Below are positions 1-64,000 of a stretch of DNA of 64,000 bases, piece after piece. Source of the DNA: Vallitaleaceae bacterium 9-2 (lineage in GTDB: Bacteria > Bacillota > Clostridia > Lachnospirales > Vallitaleaceae); contig CP121691.1 of assembly GCA_038396585.1 (NCBI GenBank), positions 372,001-436,000 of the forward strand, read 5' to 3'. Position 1 is the first letter of the stretch. Each line of letters starts with the position of its first letter. The position numbers and the translations under genes were made by a program. Under the pieces are notes generated by a model, which ran no database searches, was not told where the DNA came from, and worked only from the letters and a program-made list of their open reading frames with translations.

Positions 1-244
1 TTGGTGTGGGGGATGTACGATAATAGGAACACCAGGCCACACGCCAGGTCACGTCTCAATCTTTGTAAATCAGAAAAAAGTTATGATTACAGGGGACGCT
101 GCAGCTTTAGAAAATGGGACGTTGGTAATCGCAAATCCTCAATATACATTAGATATAGATGAGGCTGAGGCATCGCTACGTAAAATCCTGACATATGAAG
201 CAAAAGAAATTATCTGCTATCATGGAGGGGTCTTAATACCTTAG
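1..244 (+). CDS. MBL-fold metallohydrolase, C-terminal part (truncated by window edge)
   Basis: The reading frame is open from base 2 and stops with TAG at 242-244; the start lies outside the window. The visible 80 residues read TPGHTPGHVSIF, then ITGDA, and near the end YHGG. This order (TPGHTPGH, GD, CxHGG-like) is the C-terminal half of a metallo-beta-lactamase-fold hydrolase, with the second metal-ligand His, the bridging Asp and the last His all present. Such proteins bind two metal ions and hydrolyse thioesters, lactones or other esters; the substrate cannot be told from this fragment. It is followed by a possible terminator, so it is probably the last gene of its unit. Confidence 0.85.
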   Translation, partial: WCGGCTIIGTPGHTPGHVSIFVNQKKVMITGDAAALENGTLVIANPQYTLDIDEAEASLRKILTYEAKEIICYHGGVLIP

Positions 245-278
245 ACAATTCATTTTTTTAGGCTAAGTGGTGGGGCAG

Positions 279-304
279 AAGATGCTTCACATCTTAGTCT
301 TTTT
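279..304 (+). terminator. possible weak intrinsic terminator
   Basis: A short stem AAGATG (279-284) / CATCTT (290-295) with a 5-nt loop is followed within 5 nt by five T (300-304). The stem is short and AU-rich, so this is a weak call. Confidence 0.35.
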
Positions 305-368
305 ATGTATCATAAAATGGAGTGAAAATAATGTTCGCTTGCTATTTAATGTGGTAGCTGATAGAATG

Positions 369-390
369 AAAGTAATGTTAACCTTACTTT
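369..390. promoter_or_regulatory. inverted repeat upstream of Xre regulator (candidate operator)
   Basis: AAAGTAA (369-375) and TTACTTT (384-390) are perfect 7-bp arms separated by 8 bp, ending 27 bp before the GTG start of the helix-turn-helix gene. The position fits an autoregulatory operator. No clear -35/-10 pair could be fixed around it. Confidence 0.4.
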
Positions 391-417
391 TGGAATAAAA
401 AGGAGAAAAATGGACTC

Positions 418-666
418 GTGAAAAACCGTATTAAAGAACTAAGAGAACAAAAAGGGATAACTCAAGAGCAACTTGGGCAGATAATCGGCACCTCAAGACA
501 GGCAATCAATGCCATTGAGACAGAAAAGTTTGAGCCTTCGATCTGGATAGCATATGATATTGCAAAAGCGTTTGGATGTGCAATTGAGGACGTGTTTTTA
601 TTTGAAGAAAGCATTAAAAAATCACGTGCGGCAATAAGTAGGAGGTGTTCTAATGGCAATTCGTGA
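418..666 (+). CDS. Xre/Cro-type helix-turn-helix transcriptional regulator
   Basis: An 82-residue protein that is almost entirely one HTH_3 domain: KELREQKGITQEQLGQIIG, then TSRQAINAIETEKFEPSI, with the recognition helix around residues 28-40. This matches the small stand-alone YozG/YgzD-like regulators (about 65-75 aa); the last 15 residues are extra and overlap the next gene. The start is GTG at 418. The purine-rich AGGAG is at 401-405, 12 nt away. An ATG at 410 lies closer, but in another frame it makes only Met-Asp-Ser before a TGA that overlaps the GTG, so a start-stop leader or tight coupling is possible. It overlaps the deformylase gene by 14 bp and is co-transcribed with it. A DNA-binding role is confident; the target is unknown. 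Confidence 0.85.
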   Translation: MKNRIKELREQKGITQEQLGQIIGTSRQAINAIETEKFEPSIWIAYDIAKAFGCAIEDVFLFEESIKKSRAAISRRCSNGNS

Positions 667-1120
667 GATGCGCTTTGAGGGGGATGAAGTATTAACCAAG
701 AGGTGTAGAGAAGTTGCGATAGTAGACGACCATATCCGTAGTATCTTGGACGATATGATGGATACACTTCACATAACGCCTAATGGTGCAGCATTAGCAG
801 CCAATCAAGTAGGCATATTGCGTAGGCTGATCGTCATCGATTTTGATGATCAGTATCTAAAACTAGTGAATCCTAAAATTATTGGAAGCAGCGGTGTCCA
901 AGAATGCATTGAAGGTTGCCTAAGTTATCCGGGACGTTTTGGAAAAACCATTCGACCGCAATCTGTTACGATTCAAGCACTTGATGAATATGGAGAAGAG
1001 CTGATGTTAACAGGTGAAGGAGAGATGGCAAAATGTTTTTGTCATGAAATAGAGCATTTAGATGGAAAAGTCTTTTTAGATAAGGTGATTGAGTATTATT
1101 CGAAAGAAGGTAATGAGTGA
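653..1120 (+). CDS. def: peptide deformylase
   Basis: Removes the formyl group from the N-terminal methionine of new proteins in the cytoplasm, using a bound metal ion. The 155-residue chain carries the three family motifs in order: GAALAANQ at 45-52 (usual form GxGxAAxQ, here with Ala in place of the second Gly), EGCLS at 87-91 with metal ligand Cys89, and HEIEH at 131-135 with two His ligands and the catalytic Glu. The length fits the short Gram-positive forms. The start ATG at 653 follows AGGAGG at 641-646 inside the preceding regulator gene, so translation is coupled to it. Pairing a deformylase with an Xre regulator rather than fmt suggests this is an accessory copy, for example for actinonin-type inhibitors; that is inference. 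Confidence 0.93.
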   Translation: MAIREMRFEGDEVLTKRCREVAIVDDHIRSILDDMMDTLHITPNGAALAANQVGILRRLIVIDFDDQYLKLVNPKIIGSSGVQECIEGCLSYPGRFGKTIRPQSVTIQALDEYGEELMLTGEGEMAKCFCHEIEHLDGKVFLDKVIEYYSKEGNE

Positions 1121-1142
1121 CAAGGAACTATAAGGAGATCAT

Positions 1143-1784
1143 ATGGATAAAAATATTTCTTGGTTTATCAGTAAACAGATACAAAAGGCTATCGATGCAT
1201 TGGAAAAAAATAATATGAAAGGGTTTTTTGTACAAGATGAACAGGAGCTATTAGAGCTCATAGACGAGCTTATTGAGGAGCATTCTGTTGTAGGAGTGGG
1301 TGATTCACTAACTTTAATAGAAACCGGAGTATTGGATTTTGTACGTAATGGAAACTATGTTTTCTTAGATAAATACGAAGAAGGAATTACAAGTGATGAG
1401 AAGAAGAAGCTTTATATACAGAACTTTTTGGCAGATACATTTTTGTGCAGTACCAATGCTTTAACCGAAGATGGAAAATTATACAATATTGATGGGAATG
1501 GAAGTAGAGTTGCCCCTATGATTTATGGACCCAAGCAAGTAATTATTGTAGCTGGTATCAACAAATTGGTGCGAAACATAGAAGATGCGGAAAAAAGAGT
1601 AAGAAACTATGCAGCGCCCATTGATGCAAAGAGATTGAACAAAGATACACCCTGTACGAAATTGGGACATTGTGTGGATTGCAAAAGTCCAAATCGTATC
1701 TGCAATGACTTTGTTACTATAACCGGGCAATTTGTAAAGGATAGGATAAAGGTTATTATCGTGGCAAAAGCATTAGGGTATTAA
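1143..1784 (+). CDS. LUD-domain protein (LutC/YkgG-like)
   Basis: A 213-residue protein of the lactate-utilisation (LUD, DUF1121-like) family. It has an N-terminal helical part, then the core VVGVGDSLTLIETG (49-62), STNALTEDGKLYNIDGNG (103-120) and KQVIIVAGINKLV (131-143), which are the family's nucleotide-phosphate-like fold signatures. A C-terminal cysteine group, Cys171, Cys177, Cys180 and Cys187, is typical of the clostridial stand-alone version and could hold a metal or Fe-S site. In lactate oxidation LutC works with the iron-sulphur proteins LutA and LutB. Neither is nearby, so that role is not supported here. It starts 22 bp after def behind AAGGAG and is probably in the same operon. 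Its biochemical role is unknown. Confidence 0.85.
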   Translation: MDKNISWFISKQIQKAIDALEKNNMKGFFVQDEQELLELIDELIEEHSVVGVGDSLTLIETGVLDFVRNGNYVFLDKYEEGITSDEKKKLYIQNFLADTFLCSTNALTEDGKLYNIDGNGSRVAPMIYGPKQVIIVAGINKLVRNIEDAEKRVRNYAAPIDAKRLNKDTPCTKLGHCVDCKSPNRICNDFVTITGQFVKDRIKVIIVAKALGY

Positions 1785-1811
1785 TATTCGACAAATAGGG
1801 AGTGTGATAAC

Positions 1812-1910
1812 ATGAATGTTTTTCTCATGGATAGAAAAATGATTGATATGCTCTGTGCAAAGTCTGTAAGTATGAGGCTGGCGACAATTTGCACAGAGAA
1901 AGAGATATAG
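1812..1910 (+). CDS. possible 32-residue small ORF
   Basis: ATG at 1812 follows GGGAG (1797-1801) by about 10 nt and opens 32 codons ending in TAG at 1908. The peptide is Met-rich (MNVFLMDRKMIDMLCAKSVS at the start) and has no recognised domain. Its coding value is doubtful because its second half coincides with the 11-bp inverted repeat at 1851-1898, so the region may matter as structured RNA or DNA instead. Confidence 0.2.
   Translation: MNVFLMDRKMIDMLCAKSVSMRLATICTEKEI
1851..1898. repeat. 11-bp perfect inverted repeat
   Basis: CTCTGTGCAAA (1851-1861) and TTTGCACAGAG (1888-1898) are exact inverted copies around a 26-nt centre. No T-run follows, so it is not a standard terminator. It lies in the 200-bp gap between the LUD gene and the CD3324-like gene, about 90 bp upstream of the latter. 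Confidence 0.7.
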
Positions 1911-1986
1911 TCGCTTTTGACAGATAATTTCATACATATACAGGCTTTGTTTCCTTAGTAAAAATTAAATTAAGGAAGTGAGCTTT

Positions 1987-2256
1987 ATGCGATATGTAAG
2001 AATCGACAAAATATTACCGGAGGATTTAGTTAAAGAGATTCAAAAATATATCCAAGGGGAATATGTGTACATCCCTTCTCCTGCTGACAAGAGAAAAAGA
2101 TGGGGTGAAAAAACTAAGAGTCGAGAATATTTAAAAAAAAGAAATGAAAAGATTTTAAAGCAATATATAGCTGGGCAATCCATTCGACATCTAGCAGAAG
2201 AATTTTTTCTATCAGATAGCAGTATTAAGAAAATCGTATATAAAAAAGATAAGTAA
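1987..2256 (+). CDS. CD3324-family small protein (Mor/HTH-like)
   Basis: An 89-residue protein recognised by its order: RYVRIDKILPEDLVKEIQKY at the N-terminus, QGEYVYIPS, then WGEKTKSREYLKKRN, and a C-terminal helix-turn-helix segment with LAEEFFLSDSSIKKIV. This is the layout of the clostridial CD3324 family, which resembles the Mor activator of phage Mu. Function is unknown; DNA binding through the C-terminal helices is likely. I chose ATG 1987 over GTG 1978 because AAGGAAG (1972-1978) gives normal spacing only to the ATG. It is a single gene, closed by the strong terminator just downstream. Confidence 0.8.
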   Translation: MRYVRIDKILPEDLVKEIQKYIQGEYVYIPSPADKRKRWGEKTKSREYLKKRNEKILKQYIAGQSIRHLAEEFFLSDSSIKKIVYKKDK

Positions 2257-2258
2257 GC

Positions 2259-2296
2259 AAAAGCTATCATGCATTTAATGTATGGTAGCTTTTGTA
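2259..2296 (+). terminator. intrinsic terminator
   Basis: AAAAGCTATCAT (2259-2270) pairs with ATGGTAGCTTTT (2282-2293) with one G-U pair, giving a 12-bp stem and 11-nt loop that ends in TTTTG. It immediately follows the stop codon of the CD3324-like gene. Confidence 0.8.
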
Positions 2297-2394
2297 TAAA
2301 AAATGATATAGAAAAAAGTATTATCTTTCTTAAAAAATCAAGAAGCCTTAATATAATAATGAAGAAATCGTATATAAAAAGGAGAAAAGATAAT

Positions 2395-2808
2395 ATGAAT
2401 AAAAAAATAGCATTGATGCATTCAAAAAAATTAGCCAAAGTAGATTATGCATATGCAGGGCATACACCTTCAGGAATGGAATTGTTCTTTATGGCGGGAG
2501 CATGTCCTATTGATAAAAATGGGGAAGTACCTGACCAAAGCAATTATGAACTTCAGGCAAAGCTTTGCGTAGAGAACTTGAAGATAGCTCTAAAAGAGTG
2601 TGGAGCTAATTTGGAAGACGTAGCATATACTCGAGTTCTTGTAGCATCTGACGAACAATCAGATTTGGTAAGTGCATGGGAAACAATAAGAGCAGAATTT
2701 GGGCAACATGATGTCCCAAGCATCTTATTTGGAGTTACAGTATTAGGATATGCTAATCAATTAGTAGAAATTGAAGCTGTTGCAGCATTATCACCCAATA
2801 AAGTATAA
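2395..2808 (+). CDS. RidA/YjgF-family protein lacking the usual active-site arginine
   Basis: A 137-residue member of the Rid family, small trimeric cytosolic proteins; RidA itself hydrolyses reactive enamines and imines from amino-acid metabolism. The family fold is visible as FFMAGACPID (31-40), QAKLCVENLKIALKECG (54-70), VAYTRVLVASDE (76-87) and LVEIEAVAAL (123-132). In RidA the catalytic arginine sits in a PARS motif just before the last strands. Here the aligned segment reads PSIL (108-111), so the arginine is missing and deaminase activity is doubtful. This matches the Rid subfamilies without known activity. The start is ATG 2395 behind AAGGAG; the longer open frame from 2269 begins inside the upstream terminator and was rejected. 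Confidence 0.88.
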   Translation: MNKKIALMHSKKLAKVDYAYAGHTPSGMELFFMAGACPIDKNGEVPDQSNYELQAKLCVENLKIALKECGANLEDVAYTRVLVASDEQSDLVSAWETIRAEFGQHDVPSILFGVTVLGYANQLVEIEAVAALSPNKV

Positions 2809-2891
2809 TTAGACCGTGTTCCAAAAGTTATGGTAATGGCAAGTGAAAAGGTCATTATTTTTTCAGAACTGTATTTGTTTGAAAATATGTA

Positions 2892-2951
2892 TTGACAAAA
2901 AAGAAGTATAACCCTATAATATGAGCATACTCAATTATGAGTATACTCATA
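2892..2951 (+). promoter_or_regulatory. consensus promoter with tandem TetR-type operators
   Basis: TTGACA (2892-2897), a 17-bp spacer and TATAAT (2915-2920) form a perfect sigma-A promoter. Directly downstream are two related palindromes: ATGAGCATACTCAA (2921-2934, imperfect) and ATGAGTATACTCAT (2937-2950, perfect), with centres 16 bp apart. They cover the predicted transcription start (about 2927). This is a typical place for a TetR-type repressor to act, most simply the product of the next gene. Confidence 0.85.
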
Positions 2952-2968
2952 TTATAGGAGGAGATATT

Positions 2969-3586
2969 ATTTCAGGATTAAGAGAACAAAAGAAAATGAT
3001 GACAAGAAAAAAAATTCTTGATGTTTCTAAAAATCTATTTGAAAAAAAAGGTTTTAAAAATGTTAAAACATCAGAAATAGCTAAACTAGCCGAGATAGGT
3101 GAAGGAACGTTGTTTAACTATTTTAAGTCAAAAAGTGAGCTTTTTATTGCTGCTTTATTTGAAGATGTAGCCTCTGTCAAATATAAAAACGATGTGGTTG
3201 ACCTCAATTCAAAAGAAGAAATCATTGAAGAGATTTGTCGTATCATTGAATTTTATGTGAAAAATGCAAAAGAAATTCATCGGACATTATTACGGGAATA
3301 TTATTCAATTATTTATGATGCTACAGATGTAGACTCTAAAAGTAGCCGACAAAGCTACATGGATGCAGATCAAATTATTGCGGATAATTTGGATGCTTTA
3401 TTTAGAGCATTGATAGAAAAAGAAAAAATCAGTCCACAATTTGATGTTCAAACGGCCGTCAAATGTATATATGGATGCTCAATCACTGTTTTTAATGAAT
3501 TTGTCTATAATGATTTAATGACATATGCGTTCATGATGAGAGAAGTGAAGAAACAAGTCGAATTTATCTTAGAGGGAAAACTATAA
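2969..3586 (+). CDS. TetR/AcrR-family transcriptional repressor (probable ATT start)
   Basis: The N-terminal TetR DNA-binding domain is clear: RKKILDVSKNLFEKKGFKNV followed by KTSEIAKLAEIGEGTLFNYF and KSKSELF. The helical C-terminal half is a ligand pocket of unknown specificity. The ATG at 2921 opens the longest frame but sits directly after the -10 box and upstream of the predicted transcription start, so it cannot be used. The only good ribosome site, GGAGG at 2957-2961, is 7 nt before ATT at 2969. I take that as the start (205 residues); ATG 2996 or 2999 is the alternative. The gene is 25 bp upstream of a membrane-protein gene and probably represses both through the tandem operators at 2921-2950. 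Confidence 0.88.
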   Translation: MSGLREQKKMMTRKKILDVSKNLFEKKGFKNVKTSEIAKLAEIGEGTLFNYFKSKSELFIAALFEDVASVKYKNDVVDLNSKEEIIEEICRIIEFYVKNAKEIHRTLLREYYSIIYDATDVDSKSSRQSYMDADQIIADNLDALFRALIEKEKISPQFDVQTAVKCIYGCSITVFNEFVYNDLMTYAFMMREVKKQVEFILEGKL

Positions 3587-3611
3587 ATGTATTGAGTAAA
3601 GGGAGAAAAAG

Positions 3612-4229
3612 ATGAAAAATGACGTAATAATTAATTGGGAGTATTCTGGGAAAAAAGATTTTGTTAATGGCACAGGAGCCTATTTGGAAGAGAGAATACT
3701 AGGGTATGTGGGAAGTTTAATCATCCCATGTGTATTGGTCGTTCTTAATTTAAATGGTGAGCTTCAATGGAATATTTATCAGATTGTTATTGGAGTGCTA
3801 CTTGGATTTGATTTGGGTGGAGGCATGATTAGTAACGCTTTGAACTCCGGGAAGCGGTTTTATCATACAGAAGCGAAACAAGACGAAGGTAAGTCGGGAA
3901 GAATCTTAAAAAACCATTTGTTATTCGCGGGTATTCATGTGCAACCTTTTGTTGTAGGTCTTGTATTTAATAATATGGATTGGTTATATGGTCTTTTATG
4001 GTATTTGATTTTTATGACGGCGGCAATCATTGTACACAAGACGCCATTATTTTTACAACGCCCCGTCTCCATGATGATGGTGTTATTAGCCGTTTTAATC
4101 AATACATTTCTCATTTTACCGATTGAAGGGTTTGGATGGTTTGTCCCTGTCCTTTTCTTAAAAATTATATATGGACACATGGTAAGAGAAGAGCCCTATC
4201 GAAAAAAATCTATAAATATGATACAATGA
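3612..4229 (+). CDS. six-helix membrane protein, function unknown
   Basis: A 205-residue protein with about six hydrophobic stretches, near residues 29-47, 55-77, 102-120, 124-141, 151-171 and 174-191. There is a conspicuous glycine-rich turn, GFDLGGGMISNALNSGKRFY, in or after helix 2, and the C-terminus is basic. I do not recognise a named family. The gene lies 25 bp after the TetR gene behind GGGAG, with no terminator between, so it is very probably the target controlled by that repressor, for example a small-molecule exporter or stress membrane protein. The role is inferred from context only. Confidence 0.8.
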   Translation: MKNDVIINWEYSGKKDFVNGTGAYLEERILGYVGSLIIPCVLVVLNLNGELQWNIYQIVIGVLLGFDLGGGMISNALNSGKRFYHTEAKQDEGKSGRILKNHLLFAGIHVQPFVVGLVFNNMDWLYGLLWYLIFMTAAIIVHKTPLFLQRPVSMMMVLLAVLINTFLILPIEGFGWFVPVLFLKIIYGHMVREEPYRKKSINMIQ

Positions 4230-4292
4230 ATCAATGCGAGAAGTAATGAATAAACACGTTTGGTGATTGAGAATAATGAGGGTGAGTAAAAA

Positions 4293-5537
4293 ATGAAAAA
4301 GGGTCTAGGCGTATTGAGCTTAATTATCGTATGTGTATTTTTTTATGCACTTATTTTTCAAAAAGACGAAAAAATTGAATATAGTGAATTGGAATATCGA
4401 AAACTTGACATTGCTCAAAACAAAAAGTATTTGCTTAAAAATGCTACAATCATTACTATGGAAAATGAAGAGGACGTTTTTAAGGGTTCAATTCTTGTGT
4501 CTAATGGAATTATTACATTTATTGGACAAGACAAGCATATCAATTATCCCAAGGATGTTGAAATAATTGACTGCACAGATAAATATATTTTACCGGGGTT
4601 TGCAGATATGCATGTTCACGCCAATGAGGTACAGACTCACCAAAGGTTCTTGGCCTATGGAGTTACCTTAGTGAGAAATATGCAAGGATCTAAGGTACAT
4701 CTTGATCGAAGAGAGAGTATAAAAAAAGGGAAGTTGCTTGGACCAGAAATGTTTGTTGGAACCCCTTTGTTTGATGGACCAGATCCTATGTGGCCTAGAG
4801 ACTCTATTGTTCTAAAACAAGTCGATGAGGTGTTACCTGCTATTGAAATGGTCATCGATGAAGGTTATGACTTTATTAAAATATATAATAACTTGTCGAG
4901 AGATGTATTTGATGAAGTGATGCGTATTGCTGAAGTAAAAGGAATCTTAGTGGCAGGTCATGTTCCCTATAAAATTAGTGCAGAATATGCAGCGCAAAAA
5001 GGACTGTGGTCGAGTGAACACTTATATGGACACGGTATTGAATATAATAAGGTGGATAAGTTGATAGAGTCCATTCAGGAGATTATTGATACGGATATGT
5101 GGATTTGTCCTACACCTATGGTTCATGATACAAATGATTTTGAAAGGTATGTGGAGACGAGTATGAGTATGGAGAAGGCGCTTCAATATATGAAAGCCTT
5201 TCATAATCAAGGCGGGAAAATAGTGACAGGGACGGATGAATATTCTCATGCGATACCGGCAGGAAGTTCATTGCACGAAACAATGAAATATATGGAAGGC
5301 GCAGGGTTTACACCTTATGAAATTCTCGAAACGGTGACAATCAATCCTGCACGCATGTTAGCTATTCAAGATAGGGTGGGGACAATTAAGCTCAACAATG
5401 ATGCGGACTTACTTATTGTAGATAACAATCCCTTAGACAATATTGAAAATGCGATGGAGATATATGCAGTCATGACAAAAGGGAGGTACTTAAATCAAGA
5501 ATGGATAAAAAAAACAAGAAAAAAATTATTGAAGTAA
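4293..5537 (+). CDS. membrane-anchored amidohydrolase (imidazolonepropionase-like)
   Basis: A 414-residue metal-dependent hydrolase of the amidohydrolase superfamily. An uncleaved-looking signal anchor occupies residues 4-22 (LGVLSLIIVCVFFYALIF), so the enzyme should face the outside. Metal-site residues follow the family plan: HxH at His107/His109 (ADMHVHAN), a Lys in FIKIY (Lys196) that may be the carbamylated bridge, His223 (AGHVP), His243 (SSEHLYGHG) and Asp315 (GTDEYSH). The C-terminal composite beta domain reads NPARMLAIQDRVGTI, then ADLLIVDNNPL. Relatives include secreted prolidases and imidazolonepropionase-like enzymes, so a dipeptide or cyclic amide substrate is plausible. It starts 63 bp after the membrane-protein gene; no promoter was identified. 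Confidence 0.87.
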   Translation: MKKGLGVLSLIIVCVFFYALIFQKDEKIEYSELEYRKLDIAQNKKYLLKNATIITMENEEDVFKGSILVSNGIITFIGQDKHINYPKDVEIIDCTDKYILPGFADMHVHANEVQTHQRFLAYGVTLVRNMQGSKVHLDRRESIKKGKLLGPEMFVGTPLFDGPDPMWPRDSIVLKQVDEVLPAIEMVIDEGYDFIKIYNNLSRDVFDEVMRIAEVKGILVAGHVPYKISAEYAAQKGLWSSEHLYGHGIEYNKVDKLIESIQEIIDTDMWICPTPMVHDTNDFERYVETSMSMEKALQYMKAFHNQGGKIVTGTDEYSHAIPAGSSLHETMKYMEGAGFTPYEILETVTINPARMLAIQDRVGTIKLNNDADLLIVDNNPLDNIENAMEIYAVMTKGRYLNQEWIKKTRKKLLK

Positions 5538-5603
5538 AGCGTTTTCAATTATAAAATGAAAAAATAAAGTGGCAAAAAGAAGATAAATAAGGGGTGGGAA
5601 CAC

Positions 5604-7517
5604 ATGACAGAAGCAACGTTAAGAGACATGATTGCAAAGGATATTGAAGTATTGGAACAAGGGTTGGTTTTGCTTAGCAAAGAACAATACATACCCCATT
5701 CATTAGGGACGAAAGGCTTCATTGACCTATATGCCAAAGATAAAAACGGGAATCATGTTATCATTGAACTAAAAAAAAGTGATGCATCCTCTCGGGAAGC
5801 CATACATGAAGTGTTTAAATATGTTGAAGGGGTAAAAGCCCACTTGGGGGCAAATGATAATGAAATTAGAGTCATTGTTGCGTCAACAAAGTGGAGAGAG
5901 CTTCTGGTTCCTTTTTCAAGATTTGTCTGTGACACAAAATTGAATGTCAAGGGAGTGCAAATTGAAGTAAGTGATTCTACAAAGATAAAGACGTGGCCAG
6001 TATCCTGGCTTCCATTAACAAATGGTCGCTTTATAGCTCCTTGGCATGATATGTGTTGGTGTGAAAATAAAGAGCGCCTAGATAGAGCCATCCAATCGAT
6101 GGAACAATCATGCAAAGTCAAAGGGATAGAGGATTATATAATTATGGTAATCCACTTGCCAAACCCAATTATTTCAGAGAGAGAAATTGCGATGAAAGAT
6201 GCAATTATCCAAATGGGCAACATAAGTGGACTTGAGGTAAAAAAAGACGTAGCATTGCCAACCTATGAATACATAGCATATTTTGCAATGCAAACCTTAC
6301 CAAAAGAAAAATATTTAGAAATATTATCTTCTGACAAGGAGCAATATGAAGAAGCGCAAGAAGTAATTCTTATGATGCAGGATGAAAATGAAAGTTTATG
6401 TTATCTCCATGAATCCGCAGTGGCTGTGGAGCCATCGTTTTATAGTGACTGTTATGAAATTGGATATCCGGCAAAAATCAACGCATTCTTGGAAAATGCG
6501 GAATATACAATAGAAGAAATAAGACGCTATGGATTTTTTCAAAAAAACACATTGCTCTCTGATTCAACCATTATTTCGGAGCTCTTAGGTGAAGATGGTT
6601 CTACAGGACAAAAGCTTAAGAGGACAGTTGAGGTCTTTAAACAAGCAGACATGGAATCGGTCTCTAACCAAATACAATCGACACTTAAGGAGAACAGTGT
6701 TTGGAAAAATCATATCTTAAGGTGTTTAGATGAAATTAAGCAGGAGTTTCCAATGGCTAAGGTGGATGTCTCAGTATTTAATCCTGCTACAGGCGTTTTT
6801 ACAATATATCTGGTAACGACAAGAGAAAATGGGTGTCTATATGTACCATCTTACTATCTTGTGGTCCATAACCCAGAGCCCGTAAGAATATACTACGGAG
6901 GGCTTCAAGATAATGGGCAAGCGTTGATGTTGAATGAAATCTTGGATAAATATTATGACGGTAGGCTGGATGCACTCTTAATGACGATGACTTGGGGCGG
7001 TTGGGAGAAGCGAGACCTTGATATAACAGAAGACCTAGGGTGTGCATATCGTTCATTTCGCTGCGATATTTTAGGTGCGAAGCGCACTTTTTTTATGTTG
7101 CGCGATGACCGGTGGAGAAAATGTGATCCAATAAATCACATTGAGTTATATTTTCAGTATCTAGAAAAAAATGAAAAACTTGTAAAGCAAATTTTTCGCA
7201 AGATATTTCCAAGAGATAATGGTGGTATGATGGATGGAAGCTCAGCCGAGCGGATGCTAGACGCTAGTGCAGATATTGACAAAGGTAAGGAACTAAAAGA
7301 GTATTATATTAATCCACCATGTGAATGCGAACTCTGTGGTAGCACACTTTCAAATGAAAAATATATGGTAGATGGCAAACTAAAAGACGCGAATGCATGG
7401 GGAATTATGTGCTCAGATTGTGCGACTTTTTGGGGAGAAGGGATTGGCTGGGGAATGGGTCAATTGTACTTAAGCAATGATAACAGATGGTTATTGGTGG
7501 GTGGTTTTGAGTGTTAA
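5604..7517 (+). CDS. NucS-like (DUF91) nuclease-domain protein with C-terminal zinc ribbon
   Basis: The N-terminal 100 residues match the endonuclease NucS/DUF91 fold of the PD-(D/E)xK superfamily: GTKGFIDLYAKDKNGNHVII places Asp41, and IELKK gives Glu55-x-Lys57, followed by the helix REAIHEVFKYVEGVKAH. The acidic-acidic-lysine set expected for metal-dependent cleavage is complete. The middle (about 150-560) has no domain I recognise. The C-terminus carries CECELC (Cys573, 575, 578) and CSDC (Cys603, 606), a probable zinc ribbon, then a Trp/Gly-rich tail. Stand-alone NucS is about 250 aa; this chain is 637. It stands alone behind GGGGTGGG and starts with ATG at 5604. A role in DNA repair or defence is possible but unproven. 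Confidence 0.75.
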   Translation: MTEATLRDMIAKDIEVLEQGLVLLSKEQYIPHSLGTKGFIDLYAKDKNGNHVIIELKKSDASSREAIHEVFKYVEGVKAHLGANDNEIRVIVASTKWRELLVPFSRFVCDTKLNVKGVQIEVSDSTKIKTWPVSWLPLTNGRFIAPWHDMCWCENKERLDRAIQSMEQSCKVKGIEDYIIMVIHLPNPIISEREIAMKDAIIQMGNISGLEVKKDVALPTYEYIAYFAMQTLPKEKYLEILSSDKEQYEEAQEVILMMQDENESLCYLHESAVAVEPSFYSDCYEIGYPAKINAFLENAEYTIEEIRRYGFFQKNTLLSDSTIISELLGEDGSTGQKLKRTVEVFKQADMESVSNQIQSTLKENSVWKNHILRCLDEIKQEFPMAKVDVSVFNPATGVFTIYLVTTRENGCLYVPSYYLVVHNPEPVRIYYGGLQDNGQALMLNEILDKYYDGRLDALLMTMTWGGWEKRDLDITEDLGCAYRSFRCDILGAKRTFFMLRDDRWRKCDPINHIELYFQYLEKNEKLVKQIFRKIFPRDNGGMMDGSSAERMLDASADIDKGKELKEYYINPPCECELCGSTLSNEKYMVDGKLKDANAWGIMCSDCATFWGEGIGWGMGQLYLSNDNRWLLVGGFEC

Positions 7518-7532
7518 GTGTATAAGAATATA

Positions 7533-7562
7533 TTGAATACAATAATCATAATATGCTATAAT
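7533..7562 (+). promoter_or_regulatory. promoter of the LytTR/AgrC-type operon
   Basis: TTGAAT (7533-7538), an 18-bp spacer and TATAAT (7557-7562). The predicted transcription start, near 7569, leaves the ATG at 7576 without a ribosome site, which supports the TTG start at 7633. Confidence 0.65.
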
Positions 7563-7632
7563 TTAACTTCTATAAATGAAAAATGTATATGGGATAACAA
7601 CCTTTATATTGACCAAGGAAGGAGAGCCGATT

Positions 7633-8355
7633 TTGCATATTGCCCTGTGTGATGATATACCGAATATAGTAGACAGCTTAAGAAGCTATCTGAACAGTTA
7701 TTGTGAATATAATCATATCAAGCCAACGTTTCACTGCTTTGACAGTGGTGAGGCTTTTCTTTCAAGCCAATTAGAATTTGACATCGTATTTATGGACATA
7801 TACCTAAAAGGGATAAAAGGCACTGAAGTCGTGCGCCAATATAGAAAAGCCCAAACAAGTCAAATAATATTTATCACCACCAGCCTAGAACATGCAATAG
7901 AAGCCTTTGGACTTAATGCTACACACTATTTAGTAAAACCACTGACGCAAAAAGCAGTGACGGAAGCTATGGACCGTTGCCTTACATCTATGGAGCTGCA
8001 GATGCGGTTAAATAAAACGATTGAGGTTAAGTCAACAAAGGGTATGGTTTCGATTCCGACCAATCATATCATCTACATAGAAGTTTTTAATAGGACATCT
8101 ATTATACATACAAAAGTAGAGCATGTTCAGGTACAGTGTTCGTTAGAGGTATTATTTGACATGCTAGATAAATCTTTATTTATGAGGGCACAGCGCAGTT
8201 ATATTGTGAATATGAGGTGCATTGAAGAGGTTTCTAATGATCGGATTTTTTTACCAGGGAACATAGAGATTATGCTTTCACGTAAAAACAGGAAAGATCT
8301 TAAAAAGCAATATCAACAGTTTCTTTATTCTTTAGTAAGGGAAGGTAAGTTATGA
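7633..8355 (+). CDS. LytTR-family response regulator (AgrA/VirR type)
   Basis: A 240-residue regulator. The receiver domain has the acidic pair Asp7-Asp8 (ALCDD), the phospho-acceptor Asp55 (VFMDIYLKG) and Lys102 (YLVKPL). The C-terminal LytTR DNA-binding domain spans about residues 130-235, with KSTKGMVSIPTNHIIYIEVF and FMRAQRSYIVNMRCIEEV. Regulators of this kind bind direct repeats and control quorum sensing, exopolysaccharide or surface genes. I chose TTG 7633 (GGAG at 7621-7624, 8 nt away), so that the protein begins MHIALCDD as in the family; the ATG at 7576 adds 19 unrelated residues. It overlaps the kinase gene by ATGA, so the two are co-translated. Confidence 0.9.
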   Translation: MHIALCDDIPNIVDSLRSYLNSYCEYNHIKPTFHCFDSGEAFLSSQLEFDIVFMDIYLKGIKGTEVVRQYRKAQTSQIIFITTSLEHAIEAFGLNATHYLVKPLTQKAVTEAMDRCLTSMELQMRLNKTIEVKSTKGMVSIPTNHIIYIEVFNRTSIIHTKVEHVQVQCSLEVLFDMLDKSLFMRAQRSYIVNMRCIEEVSNDRIFLPGNIEIMLSRKNRKDLKKQYQQFLYSLVREGKL

Positions 8356-9698
8356 TTTTTTTTGAGCTGCTGTTTGGCTGTCTGTTAAAGTTAGCACCCT
8401 ATTCTTTTTTTGCAATTTATCCATTTAAGGAGCATTTAAGATTTTCCAAGCGATATACGCTGTGGTTAACGGCGCTGTTTGTTTTTGCTATTTCTTTATT
8501 TTTTGCAGTAGCTTCTGTTTTACCCATTAATTTTACACAAGATACCGTATTTAATAAACCATACTCAGTTTTTTTAGTTTGCCGTTATTTGTGTGCTATA
8601 TGGTATCTATATATCGTTAGAGAGGCATGGCAAAAAAAACTTTTTGTCTTTTTGCTTGGTGTAATATCTGCTAGCATCATCTATGTGATAGTAACACTGG
8701 TAGATAAGCTGGTGTTAAACGTATCACAGACAGCCCGGTTTTTACCTTTCACACCCCATGCTTTTATTCTTACAGCTATATTAACAGCTGTAGCCATTCC
8801 GCTATTGTTGCTATTAGTCAAACGGGCATACGTACCTGTTTCAGATAGTATAACAACAAAAGAAAGCAACTACTTAGCAATAATTTCTGTTTTACTCTAT
8901 TCTCTCTTAAAGTCAGAAGCTATATCAATAAGTCTTGCAGAAAAAATCGGTCGTGAGCAGATATCGTTTTATTTTACTCTCGTGGTTACTGTTTTTTTAA
9001 TTTATATTGTGATTTTTAAAATACTCTTTTATGCCAATGAAAGATTATTGTCACAACAAAAATATTTACAAATAGAACAACAATTTATTATCCAGGGACA
9101 ACAGTATCATCATATCTATGATAATATAGAAAACTCTCAAAGAATGCGTCATGATTTAAGGCACCATATGGTTACACTAGAAGGTTTCTTAAATAATAAT
9201 GAAATAAATAAGGCAAAAACATATATTAGTGAATTTATGGACTATGCAAATAGTTCTAGGTGGATAAAGATTAGTGAAAATCCAACGATTGATTTAATTG
9301 TAGGTTATTATCAAGAACTTGCCAGAGAACAAAATATTGATTTTCAAGTTCGTATTGACATTCCAAAAGACATTAATATACAAGATATTGATATGTCAGT
9401 GTTACTCGGCAATTTATTAGAAAATGCGTTGGAGGCTGCAGGAGATAGCCAGATAGATATTCCCTTTATCCGATTAAATATCATGTGCTTAAACAAGAGG
9501 CTTATTATAACGTTGGACAATAGTTTCCAGACACATCCAAATAAAATAAAAAACAGATTTTTATCGACAAAAGGAAATCACCGAGGACTTGGTATTGGTA
9601 GTATTGAACACATTGCCAAAAAGTATAACGGAAGTACACAATTTGATTATCATGATCAAGAATTCCAATCGTCGGTCACGCTTATGCTTACGTCCTAA
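8352..9698 (+). CDS. AgrC-type sensor histidine kinase (GHKL)
   Basis: A 448-residue membrane kinase and partner of the LytTR regulator it overlaps. The first 225 residues contain six or seven hydrophobic helices and form the sensory part. A coiled region leads to the H-box MRHDLRHHM (phospho-acceptor His267), then the ATPase domain with NLLENALEAA (354-363) and the short G-box GLGIGSI (412-418), the reduced form seen in the HPK10/AgrC group. These kinases usually sense a secreted peptide, but no agrB- or agrD-like gene is present here, so the ligand may come from elsewhere or be something else. A terminator follows 24 bp after the stop. Confidence 0.9.
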   Translation: MIFFELLFGCLLKLAPYSFFAIYPFKEHLRFSKRYTLWLTALFVFAISLFFAVASVLPINFTQDTVFNKPYSVFLVCRYLCAIWYLYIVREAWQKKLFVFLLGVISASIIYVIVTLVDKLVLNVSQTARFLPFTPHAFILTAILTAVAIPLLLLLVKRAYVPVSDSITTKESNYLAIISVLLYSLLKSEAISISLAEKIGREQISFYFTLVVTVFLIYIVIFKILFYANERLLSQQKYLQIEQQFIIQGQQYHHIYDNIENSQRMRHDLRHHMVTLEGFLNNNEINKAKTYISEFMDYANSSRWIKISENPTIDLIVGYYQELAREQNIDFQVRIDIPKDINIQDIDMSVLLGNLLENALEAAGDSQIDIPFIRLNIMCLNKRLIITLDNSFQTHPNKIKNRFLSTKGNHRGLGIGSIEHIAKKYNGSTQFDYHDQEFQSSVTLMLTS

Positions 9699-9721
9699 AC
9701 ATCTGTAATAGATAGATTGCT

Positions 9722-9759
9722 AAGTAGCTGCCTTTGTAAAAAGAGGTGGCTACTTTTTT
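9722..9759 (+). terminator. intrinsic terminator of the two-component operon
   Basis: AAGTAGC (9722-9728) pairs with GCTACTT (9749-9755), with partial pairing inside the stem (GCC/GGT), followed by a T-run to 9759. Confidence 0.75.
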
Positions 9760-9880
9760 GTTGCGGCTTGAGCATGATTATGAATGAAGGGAAAGTTTTG
9801 GTGTGAAATGCTTGTTTTTGTTGTAAAGTGCAAGAAAAAAAGTGGATACCTTTGTTAAAATTAGAGTAATGAAATTCACT

Positions 9881-9910
9881 TTGACGTGTAGCACACACGT
9901 TGGTGATAAT
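9881..9910 (+). promoter_or_regulatory. candidate promoter and inverted repeat upstream of SLH protein gene
   Basis: TTGACG (9881-9886) is followed after 18 bp by GATAAT (9905-9910). ACGTGT (9884-9889) and ACACGT (9895-9900) form an inverted repeat within the spacer. The predicted start would lie almost on the ribosome site GGAGG (9916-9920), leaving a very short leader, so the promoter call is uncertain. The sequence between 9760 and 9880 shows nothing else I can name. Confidence 0.35.
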
Positions 9911-9928
9911 ATAACGGAGGATATCATT

Positions 9929-12900
9929 ATGAAAAAACGAATATTGGGGCTATTTTTAATTTTTAGCATGATGCTTGGAATAGTACCTACATCAGCAGCA
10001 AATAACTTAACTATAGAAGTGACGACGTATCAAGAGTTAACGGATGCCATAAGTCATGTGACAGAGGGGCAAACGATTCTTGTAATGAACGATATCGCAT
10101 TGATGGATACGCTTACAACACCGGAAAATGCAAATGATTTTACTATTGATTTAAATGGAAACACTATTTCAGCTTCAGCAGACGCACTCATCCATAAGGG
10201 AACAGGAACGCTAACTATCGCAGGGACTGGCGGTGGTGTGCTAACATCAACAGGCGAGTTTTGCACAGTAATTCATAACGAGACCAGTGGAATACTAGAG
10301 ATTGTAGGTGCTACAGTGCAGACCCAGGCAGATGGGGGTACGGCTATTTTGAATACTGGGACACTGACCGTTTCTAATGGTACGGTTCAGGTTCTGGCAG
10401 AACATGGTACGGCTATTTCAAACGAGGCGACACTGACGATTACAGGGGGAGTTGTAAAAGCGGTAGATGTAGGCGTTGCGATTGAAACCGATATAGGTTC
10501 TACAGTTACTATTTCAGGTGGTTTGGTTCAATCAGAAATGGATTTTACAATTACTGCAAGGGGAGCTAAAAAAATTACGATTAGTGGAGATGCTAAAGTA
10601 ACTAGCCAAGCGCATAAATCTTCGTCTGAGTTTAAGCGTGCGACTATTCATTTGGATTCTTCCGGGAATGTAATGGAAAAAGGCGTACTAGAAATAAAAG
10701 GTGGTATAGTAGAAAATACAGCAAGTGAAGGCGAAGCGTATGCAGTCTTTTATAATATTTATTCTGGGGTGACAGAAGATAATGTCAACGACTATTATAT
10801 CCATACAGGCGGAACGGTAGGTAAGGTGTTTCCTGAACCCTTGCTTCCTGTGGCGGCCATAGATGATGTTCAATACGAAACTTTACAAGAGGCAGTCGAT
10901 GCAGTGCTGGAAGGACAAACCATCACCGTATTAAAAGATATTGATTATACGGGATTATCAGGTGTTGATGACGTTGTCGATACAGCTGGTAACAACAATA
11001 ACTTCACTATTGATCTTAATGGTAAGGTGCTTTCATTTAACACAGATGGACAGGCAGGTATTTTCCATGCCGGTGCAGGAGAGCTGACGATTAAGGACAG
11101 TGCAGGTGAGGGAAAGATTACAAGCGATGCTGTGGGAGGAAGTGCGATTACAAATAGTAGCACAGGCGCTGTAATTATCCTCGGTGGAACGTTCGAATCT
11201 ACGGCAAGCTCTTATGAGGACATGAGCTGTGCCCTTGCTAATTTGGGAACAGGTACACTAAGGCTAGAAGGAAGCGATACATTGGCAGTTGCTACAGGAC
11301 ATGGAAGCCTTGCCATTGCTAATGTTAATGTAGGTGATGTGCATGTTATCGGGGCGACAGTTCGCGCGACACAACCGAGTAGTCTTGCCATTGGAAATCA
11401 ATCCACAGGTAAAATCACTATTCAAAATAATTCCACCATCACCAGTCAAAATGCTTCACCTTCACATGGAACAATTTATCTTATGGAAGTTCCTGATGCA
11501 AGTTCATCAGATAAGGTCGTACTATCTGTTGATGGAACCGTAGAAAATACGGCAAGTACAAAAGGATATGCTATATATTATGCAGATCCTACTGTAGATG
11601 GATTAAATATTGGTGAGTATTATAACATAGAGACGCCAAATCGTGTGGGTAAGATTTATCCAAAACCTGCAGAAGCCAAGATTGGACAGATAAGTTATGC
11701 CACATTACAAGAGGCAGTAGATGCGGCTGTTGAACAAGATACAATTGTGCTTCTATCAAATATCAACCTAACATCAACGGTTAATATCGAAGACGATATT
11801 AATTTTACTATGGATCTAGCTGGTCATACGGTTGAGGGGATTGGATTGACGTTGATTCATCACCAAGGAATGGGAAAATTGACCATTACCGATGATTCAG
11901 AAGCAGGCGATGGGCGCCTAAAAGTCTATTCTACTAGTGTTGACGCTACTACGGTATTAAACTCGGGTAATGGAGAAGTCTATATATCCGGTGGAACGAT
12001 TGAAGCTGACAGTTTAGCTTTTGGCGATAACTCAGGAGAACAGATAGCCATGAAAAATCACCTGGGTATAATTACTGTGGATGGAGGTGAGGTTTTAGCA
12101 AAAGGTAAAGCCGGAGCCATTCTCAATGTGAATGAAGGAACAATTAACATTATGCGTGGAAAGGTAGAATCAGAAGGTATAGGTGTTACTCTATGGAATG
12201 ATGCAACAGGTATTGTCAATATATCTGGTGGTAGCGTATTGATGACAACAACAGAAAAATACAATCATGCCATCATTAACATAGGTGGTGGAACTGTTAA
12301 TATATCCGGTGGAACAGTATCTTCCACAGCTTGGGGAGGAACAGTAATTAATTGGCCTGAAGGTGTCATCCATGTATCCGGTGGTACTGTATCAAAAGTC
12401 AATCAATTTGAAGATGACAGATACTGTGCAATTGCCAGTGTGAATTCTGGAGAAAATGAAGAAGTAACAATAGGAAAGATAATCATAAGTGGTACGGCGA
12501 TGGTCACCAGTGACTGTGCTGAGACTGAGCAATATCCGGGAGGCACAATCTGTTTTGAAGATTATTCAAAAGAACTACCGACTTCTTCTGTAAATTTCTT
12601 GGAAGTAAGGGGAGGAACAGTTGAAAATACTGTAGGGGGCAATGCGGTATACTTTCAACATGCAAAAATCTCAAGTGAAAATGTTAAAGACTATTACACC
12701 ATTGCAGATACCGCTACAGTAGGTAAAATATATCCTTCGATTACTTATACAATCCATGGTAAAGTTATAGACAAGGACACCAAAGAAGGACTTGCTGCCA
12801 CAATAAACTTGCTGAGAGAAAATTATACTAAAGTAGGTGCAGAAATTATTGCAGGAGAGGATGGTACATATATTATCCCTGACGTTCCGGAAGGAACATA

Positions 12901-14806
12901 TATAATAGAAATAGGTTATGAAAATTATAAGACAGAAACGATTACGGGAGTTATTGTCAACAATGCAAATATAATAGACTTGAATGCGGCGTTAATTAAA
13001 GAATATGAAATCAACATAATTGATGGCGAGGCAAGTGCTTATTTTGTATCCCCAGGTGATACAATAACAATCACAGCAGATATGTTGCATGATCAATATT
13101 TTGAAAAATGGACATCAACCACAGAAGGGGTCATATTTGAAAATGCATCACGTAGTCAAACCACCTTTATCATGCCGGCAGAACATGTAACGATAGCAGC
13201 CAACTTTAAGGCGAGAGAAACAGGTACGATTAATGGGCAGGTGACAGATGAGAGTGGAAATCCAATTGAAGATGCAGCAGTAGAAATCATGAAGGTTGCT
13301 GGATTCAATTCTTACACCGTTGCAAGTGTAACAACAGATGCACAAGGGGACTATAGCATCACAGACATTCCTTATGGTGTATACAGTTTAGTCGTTAGTC
13401 AAGATACGGAAGGAAGAATGAACACCTATAGTATTACGGTTAAGAAAGCAAGTACGTCACAGAATGCTATCTTATTATCAGGTGATAGGGATACCGCAGT
13501 TGAGGTAAGATATGATGGGCGATCATTTGTACCAACCATCGCAGTTGATAATCTAGAAGATATGTTTATAGATGGAGATGGCCTGTCAAACAAAGTAGAA
13601 ATTAAACTACTGGTCAAAAATATCACCCAAAGTAACCCTTCAGATCAGACGCTTGTGGAAGAAAATCTTGGGTCAAAAGAAGAAGTGGGTATCTACCTTG
13701 ATGCAAAACTTATCAAAACTATTAATGGAATACCGGATGAAACAGTACAGCCTCCGGCAGGTAAGTCATTAAGTATAGTCATTGATTTACCTTCTGAACT
13801 TCAGAATAAAGGTGTATACAAAATTATTCGTGTGCATGATGGGGAGGTAGAAAAATTTGATGCTCAATATAACAGCACCTATCACACACTGACGTTTAAA
13901 GCCGATAAGTTTTCAACATATGCCATTGTGTATGCGACACAAACGGTTCCGGAGGTTCCGGATGATGGAAGCAGTTCAGGAGGAAGTAGCTATACCTATT
14001 ATGACATCAAAATCATAGAAGGAGAAAATGGAAACATCACTCCTGATGGTGGTACGGATCATATTGAAAAAGTAAGAAAAGCAAGCGATAAAACCTTTAC
14101 TTTTAAACCTGACCAAGGATATGAAGTTAATGATGTAATGATTGATGGTAAGAGTGTTGGAGCCAAGGATAGCTATACTTTTAAAAAAATAACAAGTAGT
14201 CATACATTAAAAGTTACGTTCAAAAAAATGGACACGGTAAAAACAGATGATGACGACGGATTTGAAGATGTAAAAACAAATGCGTGGTTTTATGAATCTG
14301 TAGTCAATGCAGTGGAAAAAGGCTGGTTTACAGGGACTTCAACAACCAAGTTTAGTCCATATCTTGGTACAACGCGTGGCATGATTGTTACGGTACTACA
14401 TCGTATGGAACAATCTCCAGCGGTATCAACGGGATCAGTATTTGAAGATGTTGTGGAGAAGAGCTGGTATTATAACAGTGTAATCTGGGCACAGCAAAAT
14501 GAAGTTGTTCGCGGCTATTCTAATGGAAAGTATGGACCTAATGATAATATAACCCGTGAACAAATGGCAGCTATTCTCTATCGATATGCCGGTTTCAAAG
14601 GATATGACCTATCAAAAAGGGCGACGTTAAATAATTTTACGGATGAGAGTCAGATTTCTAATTATGCGATAGAAGCTGTACAATGGGCAGTGGCAAACGA
14701 ATTGATTAGTGGCAAGGATAATCATGTCTTAGATCCAAAGGGAAATGCCACAAGAGCAGAAGTGGCTACAATTTTGACAAGATTTGATCGTTTGTTTGTA
14801 GACTAA
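9929..14806 (+). CDS. large SLH-anchored surface protein with beta-helix-like repeats
   Basis: A 1625-residue exported protein. Signal peptide 1-24 (LGLFLIFSMMLG, cleavage after PTSA). Residues 27-935 contain three long repeated units, each opening with a version of YxTLQEAVDAxxEGQTI, passing through a DLNGxTIS-like strand and many TISGGxV turns, and closing with YYxI...GKxYP; this looks like right-handed beta-helix. Next come two carboxypeptidase-regulatory-like domains (about 940-1022 and 1099-1175), an InlB-B-like repeat between them (1027-1095) and another near 1355-1430. Three SLH domains at about 1445, 1505 and 1570 bind secondary cell-wall polymer. The start is ATG 9929 behind GGAGG. 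It follows an AgrC/LytTR pair that could regulate it. Adhesin or carbohydrate-binding roles are likely; the ligand is unknown. Confidence 0.9.
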   Translation: MKKRILGLFLIFSMMLGIVPTSAANNLTIEVTTYQELTDAISHVTEGQTILVMNDIALMDTLTTPENANDFTIDLNGNTISASADALIHKGTGTLTIAGTGGGVLTSTGEFCTVIHNETSGILEIVGATVQTQADGGTAILNTGTLTVSNGTVQVLAEHGTAISNEATLTITGGVVKAVDVGVAIETDIGSTVTISGGLVQSEMDFTITARGAKKITISGDAKVTSQAHKSSSEFKRATIHLDSSGNVMEKGVLEIKGGIVENTASEGEAYAVFYNIYSGVTEDNVNDYYIHTGGTVGKVFPEPLLPVAAIDDVQYETLQEAVDAVLEGQTITVLKDIDYTGLSGVDDVVDTAGNNNNFTIDLNGKVLSFNTDGQAGIFHAGAGELTIKDSAGEGKITSDAVGGSAITNSSTGAVIILGGTFESTASSYEDMSCALANLGTGTLRLEGSDTLAVATGHGSLAIANVNVGDVHVIGATVRATQPSSLAIGNQSTGKITIQNNSTITSQNASPSHGTIYLMEVPDASSSDKVVLSVDGTVENTASTKGYAIYYADPTVDGLNIGEYYNIETPNRVGKIYPKPAEAKIGQISYATLQEAVDAAVEQDTIVLLSNINLTSTVNIEDDINFTMDLAGHTVEGIGLTLIHHQGMGKLTITDDSEAGDGRLKVYSTSVDATTVLNSGNGEVYISGGTIEADSLAFGDNSGEQIAMKNHLGIITVDGGEVLAKGKAGAILNVNEGTINIMRGKVESEGIGVTLWNDATGIVNISGGSVLMTTTEKYNHAIINIGGGTVNISGGTVSSTAWGGTVINWPEGVIHVSGGTVSKVNQFEDDRYCAIASVNSGENEEVTIGKIIISGTAMVTSDCAETEQYPGGTICFEDYSKELPTSSVNFLEVRGGTVENTVGGNAVYFQHAKISSENVKDYYTIADTATVGKIYPSITYTIHGKVIDKDTKEGLAATINLLRENYTKVGAEIIAGEDGTYIIPDVPEGTYIIEIGYENYKTETITGVIVNNANIIDLNAALIKEYEINIIDGEASAYFVSPGDTITITADMLHDQYFEKWTSTTEGVIFENASRSQTTFIMPAEHVTIAANFKARETGTINGQVTDESGNPIEDAAVEIMKVAGFNSYTVASVTTDAQGDYSITDIPYGVYSLVVSQDTEGRMNTYSITVKKASTSQNAILLSGDRDTAVEVRYDGRSFVPTIAVDNLEDMFIDGDGLSNKVEIKLLVKNITQSNPSDQTLVEENLGSKEEVGIYLDAKLIKTINGIPDETVQPPAGKSLSIVIDLPSELQNKGVYKIIRVHDGEVEKFDAQYNSTYHTLTFKADKFSTYAIVYATQTVPEVPDDGSSSGGSSYTYYDIKIIEGENGNITPDGGTDHIEKVRKASDKTFTFKPDQGYEVNDVMIDGKSVGAKDSYTFKKITSSHTLKVTFKKMDTVKTDDDDGFEDVKTNAWFYESVVNAVEKGWFTGTSTTKFSPYLGTTRGMIVTVLHRMEQSPAVSTGSVFEDVVEKSWYYNSVIWAQQNEVVRGYSNGKYGPNDNITREQMAAILYRYAGFKGYDLSKRATLNNFTDESQISNYAIEAVQWAVANELISGKDNHVLDPKGNATRAEVATILTRFDRLFVD

Positions 14807-14831
14807 AAGTGCAGATAATGTAAAATAATCC

Positions 14832-14866
14832 AAAAGAAGCTGTTGCAACACGCAACAGCTTCTTTT
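14832..14866. terminator. strong bidirectional-type intrinsic terminator
   Basis: AAAAGAAGCTGTTGC (14832-14846) is perfectly complementary to GCAACAGCTTCTTTT (14852-14866), a 15-bp stem with a 5-nt loop flanked by A- and T-runs. It ends transcription of the surface-protein gene. The remaining sequence to 14970 shows no further feature. Confidence 0.88.
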
Positions 14867-14970
14867 GACTGCAAATATATATTATCACAACCTTAAGGGT
14901 ACGTTGGTAATCAATGCAAATGTTTAGAGTTACAACTATTTACAAGGAAATACAATGTAGAATATAGAAT

Positions 14971-15004
14971 TTGACAAGTCGTTACGAGAAAAAAATGGTA
15001 TAAT
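14971..15004 (+). promoter_or_regulatory. extended -10 promoter of diguanylate cyclase gene
   Basis: TGGTATAAT (14996-15004) is an extended -10 element, 36 bp before the GTG start. A TTGACA at 14971-14976 lies 22 bp upstream of the -10, too far for a normal -35, so the extended -10 probably carries the promoter. Confidence 0.55.
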
Positions 15005-15039
15005 ATTAGATATAAAAAGCATAAAAGGGAGGAAACACG

Positions 15040-16554
15040 GTGAGGCTAAGTTATGCGTATATATCGATTAGCATCATATCTTTAGTATTGATTTTTGCAT
15101 CATTGATGATAGTATCGAAAAAGGAGCATTCTAAGGCAAACAGGGCACTTAGCTTGGTTATATGTTTTATTTTTTTAGGGTCAATGTTCACCTTATTTGA
15201 AATGCTAAGCACTTCATTTGAAGGGAAGTTTTTGTTTCGAAATTTATCACAAATTGGTTTGTTTTTATTACCCTCAGCATCATACAACTTTATAATGATT
15301 TATACTAATACGGAGAATAAGGTTTTAAACAAAATGCGAAGGATTAATTTTATCTTTGCGATAACCTGTGTCTTCCTGATTTTTACTAATGATTATCATG
15401 GGATTATGCGTAGTAATGTGTTGCTTGTGCCAATCGATGGCGGCTTAAAGCTTTCGGTTGAACAAACCATGTTTGGCAAGATATGCGTAAGCCTCAATAC
15501 GCTTATGAATGTTATCGCGATTATTAAGCTTTGGATATATAAACGGACGACCACAAAAAGTACCCGAACCCAAGTATACCTGGTTCTTATTGGTTTTTTG
15601 ATTCCTTTTTTGTTCACCTACGTTAAGACGATGTTACGTAACGTATCGGGGTTGGAAGTGCCTTCATCGATAGGGTTTTTAATAGGGGTTATATGTATCT
15701 TAGTAGGGATTTATAAATACGACTTTATGTCGATATCTCCTTTAGCTCGGGACTGGGTTATCGATGAAATCGATATAGGTATGATTTTTACAAATCCTGA
15801 TGGAAGAATTGTGGATGTAAATGCTTATGCAAAAAAAATATTTTCCGAGGATCTTCACAGGATGGAGAAGATTATTTTTGGAAATTCGACATGGGAAAAT
15901 GCATTACTAGGTAGAGATAACATGAGTTTTGAACTTCATCAGGAAAATCATAAGAAAATATATAAGATTAAAGTGCATGACTTATCAAAAAAACAAAAGG
16001 CCATTGGGTCGGTATCTCTTATTACAGACATAACTGCAGATAAACTTCATAAAGAATGGTTAGAGAACAAAGCACAAAAAGATAGCTTAACAAAAATCTT
16101 GAATCGAGAAAGCTTTGAACTTAAAGTCAATAAAATCATAGATTCGATTGCCGATATGAATCGATCCGGTGCGTTATTAATATTTGACATTGATAAGTTT
16201 AAAGATGTAAATGATAATTATGGGCATCAAATCGGAGATGAAGTCATTATTGAAGTTGCCAATATCATCGCATCAACATGCCGTGAAAAAGACTTAGTAG
16301 GACGGCTTGGCGGCGATGAATTTGGCATGTTTATCGTGGATACAAGTAGAGAAGATGTAGATCAACTGGTGTATAGGATTCAAGAGCGACTAGCCTCGCA
16401 AATATTTGTCAATGGTGATGTGGACATTACACTCAGTATAGGAATACATATACAAGAGCTAAAAAACTGCACGTTTAATGAACTATATAATAAATCAGAC
16501 CAAGCGATGTATGCATCAAAAAAATCGGGACGTAATCAAGCGACGGTTTTTTAA
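15040..16554 (+). CDS. membrane diguanylate cyclase with 7TM-like sensor, PAS and GGDEF domains
   Basis: A 504-residue enzyme that makes c-di-GMP from two GTP. The first 225 residues form about seven hydrophobic helices like the N-terminal 7TM region of some histidine kinases. A PAS-like domain follows (GMIFTNPDGRIVDVNAYAKK, about 247-320), then a GGDEF domain with FDIDKFKDVND and an intact active site RLGGDEF near 422-428. A product-inhibition I-site RxxD (REKD) stands exactly five residues before GGDEF, so the enzyme should be active and feedback controlled. The start is GTG 15040 behind GGGAGG (7 nt). It ends 5 bp from the convergent MATE gene. The signal sensed is unknown. Confidence 0.92.
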   Translation: MRLSYAYISISIISLVLIFASLMIVSKKEHSKANRALSLVICFIFLGSMFTLFEMLSTSFEGKFLFRNLSQIGLFLLPSASYNFIMIYTNTENKVLNKMRRINFIFAITCVFLIFTNDYHGIMRSNVLLVPIDGGLKLSVEQTMFGKICVSLNTLMNVIAIIKLWIYKRTTTKSTRTQVYLVLIGFLIPFLFTYVKTMLRNVSGLEVPSSIGFLIGVICILVGIYKYDFMSISPLARDWVIDEIDIGMIFTNPDGRIVDVNAYAKKIFSEDLHRMEKIIFGNSTWENALLGRDNMSFELHQENHKKIYKIKVHDLSKKQKAIGSVSLITDITADKLHKEWLENKAQKDSLTKILNRESFELKVNKIIDSIADMNRSGALLIFDIDKFKDVNDNYGHQIGDEVIIEVANIIASTCREKDLVGRLGGDEFGMFIVDTSREDVDQLVYRIQERLASQIFVNGDVDITLSIGIHIQELKNCTFNELYNKSDQAMYASKKSGRNQATVF

Positions 16555-16559
16555 GGCAC

Positions 16560-17879
16560 CTATTGTTCACCAAAGACGATGTCAGAGGATTTTAGTGAGC
16601 CTTGGGAGCGAAGGTAGAAGGCAACTAGAGTAACAATTGCTTCTGCAACAATAATTCCTGCCCAGATAGCCTTTCTACCGAATAAAGCTGGGATTAGGAA
16701 GATGCATAATGTGTTAATGACAAAACTCCTCAAAACAGAGAGAAGTAAAGCTTGCTTGGTCCTTTTTGTAGCAAGGTAATAGATGGTGTAGACAATATTA
16801 ATCGATGCAAACAAAAAGCTAATACCATATACTTGAATGTAGTCATAGGCGAGTGTGATTAGTTCAGGGTCATGGTTGAATACAGCAATAATATTTTTCC
16901 CAAATATAAGCATGATGACATACATAATAACCGCTAGAAAAATATTGAGTTTCATACCTGTAGTAAAAAAGTAATTCTCGGATATGGCATCACCTTTTCC
17001 ATAGCTTTGGCTTAACAGGGGCTGAATACCTTGGGCTAAACCAATAAAGATTCCTATAACCACAACTAAGATATAGGATATAACGGAAAATGCCGAGACT
17101 CCGATTTCACCGAAAGTCTTTAATATCAAAAAGTTATAACATAAGATGACAACAGGTTGACTCATTTGGGTGACAAATTCGGGAAGGCCTGTTTTTAATA
17201 TTTGCGTCAAACGATGAAGTGAGAACGTTGGAAAACCAAGTTTCAGAGCACCTTTTTTAAAAAAGAAATGGCTCAATAACATAAGACAAGCAAATATTTG
17301 TCCAAGACCGGAGGCAATGGCAGCACCTTTGATACCCATCTGTAACGGAAAGATAAACAGCCAATCAAAAAAGATATTGCTCAATGCGCCTATAATCATA
17401 CCCCAAAAGGCGAGGTGTGGATTGCCATCGTTTCGTACAAACGCAGACAAAGTATTTGAGCAACTAAAAAACACACCAAACATAACAAAATACTTAATGT
17501 AATCGGCCGTATCCGTTAAGAGCAAATTGCTTGCGCCAAGTAGTGTTGCAAGATTTTTAGAAAAGAAAAAACTGATAAGAGTCATCAGCGCGGAAAAAAT
17601 AAAGACCAATAGAAGACTTGATTGAAACATCGTGATGGCTTTTTGGGGCTCTTTTTTTCCAAAATGAATCGAGGCGAGTGTTGCGCCACCCATTGTAATC
17701 ATCATCGTGATGGCTGATAAAATTGAGATATAGGGTACGGCGATATTGATTGCGGCTAATCCTAAGGTTCCAACGCCCCTACCGACAAAGATACCATCCA
17801 CAACAAAATATAAGCCGGTAACTAGCATAGCGCCAATAGAGGGGATGACATAATTGAAAAATTGTTTTTTTAAATGCAT
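16560..17879 (-). CDS. MATE-family efflux transporter
   Basis: A 439-residue polytopic membrane protein with 12 predicted helices and two MatE halves: FFNYVIPSIGAMLVTGLYFV, VDGIFVGRGVG and LAAINIAVPYISILSA at the start, and a second half opening with the LPEFVTQMSQPVVILCYNFL region. MATE proteins export cationic drugs or metabolites in exchange for H+ or Na+. I start it at ATG 17879, which has AAAGGAG 9 nt upstream; the ATG at 17906 has its ribosome site downstream and was rejected. It is transcribed away from a MerR regulator gene, with two palindromes in the 110-bp gap between them, a layout typical of a multidrug pump and its ligand-sensing activator. Confidence 0.93.
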   Translation of the reverse strand: MHLKKQFFNYVIPSIGAMLVTGLYFVVDGIFVGRGVGTLGLAAINIAVPYISILSAITMMITMGGATLASIHFGKKEPQKAITMFQSSLLLVFIFSALMTLISFFFSKNLATLLGASNLLLTDTADYIKYFVMFGVFFSCSNTLSAFVRNDGNPHLAFWGMIIGALSNIFFDWLFIFPLQMGIKGAAIASGLGQIFACLMLLSHFFFKKGALKLGFPTFSLHRLTQILKTGLPEFVTQMSQPVVILCYNFLILKTFGEIGVSAFSVISYILVVVIGIFIGLAQGIQPLLSQSYGKGDAISENYFFTTGMKLNIFLAVIMYVIMLIFGKNIIAVFNHDPELITLAYDYIQVYGISFLFASINIVYTIYYLATKRTKQALLLSVLRSFVINTLCIFLIPALFGRKAIWAGIIVAEAIVTLVAFYLRSQGSLKSSDIVFGEQ

Positions 17880-17901
17880 ATTCAGGTACTCCTTTGTATA
17901 A

Positions 17902-17921
17902 TACATTGATGATTCAATGTA
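17902..17921. promoter_or_regulatory. 8-bp-arm palindrome in the divergent MATE/MerR promoter region
   Basis: TACATTGA (17902-17909) and TCAATGTA (17914-17921) are perfect arms around TGAT. The site lies 23 bp upstream of the MATE start codon, where a regulator could control that gene. Confidence 0.6.
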
Positions 17922-17927
17922 ATAGTT

Positions 17928-17960
17928 TTGTATCGGATAGAGTATAAACTATACTATAAT
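17928..17960 (+). promoter_or_regulatory. MerR gene promoter with central inverted repeat
   Basis: TTGTAT (17928-17933) is followed by AGTATA-AAC-TATACT (17941-17955), a perfect 6-bp inverted repeat, and by TATAAT (17955-17960). The -10 may be TATAAT (21-bp spacer) or TATACT at 17950-17955 (16-bp spacer). The repeat is a good candidate for MerR autoregulation. Confidence 0.55.
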
Positions 17961-17989
17961 GGGAGAGTCAAGCGTTGAAGGGAGAAATA

Positions 17990-18757
17990 ATGAAAAATTA
18001 TTTATCGATAGGCGAAGTCAGTAAGATAAAAAAAGTCAGTGTAAAGTCCTTACGTTATTATGGCAAGTTAGGTATTCTTCCACCAGCATATGTTAATCCA
18101 GAGACGGGTTATCGCTATTACAGCAGTGACCAGCTTATTATTGTAGATTTAATTTCTATTTGTATTGATTTTGGCATTCCCTTAAAACGGTTTAAAAGTT
18201 ATTTGACGCCGGAAGGAAGTGTAGATATTGGCACCCTGCTTAATGATGGCGAACAAATTGTTGAAGAGAAAATCAAACAATTAAATGCATCATTTCGCTT
18301 CTTAGAGGCGATGTCACAGCATATAAAACGTGCTAATGGATTAAAAGCCAGTATGGAGGAACGCTTAGAACATTTTCAGAAGCGTTGTTTTTTGACCGTT
18401 GATTGGAATGGAGATATTTTGGACTACAAAGAAATAAGTGCAAAATATTCCCAACTGTATAGGCAATGTAAAGCCTTAGATATAACGGATAAATTCAATC
18501 AAGGTGTGATTTTTTTCAACAAAAACGGACAGGTTGTTTCTAAGATTTTTATTGAGGTCCCCTCACCGCTTCCAGATGTTGATAATGCACTATATGTAGA
18601 GGAGGGGGATTATCTGTGTAAAGCGGTGAAAGAGGCAGAGCTTCTGTCGGTGTTAGAGCAAAGATTTGTAGGTACTCTTATCGTTAAAGAGCTTTTTGAC
18701 TTAAAACTAGAACCTCAAGCAGGTATTGTTGAGGTTGAAAGAAGGGCTTATTATTAG
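17990..18757 (+). CDS. MerR-family regulator (BmrR/TipA-like), near MATE pump
   Basis: A 255-residue protein. The N-terminal MerR winged helix reads YLSIGEVSKIKKVSVKSLRYYGKLGILPP and then ETGYRYYSSDQLIIVDLI; a dimerising helix follows (about 75-115). The C-terminal 130 residues form a probable GyrI-like effector-binding domain for drugs, as in BmrR. ATG 17990 has GGGAG just before it; the upstream TTG at 17975 would place the ribosome site inside the gene. Divergent to the MATE exporter at 16560-17879 and separated from it by two palindromes, it is the obvious candidate to activate that pump on drug binding. Confidence 0.9.
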   Translation: MKNYLSIGEVSKIKKVSVKSLRYYGKLGILPPAYVNPETGYRYYSSDQLIIVDLISICIDFGIPLKRFKSYLTPEGSVDIGTLLNDGEQIVEEKIKQLNASFRFLEAMSQHIKRANGLKASMEERLEHFQKRCFLTVDWNGDILDYKEISAKYSQLYRQCKALDITDKFNQGVIFFNKNGQVVSKIFIEVPSPLPDVDNALYVEEGDYLCKAVKEAELLSVLEQRFVGTLIVKELFDLKLEPQAGIVEVERRAYY

Positions 18758-18810
18758 ACAGCAATATACCTACGTGTAATAATTAATATCACATAAAGGA
18801 GGAGTAAGAC

Positions 18811-19389
18811 GTGATAAAAAATAAGGAATTAACAAAGCGATTCATTATAGGTGCTATTATTATAGTTGCGGTACTTGTCATACTCATGATGTACTTAAAA
18901 AATGATGCAAAAGACTATGCAAAAGATTATGCAGAAGAATTTCTTGAGATAATGACGAACCCACAGGAACTGGAATCGACAAAATATTATCGTGACCTAT
19001 TTGATTCCGAAGGAATGGGCGATTATGGTTTTGAAGAATATGGTGCTGCCATGAAAAAAGACTATGGCGTTCTTATGACAGATAGGGGATTTGAAGATGC
19101 TGTAGCAAACCGCAATATACCTTGGAAGGTCTTGGTACAAGATCAAGAAGACTATGACGTAATAATTGATTCGATTGATTTAAAAAAGATGAAAGATTAT
19201 GCGGATGGAAGAGTGTATTATAGCTATTTAATCTCAATGCGCATCGAGCTTCCTAGTGGAGACAATGAAGCGATGACTGTGTCAGGAGATATTGTAATGA
19301 TGAAAGAAGGCTCAGGTTGGCTAGTTGATGTTTTTAGATGGAACGCAGACTATCAAGAACTGTATAAGTTAGTAAATCCTATTCAGTAA
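18811..19389 (+). CDS. single-pass membrane protein, function unknown
   Basis: A 192-residue protein with one hydrophobic helix at 11-28 (FIIGAIIIVAVLVILMMY) and no lipobox, so a signal anchor with the rest outside is likely. The outer part starts with a short duplicated stretch (KDYAKDYAEEF) and is acidic, rich in Asp and Tyr. No family recognised. GTG start at 18811 behind AAAGGAGG. It lies 53 bp after the MerR gene and may be read from the same transcript. Nothing in the sequence gives a function. Confidence 0.7.
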   Translation: MIKNKELTKRFIIGAIIIVAVLVILMMYLKNDAKDYAKDYAEEFLEIMTNPQELESTKYYRDLFDSEGMGDYGFEEYGAAMKKDYGVLMTDRGFEDAVANRNIPWKVLVQDQEDYDVIIDSIDLKKMKDYADGRVYYSYLISMRIELPSGDNEAMTVSGDIVMMKEGSGWLVDVFRWNADYQELYKLVNPIQ

Positions 19390-19394
19390 GATTT

Positions 19395-19422
19395 TTGCGT
19401 TATATTTTATTTGTGCTATAAT
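19395..19422 (+). promoter_or_regulatory. promoter of second MATE gene
   Basis: TTGCGT (19395-19400), a 16-bp spacer and extended -10 TGCTATAAT (19414-19422), 61 bp upstream of the TTG start. Confidence 0.6.
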
Positions 19423-19483
19423 ACGGTATCAAAAGGATTAAGAAAATATAAGGCTCGGGGAGCGACAAATAACGGAGGAAACA

Positions 19484-20833
19484 TTGAAGCGTGAATTAGA
19501 ACATAATCTGACGACGGGAAGCATTGGAAAATCATTGGTGGTTTTTAGTTTGCCGATGATATTAGGTAATCTTATTCAACAGTTATATAATGTAGCAGAT
19601 ACCTTGATTGTAGGGAAAAAAATTGGACCTACTGCTCTTTCGGCAGTAGGTTCTTCATATGCCCTGATGGTCCTTTTGACATCGATTGTTTTGGGGCTTT
19701 GTATGGGAAGTGGAGTTGTCTTTGCCCAGCTTTATGGAGCAAAAAAACTAGAAGCCATGAAAATAAGTGTTTTTAACGCCTTTGTTTTTGTAGCTATTTC
19801 GTCCCTTATCATCAATCTTTTGTCCTACGTATTGTTAGAGCAATTTATTATATGGCTAAATATTCCAAAGCAAGCGGTTGAGATGACACGCCAATATCTG
19901 ACCATTATTCTTGGTGGAATGTTTTTTGTGACAATCTACAATTTCATAGCAGCAATTTTTCGAAGCATTGGAAATACGATTATGCCACTGATTTTTCTTG
20001 GAGTGGCTGCGTTGACAAATATAGCGTTGGATATTGTATTTGTTATCTTTTTGAATATGGGTGTTGCAGGTGCTGCTTGGGCGACATTTATAGCTCAGGC
20101 ATTATCTGCTTTGTGTATTTCTATTTATTTTTTGATGAAAGCGCGATATCTATGCCCAAATAGAAGGCACATGCATCTTGAACGAAGTATCATGCGAAGT
20201 GTCATTGATTATTCTGCACTCACAGCGATTCAACAATCGATTATGAATTTTGGCATTTTAATGGTTCAAGGTCTTGTCAATAGTTTTGGATTTTATGCCA
20301 GTGCAGCTTTTGCGGTGGTTGTAAAGATTGATGCTTTTGCCTATATGCCAGCTCAAGATTTTGGGAATGCCTTTGCAACATATGTAGCTCAAAATTATGG
20401 TGCAGAGCGGTTTGACCGAATAAAAAAAGGCGTTCTGGCAACACTTAAGATATCCGCAAGCTTTTGCTTAATGAGCTCACTTATCGTTGTTGTTTTTGCC
20501 AGAGAATTTATGTTGATTTTTGTCCAGCCAGAGCAAACGCAAATTATTGAGATAGGGGTAGATTATCTACGAATTGTCGGAGCGTCGTATATTGGAATTG
20601 GTGTGCTGTTTTTGCTCTATGGGCTGTATAGGGGACTTGGAAAGACACAAATGTCCATTGTGCTGACGATTATTTCATTAGGTTCGCGGGTTGCACTTGC
20701 CTATCTGTTATCATCTTTTCCTGGGATTGGCATGGCAGGAATATGGGTTGCAGTTCCTATTGGATGGATGCTTGCAGATGCATTTGGGATATGGCATTAC
20801 AGAAAATACGCACAGGAGATGCTTCGAATTTAA
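19484..20833 (+). CDS. MATE-family efflux transporter
   Basis: A 449-residue membrane protein with 12 predicted helices and the two MatE halves. The first half shows LVVFSLPMILGNLIQQLYNV, ADTLIVGKKIG and LSAVGSSYALMVLL; the second has SALTAIQQSIMNFGILMVQG and GLYRGLGKTQMSI. It belongs to the NorM/DinF-like exporters that pump drugs or metabolites by ion antiport. It differs from the MATE at 16560-17879 in most positions, so the two are not a recent duplication. TTG start at 19484 with GGAGG 5 nt upstream. A GNAT acetyltransferase and a MerR gene follow, resembling the Bacillus blt cluster (pump, acetyltransferase, MerR) with the pump type changed. Confidence 0.93.
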   Translation: MKRELEHNLTTGSIGKSLVVFSLPMILGNLIQQLYNVADTLIVGKKIGPTALSAVGSSYALMVLLTSIVLGLCMGSGVVFAQLYGAKKLEAMKISVFNAFVFVAISSLIINLLSYVLLEQFIIWLNIPKQAVEMTRQYLTIILGGMFFVTIYNFIAAIFRSIGNTIMPLIFLGVAALTNIALDIVFVIFLNMGVAGAAWATFIAQALSALCISIYFLMKARYLCPNRRHMHLERSIMRSVIDYSALTAIQQSIMNFGILMVQGLVNSFGFYASAAFAVVVKIDAFAYMPAQDFGNAFATYVAQNYGAERFDRIKKGVLATLKISASFCLMSSLIVVVFAREFMLIFVQPEQTQIIEIGVDYLRIVGASYIGIGVLFLLYGLYRGLGKTQMSIVLTIISLGSRVALAYLLSSFPGIGMAGIWVAVPIGWMLADAFGIWHYRKYAQEMLRI

Positions 20834-20879
20834 GGCTATGCAAACGGGAGTTAGTCTAGAAAAAAATAGATATTCTATA

Positions 20880-20910
20880 TTGACATTAGGTCGGTACTAA
20901 GGTTTATAAT
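20880..20910 (+). promoter_or_regulatory. MerR-type promoter (19-bp spacer) before the acetyltransferase
   Basis: TTGACA (20880-20885) and TATAAT (20905-20910) match consensus but are 19 bp apart, the lengthened spacing that MerR activators correct by twisting DNA. TTAG and CTAA (20887-20890 and 20898-20901) are short inverted arms within the spacer. The MerR gene convergent with the acetyltransferase is the likely activator. Confidence 0.65.
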
Positions 20911-20956
20911 TTGCTTATCAATGTTAATAAACTCTATTAAATAGGTGGTGAATTAT

Positions 20957-21607
20957 ATGCATGTGTTACAGGAAATAGAAATAAGAAGATTTAAGGAAAA
21001 AGATGCGCAAAGTGTTTGTGAAATTTTTCTGCATGCCTTTAAAAGCAAATTGATGACGTTAACAAGCTTGAGTGATGAGAAGCTTCTGGAATTTTTAATT
21101 GACGTCAATTTTGCAGACCAAATTAATCATGAAGGTTTTTTTGTAGCTACAAAAGATGATGATGTGCTTGGTGTTATTAATATACAGTGGAAAAATCATC
21201 CGATTGAATCCAAAAAAATTAATATATCCACCTTAAGCCTTATAGAAAAGTATGGTTTGCTTAATTTGGTGAAGTGTATTATCGGAGCTACACTGTTAAC
21301 CAAAAAACAAAGGCAAGATGAAGGCTATATTGATTTTGTGGGGGTGCACCCTAAGGCACGCAAGATGGGAATAGGAACAAAATTGATAAACCATTGTAAA
21401 GAATTTTGTAGCAACGATTTGAAGTTAAGCAAATGTACATTATATGTAGCAAGTTCAAACACAAAAGCTATTGCATTATACAAGAGACTTGGATTCGAAG
21501 GGGTAAATACAACAAAAAGTTTTTTGAGTAAATATCTTTTTAATGAAAAAGAGTTAATCTTTATGTGTGCAAACATAGAAAAGGCCTACTTTAGTATTCA
21601 GTCTTGA
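20957..21607 (+). CDS. GNAT-family N-acetyltransferase
   Basis: A 216-residue acetyltransferase that transfers the acetyl group of acetyl-CoA to an amine. The acetyl-CoA loop (motif A) is clear in the stretch VGVHPKARKMGIGTKLINH; the following strand (KCTLYVASSNTKAIALYK, then RLGFEGV) is the usual motif B. I chose ATG 20957, 8 nt after AGGTGG, instead of the GTG at 20945 that lies in the ribosome site. Preceded by a MerR-type promoter and next to a convergent MerR gene and a drug pump, it may act on polyamines or drugs like BltD. Substrate not established. Confidence 0.88.
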   Translation: MHVLQEIEIRRFKEKDAQSVCEIFLHAFKSKLMTLTSLSDEKLLEFLIDVNFADQINHEGFFVATKDDDVLGVINIQWKNHPIESKKINISTLSLIEKYGLLNLVKCIIGATLLTKKQRQDEGYIDFVGVHPKARKMGIGTKLINHCKEFCSNDLKLSKCTLYVASSNTKAIALYKRLGFEGVNTTKSFLSKYLFNEKELIFMCANIEKAYFSIQS

Positions 21608-22422
21608 AGCACAAGAGAACGAGATGAAGCATCTTTGTTATGAGTTAATATTTGGATTTCGTAGTATATTTGACCATTATTAAAAATAGAAAGCAAAGAG
21701 CTTTCAGATATGATTAATTTACCTCTAGTTGAAATCTTATTATCGTTAATATAATTCAAAAAACTAAGAACTTGGCTTTGTACATGTGTATAATCATCGG
21801 CAAAAAAACCGAAACATAGATATTGTCCGGCTTCTAAGAGATAATCAGCGACACTGGGCTTAAGGAAGGTTGTACATACATGGAGAGAATCGTCATCACA
21901 AATGTATGTAATATCCGTATCAAAAAGGGTGGGATTTTTTATTTTTTCCAAGGCGTTGTCATAAAAAGTCTTTGTTGAAACAAAATCTGCTTGATTGACG
22001 TGATAAATTAGTTTCATAAAACGTTCATTTAAGTCGTTGATGCGGTACTTTTCTAAGGAGCTTTCCAAAGCCGAGATTTTATCCAAAACTTCAAGGCTAA
22101 GATTTTTAAGATGAACGAGATGATCTATTTGTTTGTTGATATCGAATAGGTTTTCTTGCATCATATGCACATATTCTTGATGGGAATAATCCTTGAGAGA
22201 TTTTCTAATTTGGCTTACAGGTATGTTAAATTTTCTAAGAAGTAAAATATGCTCTAATTGATATACTTGCTTTATATCATATAGCCTATACCCGTTTTCA
22301 TCGATTATATTTGGGCTAAATATTTTCTTTTCTTCAAAATATCTGATTTGATGTGTTGATATATTCAATAGTTTAGCTAATTCTCCAATTGTTATAAGCG
22401 TTCTTATAGCATAACACCTCAC
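21598..22422 (-). CDS. MerR-family regulator (BltR/BmrR-like), start uncertain
   Basis: The MerR domain reads ITIGELAKLLNISTHQIRYF, with EENGYRLYD-like NIIDENGYRLYDIKQVYQL next, then a long linker helix and a C-terminal effector domain. Its last 10 bp overlap the end of the acetyltransferase gene. The start is unclear. The open frame continues upstream to 22521, but that part is antisense to a dead transposase. GTG 22422 is the best ordinary start but has a weak ribosome site; an ATG at 22413, out of frame, stops after two codons. The transposon insertion may have replaced the native 5' end. It probably controls the 19-bp-spacer promoter of the acetyltransferase gene. Confidence 0.8.
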   Translation of the reverse strand: MRCYAIRTLITIGELAKLLNISTHQIRYFEEKKIFSPNIIDENGYRLYDIKQVYQLEHILLLRKFNIPVSQIRKSLKDYSHQEYVHMMQENLFDINKQIDHLVHLKNLSLEVLDKISALESSLEKYRINDLNERFMKLIYHVNQADFVSTKTFYDNALEKIKNPTLFDTDITYICDDDSLHVCTTFLKPSVADYLLEAGQYLCFGFFADDYTHVQSQVLSFLNYINDNKISTRGKLIISESSLLSIFNNGQIYYEIQILTHNKDASSRSLVLQD

Positions 22423-22437
22423 TTTCTTACTCTTCTT

Positions 22438-23267
22438 GAAGAGAACCTTAATCTTCGTGATTATATTCCTGTTACTTTTTATAATAAATACTATGCTTCC
22501 ACTGGTAGACCCAGAGAGCATGGGCTTTTATCCATGTTATAGGCTTTGATTCTTTAACGTATTTTTTCCATTACTGAAGATACCCTTTTACTAACTTTCC
22601 TTAAGTTCTCAAAGGAACTTAGAGACTTTTGTGGTTTTTCTCGTGTTCCTGATGCCTCTAGGCTTACTCGTTTCAAACAAGATTTTCTTTCTGAAATACA
22701 AACTTTTTTTGACCATCTTGTGGATATCACAGAACCTATCTGTCAAAAGATTGATCCTAATAAAACCGCCATGACTATTTTTGATACTTCTGGTATTGAA
22801 GCATTTGTTTCTGAAAATAATCCAAAGTATGCTAATAAGATTATTAAACAGCTTAAGGCTTATAAAAAAACTAAAAAACTGGATGCTTCTTATGATCCCA
22901 ACAAGGCAGCTTATGGTTCTATGCCAACGCATGCATCTTCTAATGATGTAATCAAGCAACTTTATATTAATGGACATTTTTGTTACTTAATGATTTAAAA
23001 TTCGAAAAGGCTTTTATACCATTAAATGCACGTTCAAAGTTATCTTATCCTGACTGCTCTATTAATAGCGAGGGTATTCCTACATGCCCTTATGATAATA
23101 CACTTCCAATGAAACATGAAGGCATTGCCAAACGCAAAACTCAGAATGAAAAAACATTACATGCCGATTTACTTCTCACAGGGATTACTCAATTATTAAC
23201 CGTTGTTTTGGCTGACAAGATCAATAAACACCAATATATAAGGAGCGTAAAACCATTAATTGCTTAA
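22438..23267 (+). pseudogene. decayed DDE transposase (IS relic)
   Basis: Read in one frame, 22438 onward gives a transposase N-terminus (ENLNLRDYIPVTFYNKYY, then STGRPREHG). It is broken by TAG at 22540-22542 and TAA at 22555-22557, both where Gln (CAG/CAA) would fit, then continues FCGFSRVPDASRLTRFKQ. Around 22976-22990 the frame shifts and the central catalytic part is missing; the text resumes as LLLNDLKFEKAFIPLNARSK and, after another apparent loss, ends with LTGITQLLTVVLADKINKHQ and a TAA at 23265. So there are two nonsense mutations, one frameshift and two internal deletions. The element is dead. Terminal repeats and target duplication were not found. The DUF772-type layout is recognised, but the IS family name is not certain. 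Confidence 0.85.
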
Positions 23268-23300
23268 ACACATAACACTTACTTTTAAAATATGACGATT

Positions 23301-23329
23301 CTTCAATTGGTGAAGTCTGGTCTTTTTTT
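23301..23329 (+). terminator. possible terminator after transposase relic
   Basis: CTTCA (23301-23305) pairs with TGAAG (23311-23315), followed after 6 nt by seven T (23323-23329). The stem is short. The stretch 23330-23409 shows nothing else. Confidence 0.4.
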
Positions 23330-23409
23330 ATTTTGAAGTTTCGCAATTACCTATCATTCTATTATAACATGAATAGGCCTTTTTTCTTTTAAACTGTGGA
23401 GGAAAGTTG

Positions 23410-23552
23410 TGGTATAATTATATAAAAGAGCGGAATATGCAAGAGGATTACTTAAGATTTTACTAACGAATCCTAAGATTTTATATGTTCATTACAACGA
23501 AAAACAATTAATATTGTAATTAGTGAATTTTTTAACGTTGCATATAGAACAT
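23410..23552 (+). promoter_or_regulatory. promoter and structured leader of the YesN-type operon, with 21-bp-spaced direct repeats
   Basis: An extended -10 TGGTATAAT lies at 23410-23418. Downstream, TAAGATTTTA occurs twice (23453-23462 and 23474-23483), exactly 21 bp apart, the spacing of AraC half-sites. The leader also has nested inverted repeats: ATATGCAA (23435-23442) with TTGCATAT (23538-23545), and ATTACAA (23491-23497) with TTGTAAT (23514-23520); a third possible pair is ATGTTC (23485-23490) with GAACAT (23547-23552). The direct repeats are candidate sites for the AraC-type response regulator encoded next. Confidence 0.5.
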
Positions 23553-23573
23553 GAATAGTGTGAGGATAGTGTT

Positions 23574-24302
23574 ATGTATAAGGTTTTTTTACTTGATGAT
23601 GATGAACTAATTCTACAAGAGTTACTTGAAAGGGTTCCATGGATGGATAACGGTTTTGAGGTTATCGGTTATGAGAGCAATCCCGTTCAGGCGTTGCGGC
23701 GTATACCACAGCTGTGCCCGGATGTTATTTTTAGTGATCTAAAAATGCCGGATATTGATGGGCATGCCTTTATGAAATCGTTGATTGATTCGAATTTGCA
23801 GTTTGAATTTGTTATGTTAAGTGCGTATGGTACTTTTGATGATGCGCGAACTTTTTTCAACCATTCCGGCTTCGACTATATTTTAAAACCAGTACAGATA
23901 GAGGAGCTGCAATTAGTTTTAGAAAGGCTAGCCAATAAACTCTCCAAAAAACGGGCATTTTCGCCCAATACATCAAAAGAAAACATCACTCCTGCATTTC
24001 TTGAGCTCACAGACTATCTAGAGAATAATTTTCAAGAAAAATTTTCATTAAATAAGCTTTCAAAGCAATTTGCACTGAGCCCAGGCTATATATGTAATCT
24101 TTTTTCAAAATATTATAATACGACGTTGACCTGTTTTCTTACAAATCTAAGAATGAAGCATGCAGCTTCACTCATTCTTCAAAGTAATCTTTCGTTTAAG
24201 GAAATAGCTATTGAATGTGGCTATGTTGACTACTATTATTTTAATAAGGTGTTTAAAGACTACTATGGAATGGCGCCAAGTAAATATATTCAACAAGATT
24301 AA
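23574..24302 (+). CDS. AraC-type response regulator (YesN-like)
   Basis: A 242-residue regulator. Receiver domain: acidic residues at 8-10 (LLDDDE), phospho-acceptor Asp55 (IFSDLKMPD), and Lys105 (YILKPVQ). The C-terminal AraC HTH (about 145-242) shows FSLNKLSKQFALSPGYICNL and the second helix-turn-helix with FKEIAIECGYVDYYYFNKVF. It is shorter than many YesN proteins (about 500 aa), having no long linker. ATG 23574 follows GAGGA. It is the first gene of a compact unit: regulator, two solute-binding proteins, then the YesM-type kinase. Phosphorylation by that kinase is the expected input; the direct repeats in its own leader suggest autoregulation. Confidence 0.92.
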   Translation: MYKVFLLDDDELILQELLERVPWMDNGFEVIGYESNPVQALRRIPQLCPDVIFSDLKMPDIDGHAFMKSLIDSNLQFEFVMLSAYGTFDDARTFFNHSGFDYILKPVQIEELQLVLERLANKLSKKRAFSPNTSKENITPAFLELTDYLENNFQEKFSLNKLSKQFALSPGYICNLFSKYYNTTLTCFLTNLRMKHAASLILQSNLSFKEIAIECGYVDYYYFNKVFKDYYGMAPSKYIQQD

Positions 24303-24351
24303 TATAAAAAATTATCCCGAATACAATCTATGATAGGAATGGATAGAGTCA

Positions 24352-25914
24352 ATGGATGTTAAAAAAAAGCACAAAAAGATTGGTTTTTTAACGCTACTTC
24401 TATTAATTAGTGTACTCATTATGGTTTTTGTAGTTGAAAGACAGGCAATGAAGGCTGGGACGGATAAAAAAGTCATCACCATTGCTATTGTTCAAGATGA
24501 TCGTGTACAAGATTATACGACGAATTATTATACAAACTGGCTTGAAGCGCAGACAAATTGCTCAATTGAATTTGAGTATATTCCCCATGGATACAAAAAA
24601 GAATATATAAAGGCATTGCTTACAGCAGAGCCGGGAAAAATTGATGTTGTGATTTTACCTCAAGATCAATCTATAGTCACGAATGAAGAGTTTTTAAGTT
24701 ATGTGAGCAAAGGGCTAGTCTATAACCTAAATAGCTTGACCCATGACAAGACAAACTACTATAGTATTTTAAATCATCCGGGGCATCCTGGACTCAAAGA
24801 GAGCCTATTGATTGATGAGCAGCTGTATTATTTTCCTAATGCAAAAACGTCAAGAACCAGTAAGAACTTTCAGACATTTTGGATAAATGTCAAATGGTTA
24901 AAAGCCTTGGGGCTTGAAATTCCTACAACCACAAAAGAACTATATGAAGTGCTAAAAGCCTTTCATGATAGGGATCCTAACGGTAACGGTATTAGGGATG
25001 AACTGCCGCTAGTTGGATGTGAGGCCGACTACGCCCTTCAAAGCTATAACTTTCTTCTCAATGCTTTCGCGTACAACGATCCAGTTAATTTACGATTTGT
25101 AAAAAAAGATAGCGTGTCCATTTATTCTCCGACAACCGATGAGTTTCGTGAGGGATTAAAGTATTGCCATAAGCTATATTCAGAAAACTTATTGGCAGAG
25201 ATTAGTTTTTCTTTTTCTCAGAATCAAATATTAGAAACGGTGTGCTCGCCGCAAGATCTTGTGGGAGCCTTTGCTAGTCAGAGTATCGTTGATAATATAT
25301 ATGCCAATGCACCGTCAATTTTATCGTGCTACGTCCAAGTGCCACCGTTAATAGGACCCAATGGATATCAAAATGCCATATATACGATGCCAAAACCTTC
25401 GATTGGAGCATTTATTCCGGCAAATGCTAAGAAGCCTGTGGAAGCTTTTAAAGTCCTAGATGCTATGATTTCAGAAGAAGGCGCATTAATTGGAGCTTTT
25501 GGCGAGTATGATGTCGACTGGACATTTTCCCTTGGGGAAGACCTCTCACTTTATGGAAATAAAGCAGAAATTGTGACGTTAAATTATCTTAAGAGTAAAA
25601 CTCAAAATAAAAATTATGCAGGGGCAGGCGTTCGCTATGTTGATGCCACGTATATAGACGGAGTAGCTTGGAATGGGGATAATTCCTTGGTAGAATTTTT
25701 GGATGCACGTGCGGTAAAAGTCTATGAGCCCTTTTATAACAGAGGACTCCAAGAAGACATACGTTATATATCCGCCCAAGTGGATGAACCTGTGGAATTA
25801 GCCAGATATACTGATGAGATGATAACAAAATTTATTACCGGAGAATGTGATATATATTCCAAGGACCAGTGGAAAGCTTTTGTTGAGCGTAGTAACGAGC
25901 TGATGGGAGGATAA
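24352..25914 (+). CDS. membrane-anchored extracellular solute-binding protein (family 1-like)
   Basis: A 520-residue protein with an N-terminal hydrophobic helix (residues 12-27, IGFLTLLLLISVLIMV) and no lipobox cysteine, so it is probably held by an uncleaved anchor outside the membrane. The body has the layout of large sugar/peptide-binding proteins of the LplA/family 1 type: TIAIVQDDRVQDYTTNYYTNW, then IDVVILPQDQS, a calcium-like loop HDRDPNGNGIRDELPL (near 203-218) typical of the group, and KPVEAFKVLDAMIS near the C-terminus. It sits 49 bp after the response regulator and 4 bp before a second binding protein, and no permease or ATPase gene is present. A role in presenting ligand to the kinase is therefore more likely than plain uptake. 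Confidence 0.85.
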   Translation: MDVKKKHKKIGFLTLLLLISVLIMVFVVERQAMKAGTDKKVITIAIVQDDRVQDYTTNYYTNWLEAQTNCSIEFEYIPHGYKKEYIKALLTAEPGKIDVVILPQDQSIVTNEEFLSYVSKGLVYNLNSLTHDKTNYYSILNHPGHPGLKESLLIDEQLYYFPNAKTSRTSKNFQTFWINVKWLKALGLEIPTTTKELYEVLKAFHDRDPNGNGIRDELPLVGCEADYALQSYNFLLNAFAYNDPVNLRFVKKDSVSIYSPTTDEFREGLKYCHKLYSENLLAEISFSFSQNQILETVCSPQDLVGAFASQSIVDNIYANAPSILSCYVQVPPLIGPNGYQNAIYTMPKPSIGAFIPANAKKPVEAFKVLDAMISEEGALIGAFGEYDVDWTFSLGEDLSLYGNKAEIVTLNYLKSKTQNKNYAGAGVRYVDATYIDGVAWNGDNSLVEFLDARAVKVYEPFYNRGLQEDIRYISAQVDEPVELARYTDEMITKFITGECDIYSKDQWKAFVERSNELMGG

Positions 25915-25918
25915 TGGA

Positions 25919-27106
25919 GTGAAGATAAAAAACATAGGTATAGCGACATTGATTTGCACGGCATTATCCGTTTTGTTAATTGCATGTACAAGCAGCGCAA
26001 ATCAACAAACCACACAACAGATGTTTTTAAAGGACTGGGAAGTAGCGGCTAATCTTGATGCAAAGCAAACACCAGATACATTATATCAGGCGGCGTTAAA
26101 AGAAGACATTTTAACCATCTATTCTGTGACAACACGCTTATTTGATACAAAAAAGTATTTTGAAGAAGCATATCCAGGATTGACAGTTGAAATAAAAGAT
26201 ATTCGAAGTAAAGATGCGATTAAGATGATACGCAATAACTATGAGGCGAATGCCTTTGAATGTGATATTCTTATCTGCAGTGACAGCGCGGGTAACCTTT
26301 ATAATGAGCTTATTGAACCTGGATTGATTTTACCCTATGTTCCATGGGATATTGAGCCAAAAATCAAAAGCAATCATATAAATAGTAAGTTGAATTTTTT
26401 GGATGAAGTTATTTTATTTGCGTATAATAGTGCGCGTTATAATCAAAGTCCAATCTCCAATATATGGGAGATTACCCAAGAGCAATATAAAGATAAAATT
26501 GTCATGGCATCACCTTTGAGTTCATTTAGCACCTATGGTTTTTGTGCGACAGTATTAACAGAAGAAGAAAAAATGCTCGCTGCCTATAGGGCATATTTTG
26601 GACAGGAGCCTGTTTTAGACAAGGGGGTATCGATAGGTGAATATTTTTGGGAGCAGGCGGCAAAAAATATAGTTTTTGTGAATACGAGTGATGAGGTGGC
26701 AGAAGGCATCGGAAGTTCAGGGGAAAACGGATATGACTTAGGGATTATGCTGTCGAGTAAATTAAGGCTATGTGAACTTGGCTACCATTTTGAACCGATC
26801 TATGAACTGGACCCATTTGCAGCAGTGTATACGCCCAATAGTGTTATGTTAGTTGCAGGGGGCAAGAATACGAATTCGGCAAAACTTTTTGTAAGGTTTT
26901 TACTCGGTGAAACGGATGGAACAGGCAAAGGTTATATGCCTTTTTCTACACCGGGAACATGGTCATGTCGGGAAGATATTCAAGATGGCAATGATGTCAG
27001 CTTAGAAGATATGGATGTGGTAAATTACGCCAACAGTTTCATTGATAACAACACAGATTATTTGGACCATTTCTTTCAAGGGTTATTAAAGGAGAATATT
27101 AATTAA
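25919..27106 (+). CDS. lipoprotein solute-binding protein (AfuA/Fbp-like fold)
   Basis: A 395-residue lipoprotein: signal sequence with the lipobox LLIAC, lipidated Cys23. The mature part resembles periplasmic binding proteins of the iron/putrescine type: LKEDILTIYSVTTRLFDT, then YFEEAYPGLTVEIKD, ECDILICSDSAG and NSVMLVAGGKNTNSAKLFVR. GTG start at 25919, 8 nt after GGGAGG and 4 bp after the previous stop, so it is translated with that gene. It differs in length and fold from the binding protein before it, so the two are not a tandem duplication. With a histidine kinase 4 bp downstream, it probably helps sense a ligand outside the cell. The ligand is unknown. Confidence 0.85.
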   Translation: MKIKNIGIATLICTALSVLLIACTSSANQQTTQQMFLKDWEVAANLDAKQTPDTLYQAALKEDILTIYSVTTRLFDTKKYFEEAYPGLTVEIKDIRSKDAIKMIRNNYEANAFECDILICSDSAGNLYNELIEPGLILPYVPWDIEPKIKSNHINSKLNFLDEVILFAYNSARYNQSPISNIWEITQEQYKDKIVMASPLSSFSTYGFCATVLTEEEKMLAAYRAYFGQEPVLDKGVSIGEYFWEQAAKNIVFVNTSDEVAEGIGSSGENGYDLGIMLSSKLRLCELGYHFEPIYELDPFAAVYTPNSVMLVAGGKNTNSAKLFVRFLLGETDGTGKGYMPFSTPGTWSCREDIQDGNDVSLEDMDVVNYANSFIDNNTDYLDHFFQGLLKENIN

Positions 27107-27110
27107 TAGA

Positions 27111-28808
27111 ATGGTTACCCATAAGAATTCACTCTTAAAAAAATTGGAACTCACCTTACTTGCTCTTGGAATTGCTGTACTTTTCATATGGTTTTTTTTC
27201 TATGTATCGATGCAAAATATTTTACAGCAGCATACGATTCATAATATGGAGCAAACATCTTTGCGCATTATCTCGCAGTTAAATCAATCCTTTCTACACT
27301 TAGAAGAGGTTTCTTTTGCGATGTCAAAAAATGACAACGTTAAAAAAATGTTGTTATCCAAAGAACATATTGAATTTTATCAGAAGGCGGAAGCGGTCAA
27401 TACAGACCTTAATGCAATGATAAAAAATTCAATGTTTGCTGAAAAAGTCATTATTTTTTCTAATGACAATCGCTTTTATCGTTTTTCTGGACAATTAAAT
27501 AATACCAGCATCAAACGCTTACAAGGTTTAATCAGGAACAATAAATATGAAAAGCATATTCAAATCTCACTTGATGGTGAAAGATATATTGGATATACTA
27601 TATCGATTTTTGATACGGGAGAAAACCCATGTGGACATATTGTTATGCTTATTAGTGAAAAAGAGATCCAGCAACTGTTTTTGAGAGCAGAAGGGGATGA
27701 AAATATAACGATACTCTTAGGGGCTATGGATACGATTATTACATCAAATCAAACCGCGCTTCAAGGGATGCGTATTGGCGAGTTTGAAAAAAGTCAGACA
27801 CATGTTATACGTAGAAACATTGGATTTACACCATTTGAGCTGATTATTTCATATACAGATACAGATAAAAGTTTACATTTGTTTTTTTTATTGGCCCTTG
27901 TGATATTGATTTTAATGCTGCTCGTTGTTTTTTGGACTTTTATTAGTGTATGGAAAAAGAATTTTTTTATACCCATTCAAAAAATTATTACGGAGGTTGA
28001 GACGTATGATAGTGAGACGCACAGCTGTTTGAAACTTACAGGATATGATTATTTGGATGGATTAATACATCGGATTAATGATATGATTAGCCGCATTGAG
28101 ATTAAAGAACGGGAGCTTTATAAAGCAACCTTATCATTACATGAGGCAGAAATTGTCAAACAGCAGTCTTTAATCGTTTCCCTTAAGAAGCAAATTAGTG
28201 CACATTTTACGATAAATGTTCTTAGTATTATCAAAGCGCTTTCTAATCAAGGGGAAAATAGTAAAGCAGGATTGCTGTGTGATGGGCTATCCTCACTCTA
28301 TCGATATGCGAACGAAGGGGATTCTTATATTAATGGTTTAGAAGAATTTTTTATTCTAAGAAAATATATAGGTATTATGGAAATACGCTATCCACATCGT
28401 TTTTGTGTGGAGATTGATATGGAGGATTACTTAGAGGAAATCAAATTGCCAAGAATGCTTTTACAGCCGATTGTAGAAAATAGTATTGTTCATGGATTTA
28501 ATAGTAGTAAGGCAATGAACAATATTTTGGGAACGATACATATATACAGCCGATTGTATCGTGATAAAATCGATATCATTGTTGAAGATAATGGGTGTGG
28601 AATGGACAAAGACGCTTTGGAACGGCTTCAAGTACAGATTAATCATATTTCTACAGAAGAAAGTATGGAAGTTGAAGGACTGTCCCATGTAGCGCTTATC
28701 AACATTCAAAGAAGAGTTATCTCCTATTTTGGAGATACCTATGGTCTTCATATCGAATCTAAGCAACAACAAGGGACAAAAGTCATACTATCCCTTCCGA
28801 TAATTTAA
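27111..28808 (+). CDS. YesM-family sensor histidine kinase
   Basis: A 565-residue kinase. TM helices near 12-32 and 258-283 flank an extracellular domain of about 220 residues. After a HAMP-like segment and coiled coil comes the His_kinase domain: KKQISAHFTINVLSIIKAL, with phospho-acceptor His365 in a variant of the usual QINPHFLYNxL (Ser-Ala for Asn-Pro, Thr-Ile for Leu-Tyr). The ATPase motifs are LLQPIVENSIVHGF (about 451-464), DNGCGM (493-498) and a C-terminal GTKVILSLPI. It is the partner of the AraC-type regulator at 23574, from which it is separated by the two binding-protein genes; all four are within a few bp and form one operon. A terminator follows. Confidence 0.92.
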   Translation: MVTHKNSLLKKLELTLLALGIAVLFIWFFFYVSMQNILQQHTIHNMEQTSLRIISQLNQSFLHLEEVSFAMSKNDNVKKMLLSKEHIEFYQKAEAVNTDLNAMIKNSMFAEKVIIFSNDNRFYRFSGQLNNTSIKRLQGLIRNNKYEKHIQISLDGERYIGYTISIFDTGENPCGHIVMLISEKEIQQLFLRAEGDENITILLGAMDTIITSNQTALQGMRIGEFEKSQTHVIRRNIGFTPFELIISYTDTDKSLHLFFLLALVILILMLLVVFWTFISVWKKNFFIPIQKIITEVETYDSETHSCLKLTGYDYLDGLIHRINDMISRIEIKERELYKATLSLHEAEIVKQQSLIVSLKKQISAHFTINVLSIIKALSNQGENSKAGLLCDGLSSLYRYANEGDSYINGLEEFFILRKYIGIMEIRYPHRFCVEIDMEDYLEEIKLPRMLLQPIVENSIVHGFNSSKAMNNILGTIHIYSRLYRDKIDIIVEDNGCGMDKDALERLQVQINHISTEESMEVEGLSHVALINIQRRVISYFGDTYGLHIESKQQQGTKVILSLPII

Positions 28809-28842
28809 CGCTAAAATGTGAATATTTTACCAAGAAATGTGA

Positions 28843-28875
28843 AGCCTCTCAATTTTTTAATTGAGGGGCTTTTTA
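28843..28875 (+). terminator. intrinsic terminator between kinase and surface-protein genes
   Basis: AGCCTCTCAATT (28843-28854) pairs with AATTGAGGGGCT (28859-28870) with one G-U pair and a 4-nt loop, followed by TTTT. It lies only 50 bp before the next start codon. TATAAT at 28876-28881 directly follows but has no -35, so the next gene may depend on read-through or on a promoter that overlaps this hairpin. Confidence 0.82.
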
Positions 28876-28924
28876 TATAATAAACGGGATGTGATTAAAA
28901 TCAATTAAGGAGGAAAAAAAGATT

Positions 28925-31900
28925 ATGAACAACAGAGTATTATCGTGGGTTATTGTTATATGTATGATAATGACCTTGTTGCAAGGGGAAGTCTTGGCGG
29001 GTACGGTTGAGGCACCACAACCGCCTGAAAATCTTAAGGTTTCAATAGGGGAGTATTATCAAACACGACCAACACTAAAATGGGATGAAAAGGATTATGA
29101 CTGCAAATATGGGGTGCATTTTAGTCGAATCAACACAGTAAATATACGTTCAAATAATTGGATGGCGATAGAAGAAATCGATCTTGAACAGATCAAGAGT
29201 AAGAGCACGGAAGAATCCTGGCAATATCAGTTAAATGGCAGTAATGATGTGGTTGAACTAAAGACAATTGTATCAACAAGTGCCTATGACACAGAGTCTG
29301 AGTATGTGCGATTTCCCTATACGATGAACTTTATGTCGACAAAAAAAGCAGCTATAGATGTGACCAAATTTGTTAAAGATTCAGATGAAAATTATACGAC
29401 GGTATTGTATACAATCAAAGGGTTGCCGGCAAGTAGTACAGCAAATTTGGTGTATACAGACAATCCTTCAGAAGGTTATAGAAAAAAGATACTTGAAATT
29501 AATGCAGAGGGGGTTTTAGTATTTGAAGATTTGATTGAAAATACTTCCACTGATCCGATGGAAGATGATAGCTTTGATCGCTATCTCATAGTATTTACAG
29601 ATCCGGCAGTGAATGAAACCGATAAAATATATTCAGTAAATCAACAAATATATCCACTGAATAAGGCGATAACGCCTACATATCAACATTCGCAAACTTT
29701 AACATTTGATCAAAATCAATTTGATGAGTATGGTGGAGGAAATTATGAGCTTAGGATAGAACAAGGAAAATCCAAACAAATCCTTGCCACGAATTCGGCA
29801 GGAACAGAAGGGGGGTCCATACTATATTATTCTTCATTTCCAGACAGTGAGTCACCTAAAGTATTGGTACACCCAACGACCGGAGTTGTAACAGCGACGG
29901 GGGAGGTTGGAGATATATGGTGGGTACATGCGCTAGCAGGATCAACCCAAAACCCGGATGGAACAGGAAATTATGCACCGGCTTCCAATGCCTATATGGT
30001 TAGGATTGTAGCTGATGTAGGCGAGGGTACATACATGCCACCATCTGATATGAAGTTTGAATTGGATTCCCAAGACAGATATGCAACATTGCCGCTAATT
30101 TCAAGAAAAGATCTTGATGCATATTATCCGGATGCATATATTAGCTATGTTGCAGAATCAGAATATATGACGGATTGGAGTGGGTTAGCGTCTTCACCAT
30201 TGGCAACGGTTGAATCGAGCATGTTTATCGATAAAAAGGTTAATGATGAATGGGTGCATTCGATCAAGCAATATACACTGTACAATGAGTTTGACGTTAA
30301 TGGAGAAACAATGTATTCAGAGGAAGTTCCCTTTGACTGCGATGTGACTATAACGAACAAATATTTGGATGAATTAACAGCAACATATAATACAAATATA
30401 GAGAATATAGATGGTGAAGATAAGACAGTATATACATATACAGTTTCTGATTTGCCTTTGGAAAGAACAACAGTCTTTATGTGCACATCTGACATTGGGA
30501 TGCGAACAGGGATAGATTTTTCTCATAGTGAAGACGGAACGCTTATTTTTCAAGACTATGTTACACAGCGATATCCTAGCGGACGCTTTGGATTAGCAAC
30601 GGATACAAGAGATAAGGATTTGGCAGTATATGTAACGGCTTTTACAAATCCTACTATCTCAGGAACAAAGGTGAGTTTTACACAAGAAACCCATAAATTG
30701 AATTTTATACAAGATGATGGTTTGGTAGCGCAAGACATTGTATGGGATACTGGCGATGGGGGAATTGCAACAACCTATGGTACAGATATTACTGGAAAAA
30801 AAGCAACAAATTTAAGTACAGGCGGTGGAGGAATTATCTACTCAAGCAGTGATACTTCTGTAGCTACGGTTAACTCAAGTACAGGAGAACTAACCATCAT
30901 TGGTGCCGGAGAGGCGAAGATTACAGCAACTGCATCAAAAGTAGAGGGAACATATAGAGAGAGCGCCATAACGTATCCATTGACGGTTCATAAGAAAAAT
31001 ATTACAGCAAAAGTGGATACTAAGACCAAAGTTTTTGGCGAGGCGAATCCTGAATTAACCTATACAATATCAAATACGGACTTAGTTGGTGATGATGTGA
31101 AGCAAGACTTGGGCATTAACTTATCAACAGCGGCTACAGTTACGTCTGATGTAGGAGAATATACAATTACAGGTTCGACTTCAAGCAAGAACTACTTCGT
31201 AAAAATAGAACCTGCAATCTTAACCATCACCAAGGCTTTGGCACCGAATATAAAAGATACAGTTCGAACCTTATACTATGCGATGGACTATACAAATCTT
31301 GATATCGCGATATCCACCTTGCCTCAAGATTGTGGAACAATAAGTGTTGTGGCAGGAGCTGTCACGGGGGATAAGGCGATGCTTGATGGTGATGTGCAGA
31401 CGACGGACATGGGGCTAAAGCTTTCAACACATGCAGGAAGCGTTGGAGATTCTATAGCCATCCCTATTACCGTGTCAATGCAAAACTATGAAGATGTTCA
31501 TACCAAAGTCATTATAACGCTGATGGATAAAACGCTTGTGACCATTGCAGGTGTTGAGGTGGAAAGTAAAAAATATGACGCCAATGCGATAGCGGCTGTG
31601 GGTAAGCCAGTGGGAACCTATAACGATGAGAATACACCTATCATCTATACAGGCGATGATTTTCATTTTATTTGGAGGTCAGGCGCAACGACGCTTTCGC
31701 AAGCACCCAAAGATACAGGAGAGTATTCGTTGACCGTTAAAATACCTGATACAAATGCTCAATATATCGGACAGCTGGGACCTATGAATTTTACAATAAC
31801 ACCTGCAGCATTAACCATTAAGCCAGCGGATCTAAAAATATATAATGGTGCAGACCTTCCGACGCCATCAGATATAGATTATATTGGACTTAAAGGTCAA

Positions 31901-33334
31901 GACACAAAAGCTGTAGTAAAGGGTTATGATTCTATGCCTGCGATAAAAATCTATCAAGCAGATGGGGTGAGTGCGTTGACCAGTAGTACAGTTAACGGAA
32001 CATATCCTATTAAATTTGTGCGTACGCCATCTTCGCTTAGTGCAGATAACTACACCATAACAGTAACAAGTGGTGCCTTGACGATTACAACAAAATCTTC
32101 TGGCGGCTCAGGCGGTGGAGGCGGCAGCGTAGGAGGTGGTTCAACACCAGCTATTGGTGATGAGAAGGAAGTAAAAACAAGTGTGACCTCTACGGTGAAA
32201 AATCGACGTGCACAAGCATCGGTGGATAGCAACATGGTTACAAAAGCCTTGGAAAAGATAGCCAAGGGAGCAACAATTGCTTTTAATGTAGAGAATACAA
32301 AAAATGTAGATGCGGTGACGGTTCAGATGAAGAACCAATCAATAAAGGCGTTGGCAGATAGTAAAACAGGACTGGTAACGATTGCCTCAGAAGTGGGAAT
32401 AATGGATATCGAGGATAAGACACTGGAATCGATTGCAAAGCAAGCAGGTACATCAGACATTAGCATTAATTTAGGAAAAGTAGATAAAGACAAAGAATTG
32501 AATGCAAGGCAAAAAGCGGCTATAGGTGAAGCGCCTGTATATGATATTTCGATTAAAGCGGGAGATGCATATATTTCTGATTTTGATGGAGGATTGCTCA
32601 CCTTAAGTATTCCATATACATTAAAAGAAGGGGAGGAACCTTCAGGGATTGTGGTCTGGTATGTGGATGATTATGGCAATATCAAGAAGGTAACGACCAT
32701 GTATGACGTAAAAACCAAGCATGTTATTTTTACAACCAATCATTTATCCCTTTATGCGATTGGCTATGACCAAACCAAAACATGGGTTAATCCATTTGAT
32801 GACGTTTATAGCACCGCATGGTATTTTGAGGCGATTCGCTATGTAAATGCTAATAAGCTAATGGCTGGTGTAGCTAAGGATACATTTGACCCTGAAGGAG
32901 ACATGACCCGAGCGATGATTATAACCATTCTCTATAGGTTAGAGAAAGAGCCGGCAGTTGATACAAACCGTCAGCAATTTTCTGATGTTGATAAGGATGC
33001 TTGGTATAGTTATGCGATAACCTGGGCATTTGATAATGGAATTATCAAAGGATACGATAACAATAAATTCGGACCGATGGATTGCATTACACGAGAACAG
33101 ATGAGTGTGATATTAATGAATTATGCAAAATATAAAAATATAAATACTACACAATCAAGAGATATATCAAGTTTTACAGATAGTTCACAAATCAGTGATT
33201 GGGCACTTGAAGCCATGCAATGGGCTTATCAAGAGGGGCTTATTTCAGGTAAAGCCAATAATAGACTTGATGCTAGAGCAAAAGCCTCAAGGGCAGAAGC
33301 AGCCATGGTGCTTAAGCGATTTATGGAAGAATAA
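28925..33334 (+). CDS. large SLH-anchored surface protein with MBG-like domains
   Basis: A 1469-residue exported protein. Signal peptide 1-25 (LSWVIVICMIMTLLQ, cleavage after VLA). The first 650 residues form a large region without a named domain. An Ig-like BIG_2 segment follows (SSDTSVATVNSSTGELTIIG), then MBG-type repeats (ITAKVDTKTKVFGEANPELT, about 689-770, and similar pieces to about 1055). A Gly/Ser linker (about 1058-1074) leads to a domain at about 1085-1280, then three SLH domains from about 1291, 1352 and 1417. MBG and SLH parts indicate a wall-bound, extended adhesin. ATG 28925 has AAGGAGG upstream. It lies downstream of the YesN/YesM unit, past a terminator, and may be its target. 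Its SLH region resembles that of the protein at 9929-14806. Confidence 0.9.
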   Translation: MNNRVLSWVIVICMIMTLLQGEVLAGTVEAPQPPENLKVSIGEYYQTRPTLKWDEKDYDCKYGVHFSRINTVNIRSNNWMAIEEIDLEQIKSKSTEESWQYQLNGSNDVVELKTIVSTSAYDTESEYVRFPYTMNFMSTKKAAIDVTKFVKDSDENYTTVLYTIKGLPASSTANLVYTDNPSEGYRKKILEINAEGVLVFEDLIENTSTDPMEDDSFDRYLIVFTDPAVNETDKIYSVNQQIYPLNKAITPTYQHSQTLTFDQNQFDEYGGGNYELRIEQGKSKQILATNSAGTEGGSILYYSSFPDSESPKVLVHPTTGVVTATGEVGDIWWVHALAGSTQNPDGTGNYAPASNAYMVRIVADVGEGTYMPPSDMKFELDSQDRYATLPLISRKDLDAYYPDAYISYVAESEYMTDWSGLASSPLATVESSMFIDKKVNDEWVHSIKQYTLYNEFDVNGETMYSEEVPFDCDVTITNKYLDELTATYNTNIENIDGEDKTVYTYTVSDLPLERTTVFMCTSDIGMRTGIDFSHSEDGTLIFQDYVTQRYPSGRFGLATDTRDKDLAVYVTAFTNPTISGTKVSFTQETHKLNFIQDDGLVAQDIVWDTGDGGIATTYGTDITGKKATNLSTGGGGIIYSSSDTSVATVNSSTGELTIIGAGEAKITATASKVEGTYRESAITYPLTVHKKNITAKVDTKTKVFGEANPELTYTISNTDLVGDDVKQDLGINLSTAATVTSDVGEYTITGSTSSKNYFVKIEPAILTITKALAPNIKDTVRTLYYAMDYTNLDIAISTLPQDCGTISVVAGAVTGDKAMLDGDVQTTDMGLKLSTHAGSVGDSIAIPITVSMQNYEDVHTKVIITLMDKTLVTIAGVEVESKKYDANAIAAVGKPVGTYNDENTPIIYTGDDFHFIWRSGATTLSQAPKDTGEYSLTVKIPDTNAQYIGQLGPMNFTITPAALTIKPADLKIYNGADLPTPSDIDYIGLKGQDTKAVVKGYDSMPAIKIYQADGVSALTSSTVNGTYPIKFVRTPSSLSADNYTITVTSGALTITTKSSGGSGGGGGSVGGGSTPAIGDEKEVKTSVTSTVKNRRAQASVDSNMVTKALEKIAKGATIAFNVENTKNVDAVTVQMKNQSIKALADSKTGLVTIASEVGIMDIEDKTLESIAKQAGTSDISINLGKVDKDKELNARQKAAIGEAPVYDISIKAGDAYISDFDGGLLTLSIPYTLKEGEEPSGIVVWYVDDYGNIKKVTTMYDVKTKHVIFTTNHLSLYAIGYDQTKTWVNPFDDVYSTAWYFEAIRYVNANKLMAGVAKDTFDPEGDMTRAMIITILYRLEKEPAVDTNRQQFSDVDKDAWYSYAITWAFDNGIIKGYDNNKFGPMDCITREQMSVILMNYAKYKNINTTQSRDISSFTDSSQISDWALEAMQWAYQEGLISGKANNRLDARAKASRAEAAMVLKRFMEE

Positions 33335-33356
33335 GTATATAAAACATCTGTTATGT

Positions 33357-33388
33357 GCGTAAGAGCCATTTGCTCTTACGCTTTTTTT
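33357..33388 (+). terminator. strong intrinsic terminator
   Basis: GCGTAAGAGC (33357-33366) pairs perfectly with GCTCTTACGC (33372-33381), with a 5-nt loop, followed by seven T. Confidence 0.92.
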
Positions 33389-33429
33389 ATAGAAAAATAG
33401 AACTTTCTTGCTATATTAAAATTTTGGGG

Positions 33430-33460
33430 TTGACAGTTACGTTACGTTACAGATTATAAT
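33430..33460 (+). promoter_or_regulatory. MerR-type promoter (19-bp spacer) of the flavodoxin/MerR unit
   Basis: TTGACA (33430-33435) and TATAAT (33455-33460) are both consensus but 19 bp apart. The spacer holds three GTTAC direct repeats and an ACGT-T-ACGT inverted repeat (33439-33447) near its centre. The MerR-TipAS gene transcribed from it is the likely regulator. Confidence 0.75.
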
Positions 33461-33510
33461 TAAGAAAAAAGTAGAAAAGCGCATTCTGTAGGATGCTGGA
33501 GGAGCTGCTT

Positions 33511-33984
33511 ATGGCAAAAATATTGGTTGTATATTATTCTTATTCAAATACAACAAAAAATTTGGCGGAAGATATTGCAATTATTACGGATGGAGATATT
33601 CGAGAACTATGTCCTAAAGAACCGTATTCATTTACCTACCATGGAGCGACAAAGGAAGTAAGAAATGAAATTGAAAGAGGATATTGTCCAAAACTTTTAT
33701 CTGGAAATGAACCTGTTGATGATTATGATTATATTTTTGTAGGAACACCGAACTGGTTTAAGTCTTTTGCACCACCACTATTAAGCTTTTTACGTAGCTT
33801 TGACTGGAAGGATAAAACGATTATTCCGTTTTGTACACATGGCGGTGGCGGATTTGGGCAGATTGTAGCGAATATAACTACAGAGTGTCCCGGGGCAATA
33901 ATATTATCAGGATTTGACACAACAAGTGATTTTGATGACACAACAGTTCAAGCATGGATTGATGACATGGAGATTTTGGAATAG
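33511..33984 (+). CDS. flavodoxin-family protein
   Basis: A 157-residue flavodoxin. The FMN phosphate loop is at the N-terminus (ILVVYYSYSNTTKNLAEDI), followed by the isoalloxazine loops VGTPNWFKSFAPP and THGGGGFGQIV. It carries electrons in the cytoplasm or serves as a flavin reductase such as those in quinone defence (Flavodoxin_4 type). I chose ATG 33511, which stands 8 nt after GGAGG; the ATG at 33493 lies before that site. It is the first gene after a 19-bp-spacer promoter and is followed 37 bp later by a TipA-like MerR gene, so its expression is probably induced by a compound bound by that regulator. Confidence 0.9.
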   Translation: MAKILVVYYSYSNTTKNLAEDIAIITDGDIRELCPKEPYSFTYHGATKEVRNEIERGYCPKLLSGNEPVDDYDYIFVGTPNWFKSFAPPLLSFLRSFDWKDKTIIPFCTHGGGGFGQIVANITTECPGAIILSGFDTTSDFDDTTVQAWIDDMEILE

Positions 33985-34021
33985 ACAACTATGCTATAAC
34001 CAAAGGCCACGAGGGGAGAAA

Positions 34022-34786
34022 ATGAGAAAGCAGTCTTATACAGTCAAGGAGATTACGAAAATAACAGGGATTACACGTAGGACGCTACACTACTATGATG
34101 AAATAGGGTTATTAAAGGCAACACAGATATCTGCTCAAGGATATCGCTTATATACGGTGGAGGATTTTGAACGTTTGCAAATTATTCTTTTCTTGAAAGA
34201 GATGGACCTGTCATTGAAAGAAATCGCTGGTATATTACGATTATCACGGCACGAGCAAAACAAAGTACTAAAAGGTCATTACAAGATTTTATTTAAAAAA
34301 AGGCAAAAGCTTGAAAAAATGATGTCAAACTTAGAACTCTATTTGGCTGGAGAAAACATCTTGGCACTAGATATTTTTGAAGATGCAAGTGTGCTTCCAT
34401 TAAAGGAGCAACATAAGCGTGAAGCAAAACTTGTTTATGGTGAAACAGAAAAATATAAAGAATATGAGGAAAATATGTCGCGATGGACCGATGCCGAAAA
34501 AGAAAAGATCTTTGAAGCATTTGGAGAAGAGATGGACAAGATATTTATGCTATTTGGAGAACATATAAAAAAATCTCCAGGATCTAACGAAGTACAAGCC
34601 ATTGTAAAACAGTGGGCAGATAGCTTTCAAGATTTTTTCGAATGCGATAGGGAAATACTCAAATGTATTGCACACACATATACTTACGATAGTCGATTCA
34701 AAAAATATATAAACCAATTTAGTGATGAAGACTTGAGCGACTTCATCTATAGGGCAATTCTTAACTACTGTAGTGATGAACAATAG
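34022..34786 (+). CDS. MerR-family regulator with TipAS antibiotic-recognition domain
   Basis: A 254-residue protein. The MerR domain reads YTVKEITKITGITRRTLHYY and QGYRLYTVEDFERLQIILFL; a coiled dimerisation helix follows (about 75-110). The C-terminal 110 residues (TDAEKEKIFEAFGEEMDKIF, then KQWADSFQDFFECDREILKC and YINQFSDEDLSDFIYRAI) match the globin-like TipAS domain that binds thiopeptide and other antibiotics. ATG 34022 follows GAGGGGAGA; an upstream open frame from 33914 overlaps the flavodoxin gene and was rejected. As second gene of the unit it should activate its own promoter at 33430-33460. Confidence 0.92.
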   Translation: MRKQSYTVKEITKITGITRRTLHYYDEIGLLKATQISAQGYRLYTVEDFERLQIILFLKEMDLSLKEIAGILRLSRHEQNKVLKGHYKILFKKRQKLEKMMSNLELYLAGENILALDIFEDASVLPLKEQHKREAKLVYGETEKYKEYEENMSRWTDAEKEKIFEAFGEEMDKIFMLFGEHIKKSPGSNEVQAIVKQWADSFQDFFECDREILKCIAHTYTYDSRFKKYINQFSDEDLSDFIYRAILNYCSDEQ

Positions 34787-34813
34787 TTAAAGACGCAGGG
34801 CATATATTTTGCC

Positions 34814-34844
34814 TTGACTCTTCCTTTGGGGAAGCCTTTATACT
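34814..34844 (+). promoter_or_regulatory. MerR-type promoter (19-bp spacer) with central inverted repeat
   Basis: TTGACT (34814-34819) and TATACT (34839-34844) are 19 bp apart, and CTTCC-TTTGG-GGAAG (34820-34834) is a perfect 5-bp inverted repeat filling most of the spacer. It drives the MerR gene at 34879, so autoactivation is likely. Confidence 0.78.
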
Positions 34845-34878
34845 AAGGTTAACAAATATTTTAGAAAAGAGGTAAATG

Positions 34879-35865
34879 ATGAGCAATCTAATTAAAATCA
34901 GAGACGTGTCAAGTAAATATGATATTACAGCTCGTACACTTCGCTATTATGAAGATATGGGGCTATTATCCAGTTCAAGAAGTGCAGACTATGCATACAG
35001 AATGTATGATCAGAAAGCTGTAAAAAGATTAGAGCAAATCCTTATACTTCGCAAACTCAACATTAGTATTAAAGATATTCAGCGCGTATTTAACACATCA
35101 GGCTCAGAGATTGTTCTAGAAGTGTTGAGTAAAAAAGTAGATAATATTGATGACGAAGTGGCATTATTACATGAGTTGAAAGACATTATTCTTGATTTTA
35201 TACATGAGATTGAAGCATTGAATTTTTCAGATAATTCCAATGTAAAACTTTTGTATAATAAAGCGAAAGAGATTGAGACGCAGTTAGTCAGTATTGATTA
35301 TATTGGAAAACCATCCAACATCAACCGCTTGCTTGAGATAACCGAGCGATTGGATAAAAAAGTGCCCGATATCATGGTGCTTAAAATACCGCCGTTTCGG
35401 GCGGTGACTGTGGGAGAACAATCATGGGATGATATGTTCAAAAGTGGCGGATACATGTTTCAATTATGGCAATATGAGCAACTATATAAACCTGTTATTT
35501 TTGATTGTTTTGACTTTTTGTTATTTAAACAAGATAAAGCAGAATGGATTTGTGCGGTCAAAGAAGAGGTCACACTAGATCAAGTCACTCCGTTTAAGAT
35601 TATAGATTATCCTGGAGGATTATATGCTATGGCGGTTAGTATTGATGAGGATAATGAAAGTATAAATAAAGTAGAGAAGAAAGTGCGCCAATGGATTGAA
35701 AATACAAATTTTGTTCTTGATACACAACGTGATGTAATGTTTAACATGCCATACTTATACGAAGAAGGTAGAGACCCAGAGTATCAAGATATTGAAAAAG
35801 GGCTAGGCTATAAACAAATGCAGCGATATTTTCCGATCAAGTTAAAGAATACAGATAAGGGCTGA
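34879..35865 (+). CDS. MerR-family regulator with GyrI-like effector domain
   Basis: A 328-residue regulator. The MerR domain reads IKIRDVSSKYDITARTLRYY and EDMGLLSS...AYRMYDQKAVKRL. A long helix follows, and then a C-terminal GyrI-like effector-binding domain (about 160-325) with PPFRAVTVGEQSW and the DYPGGLYAMAV strand typical of that domain. ATG 34879 lies 6 nt after AGAGG; ATG 34876 is only 3 nt away and less likely. It is a stand-alone, apparently self-activating gene closed by a long terminator. No pump lies next to it, so its other targets are unknown. Confidence 0.9.
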   Translation: MSNLIKIRDVSSKYDITARTLRYYEDMGLLSSSRSADYAYRMYDQKAVKRLEQILILRKLNISIKDIQRVFNTSGSEIVLEVLSKKVDNIDDEVALLHELKDIILDFIHEIEALNFSDNSNVKLLYNKAKEIETQLVSIDYIGKPSNINRLLEITERLDKKVPDIMVLKIPPFRAVTVGEQSWDDMFKSGGYMFQLWQYEQLYKPVIFDCFDFLLFKQDKAEWICAVKEEVTLDQVTPFKIIDYPGGLYAMAVSIDEDNESINKVEKKVRQWIENTNFVLDTQRDVMFNMPYLYEEGRDPEYQDIEKGLGYKQMQRYFPIKLKNTDKG

Positions 35866-35914
35866 GATACCACTAAAAAACCTTTCGTTTTGAAAGGTTT
35901 TTTTTAGTGGTATC
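35866..35914. terminator. long bidirectional terminator
   Basis: A stem of about 20 bp between GATACCAC...CCTTTC (35866-35886) and GAAAGG...GTGGTATC (35892-35914), with A-tract and T-tract inside the arms, directly after the MerR stop codon. It can serve both the MerR gene and the convergent DJ-1/PfpI gene. Confidence 0.88.
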
Positions 35915-35938
35915 TATTGTTCATCTCAAGAACCTTTC

Positions 35939-35974
35939 CTGTCGCGAATAATATCTCTTCGAGTAACGCGACAG
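35939..35974. repeat. 8-bp inverted repeat downstream of the DJ-1/PfpI gene
   Basis: CTGTCGCG (35939-35946) and CGCGACAG (35967-35974) are perfect arms around 20 nt. GC-rich compared with its surroundings. No T-run follows on either strand. Possibly an mRNA 3' stem for the minus-strand gene. Confidence 0.6.
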
Positions 35975-35981
35975 AGTCGCT

Positions 35982-36647
35982 CTATTCTTTGGCTGTATAG
36001 TCGATGTCATCTTTTAATACTTCATATGCTTTATGGTATTCCATAATACGTGCTACTTCCATAATAAAATCTTCATCATACCCGGCACGTCGCAATAGGT
36101 GGAATCCAACTTCCATTCCGGCAGAAATGCCGCCTCCGGTTATGATTCGTCCAGCATCAACAACTCTTGCCCGATTGATTTCACATTTTGGAGCAAGTTG
36201 TGCAAGTCTTTCGATTGGGACAAGACCAAATGGACTAGCTTCAATTCGATCCGGCTCTTTTCGGCTCGTTGCGGAGAGACCATCTAAAAGTCCCATATTC
36301 GCATATATCCAAGAACCTGTACATACACTTGTCAATAGAGTGGTTTCTGGGAGAGATAATATATAATTATGTAAGGTCTTATTATAGGTCTCTTGACGTG
36401 TTCCATGGCCTCCTGGTATTAAAAAAGCATCAACAGTTGGGTTATCATTGAAAGTATAATTTGGTAGGACAGTAAGCCCTGCTTGAGTTTGGATTGGTTT
36501 ATTTGCGTCAGCAATAAAAAATACATCTAAACCTGGATCTAATCTTCTTGCTGTGGAAAAAACTCCATAGGGTCCTGCATAATCAATCACTTCAGCATCC
36601 TTAAAAACATAAATTCCTAATCTAAAACCTTCTACTTTTTTATTCAT
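35982..36647 (-). CDS. DJ-1/PfpI-family protein
   Basis: A 221-residue member of the DJ-1/PfpI (class I glutamine amidotransferase-like) superfamily. The nucleophile elbow is TSVCTGSWIYANMGLLDG with Cys109; an Asp in VIDYAGPYGVF (Asp22) and the oxyanion-type FLIPGGHGTRQ (76-86) complete the site. This subgroup includes isonitrile hydratases and glyoxal/oxidative-stress proteins; the exact activity is not decidable here. The stop is about 70 bp from the shared terminator. On its 5' side a perfect promoter is filled by a TetR-type operator, so the gene should be tightly repressed by the divergent TetR product. Confidence 0.9.
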   Translation of the reverse strand: MNKKVEGFRLGIYVFKDAEVIDYAGPYGVFSTARRLDPGLDVFFIADANKPIQTQAGLTVLPNYTFNDNPTVDAFLIPGGHGTRQETYNKTLHNYILSLPETTLLTSVCTGSWIYANMGLLDGLSATSRKEPDRIEASPFGLVPIERLAQLAPKCEINRARVVDAGRIITGGGISAGMEVGFHLLRRAGYDEDFIMEVARIMEYHKAYEVLKDDIDYTAKE

Positions 36648-36670
36648 AATTGTTCCTCCTTAATTTTTGG

Positions 36671-36727
36671 TAGAACCATCGTTCTACTTTGTAATGTTAT
36701 TATATAGAACCATCGTTCTACTGTCAA
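36671..36727 (-). promoter_or_regulatory. consensus minus-strand promoter filled by paired TetR-type operators
   Basis: On the minus strand TTGACA (36727-36722) and TATAAT (36704-36699) have a 17-bp spacer. The 16-bp sequence TAGAACCATCGTTCTA, with arms TAGAAC and GTTCTA, occupies 36705-36720, i.e. almost the whole spacer. An identical copy lies at 36671-36686, just past the start point. Binding would block the DJ-1/PfpI promoter completely. Confidence 0.9.
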
Positions 36728-36767
36728 CGCCTATTTTGATTTTAAAGTGGAATTTATATATTAATGT

Positions 36768-36776
36768 TGCTATAAT
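36768..36776 (+). promoter_or_regulatory. extended -10 promoter of the TetR/guanine deaminase unit
   Basis: TGCTATAAT at 36768-36776, 24 bp upstream of the TetR start; no good -35 is present. The operators lie about 50 bp upstream of it. Confidence 0.55.
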
Positions 36777-36799
36777 GTAGAAAGCAGGAGGGTTACGCC

Positions 36800-37396
36800 A
36801 TGAAAAAAAATAATAAAAAAGATAAGATATCTGCATCAGAAAGAATAATAAATACAGCAGAAGCCTTATTTTACAGTGAAGGTATTCAGTCTGTCGGAAT
36901 AGATAGAATTGTAGAAGAATCAAATGTTGCTCTAAATACAATGTATAAATATTTTAGTTCAAAGGATAAACTGGTTGAAGCATACTTAGAAGATAGAGAT
37001 ATAAAATGGATGAATTGGCTCAATAGCTATATTGAAAAAGAAGATGCACCTGTGAATAAAGTGCTGGCAATTTTTGATGCCCTTGAGCAATGGTTTCATG
37101 AAGATCAATTTCGAGGGTGTGCATTTATCAATGCGTCAGGCGAACTAGGACATACAAAGCCAAGTGTCTATGAAATATCCAAAAAACATAAAGAAACGCT
37201 ATATAAGACGATCCTAGATATTCTTATGTCGACACACATTGAACAAAAAGAGAAAGTTGCCAAACAGCTGATGATACTTATCGAAGGTTCAATTGTGCAA
37301 GCATACCTTAATGAAGAAAAAGAGGCTGCACTATATGCAAAAGAAATAGCAAAAATACTTTTGACAAAAGATAGTGATACGAATTCGAGTGTATAG
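36800..37396 (+). CDS. TetR/AcrR-family transcriptional repressor
   Basis: A 198-residue regulator. The N-terminal TetR domain reads SASERIINTAEALFYSEGIQ and SVGIDRIVEESNVALNTMYK then YFSSKDKLVEAYL. The C-terminal domain has the motif FRGCAFINASGELGH seen in the subgroup that controls oxidoreductases and related detoxification genes. ATG 36800 follows GGAGGG. Divergent from the DJ-1/PfpI gene and separated from it by two identical palindromes, it is the evident repressor of that gene. The guanine deaminase gene starts 19 bp downstream on the same strand and is probably co-transcribed. Confidence 0.92.
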   Translation: MKKNNKKDKISASERIINTAEALFYSEGIQSVGIDRIVEESNVALNTMYKYFSSKDKLVEAYLEDRDIKWMNWLNSYIEKEDAPVNKVLAIFDALEQWFHEDQFRGCAFINASGELGHTKPSVYEISKKHKETLYKTILDILMSTHIEQKEKVAKQLMILIEGSIVQAYLNEEKEAALYAKEIAKILLTKDSDTNSSV

Positions 37397-37415
37397 TAAG
37401 AAAAGAGGTTAGTTT

Positions 37416-38762
37416 ATGTTTAAGCAAGTGATACAGGGCAATGGATTTTATTCCAGGGATAAAGAGAGTGTTTGCTACTTAGAACAGTGTTTGATATGTA
37501 TTGATGATGACGGGATCATACAAAAAGTTGTCGGGCAAGAAGCCAGCCAGTATAATGAACTTCGTATGCAATATATGCTGGAAGGTCGATTGAAGATACT
37601 TGATAAAGATCAGATTCTTTTGCCGGGATTTGTTGATTTGCATGTACATGCATCTCAATGGCCACAGGCAGGGATGGCATTAGATAAACCACTTGAAGTA
37701 TGGTTACAAGAATATACTTTCCCATTAGAATCAAAACTTGAGGATGTTGAGACGGCTTATGGCATTTATAGTGAAGTTGTTCAGACGACATTAAATAATG
37801 CAACGACTTCGGCGATGTATTTTGCAACCGTCGATCCCAAGACAACCTTGCTTTTAAGCAAACTGTGTGCAGAAAAAGGGCAACGAGGGTTTGTCGGAAC
37901 GGTTGCAATGGATGAACAAGACAATGCACCATCATATTATAGAGATGCCAATGCAAGTGCATCGGCATCAAAAACAGTGGAGTTGATTAACCAGATAACA
38001 AAGGTGCAAGGACGCTATCATCAAAAGGCGTATCCGGTTGTAACACCACGATTTATACCGACATGTAGCCGTGAGGCACTGATTATGCTTGGAAAGGTTG
38101 CACAAGAGCATGATGTGTACATACAGTCTCATGTAAGTGAAAGCGATTGGGAACATGGATATGTCAAAGAAAAGACTGGGATGAATGATGCACAGGCATT
38201 AGATACCTATGGATTATTAACATCAAAAACTATTTTAGCCCATGCTAATTTTTTAGAAGAGTCAGACGGAGAATTGCTAGCTCAAAAAGGAGCAAGTATA
38301 GCCCATTGTCCGCTATCCAATAGCTACTTTGCCAATTCAGTATTACCTGTACGACGTCTGATGGAACAAGGGGTGAATATAGGTTTGGCTACGGACATCT
38401 CGGGAGGCTATAGTCCCAGCATGTATCAAGCAATCCGTCAAGCCGTGATTTCATCCAAAATGCTGCAAGATGGAGTTAATCCAAACCTTCCTAGCGACAA
38501 GAGAGGTGTTAACAATAGCGCGATTACATTGAACACGGCATTTTATATGGCAACCGTAGCCGGTGGGTTGGCGCTTAATCTAAAGCTTGGAAAATTTGAA
38601 CCAGGATATATTTTTGATGCACAAGTGGTCGATATTTGTGAGAACTTGCCAAGATATAATCAGGAGAAGTCCAAGGAAGACTTGCTCCATAAAGTGCTGT
38701 TACTTGCACAAAGAGAAAATATAAAAGAGGTTTGGGTACAAGGTGTACAAGTCGTAAAGTAG
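37416..38762 (+). CDS. guaD: guanine deaminase
   Basis: Converts guanine to xanthine and ammonia in purine salvage and catabolism. The 448-residue chain has the amidohydrolase metal site: His76 and His78 (PGFVDLHVHASQWPQ), His239 with Glu242 (SHVSES), His276 (LAHANFL) and Asp327 (TDISGGYS). The guanine-deaminase signatures VHASQ, HCPLSNSYF and TDISGGYSPSM separate it from chlorohydrolases and cytosine deaminases. ATG 37416 follows AGAGG. It lies 19 bp after the TetR gene; no other purine genes are in the window. It ends 25 bp from the convergent Crp/Fnr gene without a visible terminator. Confidence 0.93.
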   Translation: MFKQVIQGNGFYSRDKESVCYLEQCLICIDDDGIIQKVVGQEASQYNELRMQYMLEGRLKILDKDQILLPGFVDLHVHASQWPQAGMALDKPLEVWLQEYTFPLESKLEDVETAYGIYSEVVQTTLNNATTSAMYFATVDPKTTLLLSKLCAEKGQRGFVGTVAMDEQDNAPSYYRDANASASASKTVELINQITKVQGRYHQKAYPVVTPRFIPTCSREALIMLGKVAQEHDVYIQSHVSESDWEHGYVKEKTGMNDAQALDTYGLLTSKTILAHANFLEESDGELLAQKGASIAHCPLSNSYFANSVLPVRRLMEQGVNIGLATDISGGYSPSMYQAIRQAVISSKMLQDGVNPNLPSDKRGVNNSAITLNTAFYMATVAGGLALNLKLGKFEPGYIFDAQVVDICENLPRYNQEKSKEDLLHKVLLLAQRENIKEVWVQGVQVVK

Positions 38763-38787
38763 CCACCACATTAATGTACCCATGTAT

Positions 38788-39480
38788 CTATAGGGAAAGA
38801 ATCTGGTTTAATCGGTTCATATCTAGGACTGTGATGGTTCGTTTATAGAAGCTAAGGATGCCTTCGGCTTCAAGTTTTCTTAATTCGCGTGACAGGGAAG
38901 TTCTAGAGACATCCATATATTCTGCCCAAGCCTTTTTTGAAAAGGGTAGAGTGATACGATAAATCTCCTTGTCATCAGCTTCATATTGAAAATAGTGGAT
39001 AAGATATCCGGCGATTTTTTCTTGAATCGAGTCTAAGGACAATATTCCGATTTTGTGCTTTAGAAGAAGTGCAGCGTTGGAAGTAACTTCAAGAAAATTC
39101 AATAAAAATTGTGTGTCATGTGCGAAAAGATGGAGCAAATCAGATGTTGTTATTAACAAAACCTTTGTGGCTTTATGGGCAATAATATTATCAGGATAAT
39201 AATCATATTTTGAAAACACACAAGATGCACCGATAATATCCGGTGCATTTTTTCTTTCGAGAATAACGACTTTGCCGTTTGGAAAGAGCTTTTGGACATC
39301 AACGGCACCTGAGAGGATGATTCCAATTCTATCAGCAAGTTCGATAGGAGAAAAAACAGTTTCACCCTCAGAAAAATCTTCCTCTTTCACTTGAAGTTGT
39401 GAAAGCAGTTCTTTAATTTCATCCAAGCACTTCCCCTTAAACAAAATACAATCCTCTAATCTAGATAATGTAGAGCTCAT
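38788..39480 (-). CDS. Crp/Fnr-family transcriptional regulator
   Basis: A 230-residue protein. The N-terminal cyclic-nucleotide-binding-type beta barrel (about 25-140) includes FSPIELADRIGIILSGAVDV. The C-terminal winged helix (about 150-215) reads FSKKAWAEYMDVSRTSLSRE and LRKLEAEGILSFYKRTITVL. It has no N-terminal Cys cluster for an Fe-S centre, so it is not an Fnr-type oxygen sensor; the ligand is unknown. Its upstream region carries a 16-bp perfect palindrome at 39508-39523, and the divergent activase gene begins 156 bp away. It may control itself and that gene. Confidence 0.9.
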   Translation of the reverse strand: MSSTLSRLEDCILFKGKCLDEIKELLSQLQVKEEDFSEGETVFSPIELADRIGIILSGAVDVQKLFPNGKVVILERKNAPDIIGASCVFSKYDYYPDNIIAHKATKVLLITTSDLLHLFAHDTQFLLNFLEVTSNAALLLKHKIGILSLDSIQEKIAGYLIHYFQYEADDKEIYRITLPFSKKAWAEYMDVSRTSLSRELRKLEAEGILSFYKRTITVLDMNRLNQILSL

Positions 39481-39507
39481 GGCAACCTCCTAAATTTTAT
39501 TATAGAC

Positions 39508-39523
39508 AGTATCTGCAGATACT
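39508..39523. promoter_or_regulatory. 16-bp perfect palindrome, candidate Crp/Fnr operator
   Basis: AGTATCTGCAGATACT is its own reverse complement. It lies in the 156-bp gap between the Crp/Fnr gene and the divergent activase gene, just upstream of a minus-strand TATAAT (39504-39499). Position and symmetry suit a dimeric regulator. Confidence 0.65.
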
Positions 39524-39636
39524 CTTTGTATATAGTAATTGTACTATAATGCATGCATGGTGTAAATGATAATCAATTGCAATCTTGCTGATTTAAGCGA
39601 AATGCAAAAAAATAGATTACCACAGGAGGAAAACAC

Positions 39637-42600
39637 ATGTACAGTATTGGAGTTGACATTGGCTATTCATCAGTAAAAGTCGTATTGACAGACAAGGCCC
39701 AAAATATCAAGTTTAGTCATTACCAAATGCATAAGGGAAGCATCAAGAAGACATTGCTAAAAATTTTAAAGACATTAGTCACGCATTACCACCCGGATGA
39801 TATTACTTTTGGAGCAGTGACAGGCAGTGGGACGAAGTTTTTGAGTTCAGAAAAGAGTATTACATCGGTCAATGACGTAACCGCAGTTATTGAAGGCGCA
39901 ATCGCTGAGCATTCGGGCGTAGGATCGATTATTGATATTGGTGGAGAAAGTGCACGATTTATTACAGGACTGAGTGCAGATGACAACTCAGGTATTGAGA
40001 TCTCCATGAATTCTAATTGTTCTTCGGGTACAGGATCGTTTTTGGAGGAACAGATGTCAAGGCTTAACCTAGACTTAGCAGATTATTCCAATCTTGCAAA
40101 AAAGGCAAAGTCTATACCAAGGATCGCAGGACGTTGTAGCGTTTTTGCAAAAACAGACATTATTCATCATCAGCAAGAAGGCGTTCCAGTAGAAGATATT
40201 CTATTAGGTTTAGCGTATGCCCTTGTAAGAAACTACAAAGGGACCGTTATAAAAAAATTGCAGCTCCAAAAGCCGATCTTATTTTCTGGAGGTGTTGCAC
40301 ACAATGAAGCGATTCACACGGCACTTAAGGAAGTACTGGAATTAGAAGATGAAGACTTGATTTTCCCTAAGTGTTTGGGAAATATTGGAGCGGTAGGTGT
40401 TGCCAATATTGCACGAGAAAAAAAACTACCTATCAATATCCGAGAACTCATTGAACGAACAGAACATGGGGATGAAATATTAATGCAAGACGATGATATA
40501 ATCCTTCCAAAACTATCAGACTACGGGATAGGAGATAGCGAAGATAAGCATCACTGTAATGCTATAGATAAAATAAGCGGTCACGTGGAATGCTACTTGG
40601 GAATAGACATTGGCTCAACAAGTACAAATCTGGTTTTGATGGATAAAAATCAAGAGATTATCGGATGCAAATACTTACGAACACTTGGCAATTCAATGCA
40701 AGCAGTTCAAAAAGGGCTACAAGAGATACGCAGGGATTATGGGGAGAAGATTAATATTATTGGGGTAGGAACAACCGGCTCTGGTCGATATATGATTGGA
40801 AAAATGATTGGTGCAGACGTAATCAAAGACGAAATTACAGCACAGGCAAAAGCTGCGGTTCACATCTGTGAAGATGTAGACACGATCTTTGAGATTGGTG
40901 GACAAGACTCAAAATTTATCCGTATTGAAAACGGAGCCGTTGCAGATTTTCAGATGAATAAAATATGTGCGGCCGGAACAGGTTCCTTTATCGAGGAACA
41001 AGCCAAGAAGTTCAACATCGCAATCGAAGATTTTGGACAGATAGCACTTAAAAGCAATCGCCCGATTGCCTTAGGAGAACGTTGTACCGTTTTTATAGAG
41101 ACAAATATTGCTTCGTGCTTAGCCGGTGGGGCAAAGCTTGATGACATTATTTCAGGATTATGCTACTCGATTGTTAAAAATTATCTTGATCGGGTTGTCG
41201 GACAAAAGAAAATAGGAAATAAAATCTTCTTGCAAGGAGGTCTTGCCTATAACCAAGGAGTTGTCAACGCTTTTAGAGCAGTAACAAAAAAAGAAATCAT
41301 TGTACCTCCATTTTTTAGTGTAACCGGTGCCTATGGGGCGGCAGTTCTTGCCATGGAAGAGATGGGTGAGACTGTTAGTACTTTTAAGGGGTTTGATGTA
41401 ACCCTCCAAAAAGCCCCGGAAAAAAATGCAGAGATAACGGCGGAACCCATAGCATCCACACACTATGATGAAAATGTGAATAAAATAGTATTTAACGATT
41501 ATGTCTTGGAAAACTCTTCAAAAAAAGTAGTGGGCATTCCAAGGGCACTTTTTACTTATGGTATGTTCTCTATGTTTTATACTTTTTTCAAAAATTTAGG
41601 GATGGATGTTATGCTCTCCGATCCGACGGATGAAAATACATTGGCCCTTGGACAAAAATATGCTATGGATGAAACCTGCTTTCCAATCAAGTTGATTACC
41701 GGACATGTAGCTGAATTGATGTTAAAAAAAGTAGATTATATCTTTTTTCCTGATTTGGTGACGGTGGATCACCCAGGCTCTCAAAGCCGAAAAAACTATG
41801 GCTGTGCATTTATGCAGCTTTCATTTAAAGTCATGAATCGAGCAATGGAATTGGATAAAAAAGGTATTAAATTATTGTCTCCAACGATGGCCTTTCATAT
41901 GGGAAAAGAATCCATTATGAAGAGCTTTTTGACAATAGGAGAGCAGTTAGGCAAAACACCGGATCAAACGCGCCAAGCACTTGATTTGGGGCTAGAAGCA
42001 GCCAACGCTTTTGAAGAACGCATGCAAGACAATAGTCAAGAAGTCATGAGTGAACTTCAACCCGATGAGATTGCCTTTGTGATGGTATCAAAAATATATG
42101 GAGTAGCTGATCCTGTACTTAACATGAATATTCCTCAAAAACTAGAACAGATGGGATATAAAGTATTTCCGTTTTATGATTTGCCAGAAGGCGATATATC
42201 AAAAGAGCATCCCAATATGTTTTGGCCTTTTGGACAGCATATTATAGAACCTGCACAGTTGATACGTGAACATCCTAATTTATATGCTATTTTTCTTACA
42301 CATCACGGATGTGGACCTGACTCTATCTTAGCGCATTATTTTAGAGAAGAAATGAAGGGAAAACCCTATCTGCATATTGAAATCGATGAGCATTCATCTG
42401 GAGTGGGAATCATAACTCGTGTAGAAGCTTTTATCAATAGTATAAAAAATATAGAGATAAAAAAAGCGAGTCCGATACAAACATATGTCAACAGAATTGA
42501 ACATGTAGAGACAAACGTAAAACGTGAACTTGCAGATACAAAAAAAGCAAAGACGCTTTACATACCACATATGTATCCATACAGTAACATGTATCAAGAA

Positions 42601-43632
42601 TTACTCAGACAAAGAGGGGTAAATACCCAGACCCTTCCACCGTCATGTAAAGCATCTATAGAAATGGGGCGCAGATTTACAGTATCTGAGGAGTATTTTT
42701 CACTGACGGCATTTTTGGGAAATATTTTCACACAGTTAGCCACCTTGACACAGGAGCAAATCGATGAAGCGGCATTTGTCATTCCTCAAAATGAAGGAAC
42801 AGAAACAGATGGTCAATATAGTCGGCTGCTTAGGACCATATTTGATGAAGAAGGTTATGAAAACATCGACATCATATCGCCATACTGGGAAGATCTCCTA
42901 TGCGAAAAAGAGCACGTCTTTGATGAAATCATACTATGCCTACTTGCTGGGGATATAGTTTGGTGTGCCCCTCAAAGTTCGAGGCAACAATATGTAGACA
43001 AAATGCTTGAAAGTATAAAAAATCAAGAATTCAACCTAAGTCAGCTTAAGAAGATAGGGCAAGAAGTTGTAGCACAGCTTGAGCAAACACCATTTGACAA
43101 AAAGATTCTTGCTGTAGGCGAAGCCGGCATATTATTGGATGAACGCTTGAATAATAATACGTTTAAGGAGCTTGAGAAAAAAGGACATCGAATTATATAC
43201 AGCCCCTTTGGAGAAACGCTATGGATGATGTGGCGTGATTATGCAGATCAAAATAAAAATGAGCAATCTGACCTCATGGAACAAAGGTTAAATCAATTCA
43301 AAACTAGAATTCAAGAGGTCGCCGATACACTATCGGGTTGGAGTCCTTACGAAGATGAGCTTGATGAACTAATTCAAGTCGCAGATAGAACACTTGGGTA
43401 TTTTTCTGGGGCACATGGCAGATATAGACAAGCAAAGCAACTGTGTATATCAGATAGGGTAGATGGAGTCATTACATCGGCGTCAATTTATGAAAACACA
43501 GGTATTGTACTGGGAATGCTCCAAAAAGGATTTAAAGAAGAAAAAACAAAACCGGTGTTAAATCTGACCTTTGATGGAAATAAAAATGAGAATGACCAAA
43601 CAAAAATAGATTCATTTATCTATTATTTGTAA
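39637..43632 (+). CDS. 2-hydroxyacyl-CoA dehydratase activase fusion (BadF/HgdC ATPases, DUF2229, HgdB-like)
   Basis: A 1331-residue fusion. Two BadF/BcrA/HgdC ASKHA ATPase domains lie in tandem: residues 1-260 (VDIGYSSVK, then NCSSGTGSFLEEQ with Cys128) and 320-575 (LGIDIGSTSTNLVLMDKN, then CAAGTGSFIEEQAKKF with Cys444). The two Cys would bind a [4Fe-4S] cluster at the dimer interface. A DUF2229 domain follows (VVGIPRALFTYGMFSMFYTF onward, about 630-850), then a HgdB-like part to the end. Activases use ATP to inject an electron into dehydratases or related reductases. No separate dehydratase, CoA-transferase or acyl-CoA gene is near, so the partner is unknown. ATG 39637 follows AGGAGG. It is co-transcribed with the methyltransferase 14 bp downstream. 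Confidence 0.9.
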   Translation: MYSIGVDIGYSSVKVVLTDKAQNIKFSHYQMHKGSIKKTLLKILKTLVTHYHPDDITFGAVTGSGTKFLSSEKSITSVNDVTAVIEGAIAEHSGVGSIIDIGGESARFITGLSADDNSGIEISMNSNCSSGTGSFLEEQMSRLNLDLADYSNLAKKAKSIPRIAGRCSVFAKTDIIHHQQEGVPVEDILLGLAYALVRNYKGTVIKKLQLQKPILFSGGVAHNEAIHTALKEVLELEDEDLIFPKCLGNIGAVGVANIAREKKLPINIRELIERTEHGDEILMQDDDIILPKLSDYGIGDSEDKHHCNAIDKISGHVECYLGIDIGSTSTNLVLMDKNQEIIGCKYLRTLGNSMQAVQKGLQEIRRDYGEKINIIGVGTTGSGRYMIGKMIGADVIKDEITAQAKAAVHICEDVDTIFEIGGQDSKFIRIENGAVADFQMNKICAAGTGSFIEEQAKKFNIAIEDFGQIALKSNRPIALGERCTVFIETNIASCLAGGAKLDDIISGLCYSIVKNYLDRVVGQKKIGNKIFLQGGLAYNQGVVNAFRAVTKKEIIVPPFFSVTGAYGAAVLAMEEMGETVSTFKGFDVTLQKAPEKNAEITAEPIASTHYDENVNKIVFNDYVLENSSKKVVGIPRALFTYGMFSMFYTFFKNLGMDVMLSDPTDENTLALGQKYAMDETCFPIKLITGHVAELMLKKVDYIFFPDLVTVDHPGSQSRKNYGCAFMQLSFKVMNRAMELDKKGIKLLSPTMAFHMGKESIMKSFLTIGEQLGKTPDQTRQALDLGLEAANAFEERMQDNSQEVMSELQPDEIAFVMVSKIYGVADPVLNMNIPQKLEQMGYKVFPFYDLPEGDISKEHPNMFWPFGQHIIEPAQLIREHPNLYAIFLTHHGCGPDSILAHYFREEMKGKPYLHIEIDEHSSGVGIITRVEAFINSIKNIEIKKASPIQTYVNRIEHVETNVKRELADTKKAKTLYIPHMYPYSNMYQELLRQRGVNTQTLPPSCKASIEMGRRFTVSEEYFSLTAFLGNIFTQLATLTQEQIDEAAFVIPQNEGTETDGQYSRLLRTIFDEEGYENIDIISPYWEDLLCEKEHVFDEIILCLLAGDIVWCAPQSSRQQYVDKMLESIKNQEFNLSQLKKIGQEVVAQLEQTPFDKKILAVGEAGILLDERLNNNTFKELEKKGHRIIYSPFGETLWMMWRDYADQNKNEQSDLMEQRLNQFKTRIQEVADTLSGWSPYEDELDELIQVADRTLGYFSGAHGRYRQAKQLCISDRVDGVITSASIYENTGIVLGMLQKGFKEEKTKPVLNLTFDGNKNENDQTKIDSFIYYL

Positions 43633-43646
43633 GAAAGGAGTAACGT

Positions 43647-44273
43647 ATGTATCATATACCCTGTAATAACAATACCGTTTGCAATAGTAATAAAAAAGAT
43701 CAAGGACACCGTTGCCGGGACAAGAAAAACCGACGCGGACCGAGTAGTTTTCATATGCAAGACGCAACAAAAGTATTTGAAAAAATAGGTCTAAAATCAG
43801 GAGATACTTTTTTGGACTTGGGTTGTGGCGCAGGAGATTATTCAATGCATGCAGCCACACTGGTGGATGCAATTGGGCGTGTATATGCACTAGATTGTTG
43901 GCCTGAACTGGTCGAGACACTCGAAGAAGAGGCAAAACAACTGGGCATCTATAATCTATATCCGGTTGTTGCCGATATTCGCCGAGAAGTCCCTTTTGAC
44001 AAGGGGACAATAGATGTTTGTATGATTGCTACAGTATTACATATGATGGATTTTCCTCTGCAGACAAGACGGGTATTTGAAGAAGTCAGACGCGTATTAA
44101 AGGAAGATGGGAAACTTGTGGTCCTTGAGTGCAAAAAAGAAAAAAGATTTTTTGGACCTTTGCTTGAATCGAGAATATCCCCTGAAATGCTTGAAAAAGA
44201 GTTGGTCCAATTTGGATTATACAAGGAGGACTATGTGGATTTAGGGGATAATTATATGATGATTTTTAGATAA
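43647..44273 (+). CDS. SAM-dependent methyltransferase (class I) with Cys-rich N-terminus
   Basis: A 208-residue protein. The class I SAM site is FLDLGCGAGDYSMHAA (motif I, about 55-70), with the acidic ribose ligand in VYALDCWPELVE and a later motif in GTIDVCMIATVLHMMDFP. The N-terminal 25 residues hold Cys6, Cys12, Cys23 and His21, which could bind a metal. The class resembles UbiE/ArsM-type small-molecule methyltransferases, but an arsenite-type Cys set is not complete, so the substrate is unknown. It starts 14 bp after the activase gene behind AAAGGAG, and is clearly in its operon. Confidence 0.88.
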   Translation: MYHIPCNNNTVCNSNKKDQGHRCRDKKNRRGPSSFHMQDATKVFEKIGLKSGDTFLDLGCGAGDYSMHAATLVDAIGRVYALDCWPELVETLEEEAKQLGIYNLYPVVADIRREVPFDKGTIDVCMIATVLHMMDFPLQTRRVFEEVRRVLKEDGKLVVLECKKEKRFFGPLLESRISPEMLEKELVQFGLYKEDYVDLGDNYMMIFR

Positions 44274-44300
44274 CTGTGGAAAAACGTGTTGAGCTACCGC

Positions 44301-44365
44301 TTGACAATTGGGTCTATATATACTAGGCTAAAGATAAGTCGATAAAGTATAGACCCAAGAGGTCT
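44301..44365 (+). promoter_or_regulatory. promoter region of the MerR gene with paired inverted repeats
   Basis: TTGACA (44301-44306) with a weak TAGGCT -10 (44324-44329) at 17 bp. GGGTCTATA (44310-44318) is an exact inverted copy of TATAGACCC (44348-44356), and AGACC (44351-44355) can instead pair with GGTCT (44361-44365). The three half-sites could be operator DNA; the two pairings share the middle arm. Confidence 0.5.
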
Positions 44366-44381
44366 GCCATGAGTACCTATA

Positions 44382-44417
44382 TAACCGATGTAGCTATAGC
44401 AGTAGCAACATCGGTTA
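44382..44417. repeat. 10-bp-stem hairpin in the MerR leader
   Basis: TAACCGATGT (44382-44391) and ACATCGGTTA (44408-44417) are perfect arms. The 16-nt centre itself holds the palindrome GCTATAGC (44393-44400). No T-run follows. It would form a strong RNA hairpin 55 nt before the start codon, or a DNA palindrome. Confidence 0.65.
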
Positions 44418-44472
44418 CATCATTATTACGACTATAAGGTTTGGAATTGATAAAAATTTAACGGAGGCGTGT

Positions 44473-45309
44473 GTGGTTATGGAAAAATTGTCGATTGGAC
44501 AAATGGCAAAACTTAATAATGTATCGAAGCAGGCGCTGCGATATTACGACAAAATGCAACTATTAGAACCACTGATAGTAGATGAAGAAACCGGATATCG
44601 TTATTATAGCATCAAGCAAAGTGCCCGTTTGGACATGATCCAATATATGAAATCCATAGGTATGACACTTAAAGACATTAAAAAGCAATTAGACCTTAAT
44701 GAACCCTCTTTTATTAAAAGCGTACTTCATAAAAATATGCATCAGATAGAAGAGCAGATTCGTGGGTTAGAATATCAAATGCGAGCGGTTGAACGTACGT
44801 TACGAAGCTATGAGCGCTATGAAACCGCGCCTCCCGACGGAACAATCATATTAGAGTATATCGAAAAACGTCAGATGTATTGTATTGATTCAGGATTGAA
44901 TTTTTATGATCATGGAATTGAAATGTATGAAAAAATGCTAAGAAAATTAAAGAACAGCTTGATAGCGAATAGACTCCCACAAATCTATTTTTGCAATGCA
45001 GGCACGTTGTTAACAAAAGAAAACTTGGAAAAAAGAAAATTTTATTCAAATGAGATCTTTGTTTTTGTCGATAATGATTATGTCCCTGAAAACCTAACCA
45101 TCCAAGTGCCGCCAAATATCTATCTATGTATCTATTGCGATAAATTTGAAAAAGAAAAAGCCTATATAAATCGGCTTCTGGATATGATTGCAGAGAAGGG
45201 GTATACGATAGTAGGAGACTATATATGTGAGGTCTTAGCAGAATTGCCGCTTTTAGAAGAAGCTGAACGGGGTATGTTTTTAAGACTACAGATACCTATT
45301 AAATTTTAA
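44473..45309 (+). CDS. MerR-family regulator with GyrI-like effector domain
   Basis: A 278-residue regulator. The MerR domain reads LSIGQMAKLNNVSKQALRYY, DKMQLLEP and ETGYRYYSIKQSARLDMIQY. A linker helix with many charged residues runs from about 85 to 120, and the C-terminal half is a GyrI-like effector-binding domain (PPNIYLCIYCDKFEKEK, then GDYICEVLAEL). GTG 44473 is 5 nt after ACGGAGG; ATG 44479 is the alternative. It lies 103 bp before the dehydrogenase gene at 45412, whose promoter has the 19-bp MerR-type spacing, so it probably activates that gene. Confidence 0.9.
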   Translation: MVMEKLSIGQMAKLNNVSKQALRYYDKMQLLEPLIVDEETGYRYYSIKQSARLDMIQYMKSIGMTLKDIKKQLDLNEPSFIKSVLHKNMHQIEEQIRGLEYQMRAVERTLRSYERYETAPPDGTIILEYIEKRQMYCIDSGLNFYDHGIEMYEKMLRKLKNSLIANRLPQIYFCNAGTLLTKENLEKRKFYSNEIFVFVDNDYVPENLTIQVPPNIYLCIYCDKFEKEKAYINRLLDMIAEKGYTIVGDYICEVLAELPLLEEAERGMFLRLQIPIKF

Positions 45310-45343
45310 TCTAAAATATTATTAAAAAAATAACAATCTTTCC

Positions 45344-45374
45344 TTGACATTATTCTAACAATAACCCTTATACT
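45344..45374 (+). promoter_or_regulatory. MerR-type promoter (19-bp spacer) of the dehydrogenase gene
   Basis: TTGACA (45344-45349) and TATACT (45369-45374) are 19 bp apart; TTATT-CTAAC-AATAA (45350-45364) is a perfect 5-bp inverted repeat in the spacer. The layout is nearly the same as at 34814-34844. The preceding MerR gene is the likely activator. Confidence 0.78.
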
Positions 45375-45411
45375 AAAATCAACAATAAAATTTTAGAAGG
45401 AGGATGTAATA

Positions 45412-46446
45412 ATGTTTAAAGAAAAGATTCGAGTGATTCAATATGGGTGTGGAAAGATGTCTAAGTATAGTCTTCGCTATCTTTATGAAAAGGGTGCAGA
45501 GATTGTTGGGGCAATCGACATTGATCCAGCTATCGTAGGAATGGATGTAGGTGATTATGCAGAGCTGGGCGTTAAGCTAGGGGTTACTATTAGAAGTGAT
45601 GCAGATGCAGTTCTTGACGAATGCGATGCAGATGTAGCACTGGTTACTTTGTTTAGCTTTATGGATGAGATGATGGTTCACTATGAAAAACTTGTAAGCC
45701 GCGGAATTAATGTTATTACAACGTGTGAAGAAGCAATCTATCCATGGACAACAGCTCCAACGATAACCAATAAGTTAGATAAGCTTGCAAAAGAAAACAA
45801 CTGTACAATTACCGGTTCAGGAATGCAAGATATTTACTGGGTGAATATGATTGGCTGTGTTGCTGGAGGCGTTCATCGAATCGATAAAATAGAAGGTGCA
45901 GTGAGTTACAACGTTGAGGAGTATGGACTAGCTCTTGCCAAAGCACATGGTGCAGGACTTACGCCAGAGGAGTTTGAAGAACAAATTGCACACCCTGAAA
46001 CGTTAGAACCAGCCTATGTCTGGAATTCAAATGAAGCATTATGTTCTAAAATGGGCTGGACCATTAAATCCCAGACACAAAAATGTATTCCATATTTTTA
46101 TGATACGGACTTATATTCAGAAACACTAGGAAAGACGATTCCTAAGGGGAACTGTATCGGTATGAGTGCTGTTGTAACCACTGAGACATTCCAAGGCCCA
46201 ATCATTGAGACGCAGTGTATTGGTAAAGTCTATGGACCGGAAGATGGAGACATGTGTGACTGGAAGATTACAGGAGAACCGGACACAACATTCTTTGTTA
46301 AAAAACCAGCAACGGTTGAGCATACATGTGCAACCATTGTGAATAGAATTCCATTGGTTCTTCAAGCACCAGCAGGATATTACACTATAGAAAAAATGGA
46401 TAATGTTGAATATCTTTCCTACCCAATGCAAATGCATTTAAAATAA
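45412..46446 (+). CDS. NAD(P)-dependent dehydrogenase, dihydrodipicolinate reductase-like (2,4-diaminopentanoate dehydrogenase family)
   Basis: A 344-residue cytosolic oxidoreductase. The N-terminal Rossmann fold has [20 protein letters not shown] (8-27) with the nucleotide loop, [14 protein letters not shown] for the ribose site, and [20 protein letters not shown]. The remaining part fits the dihydrodipicolinate-reductase-like group that includes 2,4-diaminopentanoate dehydrogenase of ornithine fermentation; [11 protein letters not shown] and [20 protein letters not shown] are typical. The other ornithine-degradation genes (ora, ort) are absent, so a different amino or oxo substrate is possible. 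ATG 45412 follows AGGAGG. The MerR-type promoter implies induction by a small molecule. Confidence 0.85.
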
Positions 46447-46531
46447 AAACCAAATTGAGCAAATCATATGCATAATGCGCTGGGAACATTTGTAGAAAAA
46501 TACCGTCCAACTTATATAGGAGGTATTTTAT

Positions 46532-47782
46532 ATGAAATTAATAAGTTTTTTAATGGTAGCGATACTTACATTGACTGCTTGTAGTGGATCTACAGCGGTG
46601 ACTGCTGACAATTTAATGTCAGGTATTAAGCGCAATGACATTGCACCAATAGTTCTTGATGATCCTCAAGAAAATCATGTGGACAAAACAACACAAGTAA
46701 TGGATTTTTCTCTTAGTCTTTTTGAAGAAGCCTATGAGGAAAAAAACATGCTTATCTCACCACTATCTGTTACTTGTGCGTTATCTATGGTGGCAAATGG
46801 TGCGAAAAATGAGACCCTTGTACAGCTAGAGGAAGCTCTTGGTACAGATATAGGCAGCCTAAATGAATATTTATATGCTTATAATACTTATCTTCCTACA
46901 GCTGACAAGTATAAGGTAGGTCTTGCTAATTCAATCTGGTTTAAGGACGAAGCATCTTTGACTGTGACGAAAGAGTTTTTGCAAACAAATAAAGATTACT
47001 ATGATGCAGAAATATACAAAGCTCCTTTTGATAATAACACAAAAAATGATATCAATGCTTGGGTTGATGAGAAAACGCATGGACAGATTGAAAAAATTTT
47101 GGATGAAAAAATTTCGGAAAATTCAGTTATGTATCTTATTAATGCCCTTTCTTTTGATGCTGAATGGTTGGATATTTATCAAGATAATTTTGTGAACGAA
47201 GGTGAGTTCATAACGCATGATGCTAAAAAAAGAACTGTCGATTTCATGTACAGCACAGAATACAATTATATCGAGCTCCCAACGGCTATTGGGTTTTCAA
47301 AGCCTTATGCAGATGAAAAATACTCGTTTGTGGGACTATTGCCTGATAAAGAGCTTACAATAGAAGAATTTATATCATCTTTGGATGGACAGGTACTTAT
47401 TGAGGCTGTAAAAAATAAGCAGGATGAAAAGGTTCAGGTATTTATGCCTAAATTTTCTTTCGACTATGATACAGAGCTTTCGGGAATATTAAAGAAAATG
47501 GGGATAACAGATGCTTTTGACATGAATGCAGCAAATTTTAGCGCTCTAGGGCAGTCGACTAACGGTAATATTTTCATAAATCGTGTTATTCACAAGACAA
47601 AAATTGAGGTTAATGAAAAAGGGACAAAGGCAGGAGCTATTACCGCAATAGAAATGAAGTCTGGGAGCGTTGAGCTTAATGAACCGAAGATAATCAATTT
47701 GAATCGCCCATTTTTCTTCATGCTCGTTGACAATGAATTCAGTATGCCGATATTTATTGGAGTATTAAATGACATTCCGTAA
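46532..47782 (+). CDS. lipoprotein serpin (serine protease inhibitor)
   Basis: A 416-residue serpin. The signal sequence has the lipobox LTAC, with Cys17 lipidated, so the protein sits on the outside of the membrane. The serpin core is clear: NMLISPLSVTCALSMVANGA, then VGLANSIWFKDEASL, SVMYLINALSFDAEWL and the breach strand NRVIHKTKIEVNEKG. The reactive-loop hinge reads GTKAGAITAIE, with small residues that permit loop insertion, so it should be inhibitory. The reactive bond lies in the following KSGSVELNEPK stretch but cannot be fixed. The ending reads NRPFFFMLVDNEFSMPIFIG. It may protect surface proteins from host or rival proteases. ATG 46532 follows AGGAGG; single gene. Confidence 0.93.
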   Translation: MKLISFLMVAILTLTACSGSTAVTADNLMSGIKRNDIAPIVLDDPQENHVDKTTQVMDFSLSLFEEAYEEKNMLISPLSVTCALSMVANGAKNETLVQLEEALGTDIGSLNEYLYAYNTYLPTADKYKVGLANSIWFKDEASLTVTKEFLQTNKDYYDAEIYKAPFDNNTKNDINAWVDEKTHGQIEKILDEKISENSVMYLINALSFDAEWLDIYQDNFVNEGEFITHDAKKRTVDFMYSTEYNYIELPTAIGFSKPYADEKYSFVGLLPDKELTIEEFISSLDGQVLIEAVKNKQDEKVQVFMPKFSFDYDTELSGILKKMGITDAFDMNAANFSALGQSTNGNIFINRVIHKTKIEVNEKGTKAGAITAIEMKSGSVELNEPKIINLNRPFFFMLVDNEFSMPIFIGVLNDIP

Positions 47783-47816
47783 AAAACACTTAATATTATA
47801 ATAGGCTGATTTTTTC

Positions 47817-48551
47817 CTAAGAAAAGTATTTCTTTTTATATTCCAAGGGCGTCATTCCAGATAGTTTTTTAAAAGTAATATTATAATAATTTTGATTATT
47901 AAATCCAGAAGCAAGAGCGACATCCAGTATTGAAGTATGATCTTCAAGAAGGAGGCTCTTGCTTTTTTCAATACGTATTTCATTTAATATGGAGGTAAAC
48001 GTTTTGCCGGTTTCTCGTTTAAGTAGCGTACAAAAATAGGATTTGCTAAGATCAAGATATGTCGCTACATCATCTAAGCTAATGTCTTCATCATACCTGG
48101 CATGCATACAATCAATTGCTTTTTTAATATGATAACTATGTTGACAATGATAATGACTGCAAGATAAGGACGTCTGCTCAAGCTCATATAAAAGGCTTAA
48201 TAAATTCGGAATAAGGCATTTGGGCTTATGAACAATACCTAAGGCATGGTTTGTGCCGCAAGAATGAGGCCCGAGTATATAAATACAATTCTTAGAGCGA
48301 ATACTATCAATATAACATAGGGTAAAGTGAAACTCTCCCTTATATGACTGGATACTGTATCTATGGGACTTCGAAGAAAAATCGTATTCAAGAGCCAAAT
48401 CAGTCACCTTATTGTCATCAAGTAATTGTTGAAAAATAGTATTATAGCCAAAAGAACCTATAATATTCCCTTTTTTGGATAAAGCTAATATAGGTAAATT
48501 TGTGCATATGAAAAAATTTTCTAGTGTGTTATTTATCATAGATTCGTTCAT
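47817..48551 (-). CDS. AraC-family transcriptional regulator
   Basis: A 244-residue regulator. The N-terminal 130 residues form a small sensor domain (LENFFICTNLPILALSKKGN onward) like those in many clostridial AraC proteins. The C-terminal AraC HTH contains ISLDDVATYLDLSKSYFCTL then LKRETGKTFTSILNEIRIEK, ILDVALASGFNNQNYYNITF and FKKLSGMTPLEYKK. I start at ATG 48551, preceded by GGGTGA, rather than at 48602, which lies far upstream without a ribosome site. It is divergent from the siderophore-importer operon, with a 14-bp palindrome between them, so control of iron uptake in the manner of Bacillus Btr is likely. Its own promoter carries a Fur-like sequence. Confidence 0.9.
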   Translation of the reverse strand: MNESMINNTLENFFICTNLPILALSKKGNIIGSFGYNTIFQQLLDDNKVTDLALEYDFSSKSHRYSIQSYKGEFHFTLCYIDSIRSKNCIYILGPHSCGTNHALGIVHKPKCLIPNLLSLLYELEQTSLSCSHYHCQHSYHIKKAIDCMHARYDEDISLDDVATYLDLSKSYFCTLLKRETGKTFTSILNEIRIEKSKSLLLEDHTSILDVALASGFNNQNYYNITFKKLSGMTPLEYKKKYFS

Positions 48552-48638
48552 TTTTTCACCCATTTCAAATAAATATAATAATAAAAGCATGAATATAATC
48601 AAATACTGTCGAAGTATCCTCTGTTATAATAACGAAAG

Positions 48639-48682
48639 TGATAATCAATATCAATAATAACAATGGCGTAATCTTTTGTCAA
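48639..48682 (-). promoter_or_regulatory. promoter of the AraC gene with a Fur-like box
   Basis: On the minus strand TTGACA (48682-48677), a 17-bp spacer and TATTAT (48659-48654). Just downstream, TGATAATCAATATCA (48639-48653) resembles the GATAAT-based Fur consensus, where it could block transcription when iron is plentiful. The box match is partial. Confidence 0.55.
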
Positions 48683-48687
48683 TATGA

Positions 48688-48701
48688 TTAGATGCATCTA
48701 A
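48688..48701. promoter_or_regulatory. 14-bp perfect palindrome between AraC gene and siderophore operon
   Basis: TTAGATGCATCTAA is its own reverse complement and lies 12 bp upstream of a possible -35 of the importer operon. Candidate binding site for an unidentified dimeric regulator. Confidence 0.5.
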
Positions 48702-48712
48702 AGAAGCTATGT

Positions 48713-48740
48713 TTGATATTAGAACATCAAAAAATAATTA
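48713..48740 (+). promoter_or_regulatory. possible promoter of the siderophore-importer operon
   Basis: TTGATA (48713-48718), a 16-bp spacer and TAATTA (48735-48740). TTTGAT (48712-48717) and ATCAAA (48726-48731) form an inverted repeat across the -35. A weak promoter that would suit activation by the divergent AraC protein. Confidence 0.4.
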
Positions 48741-48765
48741 GAGATACCTAGATAAAGGAGAAAAA

Positions 48766-49848
48766 ATGAAAAGAACAAAGATGATTAATATACCTATTAT
48801 GCTTGCATTATTTGTCATGCTGCTGAGTGCATGTGCAAATACGAGTGAACAAACTGGAGGCAATGAAGCAACGCCATCAGAAGAAGTCGTAACATCAGAA
48901 GAAGTCGCAACATCAGAAGAAACCCCAACATCAGAAGATACGACGACCCAAGAAGCTGGGAAGGTAGTGGAAGTTACAGATATACATGGAACAGTGACAG
49001 TTCCGGTTAATCCTAAGAGGGTTGTTGCACTAGATAATCGAACGTTTGAGACGCTATCGACTTGGGGGATTGAACTGGCAGCTGTTCCTAAAGCGGTTAT
49101 GCCTGGGGATATATCCTATGTTCAAGATGAAGCGGTTCAAGATATTGGAAATCACCGTGAGCCAAATCTAGAAATTATTGCAGCACTTGATCCGGAGCTT
49201 GTTATTGTTGGGCAACGTTTTTCAAGTTTTTATGCGGACATAAAAGCATTAGTGCCAAATGCAGCGGTTATTGATCTTACCTTTGATGTATCTGAGAGCG
49301 CAGGATCACCCGGAGAGAATTTGGTGAATGGATTAAAAGACTCGACAACAGTCCTAGGTCAAATCTTTGATAAGACAGAAGAAGCGACTCAATTAAATGC
49401 TGATTTTGATCAAGCAATTGAACAAGTACGATTGGCTTACAATGGAACAGATACCGTGATGAGTGTGATTGTCTCTGGAGGCGATGTGAATTTTTCGGCG
49501 CCAGGATCAGGTCGCGTGTGGGGACCGATGTATGAAATCTTTGGATGGGTGCCTGCCTTGGGACTAGACAATGCATCCTCAGACCATCAAGGAGATGACA
49601 TCTCTGTAGAAGCCATTGCCCAAAGCAATCCGGACTGGATTTTTGTCCTTGATCGTGACGCGGCTATTTCTACAATAACAGATGCGCTTCCTGCTCAAGA
49701 CGTTATTGATGAATCGCCGGCACTTCAAAATACAAAAGCGGTCATCGAAGACAAGATTATCTATGCACCGGCAGACACCTATACAAACGAGTCGATACAT
49801 ACGTATCTAGAGTTGTTTGAAGAAACGGCAAAAGCTTTTGAACAGTAA
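48766..49848 (+). CDS. iron-siderophore ABC transporter substrate-binding lipoprotein (YclQ-like)
   Basis: A 360-residue lipoprotein: signal with lipobox LLSAC, Cys23. Residues 37-60 are a Ser/Thr/Glu linker made of 6-residue repeats (SEEVVT, SEEVAT, SEETPT). The body is a type III (FecCD-partner) binding protein: VTDIHGTVTVPVNPKRVVAL, NLEIIAALDPELVIVGQRFS and a C-terminal domain joined by a long helix. It captures a ferric siderophore outside the cell and hands it to the permeases encoded next; similarity is closest to catecholate binders of the YclQ/CeuE kind. ATG 48766 follows AAAGGAG. First gene of a four-gene importer operon, divergent from an AraC regulator. Confidence 0.92.
   Translation: MKRTKMINIPIMLALFVMLLSACANTSEQTGGNEATPSEEVVTSEEVATSEETPTSEDTTTQEAGKVVEVTDIHGTVTVPVNPKRVVALDNRTFETLSTWGIELAAVPKAVMPGDISYVQDEAVQDIGNHREPNLEIIAALDPELVIVGQRFSSFYADIKALVPNAAVIDLTFDVSESAGSPGENLVNGLKDSTTVLGQIFDKTEEATQLNADFDQAIEQVRLAYNGTDTVMSVIVSGGDVNFSAPGSGRVWGPMYEIFGWVPALGLDNASSDHQGDDISVEAIAQSNPDWIFVLDRDAAISTITDALPAQDVIDESPALQNTKAVIEDKIIYAPADTYTNESIHTYLELFEETAKAFEQ
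48874..48945 (+). repeat. four tandem 18-nt repeats inside the siderophore-binding lipoprotein gene
   Basis: Units start at 48874, 48892, 48910 and 48928 and share the core CATCAGAAGA(A/T); units 1 and 2 differ at only two bases. They encode the linker between the lipid anchor and the binding domain. Slippage would change linker length by six residues without a frameshift. Confidence 0.8.
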
Positions 49849-49849
49849 T

Positions 49850-50824
49850 ATGAAAGAGCATAGTGTAATGACAAAGCGTACAGTTTTTACAAAATCTTTT
49901 CTGTTAGCATTACTTGTTGTTGTTATCTTAGGCGGCATTTCGTTGTTTACAGGTGTGTATGACATATATGGACAATCTGATGGTATGCAGATGTTTTTTA
50001 TAACACGTGTTCCTAGAACTGCGGCGTTGATGCTGACCGGAGCTGCCATGTCAATGGCAGGTCTGGTCATGCAACTCATTACGCAAAATCGTTTGGTAGA
50101 ATCAACGACCACAGGAACTATTGAGTGGGCAGGGTTAGGGCTTGTCCTAGTGTATCTATTGATTCCGGCGCCGACATTAGTCCAGAGAATGACAGGGGCA
50201 ATCATCTTTTCCTTTGTGGGAACGATGATTTTCTTTGTTTTTTTAAGGAAAATCAAGCTACGCTCATCGCTAATTGTTCCGATTATCGGTATGATGCTGG
50301 GTGCGGTGATTTCGGCAGTATCAACCTTCATTGGTTTATTCTTTCAGATGACACAAAATATTGAAAGTTGGTTTGTCGGATCATTTGCTTCAGTGCAAAT
50401 CGGGCGTTATGAATACTTATGGCTCATTGTTGGGATTACTTTTTGCATCTATATTTTTGCAGACCGTTTAACGCTGGCAGGCCTTGGCGAAGATATTTCG
50501 ACTAGCTTAGGCGTCAATTACAATCGTATCGTTTTACTGGGGACAGGGTTGATTTCATTTGCTGTGGGTATTGTTGCAGCTATTATTGGTAATCTTCCTT
50601 TTTTGGGGTTAATAGTGCCTAACATTGTATCCATGTATAGAGGTGATGACCTTAGAGGGAACCTACCTTGGGTGTGTCTTTTTGGTATGGGAACCATAAC
50701 CTTGTGTGATATTATCTCTCGAACGATAATTAAACCTTTTGAAGTTCCGGTTTCTTTAATTCTTGGGACGGTAGGGGCGATTGTATTTATTATCATCTTA
50801 TTGAAACAAAGGAGACAAGCATGA
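49850..50824 (+). CDS. iron-siderophore ABC transporter permease (FecCD family)
   Basis: A 324-residue FecCD-type permease with nine or ten helices. Typical parts are ITRVPRTAALMLTGAAMSMA near the start, TTTGTIEWAGLGLVLVYLL, the coupling region AGLGEDISTSLGVNYNRI and FLGLIVPNIVSMYRGDDLRG. It forms one half of the membrane channel with the next gene product. ATG 49850 overlaps nothing and starts 1 bp after the previous stop. It has no strong ribosome site, so translation is probably coupled; ATG 49868 is an alternative. It corresponds in order to yclN/ceuB of known operons, although I do not assign the symbol. Confidence 0.92.
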   Translation: MKEHSVMTKRTVFTKSFLLALLVVVILGGISLFTGVYDIYGQSDGMQMFFITRVPRTAALMLTGAAMSMAGLVMQLITQNRLVESTTTGTIEWAGLGLVLVYLLIPAPTLVQRMTGAIIFSFVGTMIFFVFLRKIKLRSSLIVPIIGMMLGAVISAVSTFIGLFFQMTQNIESWFVGSFASVQIGRYEYLWLIVGITFCIYIFADRLTLAGLGEDISTSLGVNYNRIVLLGTGLISFAVGIVAAIIGNLPFLGLIVPNIVSMYRGDDLRGNLPWVCLFGMGTITLCDIISRTIIKPFEVPVSLILGTVGAIVFIIILLKQRRQA

Positions 50825-51852
50825 GTGATATTGCATATATCGATAAGGAAAATCGGTCGGCAGGAGCTTTTCGTGAAAAAAAAGAGCGAAAAAAGTACTG
50901 GATAATCTTAAGCATATTGATTATATTGGGGGTTATAGCGGCTTATGGCCTTCTCGTTTACAACAATCCGGTACCGATAGATTCGCCTTCATTTGTTCCC
51001 GTTGTCCGTCGGCGTGTAGTAGCTGTTATTGCTATGTTGATTGCAGCGATTTGTCAAAGCCTATCAACGGTGGCTTTTCAGACGATTACCAACAATCGGG
51101 TCATTACCCCGTCGCTTTTAGGATTTGAAGCACTATATTCTACGATTCATACGACGACCATATTTTTTCTTGGAGCAACGACGTTTATTCAGTTTGTAGG
51201 GATTGGTTCATTTATCTTTCAAGTAGCTATGATGGTGATTATGTGTTTGATTTTATATGGATGGCTATTGTCAGGAAAGTTTGGTGATCTACAATTAATG
51301 CTTTTAGTTGGGGTCATCTTAGGAACCGGATTACGTTCTTTGTCATCCTTTATGCGACGTTTATTAGCACCGTCAGAGTTTGATATCTTACAGGCGCGAT
51401 TGTTTGGATCGGTCAACAATGCAGATGCTGCCTATTTTCCGGTAGCCATCCCAATTGTTATCGTTGTTGCCTGTCTGCTATTGGCATCATCCAATCGACT
51501 TAACGTCTTAGCGCTAGGCAAGAATATGAGTACGTCCTTAGGGATGAATCATCGCATGGGGGTCATCGTTAATCTTGTCTTGGTGTCTATATTGATGGCG
51601 GTATCAACCGCTTTAGTCGGTCCCTTGACATTTTATGGTTTTTTAGTCGCAACATTAAGCTATCAAATGGTGCCGACCTACGATCACAAATACCTGTTTC
51701 CCATGGCGCTTGCCATAGGTTTTTTAATTCTTACCGGGTCGTATTTTTTTATGTATCATATATTTAACGCTCAAGGAGTTGTGTCAATTATTATTGAGCT
51801 ATTTGGCGGTCTAACATTTTTGATTGTTATATTGAGAAAGGGAACATTATGA
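50821..51852 (+). CDS. iron-siderophore ABC transporter permease (FecCD family)
   Basis: A 343-residue FecCD-type permease. Residues 1-25 are a charged cytoplasmic start, and the first helix is about 28-46. Family stretches are PVVRRRVVAVIAMLIAAICQ, ITNNRVITPSLLGFEALYST, LGKNMSTSLGMNHRMGVIV and VGPLTFYGFLVATLSYQMVP. Together with the preceding permease it forms the channel, moving the ferric siderophore inward with ATP energy. It overlaps both neighbours by ATGA, which ensures equal synthesis of the operon proteins. Confidence 0.93.
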   Translation: MSDIAYIDKENRSAGAFREKKERKKYWIILSILIILGVIAAYGLLVYNNPVPIDSPSFVPVVRRRVVAVIAMLIAAICQSLSTVAFQTITNNRVITPSLLGFEALYSTIHTTTIFFLGATTFIQFVGIGSFIFQVAMMVIMCLILYGWLLSGKFGDLQLMLLVGVILGTGLRSLSSFMRRLLAPSEFDILQARLFGSVNNADAAYFPVAIPIVIVVACLLLASSNRLNVLALGKNMSTSLGMNHRMGVIVNLVLVSILMAVSTALVGPLTFYGFLVATLSYQMVPTYDHKYLFPMALAIGFLILTGSYFFMYHIFNAQGVVSIIIELFGGLTFLIVILRKGTL

Positions 51853-52601
51853 TAACGATAGAAAGCGTAAAAAAGATATATAGTGATGAAGTGGCGATAG
51901 GACCTGTGAATATAGAAATCCCTAAAGCCGGGTTGACTTCCTTAATTGGACCTAATGGAGCGGGAAAATCGACAACACTGCTTATGATTGGACGATTACT
52001 GGATAAAGATGAAGGCGTCATTAAAGTAGCCAATATGGATGTATCAACATCAAAATCCAATGATCTTGCAAAAATCTTAACCGTACTTCGACAAGAGAAC
52101 CATTTTGTGACACGACTGACTGTACGTCAACTCGTTGGATTTGGACGCTTTCCTTATTCAAAAGGACGACTAACGATAGAGGACGAAAAGATTATATCGA
52201 AATACATTGATTTTTTTGCCTTAAGGGATTTGGAAGATCGATATCTTGACCAACTCTCAGGTGGTCAACGCCAGAGAGCCTATGTTGCTATGGTCTTATG
52301 CCAAGAGACAGAGTATGTCTTATTAGACGAGCCCCTAAACAACTTAGATGTTGCCCGTTCCGTTCAGATGATGGAACACTTACGCTATGCAGCTAACGAA
52401 TTTGGACGAACGATTGTCACAGTCTTACACGATATTAACTTTGCGGCAAAATATTCAGATAGGATATGTGCAATGAAAGATGGTAAGATTGCAGCTTTCG
52501 GAGCGGTTGATAAGGTAATGAAGTCAAAAGTTTTGACAGAAATTTTCGAGACAAAAATTAACATCATTGAGGGTCCCCACGGTCCGTTGGCTGTGTATTA
52601 A
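51849..52601 (+). CDS. iron-siderophore ABC transporter ATP-binding protein
   Basis: A 250-residue ATPase of the FecE/FepC type on the inner face of the membrane. Walker A GPNGAGKST (about 35-43), Q-loop in LTVLRQENHF, ABC signature LSGGQRQRAYVAM (137-149), Walker B YVLLDEPLNNLD and the switch His in VTVLHDINFA. All catalytic residues are intact. Start ATG 51849 overlaps the previous stop by ATGA. It is the last gene of the importer operon; directly after its stop lies the end of a foreign-looking ABC-2 permease gene, with no terminator between. Confidence 0.94.
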   Translation: MITIESVKKIYSDEVAIGPVNIEIPKAGLTSLIGPNGAGKSTTLLMIGRLLDKDEGVIKVANMDVSTSKSNDLAKILTVLRQENHFVTRLTVRQLVGFGRFPYSKGRLTIEDEKIISKYIDFFALRDLEDRYLDQLSGGQRQRAYVAMVLCQETEYVLLDEPLNNLDVARSVQMMEHLRYAANEFGRTIVTVLHDINFAAKYSDRICAMKDGKIAAFGAVDKVMKSKVLTEIFETKINIIEGPHGPLAVY

Positions 52602-52878
52602 AGATAATTTTCGTACAGAAAACAATGTAAGTATTTTATCTAATATTATTACCATGCCTTTGTTGATTAGCAGTAGCGCATTTTATTCTTTAAATGATGC
52701 TCCCGGTTTTTTACAAATAATGAGTAAGTTTAATCCTTTTCAATGGTTTGTCAGTGGATTACGTGATGCGATTGATCTATCATGGTTTAGCTATTTCACG
52801 AATTTAGGTTTGTTATTTTTACTTGCATTACTTACACTACTATTGGCATTAAGAACATTTCGATTTTCAGATGTTTAG
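52602..52878 (+). pseudogene. 3' fragment of an ABC-2 type exporter permease gene
   Basis: The frame from about 52604 encodes TENNVSILSNIITMPLLISS, then SAFYSLNDAPGFLQIMSKFN, PFQWFVSGLRDAI and a closing hydrophobic helix LGLLFLLALLTLLLALRTF. This is the last third of an ABC-2 permease (DrrB/NodJ type), including the conserved NP-x(n)-LR region. The front two thirds are missing and no start codon with a ribosome site exists; the frame is open upstream only by chance within the ATPase gene. It is therefore a truncated remnant, left by deletion or recombination just behind the siderophore operon. Confidence 0.8.
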
Positions 52879-52902
52879 CAATAGATATAAAAAGAATAGC
52901 CA

Positions 52903-52955
52903 TTGACAAATATGCAAAAGAACGCTATAATTTCCTTTACAGACCAACCGTCGGT
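52903..52955 (+). promoter_or_regulatory. consensus promoter with TetR-type operator
   Basis: TTGACA (52903-52908), 17 bp, TATAAT (52926-52931). Near the start point lies ACCAACCGTCGGT (52943-52955), a one-mismatch version of the perfect palindrome ACCGACGGTCGGT found at 53672-53684 before the next gene. Confidence 0.85.
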
Positions 52956-52970
52956 TTTAAGGAGGCTTTA

Positions 52971-53618
52971 ATGGCAAGACATAATCATCCGGAACAAACA
53001 ATTGAAAGAATAGTGGAGGCGTCTGCGAAACTATTCATTGAAAAGGGCTATGACCAAACAAGTATCCAAGATATTTTAGATACGCTTAAACTTTCCAAAG
53101 GAGGTTTATACCATCACTTCAAGTCAAAAGACGAGATACTAGAAGCAGTACTGCATAAACGTTCACAATATATTACAGATTTTCTTTATGAGACGATTCA
53201 AAGGACAAAAGCAAGTAATGGAAAAGAAAAACTTAAAAAAATTCTTTATCATCTTGGAACAGACCCAAAGACACATGCCCTAGATGGAGTGATAGCAGGT
53301 CAGATCAATAACCCGTATTTTGTAGTCAGAGGTATTCAGACATGTGTAAAACAAGATGCGACCATGATTAGTGGATTAATTAAAGAAGGAATTCACGATG
53401 GCTCGATTATGACCAAGCAGCCGGACTACTGTGCAGAAATCTTTCTATTACTTTTAAATTATTGGGCGAATCCTTCATTATTTGGACGTAATAAAGTTGA
53501 AACAAAAGAGCGCTTATATTACTTGCAGTTTGTTATGGATTCACTTGGAGTAGATATTCTTGATGACAACTTAATTGAAGCACTTTTAAATGAATATGAG
53601 ACAATGCATGTGTTTTAG
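52971..53618 (+). CDS. TetR/AcrR-family transcriptional repressor
   Basis: A 215-residue regulator. The TetR domain is PEQTIERIVEASAKLFIEKG followed by YDQTSIQDILDTLKLSKGGL and YHHFKSKDEILEAVL. The rest is a helical ligand domain. ATG 52971 follows AAGGAGG. An operator overlaps its own start point, and a better copy of the same palindrome precedes the small membrane-protein gene at 53721, so this repressor probably controls itself and that gene. A 7-bp-stem terminator follows. The inducer is unknown. Confidence 0.92.
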   Translation: MARHNHPEQTIERIVEASAKLFIEKGYDQTSIQDILDTLKLSKGGLYHHFKSKDEILEAVLHKRSQYITDFLYETIQRTKASNGKEKLKKILYHLGTDPKTHALDGVIAGQINNPYFVVRGIQTCVKQDATMISGLIKEGIHDGSIMTKQPDYCAEIFLLLLNYWANPSLFGRNKVETKERLYYLQFVMDSLGVDILDDNLIEALLNEYETMHVF

Positions 53619-53633
53619 ACAAAGGTGCAATAT

Positions 53634-53659
53634 AGACTGTGATATACAGTCTCTTTTTT
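53634..53659 (+). terminator. intrinsic terminator after TetR gene
   Basis: AGACTGT (53634-53640) pairs with ACAGTCT (53646-53652) with a 5-nt loop, followed by C and six T. Confidence 0.85.
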
Positions 53660-53671
53660 GCCAAATTAAAG

Positions 53672-53684
53672 ACCGACGGTCGGT
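53672..53684. promoter_or_regulatory. TetR-type operator before small membrane-protein gene
   Basis: ACCGACGGTCGGT, a perfect 6-bp palindrome around one G, sits just upstream of a possible -10 TACAAT (53687-53692). It shares 11 of 13 bases with the site at 52943-52955. Confidence 0.82.
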
Positions 53685-53720
53685 TTTACAATAATAAAAC
53701 AAAACGATGGAGGTAGAAAA

Positions 53721-53996
53721 ATGCGAGAAGAGCGTTTATTTGAATCAACAGGCAAGGTAACAAAAGCTTCTTTGGATCTTAGAAAGGCAATGATTGAGCG
53801 TTCAAAACAGCTAAGACACCCCTCGCCAAAAGTTAATAAAATAGGTTCGACTATTGGGGTGGTGGCAGGAGTGATTTTGTTGATTATCGGAATCGTTCAT
53901 GTTATGACAGGAAATCTATTATGGGCGTTAGGGGCCGGGACAGCAGGTGTAACGACTGTTGTGTCCAATGCAATCAATTATAAACGAAGAAGATAA
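53721..53996 (+). CDS. small two-helix membrane protein under TetR control
   Basis: A 91-residue protein with a charged N-terminal half (KASLDLRKAMIERSKQLRH) and two hydrophobic segments, about 42-60 (IGSTIGVVAGVILLIIGIV) and 64-83 (GNLLWALGAGTAGVTTVVSN), ending in KRRR. No family recognised. ATG 53721 follows ATGGAGG. It has its own TetR-type operator and apparently its own promoter, so it is a dedicated target of the repressor at 52971. Size and layout fit a small stress or transporter-associated membrane protein, but the function is unknown. Confidence 0.78.
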   Translation: MREERLFESTGKVTKASLDLRKAMIERSKQLRHPSPKVNKIGSTIGVVAGVILLIIGIVHVMTGNLLWALGAGTAGVTTVVSNAINYKRRR

Positions 53997-54008
53997 ATAA
54001 AATATCGC

Positions 54009-54070
54009 TTGACCTATGAACACGCAATGAGTATAATTGAGTAAATACTCATTGAGTATTTACTCAATTA
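54009..54070 (+). promoter_or_regulatory. promoter overlapped by a 37-bp near-perfect palindrome
   Basis: TTGACC (54009-54014), 17 bp, TATAAT (54032-54037). From 54034 to 54070 the DNA is a palindrome with 18-bp arms around one T; the left arm contains TGAGTAAATACTCA and the right arm TGAGTATTTACTCA, each itself a 14-bp palindrome. The tandem operators cover the -10 and start point, ideal for repression by the TetR protein encoded next. Confidence 0.88.
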
Positions 54071-54086
54071 AATAGGTTGGTGAAAA

Positions 54087-54680
54087 ATGACAAGAAAAGA
54101 ACAAAAAGAACAAAGACGAATACTGATTTTGAAAAATGCTTTAGACTTATTTGTAGAAAAAGGATATGCGGCAACGACAACGAGTGAGATTGCAAAAGCG
54201 GTAGGTATGAGTGAAGGATTATTGTTTCATTATTTTGCATCCAAAGAAAAGTTATACATGGAGCTGGTTCAAAATGGTGTAAAAGGAATACAAGTTTTTT
54301 CAGATGCGATTAGTGACCCATATGAGACTCTTTATCAAGTTATCAATAACTTTATGCAAAATATTCAATCCGATCGAATTGTGGCTAAGATGTTTGTCTT
54401 GATGAACATGGCTCAAAATCCGGCGATAACACCCGTAAGTGTATATAATATGGCGACAACCATTAATATTATTCAAGAATCGGTCCCCATTATTGAGCAA
54501 GGACAGCGTCAAGGTATATTCCGTGACGGGGATGCACTTAGCTTGGCATATACATTTTGGAATGCTTTTGATGGTAATATGACAGAGATAGCAAGAAATC
54601 CTAAGATGCCATTACCGGACCCGCAATGGTTAATGGCAATTTTGGCACAGAGGCAACATGAAGGGAAGGATAGGGTTTGA
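54087..54680 (+). CDS. TetR/AcrR-family transcriptional repressor
   Basis: A 197-residue regulator with TetR domain KEQRRILILKNALDLFVEKG, YAATTTSEIAKAVGMSEGLL and FHYFASKEKLYMELV. The C-terminal ligand domain is of ordinary length. ATG 54087 stands 8 nt after AGGTTGG. A double operator lies over its promoter. Its stop TGA overlaps the ATG of the serine-hydrolase gene, so that gene is the co-regulated partner. The inducer is unknown. Confidence 0.92.
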   Translation: MTRKEQKEQRRILILKNALDLFVEKGYAATTTSEIAKAVGMSEGLLFHYFASKEKLYMELVQNGVKGIQVFSDAISDPYETLYQVINNFMQNIQSDRIVAKMFVLMNMAQNPAITPVSVYNMATTINIIQESVPIIEQGQRQGIFRDGDALSLAYTFWNAFDGNMTEIARNPKMPLPDPQWLMAILAQRQHEGKDRV

Positions 54681-55699
54681 TGAATACAAATAAGGTGGAT
54701 AAGATATTTGACAAGATGATAGACAATAAACGAATACATGAAGGGGTATTAATTATTGAGGATGCAAGTGGAGCGTATAGTTATTGTCGAGAATATAATC
54801 GAAGCATAGACTCGCCGATGCTAACGGCGAGCATTGGAAAGATGTATACGACAGCCTGTATTATGTCAATGCTACAAGAACGACACATTCAACTTGAAGA
54901 TAAGATAACTAAGTTCTTTAGCCAAGAGGAGTTATCAGGACTACATATCTATAAACAACAAGAGTATTCACAGGAAATTTCAATAAAGCATTTGCTTTAT
55001 CAAACCAGTGGACTTCCCGATTATTATGAGAATAGTAAGGAGACGGGGGTTGCATCGTTGATAAAACAAGATTTTTCGTTTACATTTGAACAAGAGCTTG
55101 GTTGGACAAAACAAATGAGTGCTAGATTTGCACCGGGAACGAAAGATAAAGCGTATTATGCAGATATTAATTTTGACCTGCTTGGAAAAATAATTGAACA
55201 AGTAACGAAGCTACCATTAAGTCAGGCTTATCAGCAGTTCGTTTTTGAACCTTTAGGTTTAGAAAAAACTTACTTGGCATCTAGTCAAATACAAGAGATA
55301 CCCCATACCTATTACAAGTTGAAAAAACTGGAGCGACCGAAGTTCATAGCCAGCAGTTTTGCATCTGGAGGATGTGTAACAACGGCACGTGAATTGATGC
55401 TTTTTCAAAAAGGCTTTTGGCAAGGACGCTTGTTCGAACAATCCATGCTTGAAAAAATGTCAAACCCTCATCCTCTACAAATCCAATTTTACCCGATTGG
55501 TTATGATAGTGGTTATATGCGTATTAATGTATCCTATCCTTTTGGAAAAAAGCATACAGTTGTTGGACACAGTGGCTCGACAGGCTCCTTTGCCTTTTAC
55601 TATCCACAGAGAGACTTGTTTTTTGCAGGAGATATACCTCAGATATGTTATCCAAATTATGGAACACAACTTTTATTTAAATCGGTGTTAGCGATTTAG
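54680..55699 (+). CDS. serine hydrolase, class C beta-lactamase/penicillin-binding-protein-like
   Basis: A 339-residue member of the serine beta-lactamase/DD-peptidase-like superfamily. The nucleophile motif SxxK is SIGK (Ser51, Lys54). The second motif, normally YxN, reads YAD (160-162), with Asp replacing Asn, and the third box is HSGSTG. There is no signal peptide or membrane helix, so the protein appears cytosolic, as in esterase-like members (EstB type). Beta-lactamase activity is therefore not implied; ester or peptide hydrolysis is more likely. ATG 54680 overlaps the TetR stop codon by 1 base. It ends 114 bp before a BlaI/BlaR1 pair, a suggestive but unproven link. Confidence 0.85.
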   Translation: MNTNKVDKIFDKMIDNKRIHEGVLIIEDASGAYSYCREYNRSIDSPMLTASIGKMYTTACIMSMLQERHIQLEDKITKFFSQEELSGLHIYKQQEYSQEISIKHLLYQTSGLPDYYENSKETGVASLIKQDFSFTFEQELGWTKQMSARFAPGTKDKAYYADINFDLLGKIIEQVTKLPLSQAYQQFVFEPLGLEKTYLASSQIQEIPHTYYKLKKLERPKFIASSFASGGCVTTARELMLFQKGFWQGRLFEQSMLEKMSNPHPLQIQFYPIGYDSGYMRINVSYPFGKKHTVVGHSGSTGSFAFYYPQRDLFFAGDIPQICYPNYGTQLLFKSVLAI

Positions 55700-55747
55700 T
55701 ATAGATTCCATATGTCGATGCAAGAGAAACTTTTGATTTTTAACATA

Positions 55748-55801
55748 TTGACAATTTTGTCTAATGGTGTTAGACTATATTTGTCTAATGATGTTAGACA
55801 A
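55748..55801 (+). promoter_or_regulatory. promoter and twin BlaI-type operators
   Basis: TTGACA (55748-55753) with a weak TAGACT -10 (55771-55776) at 17 bp. Two palindromes, GTCTAA-TGGTG-TTAGAC (55759-55775) and GTCTAA-TGATG-TTAGAC (55783-55799), have centres 24 bp apart and lie directly before the BlaI-family gene. The arm sequence differs from the staphylococcal bla/mec operator but the arrangement is the same. Confidence 0.88.
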
Positions 55802-55812
55802 AGGAGGGCTAT

Positions 55813-56175
55813 ATGGAAAAATATGTGTTGGGAGATATGGAGCAGCAGTTTGCAAAGATACTATGGGAAAAGGCACCGATAACTACACGTGAGATTATAG
55901 ATATAGGCGCAAAAGAGTTTAATTGGAAGCGGACAACGACCTATACGATGTTAAAACGTTTATGCGATCGGGGAATCTTTACCAATGAAAAAGGAACCGT
56001 TATGGTCGTTATGAGTCAAGAAGAGTTTTTTGCGAACAAAAGTGCATTCTTCTTAGAGGAGTCTTTTGATGGATCATTACCAAGATTTTTAACAGCGTTT
56101 TCACGACGGAAAAGACTAAGTGACAAGGAAATCAAAGCGATTGAGCGTCTTATCGACGAACATAAAGAGGGGTGA
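55813..56175 (+). CDS. BlaI/MecI/CopY-family repressor
   Basis: A 120-residue winged-helix repressor. The DNA-binding domain contains MEQQFAKILWEKAPITTREI, WKRTTTYTMLKRLCDRGIFT and NEKGTVMVVMSQEEF, followed by the short dimerisation helices that BlaR-type peptidase activity inactivates in known systems. It starts with ATG 55813, 5 nt after AAAGGAGGG. Twin palindromic operators precede it. The sensor BlaR1-like gene begins 5 bp after its stop. It likely represses its own operon until a wall-active compound is sensed; other targets could include the serine hydrolase or genes elsewhere. Confidence 0.93.
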   Translation: MEKYVLGDMEQQFAKILWEKAPITTREIIDIGAKEFNWKRTTTYTMLKRLCDRGIFTNEKGTVMVVMSQEEFFANKSAFFLEESFDGSLPRFLTAFSRRKRLSDKEIKAIERLIDEHKEG

Positions 56176-56179
56176 AGCG

Positions 56180-57574
56180 ATGATGGAGAAAATGTTTATG
56201 CATATACTCAACATGAGTTTTATGGGAAGTGTGGTCATTGTCTTTATCTTAGGGTTACGCATAGCTCTACGTAAGGCGCCCAAAAAATATTCCTATATTT
56301 TATGGGGGATTGCTCTCATACGCTTAAGCATTCCACTGACACTTGAGAGTGTTTTTAGCCTTATTCCTGTTAATCCGACCCCATTTACTGAGAAGATTTT
56401 ATATGATATGACGCCAAAGATTGAGACGGGCATAGCGGTTTTTGACCAGACCCTTGGAAGTGCTTTACCTGGGGCAAGACCGGCGGAGAGTGTTAATCCT
56501 ATGCAAGTGTATAGCTTTTTAGGAACGATTATATGGAGTGTAGGTGTAATTGCTTTGCTTATCTATGGAATAACAACTTTTGTCAAGCTTCGACAACAGT
56601 TAAAGGGTGCATACCAAGAAAAAGACAATATCTATGTGTCAAAAGCCATACAGACGCCCTTTGTCTTAGGGATTTTATCTCCAAGAATATACTTGCCCGA
56701 TACATTGGATACGGCTGAAAAACACTATGTTGTTCTTCATGAACAGATGCATATCCGGCGCTTTGACCCTATAATCCGAGTGATGAGTTATATGGTTTTA
56801 TGTCTACATTGGTTTAACCCATTGGTCTGGTTAGCCTATGGATTAAGTGAAAAGGATATGGAGATGTCTTGTGATGAAATGGTTTTAAATCAGCTAGGTC
56901 CTCATATTAAAAAAGAGTATTCACAGTCGTTGCTTCACTTTGCTACAGGTCGAAGAAGGTATAATCTGTCCCTTTTAGCATTTGGAGAAGGTGAGGTTAT
57001 CGGGCGAGTGAAGAATATCCTTAATTTTAAAAAGCCTAAAACCTATTTAACGATAGGTGTTACCGTCCTTGTAGTCATTGCAGTAATTAGCCTAGTCTCT
57101 AATCCAATTAATCCGATGCAGAAAAAACTTGGAGGACATGTCTATCAAGTAGAAGAAGTTATCTATGATGCACCATTATATTCATTTACATATTTTCCTG
57201 AAACGGCGCCGCGGTTTAATATCTCTTCAGACGATCAGCTTTATGTACAAAGCCAAGAAGAAATGAGGGAGTGGACATTGGTAGGAGGACTCTATGAAGC
57301 TAAGATTCAAGAGGGACAATTACTAGAGTGGGTTCAGTTTCCGGATTTTATAGAGGATACACATGAGGAAGAGATTCGTGGGATTGGAAAGATATATCGT
57401 GCACAGTCAGATATAGAGCTGGCTTCGATAAGCTCTTTGGTACAAGAATCTGCATATGATCCGGTGTATATCATCGCACAGACACAAGATGAGCGACAAC
57501 TTTTATTCTACGGACATCAACGTGGAGAACAGATAGAGATTCGATGGATATTTACAATAAAAGCCACCACCTAA
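56180..57574 (+). CDS. M56-family (BlaR1-like) membrane metallopeptidase without penicillin-binding domain
   Basis: A 464-residue membrane protein. Four helices lie at about 10-28, 36-54, 115-137 and 290-310. The cytosolic zinc site is HEQMH (187-191) in VVLHEQMHIRRFDPIIRVMS, and the Glu-rich helix MSCDEMVLNQLG gives the third ligand. The region after the last helix (about 320-464) is outside the cell and is not a penicillin-binding domain: no SxxK or KTG is seen. So the sensor recognises something other than beta-lactam acylation, or works with another protein. ATG 56180 follows GAGGGG; the frame open from 56120 overlaps the blaI-type gene and was rejected. It is expected to cleave the BlaI-like repressor on induction. 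Confidence 0.9.
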   Translation: MMEKMFMHILNMSFMGSVVIVFILGLRIALRKAPKKYSYILWGIALIRLSIPLTLESVFSLIPVNPTPFTEKILYDMTPKIETGIAVFDQTLGSALPGARPAESVNPMQVYSFLGTIIWSVGVIALLIYGITTFVKLRQQLKGAYQEKDNIYVSKAIQTPFVLGILSPRIYLPDTLDTAEKHYVVLHEQMHIRRFDPIIRVMSYMVLCLHWFNPLVWLAYGLSEKDMEMSCDEMVLNQLGPHIKKEYSQSLLHFATGRRRYNLSLLAFGEGEVIGRVKNILNFKKPKTYLTIGVTVLVVIAVISLVSNPINPMQKKLGGHVYQVEEVIYDAPLYSFTYFPETAPRFNISSDDQLYVQSQEEMREWTLVGGLYEAKIQEGQLLEWVQFPDFIEDTHEEEIRGIGKIYRAQSDIELASISSLVQESAYDPVYIIAQTQDERQLLFYGHQRGEQIEIRWIFTIKATT

Positions 57575-57595
57575 TATTAGGATGGTGGCTTCTTT
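57561..57595 (+). terminator. intrinsic terminator overlapping the M56 gene stop
   Basis: AAGCCACC (57561-57568) pairs with GGTGGCTT (57584-57591), with further pairing CCT/AGG inside, followed by CTTTG. The stop codon TAA (57572-57574) lies in the loop side of the stem. Confidence 0.7.
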
Positions 57596-57676
57596 GTATC
57601 ATAGCTAGCCAATAGTCAAGCAATTTGGTAGAATAGAAGGTGAGAAGATCTTATTTTGATGAGTAAAGAGGTGCGT

Positions 57677-58870
57677 ATGAATCTTGACTTATTAACAGTA
57701 ATTGATATGTATATGTTTATAAATTATATTTGTACACTAATTTTGGGGATAACTTGGAAACGCATCCGGCACAAGTATCAAGGAATTTTTTTAGTGTTTG
57801 CGGATCTTATAGTCCAATCGATAGGGCTGACATTGGCCAATTTTCATACGGACATATCGCCGATTTTTTCAATTGTTTTTGCGAATACACTTATTTATAT
57901 AGGTGCGATATTGCTTTTATTTGGTGTGGCAGAATTTATGGACTTAAAGGTTCGGCTGCTACCCTATATCATATCAACGGGGATATTTATTAGTCTATAT
58001 AGTTTTTATACATTATATAACCCAAATAAACAAGTGCGCCTGATGGTATTTACACTGATGATTATTCCTGTATTTGCTCATACCATCTACCTTATTGTGG
58101 TTAAAGCAGAGCCGGTGTATAGACGATGTGCAGAGCATGTGGTTATTGCCCATATATTTTTGATTCTCATTCATGGGACGAGAGCGTACATAGGATTGAA
58201 TCGCTTTCAAGTTATAGAATATAGTCAACTATATCATAGTGAGGCACTGCTTATAATGAGTAGCCTGCTTGCGACGATTTATCTTACGTTTTCAATTACA
58301 CAGATGGTGCATATAAAGCTTTTGCATCAATGGGACCAGATCTTTAATTATACACAGGAACTTTTAAAAAAAACACAACACTTAGCAGATACCGATAATT
58401 TAACGCAGATAAATAATCGGGGAAAAATAGAGAATATCTTAAAGGAAGAAATTAATGCCTATATGGCATGTGGACGAAGCTTTTGCTTGCTTATGATTGA
58501 TATTGATCATTTTAAGCGGTTTAATGACACCTATGGACATGATGTAGGGGATCAAGTCATTATTACAGTTGCTCAGCGGTTAGCTCAAAATTTAAGGGGG
58601 ACAGATACAATCGGCAGATGGGGAGGAGAAGAGTTTTTGGTGATACTACGTGATTGTGACAATCAAAAAGCAAGGCGTGTTGGTGAAAAACTTGTAGATA
58701 TTGTAAGGGACGCATGCATTGATTGTACATATCCCAAAGAGCATGTAACCATCAGTATTGGTGGAGCGGTTATGGAGGCTAGTCATACCATGAAGACATT
58801 GATTAAAACCGCAGATATAGCATTATATGAGGCAAAACAAAATGGACGTAACAGAATGGAAATAAAGTAA
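57677..58870 (+). CDS. membrane diguanylate cyclase (GGEEF)
   Basis: A 397-residue enzyme for c-di-GMP synthesis. The first 215 residues contain six hydrophobic helices without a domain I can name, then a short coiled linker leads to the cyclase domain: DNLTQINNRGKIENIL, MIDIDHFKRFNDTYGHD and the active site RWGGEEF. An intact RxxD inhibition site (RGTD) stands five residues before GGEEF. I chose ATG 57677, which follows AAAGAGG; TTG 57656 and ATG 57659 lack a ribosome site. Only 60% of its length is shared in plan with the cyclase at 15040; the sensor parts are different. Confidence 0.92.
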   Translation: MNLDLLTVIDMYMFINYICTLILGITWKRIRHKYQGIFLVFADLIVQSIGLTLANFHTDISPIFSIVFANTLIYIGAILLLFGVAEFMDLKVRLLPYIISTGIFISLYSFYTLYNPNKQVRLMVFTLMIIPVFAHTIYLIVVKAEPVYRRCAEHVVIAHIFLILIHGTRAYIGLNRFQVIEYSQLYHSEALLIMSSLLATIYLTFSITQMVHIKLLHQWDQIFNYTQELLKKTQHLADTDNLTQINNRGKIENILKEEINAYMACGRSFCLLMIDIDHFKRFNDTYGHDVGDQVIITVAQRLAQNLRGTDTIGRWGGEEFLVILRDCDNQKARRVGEKLVDIVRDACIDCTYPKEHVTISIGGAVMEASHTMKTLIKTADIALYEAKQNGRNRMEIK

Positions 58871-58895
58871 GACGCTTTATGGAGAGGAGATTTTT

Positions 58896-59321
58896 ATGAA
58901 ATATGTAGGGAAATGTTTATGTGAAACAGTGCAGTTTGAGATTATCGGTGAGTTTGAGAATTTTTTTCTATGCCATTGTGAGCGTTGCCGAAAAGATACA
59001 GGCTCGGCGCATGCCGCTAATCTATTTTCAAACACAGCGACACTTCGCTGGATTGTTGGTGAAGAGAATATTCAAACCTTTAATTATCAATCCGATGGCC
59101 ATATCAAAAGCTTTTGTAAAACATGTGGGTCGGCACTTCCAAATATACAGTTTGATGGGACTTTGCTTGTCGTTCCGGCAGGAAGTCTAGATACACAAGT
59201 ACATATCAGACCACAAGGACATATTTTTTTGGCACATAAGGCCAATTGGGACAAGGAACTTAACACGGTTCCAGGATATGCTTATTTTCCAACAACAGAT
59301 CGAAACCAGAAAGAGGACTAA
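58896..59321 (+). CDS. GFA-family zinc protein
   Basis: A 141-residue protein of the GFA/CENP-V fold. Zinc ligands follow the family pattern: Cys7 and Cys9 (KCLCETVQFE), Cys26, Cys28 and Cys31 (FLCHCERCRKDTGS), and Cys74/Cys77 (FCKTCGS). Named after a glutathione-dependent formaldehyde-activating enzyme, although most members have no proven activity. ATG 58896 follows GGAGAGG, 26 bp after the cyclase gene. The metal exporter gene follows 3 bp later, so these genes are translated together. Confidence 0.9.
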   Translation: MKYVGKCLCETVQFEIIGEFENFFLCHCERCRKDTGSAHAANLFSNTATLRWIVGEENIQTFNYQSDGHIKSFCKTCGSALPNIQFDGTLLVVPAGSLDTQVHIRPQGHIFLAHKANWDKELNTVPGYAYFPTTDRNQKED

Positions 59322-59323
59322 AA

Positions 59324-60253
59324 ATGAATAAAGATACACATCAACATACATCTAAACATACACACCAACATGCACATCATGATCACCATCACCATCATTC
59401 CCAAGGAAATATAAAAGTAGCGTTTATATTGAATTTAACATTTACGATTATTGAAATTATTGGTGGGTTTTTAACGAATAGTGTGGCCATCTTGTCGGAT
59501 GCTTTACATGATTTAGGGGACTCCCTATCTCTAGGCATTGCATGGTGGCTAGAACGTTATGCACAAAAAAAACCGGATCATAGATTTTCTTTTGGATACG
59601 CGCGCTTTTCCATATTAGGCGCACTCTTAAATAGCTTTATCTTATTTGGTGGATCCATTTTGATTTTAACCAAAGCCATTCCCAGGATTTTTAATCCAGA
59701 AGCAGTTCATCCGGAAGGGATGTTTGGATTTGCCATCTTAGGAATATTAATTAATGGGATGGCGGTCCTTCGATTACAACATGGAGAGTCGATTAATGAG
59801 AAAGTAGTTTCATGGCATTTACTGGAAGACGTGTTTGGGTGGGTTGTCATCTTAATTAGCAGTATTATTCTTATGTTTTTTGATTGGCCGATTATCGACC
59901 CATTATTATCTATTGGACTGACTTTGTTTGTCCTTTACAATGTGATAAAGAATATCAAAGGGATTTTGAATATTTTATTAGAAGGTGTCCCAGAAGAATA
60001 CGTGATTCAAGATGTTGAAGCTTTGATTGAAACCGTACAAGGTGTTAAGTCCGTTCATCATACCCACATTTGGTCATTGGAAGGGCAGAAGATTTTTTTG
60101 AGTACACATGTTGTGGTTGATAATGGGGCCAACAATACGGTGCTTGTACCGATGAAGCAAGCAATACGTCATGTGCTTATCCAAGAAAAGATTGAACATG
60201 CAACCATAGAAATCGAATTTGAAGATGAAGATTGTGATAATCACAGCTGTTAA
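59324..60253 (+). CDS. cation diffusion facilitator (CzcD/ZitB-like metal exporter)
   Basis: A 309-residue metal/proton antiporter. The N-terminal 27 residues are a histidine-rich tail with alternating HxH and HH stretches, a metal buffer. Six helices follow; the transport site has LSDALHDLGDSLSL (HxxxD in helix 2) and SWHLLEDVFGWV (HxxxD in helix 5). The cytosolic C-terminal domain reads VEALIETVQGVKSVHHTHIW and ends in a short acidic Cys/His tail (EDEDCDNHSC). It exports zinc, perhaps also cobalt or cadmium. ATG 59324 is 3 bp after the GFA stop; AGAGGA lies within the GFA end. Confidence 0.94.
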   Translation: MNKDTHQHTSKHTHQHAHHDHHHHHSQGNIKVAFILNLTFTIIEIIGGFLTNSVAILSDALHDLGDSLSLGIAWWLERYAQKKPDHRFSFGYARFSILGALLNSFILFGGSILILTKAIPRIFNPEAVHPEGMFGFAILGILINGMAVLRLQHGESINEKVVSWHLLEDVFGWVVILISSIILMFFDWPIIDPLLSIGLTLFVLYNVIKNIKGILNILLEGVPEEYVIQDVEALIETVQGVKSVHHTHIWSLEGQKIFLSTHVVVDNGANNTVLVPMKQAIRHVLIQEKIEHATIEIEFEDEDCDNHSC

Positions 60254-60271
60254 CGGAGAAAAGGAGAGGCG

Positions 60272-60838
60272 ATGGGAACAATAATACGATGCTTTGGAGA
60301 TAAAGCCGGGCAAGAAGACTATGCACATTATCATGATGTTGAATGGGGAGTGCCTGTTCATGATGACCAAAAGCTTTTTGAGTTTTTGATATTAGAAGGA
60401 GCACAGGCTGGTTTAAGCTGGTATACGATTTTGAAGCGACGTGAAGGATATCGAAAAGCTTTTCATCAATTTGATCCACATAAGGTTGCTTCAATGAGTG
60501 ATACTGAGTTAGAACAGTTACGTGAGGATGCAGGTATTATAAGAAATCGGTTAAAAATATATTCGGCTAGAAAAAATGCGCAGGTTTTTTTAGAGATTCA
60601 AAAAGAATTTGGGAGCTTTGATTCATATCTTTGGCGCTTTGTTGATGGGCAACCAAGAATTAACCATTATCAAGATTTCAGTGAAGTTCCGGTCTCGACA
60701 AAAGAAAGTGACCAACTATCCAAAGACTTAAAAAAACGCGGTATGTCTTTTGTGGGAACGACCATCATGTATGCCTATATGCAGGCAGTAGGATTGGTTG
60801 ACGATCATCTGGAAAGCTGCTTTGTACGAACAAGATAG
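60272..60838 (+). CDS. tag: DNA-3-methyladenine glycosylase I
   Basis: Removes 3-methyladenine from alkylated DNA. The 188-residue chain matches the Tag family: IRCFGDKAGQEDYAHYHDVE at the start, DDQKLFEFLILEGAQAGLSW in the active-site region, and the C-terminal GMSFVGTTIMYAYMQAVGLV. The zinc snap of Tag is complete: Cys7, His21, His179 and Cys183. The family Glu in ILEGAQAG is present. It starts 18 bp after the exporter gene behind AAAGGAGAGG and is the last gene of the GFA-exporter-Tag unit. Confidence 0.94.
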   Translation: MGTIIRCFGDKAGQEDYAHYHDVEWGVPVHDDQKLFEFLILEGAQAGLSWYTILKRREGYRKAFHQFDPHKVASMSDTELEQLREDAGIIRNRLKIYSARKNAQVFLEIQKEFGSFDSYLWRFVDGQPRINHYQDFSEVPVSTKESDQLSKDLKKRGMSFVGTTIMYAYMQAVGLVDDHLESCFVRTR

Positions 60839-60901
60839 ATCCTCTTTATGGACCAATTTATTCAAAATCAAAAATAAACAAAAAGCAAAAAGTAAATATT
60901 A

Positions 60902-60962
60902 TTGACTTTTAGAGATGATAGTGCTACTATTTGGAAGTATCAACCTAGCGAGCGCTAGCTAG
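60902..60962 (+). promoter_or_regulatory. chemoreceptor promoter with 18-bp operator shared with the TetR gene
   Basis: TTGACT (60902-60907), 17 bp, extended -10 TGCTACTAT (60922-60930). Downstream is CTAGCGAGCGCTAGCTAG (60945-60962), a near palindrome (16 of 18 bases match the reverse complement). A related site with 14 of 18 identical bases lies at the same place in the promoter of the TetR gene at 63196. Confidence 0.8.
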
Positions 60963-61040
60963 ACAATAAATAAAACATGTATGCATACAAAAAGTAATAC
61001 TACTCATCAAAACATTTAATACACAATTAAGGAGAGACAG

Positions 61041-63053
61041 ATGAAGTCAATAAAATTTAAAGTAGTTTTATTATTTTTTGTGGTTGTATTTTTAGTCACT
61101 ACAACTATGGGAATTATTACCATTAGTATCGTCAGTAAAACGATGATGGAAGATGCACGCTATGATATGCAGCAAATCGCAGAGATAGAAGCTAAAAACC
61201 TATCATCACGTATCGATATTGATTTAACGTATATTGAAGCCTTAGCACAAAATGGGATTATCCATGACACATCCATAGCTTATGATAAAAAAGTGGACTT
61301 TTTTGTTAAAGAAGCACAGCGAACAGGTTATACCTCGTTTTCGATTGCAGACCTAAACGGAAAGACAACACCATATTATAAGGATGGACAATCTATTGAT
61401 ATCAGTGAACGTACCTATTTTAAAAAAGCAGCTAGTGGTGAGACGAATATGTCGGATGTATTTATCAGTAAAAATACAGAACTGACAATTTTAGTTGTAG
61501 CTACACCGATTTATAAAAATGGAAAGATAACAGGTATCTTATATGGAAGTAAGGAAGGAACTGTCCTTAGCCAAATGTCAAGTGATGTAGAATATGGAAA
61601 AAGTGGCTATGGCTACGTTCTTAATGATGCCGGGACATTTGTCGGACATTCGAATAATGCGCTTGTAATCGATCAATATAATGTTATCGAAGCGGCAAAA
61701 ACAGATGACAGTAATAAAGAGCTGGCAAAATTAACTCAAGAGAAAATCCTTCTTAGAAAGACAGGATTTGGCGAATATTCCTTTGAGGGGCAGGAGCGTG
61801 TGGCTAGTTTTTCACCTGTAAAGAACACGCCATGGATTATGGTCATCGGTGCTGAGAAAAATGAGATACTCAAAGAAATCAATTTAATAAGGAGTATTCT
61901 AATTGGTGTTATATTGGGAGCATCATTCTTGGGAGTTATTATTGCAATATTTGCTAGTCGTACTATTTCAAGACCGATTTTAGATCTTGTTGAAGTGGTG
62001 CAAAAACAAGGACGTCTAGATTTTCGTTTTGATCCACAACTAAGAGCATTTAAATACCTAAAGCGTAAAGATGAGATAGGTGTTATGATCAATTCAATGA
62101 AAGAGATGGAAGCCCATGTTGCTGAAGTGATTTTACATACAGAGCAAACAGCACATCTGATGACAAGCTCTTCACAAAACTTATCGACAAACTCTCAACA
62201 AGCAGCCCTCGTATCTGATGAAGTTGCATTAACAATTGAAGAGATTGCAAAGGTCTCAACAGATCAAGCCAAAGATACAGAAAGTACAGCCAATAACGTT
62301 GATGAGCTAGGCAAACTGTTAGACGAAGATGCAAAATACATTTTAGAACTAAATAGAGCAGCAGATAAGATTGAGGCAGAAAAAGAAGAAGGATTCAAAA
62401 TTCTAAGTATTCTTGTTCAAAACAGTGAGAAGTCTAATGAAGCAACAAAACATATTCATAACATTATTCTTAGTAATAATGCGAATGCAGAAAAGATTGA
62501 TCAAGCAAGTACAATGATTCAAAGTATCGCAGACCAAACCAACCTATTAGCGCTAAATGCAGCTATTGAAGCTGCTAGAGCAGGGGAAGCAGGAAGAGGA
62601 TTTGCTGTAGTTGCAGAAGAGATTCGCAAATTAGCAGAAGAATCCAATCGTTTTACCCAAGACATTAAAGCAGTGATTGACGAACTCAAAAATCAATCTG
62701 AACTTGCGGTTCATACTATGAACGATGTTAAAGGAACGATCGATGTTCAATCTGAGAGCGTTGTAGAGACGCAGTTGAAGTTTGAATCCATTGCACAGGC
62801 AACAGAAATGGTAAAAAAAGTTGTGTCTGAATTAAACCATTCTGTTAAAGTGATGGCCAACAATAAAGAAAACATTATTGACTTGGTCCAAAACCTATCA
62901 GCTATTGCTCAAGAAAATGCTGCCGGAACAGAAGAAGCATCAGCATCAATAGAAGAACAAGCGGCACAGATTGAAGAGATAGCTAGTGCAGGTGAACATT
63001 TAGCAAAGATTGCACAAGAGCTACAAGAGACAGTCGACGGATTTAAAATCTAA
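61041..63053 (+). CDS. methyl-accepting chemotaxis protein with dCache sensor domain
   Basis: A 670-residue receptor. TM1 at about 7-29, an extracellular dCache-type domain of about 250 residues ([57 protein letters not shown]), TM2 at about 285-308, a HAMP linker, then the cytoplasmic signalling domain with the conserved hairpin tip [20 protein letters not shown]. Such receptors bind amino acids or other small molecules outside and control CheA. ATG 61041 follows AAGGAGAG. Its 110-nt leader contains an 18-bp operator matching one before the TetR gene at 63196, so its expression is probably under that regulator's control. Confidence 0.94.
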
Positions 63054-63059
63054 GTAAGA

Positions 63060-63112
63060 GCGCCTTTTATGATGGAACGTGTCTAAACTTCATCGTAAAA
63101 GGCGCATTTTTA
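63060..63112 (+). terminator. intrinsic terminator after the chemoreceptor gene
   Basis: GCGCCTTTTATGATG (63060-63074) pairs with CATCGTAAAAGGCGC (63091-63105) with one mismatch, followed by ATTTTT. Confidence 0.88.
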
Positions 63113-63122
63113 ATAGGCGTGT

Positions 63123-63181
63123 TTGACTTTATATAAAAAAAATGCTAGTATTTTCATCTGTTACTAACGAGTACTTGCTAG
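63123..63181 (+). promoter_or_regulatory. TetR gene promoter with operator matching the chemoreceptor promoter
   Basis: TTGACT (63123-63128), 17 bp, extended -10 TGCTAGTAT (63143-63151), then CTAACGAGTACTTGCTAG (63164-63181). Promoter and operator match those at 60902-60962 in sequence and in spacing (-10 to operator distance 18 versus 20 bp). Confidence 0.8.
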
Positions 63182-63195
63182 GAAAAGAGGAAAGA

Positions 63196-63774
63196 ATGGA
63201 TATGAAAGATAAAATTATTAATGCAATGATTCATGAGTTTTCAATCAAGGGATATATGGCGTCCATGTCAGATATATCAAAACATGTAGGAATAAAGGTA
63301 CCTTCCATATACAGCCATTTTACAAGTAAGGATGAGATTATATACCGGGCAGTTGAGAGAGAATTAAGTGCGCATTATCAATTCTTGACAACGGTGTATG
63401 ATGAACTTAAAAAGCAGCCAGCAATAGATATTTTACGAGGAATCTATTTTGGTGTGATTAAGTATTATAGCAATCAAGAAAAATTGAGATTTATACACAA
63501 CATTGAATTGATTCCAAATCAGCAGCTGTATGCAAAGTGCAAAACGTTACAAAAAGAGCAAATGAAAAATATACTAAACGGCATAGAAAAGATTTTTGAG
63601 CAAGGGCATAGCCAAGGGGAAATTCGCGGTGGCATTCAAGAAGGTTACCACTATCTTTATGTTACCATGGTTCAGGGTGTATTAAGCGGATTACTCACAT
63701 TTAATGGACAGACAAAACTAAGACAAGACTATGAAAAAAAAATTTGGAATGCATTTGAAAGGAGTATCCTATGA
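63196..63774 (+). CDS. TetR/AcrR-family transcriptional regulator
   Basis: A 192-residue regulator. TetR domain: MKDKIINAMIHEFSIKGYMA, SMSDISKHVGIKVPSIYSHF and TSKDEIIYRAVEREL. The remainder is a helical ligand domain (IRFIHNIELIP-like LRFIHNIELIPNQQLY). ATG 63196 follows AAGAGG by 6 nt; ATG 63142 lies inside the promoter and is impossible. Its operator is repeated at the chemoreceptor promoter, so it likely controls both. The stop overlaps the start of the next gene by ATGA, so the DUF1801 protein is co-expressed. Confidence 0.92.
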   Translation: MDMKDKIINAMIHEFSIKGYMASMSDISKHVGIKVPSIYSHFTSKDEIIYRAVERELSAHYQFLTTVYDELKKQPAIDILRGIYFGVIKYYSNQEKLRFIHNIELIPNQQLYAKCKTLQKEQMKNILNGIEKIFEQGHSQGEIRGGIQEGYHYLYVTMVQGVLSGLLTFNGQTKLRQDYEKKIWNAFERSIL

Positions 63775-64000
63775 TCTCAAAAGCAACAACAGTTTCTCAG
63801 TATCTTCAGAGTTTACCTGTAAATCGCCAAGAAGCAATGGCAAAAATACGAATGTGTTTAGCTGAAAATCTTCCCATGCAGTTAAAAGAGCAGATGATGT
63901 ATGGAATGATTTCTTATGTTATTCCGCTAGAGATATATCCTCTAGGCTATCATGCGTCCGAAGGGGAACCACTTCCATTTGTTAGCTTGGCCTCCCAAAA
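63771..64000 (+). CDS. DUF1801 (YdhG-like) protein, 5' part cut by window edge
   Basis: ATG at 63771 overlaps the TetR stop by ATGA, and the frame stays open to the window end (76 codons). The sequence TVSQYLQSLPVNRQEAMAKI, then LPMQLKEQMMYGMISYVIPL and PFVSLASQ, matches the start of DUF1801/YdhG-like proteins, small cytosolic proteins with an iron-chaperone-like fold and no settled function. Being co-translated with a TetR regulator makes it that regulator's immediate partner. The 3' end is missing. Confidence 0.85.
   Translation, partial: MISKATTVSQYLQSLPVNRQEAMAKIRMCLAENLPMQLKEQMMYGMISYVIPLEIYPLGYHASEGEPLPFVSLASQ

Follow-up and report, generated by a model that had tools for sequence, protein, structure and literature searches.

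Two substrate-binding proteins and a YesM-type two-component system in one permease-free operon: a candidate sensor for surface-protein expression in a Vallitaleaceae bacterium

In Vallitaleaceae bacterium 9-2, an operon of four genes encodes an AraC-type response regulator (RR), two substrate-binding proteins (SBPa and SBPb) and a YesM-type sensor histidine kinase (HK). The features of this operon suggest a permease-free four-component sensor in which two substrate-binding proteins (SBPs) inform one kinase, and in which the regulator activates its own operon as well as the adjacent gene of a surface protein; we estimate the probability of this reading at about 0.6. On the outside of the membrane, SBPa and SBPb would convey their ligand state to the one kinase through its extracellular domain, and the kinase would, as expected from its family, phosphorylate the adjacent regulator. 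The regulator would then bind direct repeats spaced by 21 bp, which are found in the sequence 5' of the RR gene and 5' of the SLH/MBG gene at 28925; this binding would activate the operon as well as the SLH/MBG gene, so that the output would be a cell-surface protein and not a nutrient importer. An earlier note on this DNA had drawn attention to the two-component system that encloses two different binding proteins and no transporter; the repeats at exactly 21 bp before the RR gene and, in several species, before the adjacent secreted or surface-protein gene are new in the present analysis.

The operon and its products

Positions refer to the window, which is the whole stretch of 64,000 nucleotides that was analysed (Table 1). 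The gene order, the strands and the gaps of 4-49 bp that had been reported before all agree with the coordinates 23574-28808, with 49 bp between RR and SBPa and 4 bp each between SBPa and SBPb and between SBPb and HK.

Table 1. Features of the operon and of its surroundings, in positions of the window
Feature	Position	Strand	Description
Operon promoter region	23410-23573		5' of the RR gene
Candidate operon operator	23453..23483	+	perfect 10-base TAAGATTTTA repeated at exactly 21 bp
RR	23574..24302	+	receiver and AraC-type HTH, 242 aa; Pfam Response_reg and HTH_18/HTH_AraC
SBPa	24352..25914	+	SBP_bac_1/AlgQ-like, N-terminal membrane anchor, 520 aa
SBPb	25919..27106	+	SBP_bac_11/AfuA-like lipoprotein, 395 aa, GTG start
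HK	27111..28808	+	YesM-type sensor histidine kinase, 565 aa, two TM segments, H-box LKKQISAHFTINVL
Candidate SLH operator	28814..28843	+	perfect 9-base AAATGTGAA at exactly 21 bp around ATTTTACCAA (28824-28833)
Terminator-like hairpin, then T run	28841..28872	+	end of the four-gene operon; folding -19.4 kcal/mol, z -6.6
SLH gene, probable target	28925..33334	+	secreted 1469-aa protein, MBG_2 domains and three SLH domains

At the domain level, RR and HK form a YesM/YesN-type two-component system, with all the Pfam matches for this assignment above the cut-off. The Asp, Ser and Lys pocket residues of RR are present in the alignment, and HK contains His_kinase (PF06580) and HATPase_c domains. A dCache match of HK was sub-threshold. 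The variant H-box of the kinase, SAHFTINV, had been noticed before and is real, as Q..PHF..N is present in 24 of the 26 YesM kinases that the genome has besides HK, and the search pattern did not hit the remaining two; in the pattern search, AHF occurred in this HK alone among all 27. Compared to the usual Q.(N)PHF(L)(F/Y)N, AHFTIN keeps the His, the Phe and the Asn and loses the Pro. Because all kinases of the clade described below that have the H-box read (A/S)HFT(V/I)N, SAHFTINV is, judged from these alignments, a trait of the whole clade and no defect of this copy. HK is probably active, since the His, Phe and Asn as well as most of the ATP-site motifs are kept, and its assignment to the YesM/YesN type by domains stands, as the usual H-box is a common sequence trait and not a strict definition. 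In comparison with the metagenome-assembled genome UBA4039 of the same species, dN/dS is 0.09-0.16 across the four operon genes and 0.17 for the SLH gene, and purifying selection thus acts on all five.

SBPa had been described as a family 1-like protein with a membrane anchor, and it indeed matches SBP_bac_1 and has an N-terminal anchor without a lipobox Cys; in several related species it is a lipoprotein and not anchored by a transmembrane segment. AlgQ1 and AlgQ2 are among its closest solved structures, and alignment with its relatives showed a conserved DxNxNGxxDE motif, in SBPa in the form DPNGNGxxDE, which we take to resemble the calcium site of AlgQ-type proteins. A search of plasmids revealed only distant SBPa-like proteins. 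The description of SBPb as an AfuA-like lipoprotein likewise holds, with an SBP_bac_11 match and a lipobox, LIAC, that can be seen directly. Its profile reaches AfuA and iron-binding proteins in the PDB as remote relatives, and no chain named HptA was reached by a PDB sequence search with SBPb at 1e-3. That the two proteins differ in fold, as had been proposed, is not established: the families differ, yet SBPb also matches SBP_bac_1 weakly in Pfam (5.7e-4). A profile-profile comparison of the two gave only a weak local match, and both are members of the superfamily of type II periplasmic binding proteins. AlphaFold2 models of SBPb and HK, based on three-row alignments, had a pLDDT of 36.

The arms of the terminator-like hairpin are kept in Anaerovorax sp. 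IOR16 (locus L012), and a simple terminator scan did not list this hairpin. On the other side of the operon, a region of 2.5 kb (20865-23372) with a GNAT gene, a MerR-type gene and a degenerate transposase-like remnant (about 22550-23270) is swapped for unrelated 568 bp in UBA4039 (L011 4887-5454), and the breakpoint lies only about 80 bp 5' of the candidate operon operator.

Conservation of the gene set

Relatives were found by SBPb searches (about 1590 genome searches counted, with overlapping groups). The earlier note had regarded a lack of conservation as speaking against its proposal, and the set was found to recur in about a dozen genomes. The order RR-SBPa-SBPb-HK is present in the window, in L011 of the same species, and in 10 further species (L012, L027, L121, L028, L122, L123, L124, L125, L126 and L128, in the last of which the SBPb gene is broken in the assembly and the kinase is short). 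Two further relatives are rearranged: L127, which shares its genome with L124, reads RR-SBPa-HK-SBPb, and L083, where the contig ends, reads HK-SBPa-SBPb. No importer genes were found inside the set in any related operon; only in L126 does an ABC operon directly precede the set, and this ABC operon has an SBP of its own. This conservation without internal importer genes supports, on the level of gene content, the sensory, non-transport role that had been supposed for both binding proteins. Beyond the nearest relatives, the identity to the proteins of the window is about 36-51% for SBPb, 30-45% for SBPa and 29-47% for HK.

The SBPb proteins of these operons are well separated from other homologues, as full-length operon members score at least 351 bits with the SBPb profile and the others at most 246. 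In a maximum-likelihood tree, the 12 sensor-linked SBPb rows form one clade with a support of 99/94, outside the importer-linked clades, and a single label change suffices, compared to 10.6 expected in shuffles; the other rows were labelled ABC by default, including a few without visible importer genes (e.g. L030, at a contig end).

It could be argued that the binding-protein and two-component genes are chance neighbours that are co-transcribed without any functional connection. A published case asks for such caution: in P. aeruginosa, neither AgtB nor PA0602, two SBPs that are encoded nearby, was bound by AgtS (PMC11113362), and by analogy the vicinity of SBP and kinase genes does not have to mean a link. 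As all four genes have been retained through a divergence to 30-45% identity and through rearrangement, a mere neighbourhood is very improbable here. It is also unlikely, though less so, that only one of the SBPs is a sensor subunit, as in HptARS or CuaDSR, and that the other one is passive, serving as a ligand buffer or scavenger. The CuaD and HptA systems use one sensing SBP per kinase, and in the related species SBPa varies in its anchoring and in one loop, which fits a passive partner, but none of the intact operons found, whether rearranged or not, has one SBP gene without the other, and both genes are under purifying selection.

Relation to ABC importers

The operon contains neither a permease nor an ATPase gene, as had been noted before, and thus not the permease and ATPase genes that accompany the SBP in an AfuABC-type importer. 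The closed 3.81-Mb genome has 119 matches to the permease family PF00528, and the closest of these lie about 39 kb from the operon on its downstream side and 116 kb from it on its upstream side. Among the 27 YesM kinases of this genome, HK is the one farthest from any permease (39.7 kb), and 16 of the others are within 5 kb of one.

One or both SBPs might still serve a shared or distant ABC permease in addition, and the operon would then be the part of a split importer that carries the regulator. We consider this rather improbable. The AfuA-like homologues outside the clade mostly adjoin ATPase and permease genes, and the ABC operon upstream of the set in L126 would also fit a split importer, but the related operons have no importer genes inside the set, permease matches lie near the seven other SBPa-like paralogues of the genome, and each of the fused AfuB-type permeases examined has its own SBPs. 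The co-regulated partner permease that the earlier note had considered as a counter-argument was not found in the genome, and only one SBP-less pair is left as a candidate for it. This LplB/YtcP-type permease pair at 77 kb (G000:C1:77386-79235; L150 3386-5235) lies amid sulfatase-like genes with no SBP gene within about 4 kb. If there is a distant partner, this pair is the likeliest one left, but it may use the product of an SBP-like gene that lies downstream at about 90 kb (L156 6854-8347).

Elsewhere in the same genome, at about 992-994.5 kb (L145 7958-10501), a lipoprotein gene lies directly 5' of a YesM kinase gene beside an AfuABC-like operon, and this is likely a single-SBP sensor.

Candidate operators and the surface-protein gene

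Two candidate operators flank the operon, one before RR and one before the SLH gene, which follows the operon also in L011 and L012 (58% identity). The operon operator contains ATTTTACTAA (23457-23466) in a block that is conserved in L011 and L012, and a related ATTTTACCAA is found upstream of the RR gene in L127. The SLH operator is conserved in L012. Repeats of at least 9 bases at period 21 occur in only four places of the window, two of which are these candidate operators, and both of them contain ATTTTACYAA. This 10-mer alone does not depart from chance in the window (2 found, 0.86 expected), and the mutual similarity of the two operators is not significant on its own (30/100 shuffles). 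The exact pattern ATTTTACYAANNAA has five matches in the 3.81-Mb genome, two intergenic ones that flank the operon and three in coding sequence, and a reversed control pattern has six; as the pattern was derived from the two window sites, only the position of the other matches is informative. By the exact motif, the candidate operators in the genome are restricted to the own operon and the SLH gene; a looser regulon may exist and may include a transporter gene, as is regulated in HptARS, CuaDSR and XylFII-LytS.

The significance of the repeats comes from a test across species and not from the pair in the window. For each of ten loci, this test scored the stretch that separates the last gene of the operon from the gene that follows it (in L083 the region 5' of the secreted-protein gene). 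Period 21 had the top summed repeat score among the periods 12-40, with 99. The highest value was 92 in 400 shuffles and 94 in 3000 draws that used other upstream regions of these loci, so that none of the 3000 was as strong; the test is not fully independent, because the period was first noticed in part of the same data, and taking the maximum over all periods covers most of this. The signal comes mainly from L083, L123, L124, L126, L127 and the window, where the next gene encodes a secreted protein or lipoprotein or belongs to a cluster that starts with a small surface-cluster protein (L126). A clear downstream 21-bp repeat is absent in L122, L125, L028 and L027/L121. In L123, the site 5' of the secreted-protein gene is identical to the SLH operator of the window in 26 of 30 positions, at the same position, and the best of 20 shuffles reached 24. 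These data support a regulator that would bind tandem sites two helical turns apart and act on the adjacent surface-protein gene, and the conserved repeats likewise favour the SLH gene at 28925 as a target, as the earlier note had proposed. A Pfam domain shared among the neighbouring secreted proteins of the other species was sought and not found.

Some further observations were made near these sites. In L083, a 17-base perfect direct repeat of period 21 lies 5' of the secreted-protein gene (671-708), and the same upstream region has a 16-base run at period 11 (714). Near the operon in L027 (12137-17000), L121 (2-3230) and L126 (1345-6458) there is a homologous cluster whose secreted or membrane proteins carry short N-terminal motifs like APxGYxxDxxTGLYY; it lies directly 3' of the kinase gene in L126 and past a chemoreceptor gene in the other two. 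Downstream of the SLH gene in the window (33493-34786), the open reading frames of a flavodoxin-like protein and a TipAS/MerR regulator overlap in different frames.

Comparison with known sensor systems

In the known sensors of this kind a kinase is informed by one SBP, and the usual output is the activation of an importer. The operon shares with such three-component sensors that SBP genes are in an operon with a kinase and a response regulator and without importer genes, and it departs from the rule of one kind of sensing SBP per kinase, as every intact relative has two SBP genes. The system is best read as a two-receptor variant of HptARS/CuaDSR-type systems, which are the closest working models. 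We take HptA to be of the AfuA-like class, and the kinase and the regulator of HptARS to be of the YesM and AraC type, respectively. Like in the operon described here, HptA of Staphylococcus aureus is encoded together with the kinase and the response regulator, in a three-gene operon without an ABC importer, but there is only one SBP, and the system is known to control uhpT, a transporter gene (PMC6291074). In CuaDSR of Ruminiclostridium cellulolyticum, a dedicated family 1 sensing SBP binds the outer domain of the kinase, which acts with a regulator that has an AraC HTH; in contrast to the present case, there is one sensing SBP, an ABC importer operon is controlled, and the sensing and transport SBPs are separate genes in two operons (PMC10384115). 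XylFII-LytS of Clostridium beijerinckii, as far as it is cited in PMC10384115, forms a complex of two SBPs and two kinase outer domains, but with one kind of SBP, of another family, and with xylose transport as the target. The only lead to two SBPs on one kinase in the open-access literature searched is AgtS, where binding failed (PMC11113362), and a kinase served by two SBPs from different families, with a surface protein as output, was not found there.

The physical separation of the two proteins is a further difference. In BvgS/EvgS-type kinases, two binding-protein-like VFT domains are fused in tandem within the kinase and feed it, whereas here two separate binding proteins of different families would do so. 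Only tentatively can it be proposed that the two SBPs both bind to the kinase and combine the signals of two ligands, be it as an AND gate, by antagonism or as a relay, that they control surface display instead of uptake, and that they represent a two-receptor class across several Bacillota families. The short gene set and the two defined candidate operators make the proposal directly testable, and if it is true, systems of this kind are able to join two signals from outside and to govern what is shown on the cell surface.
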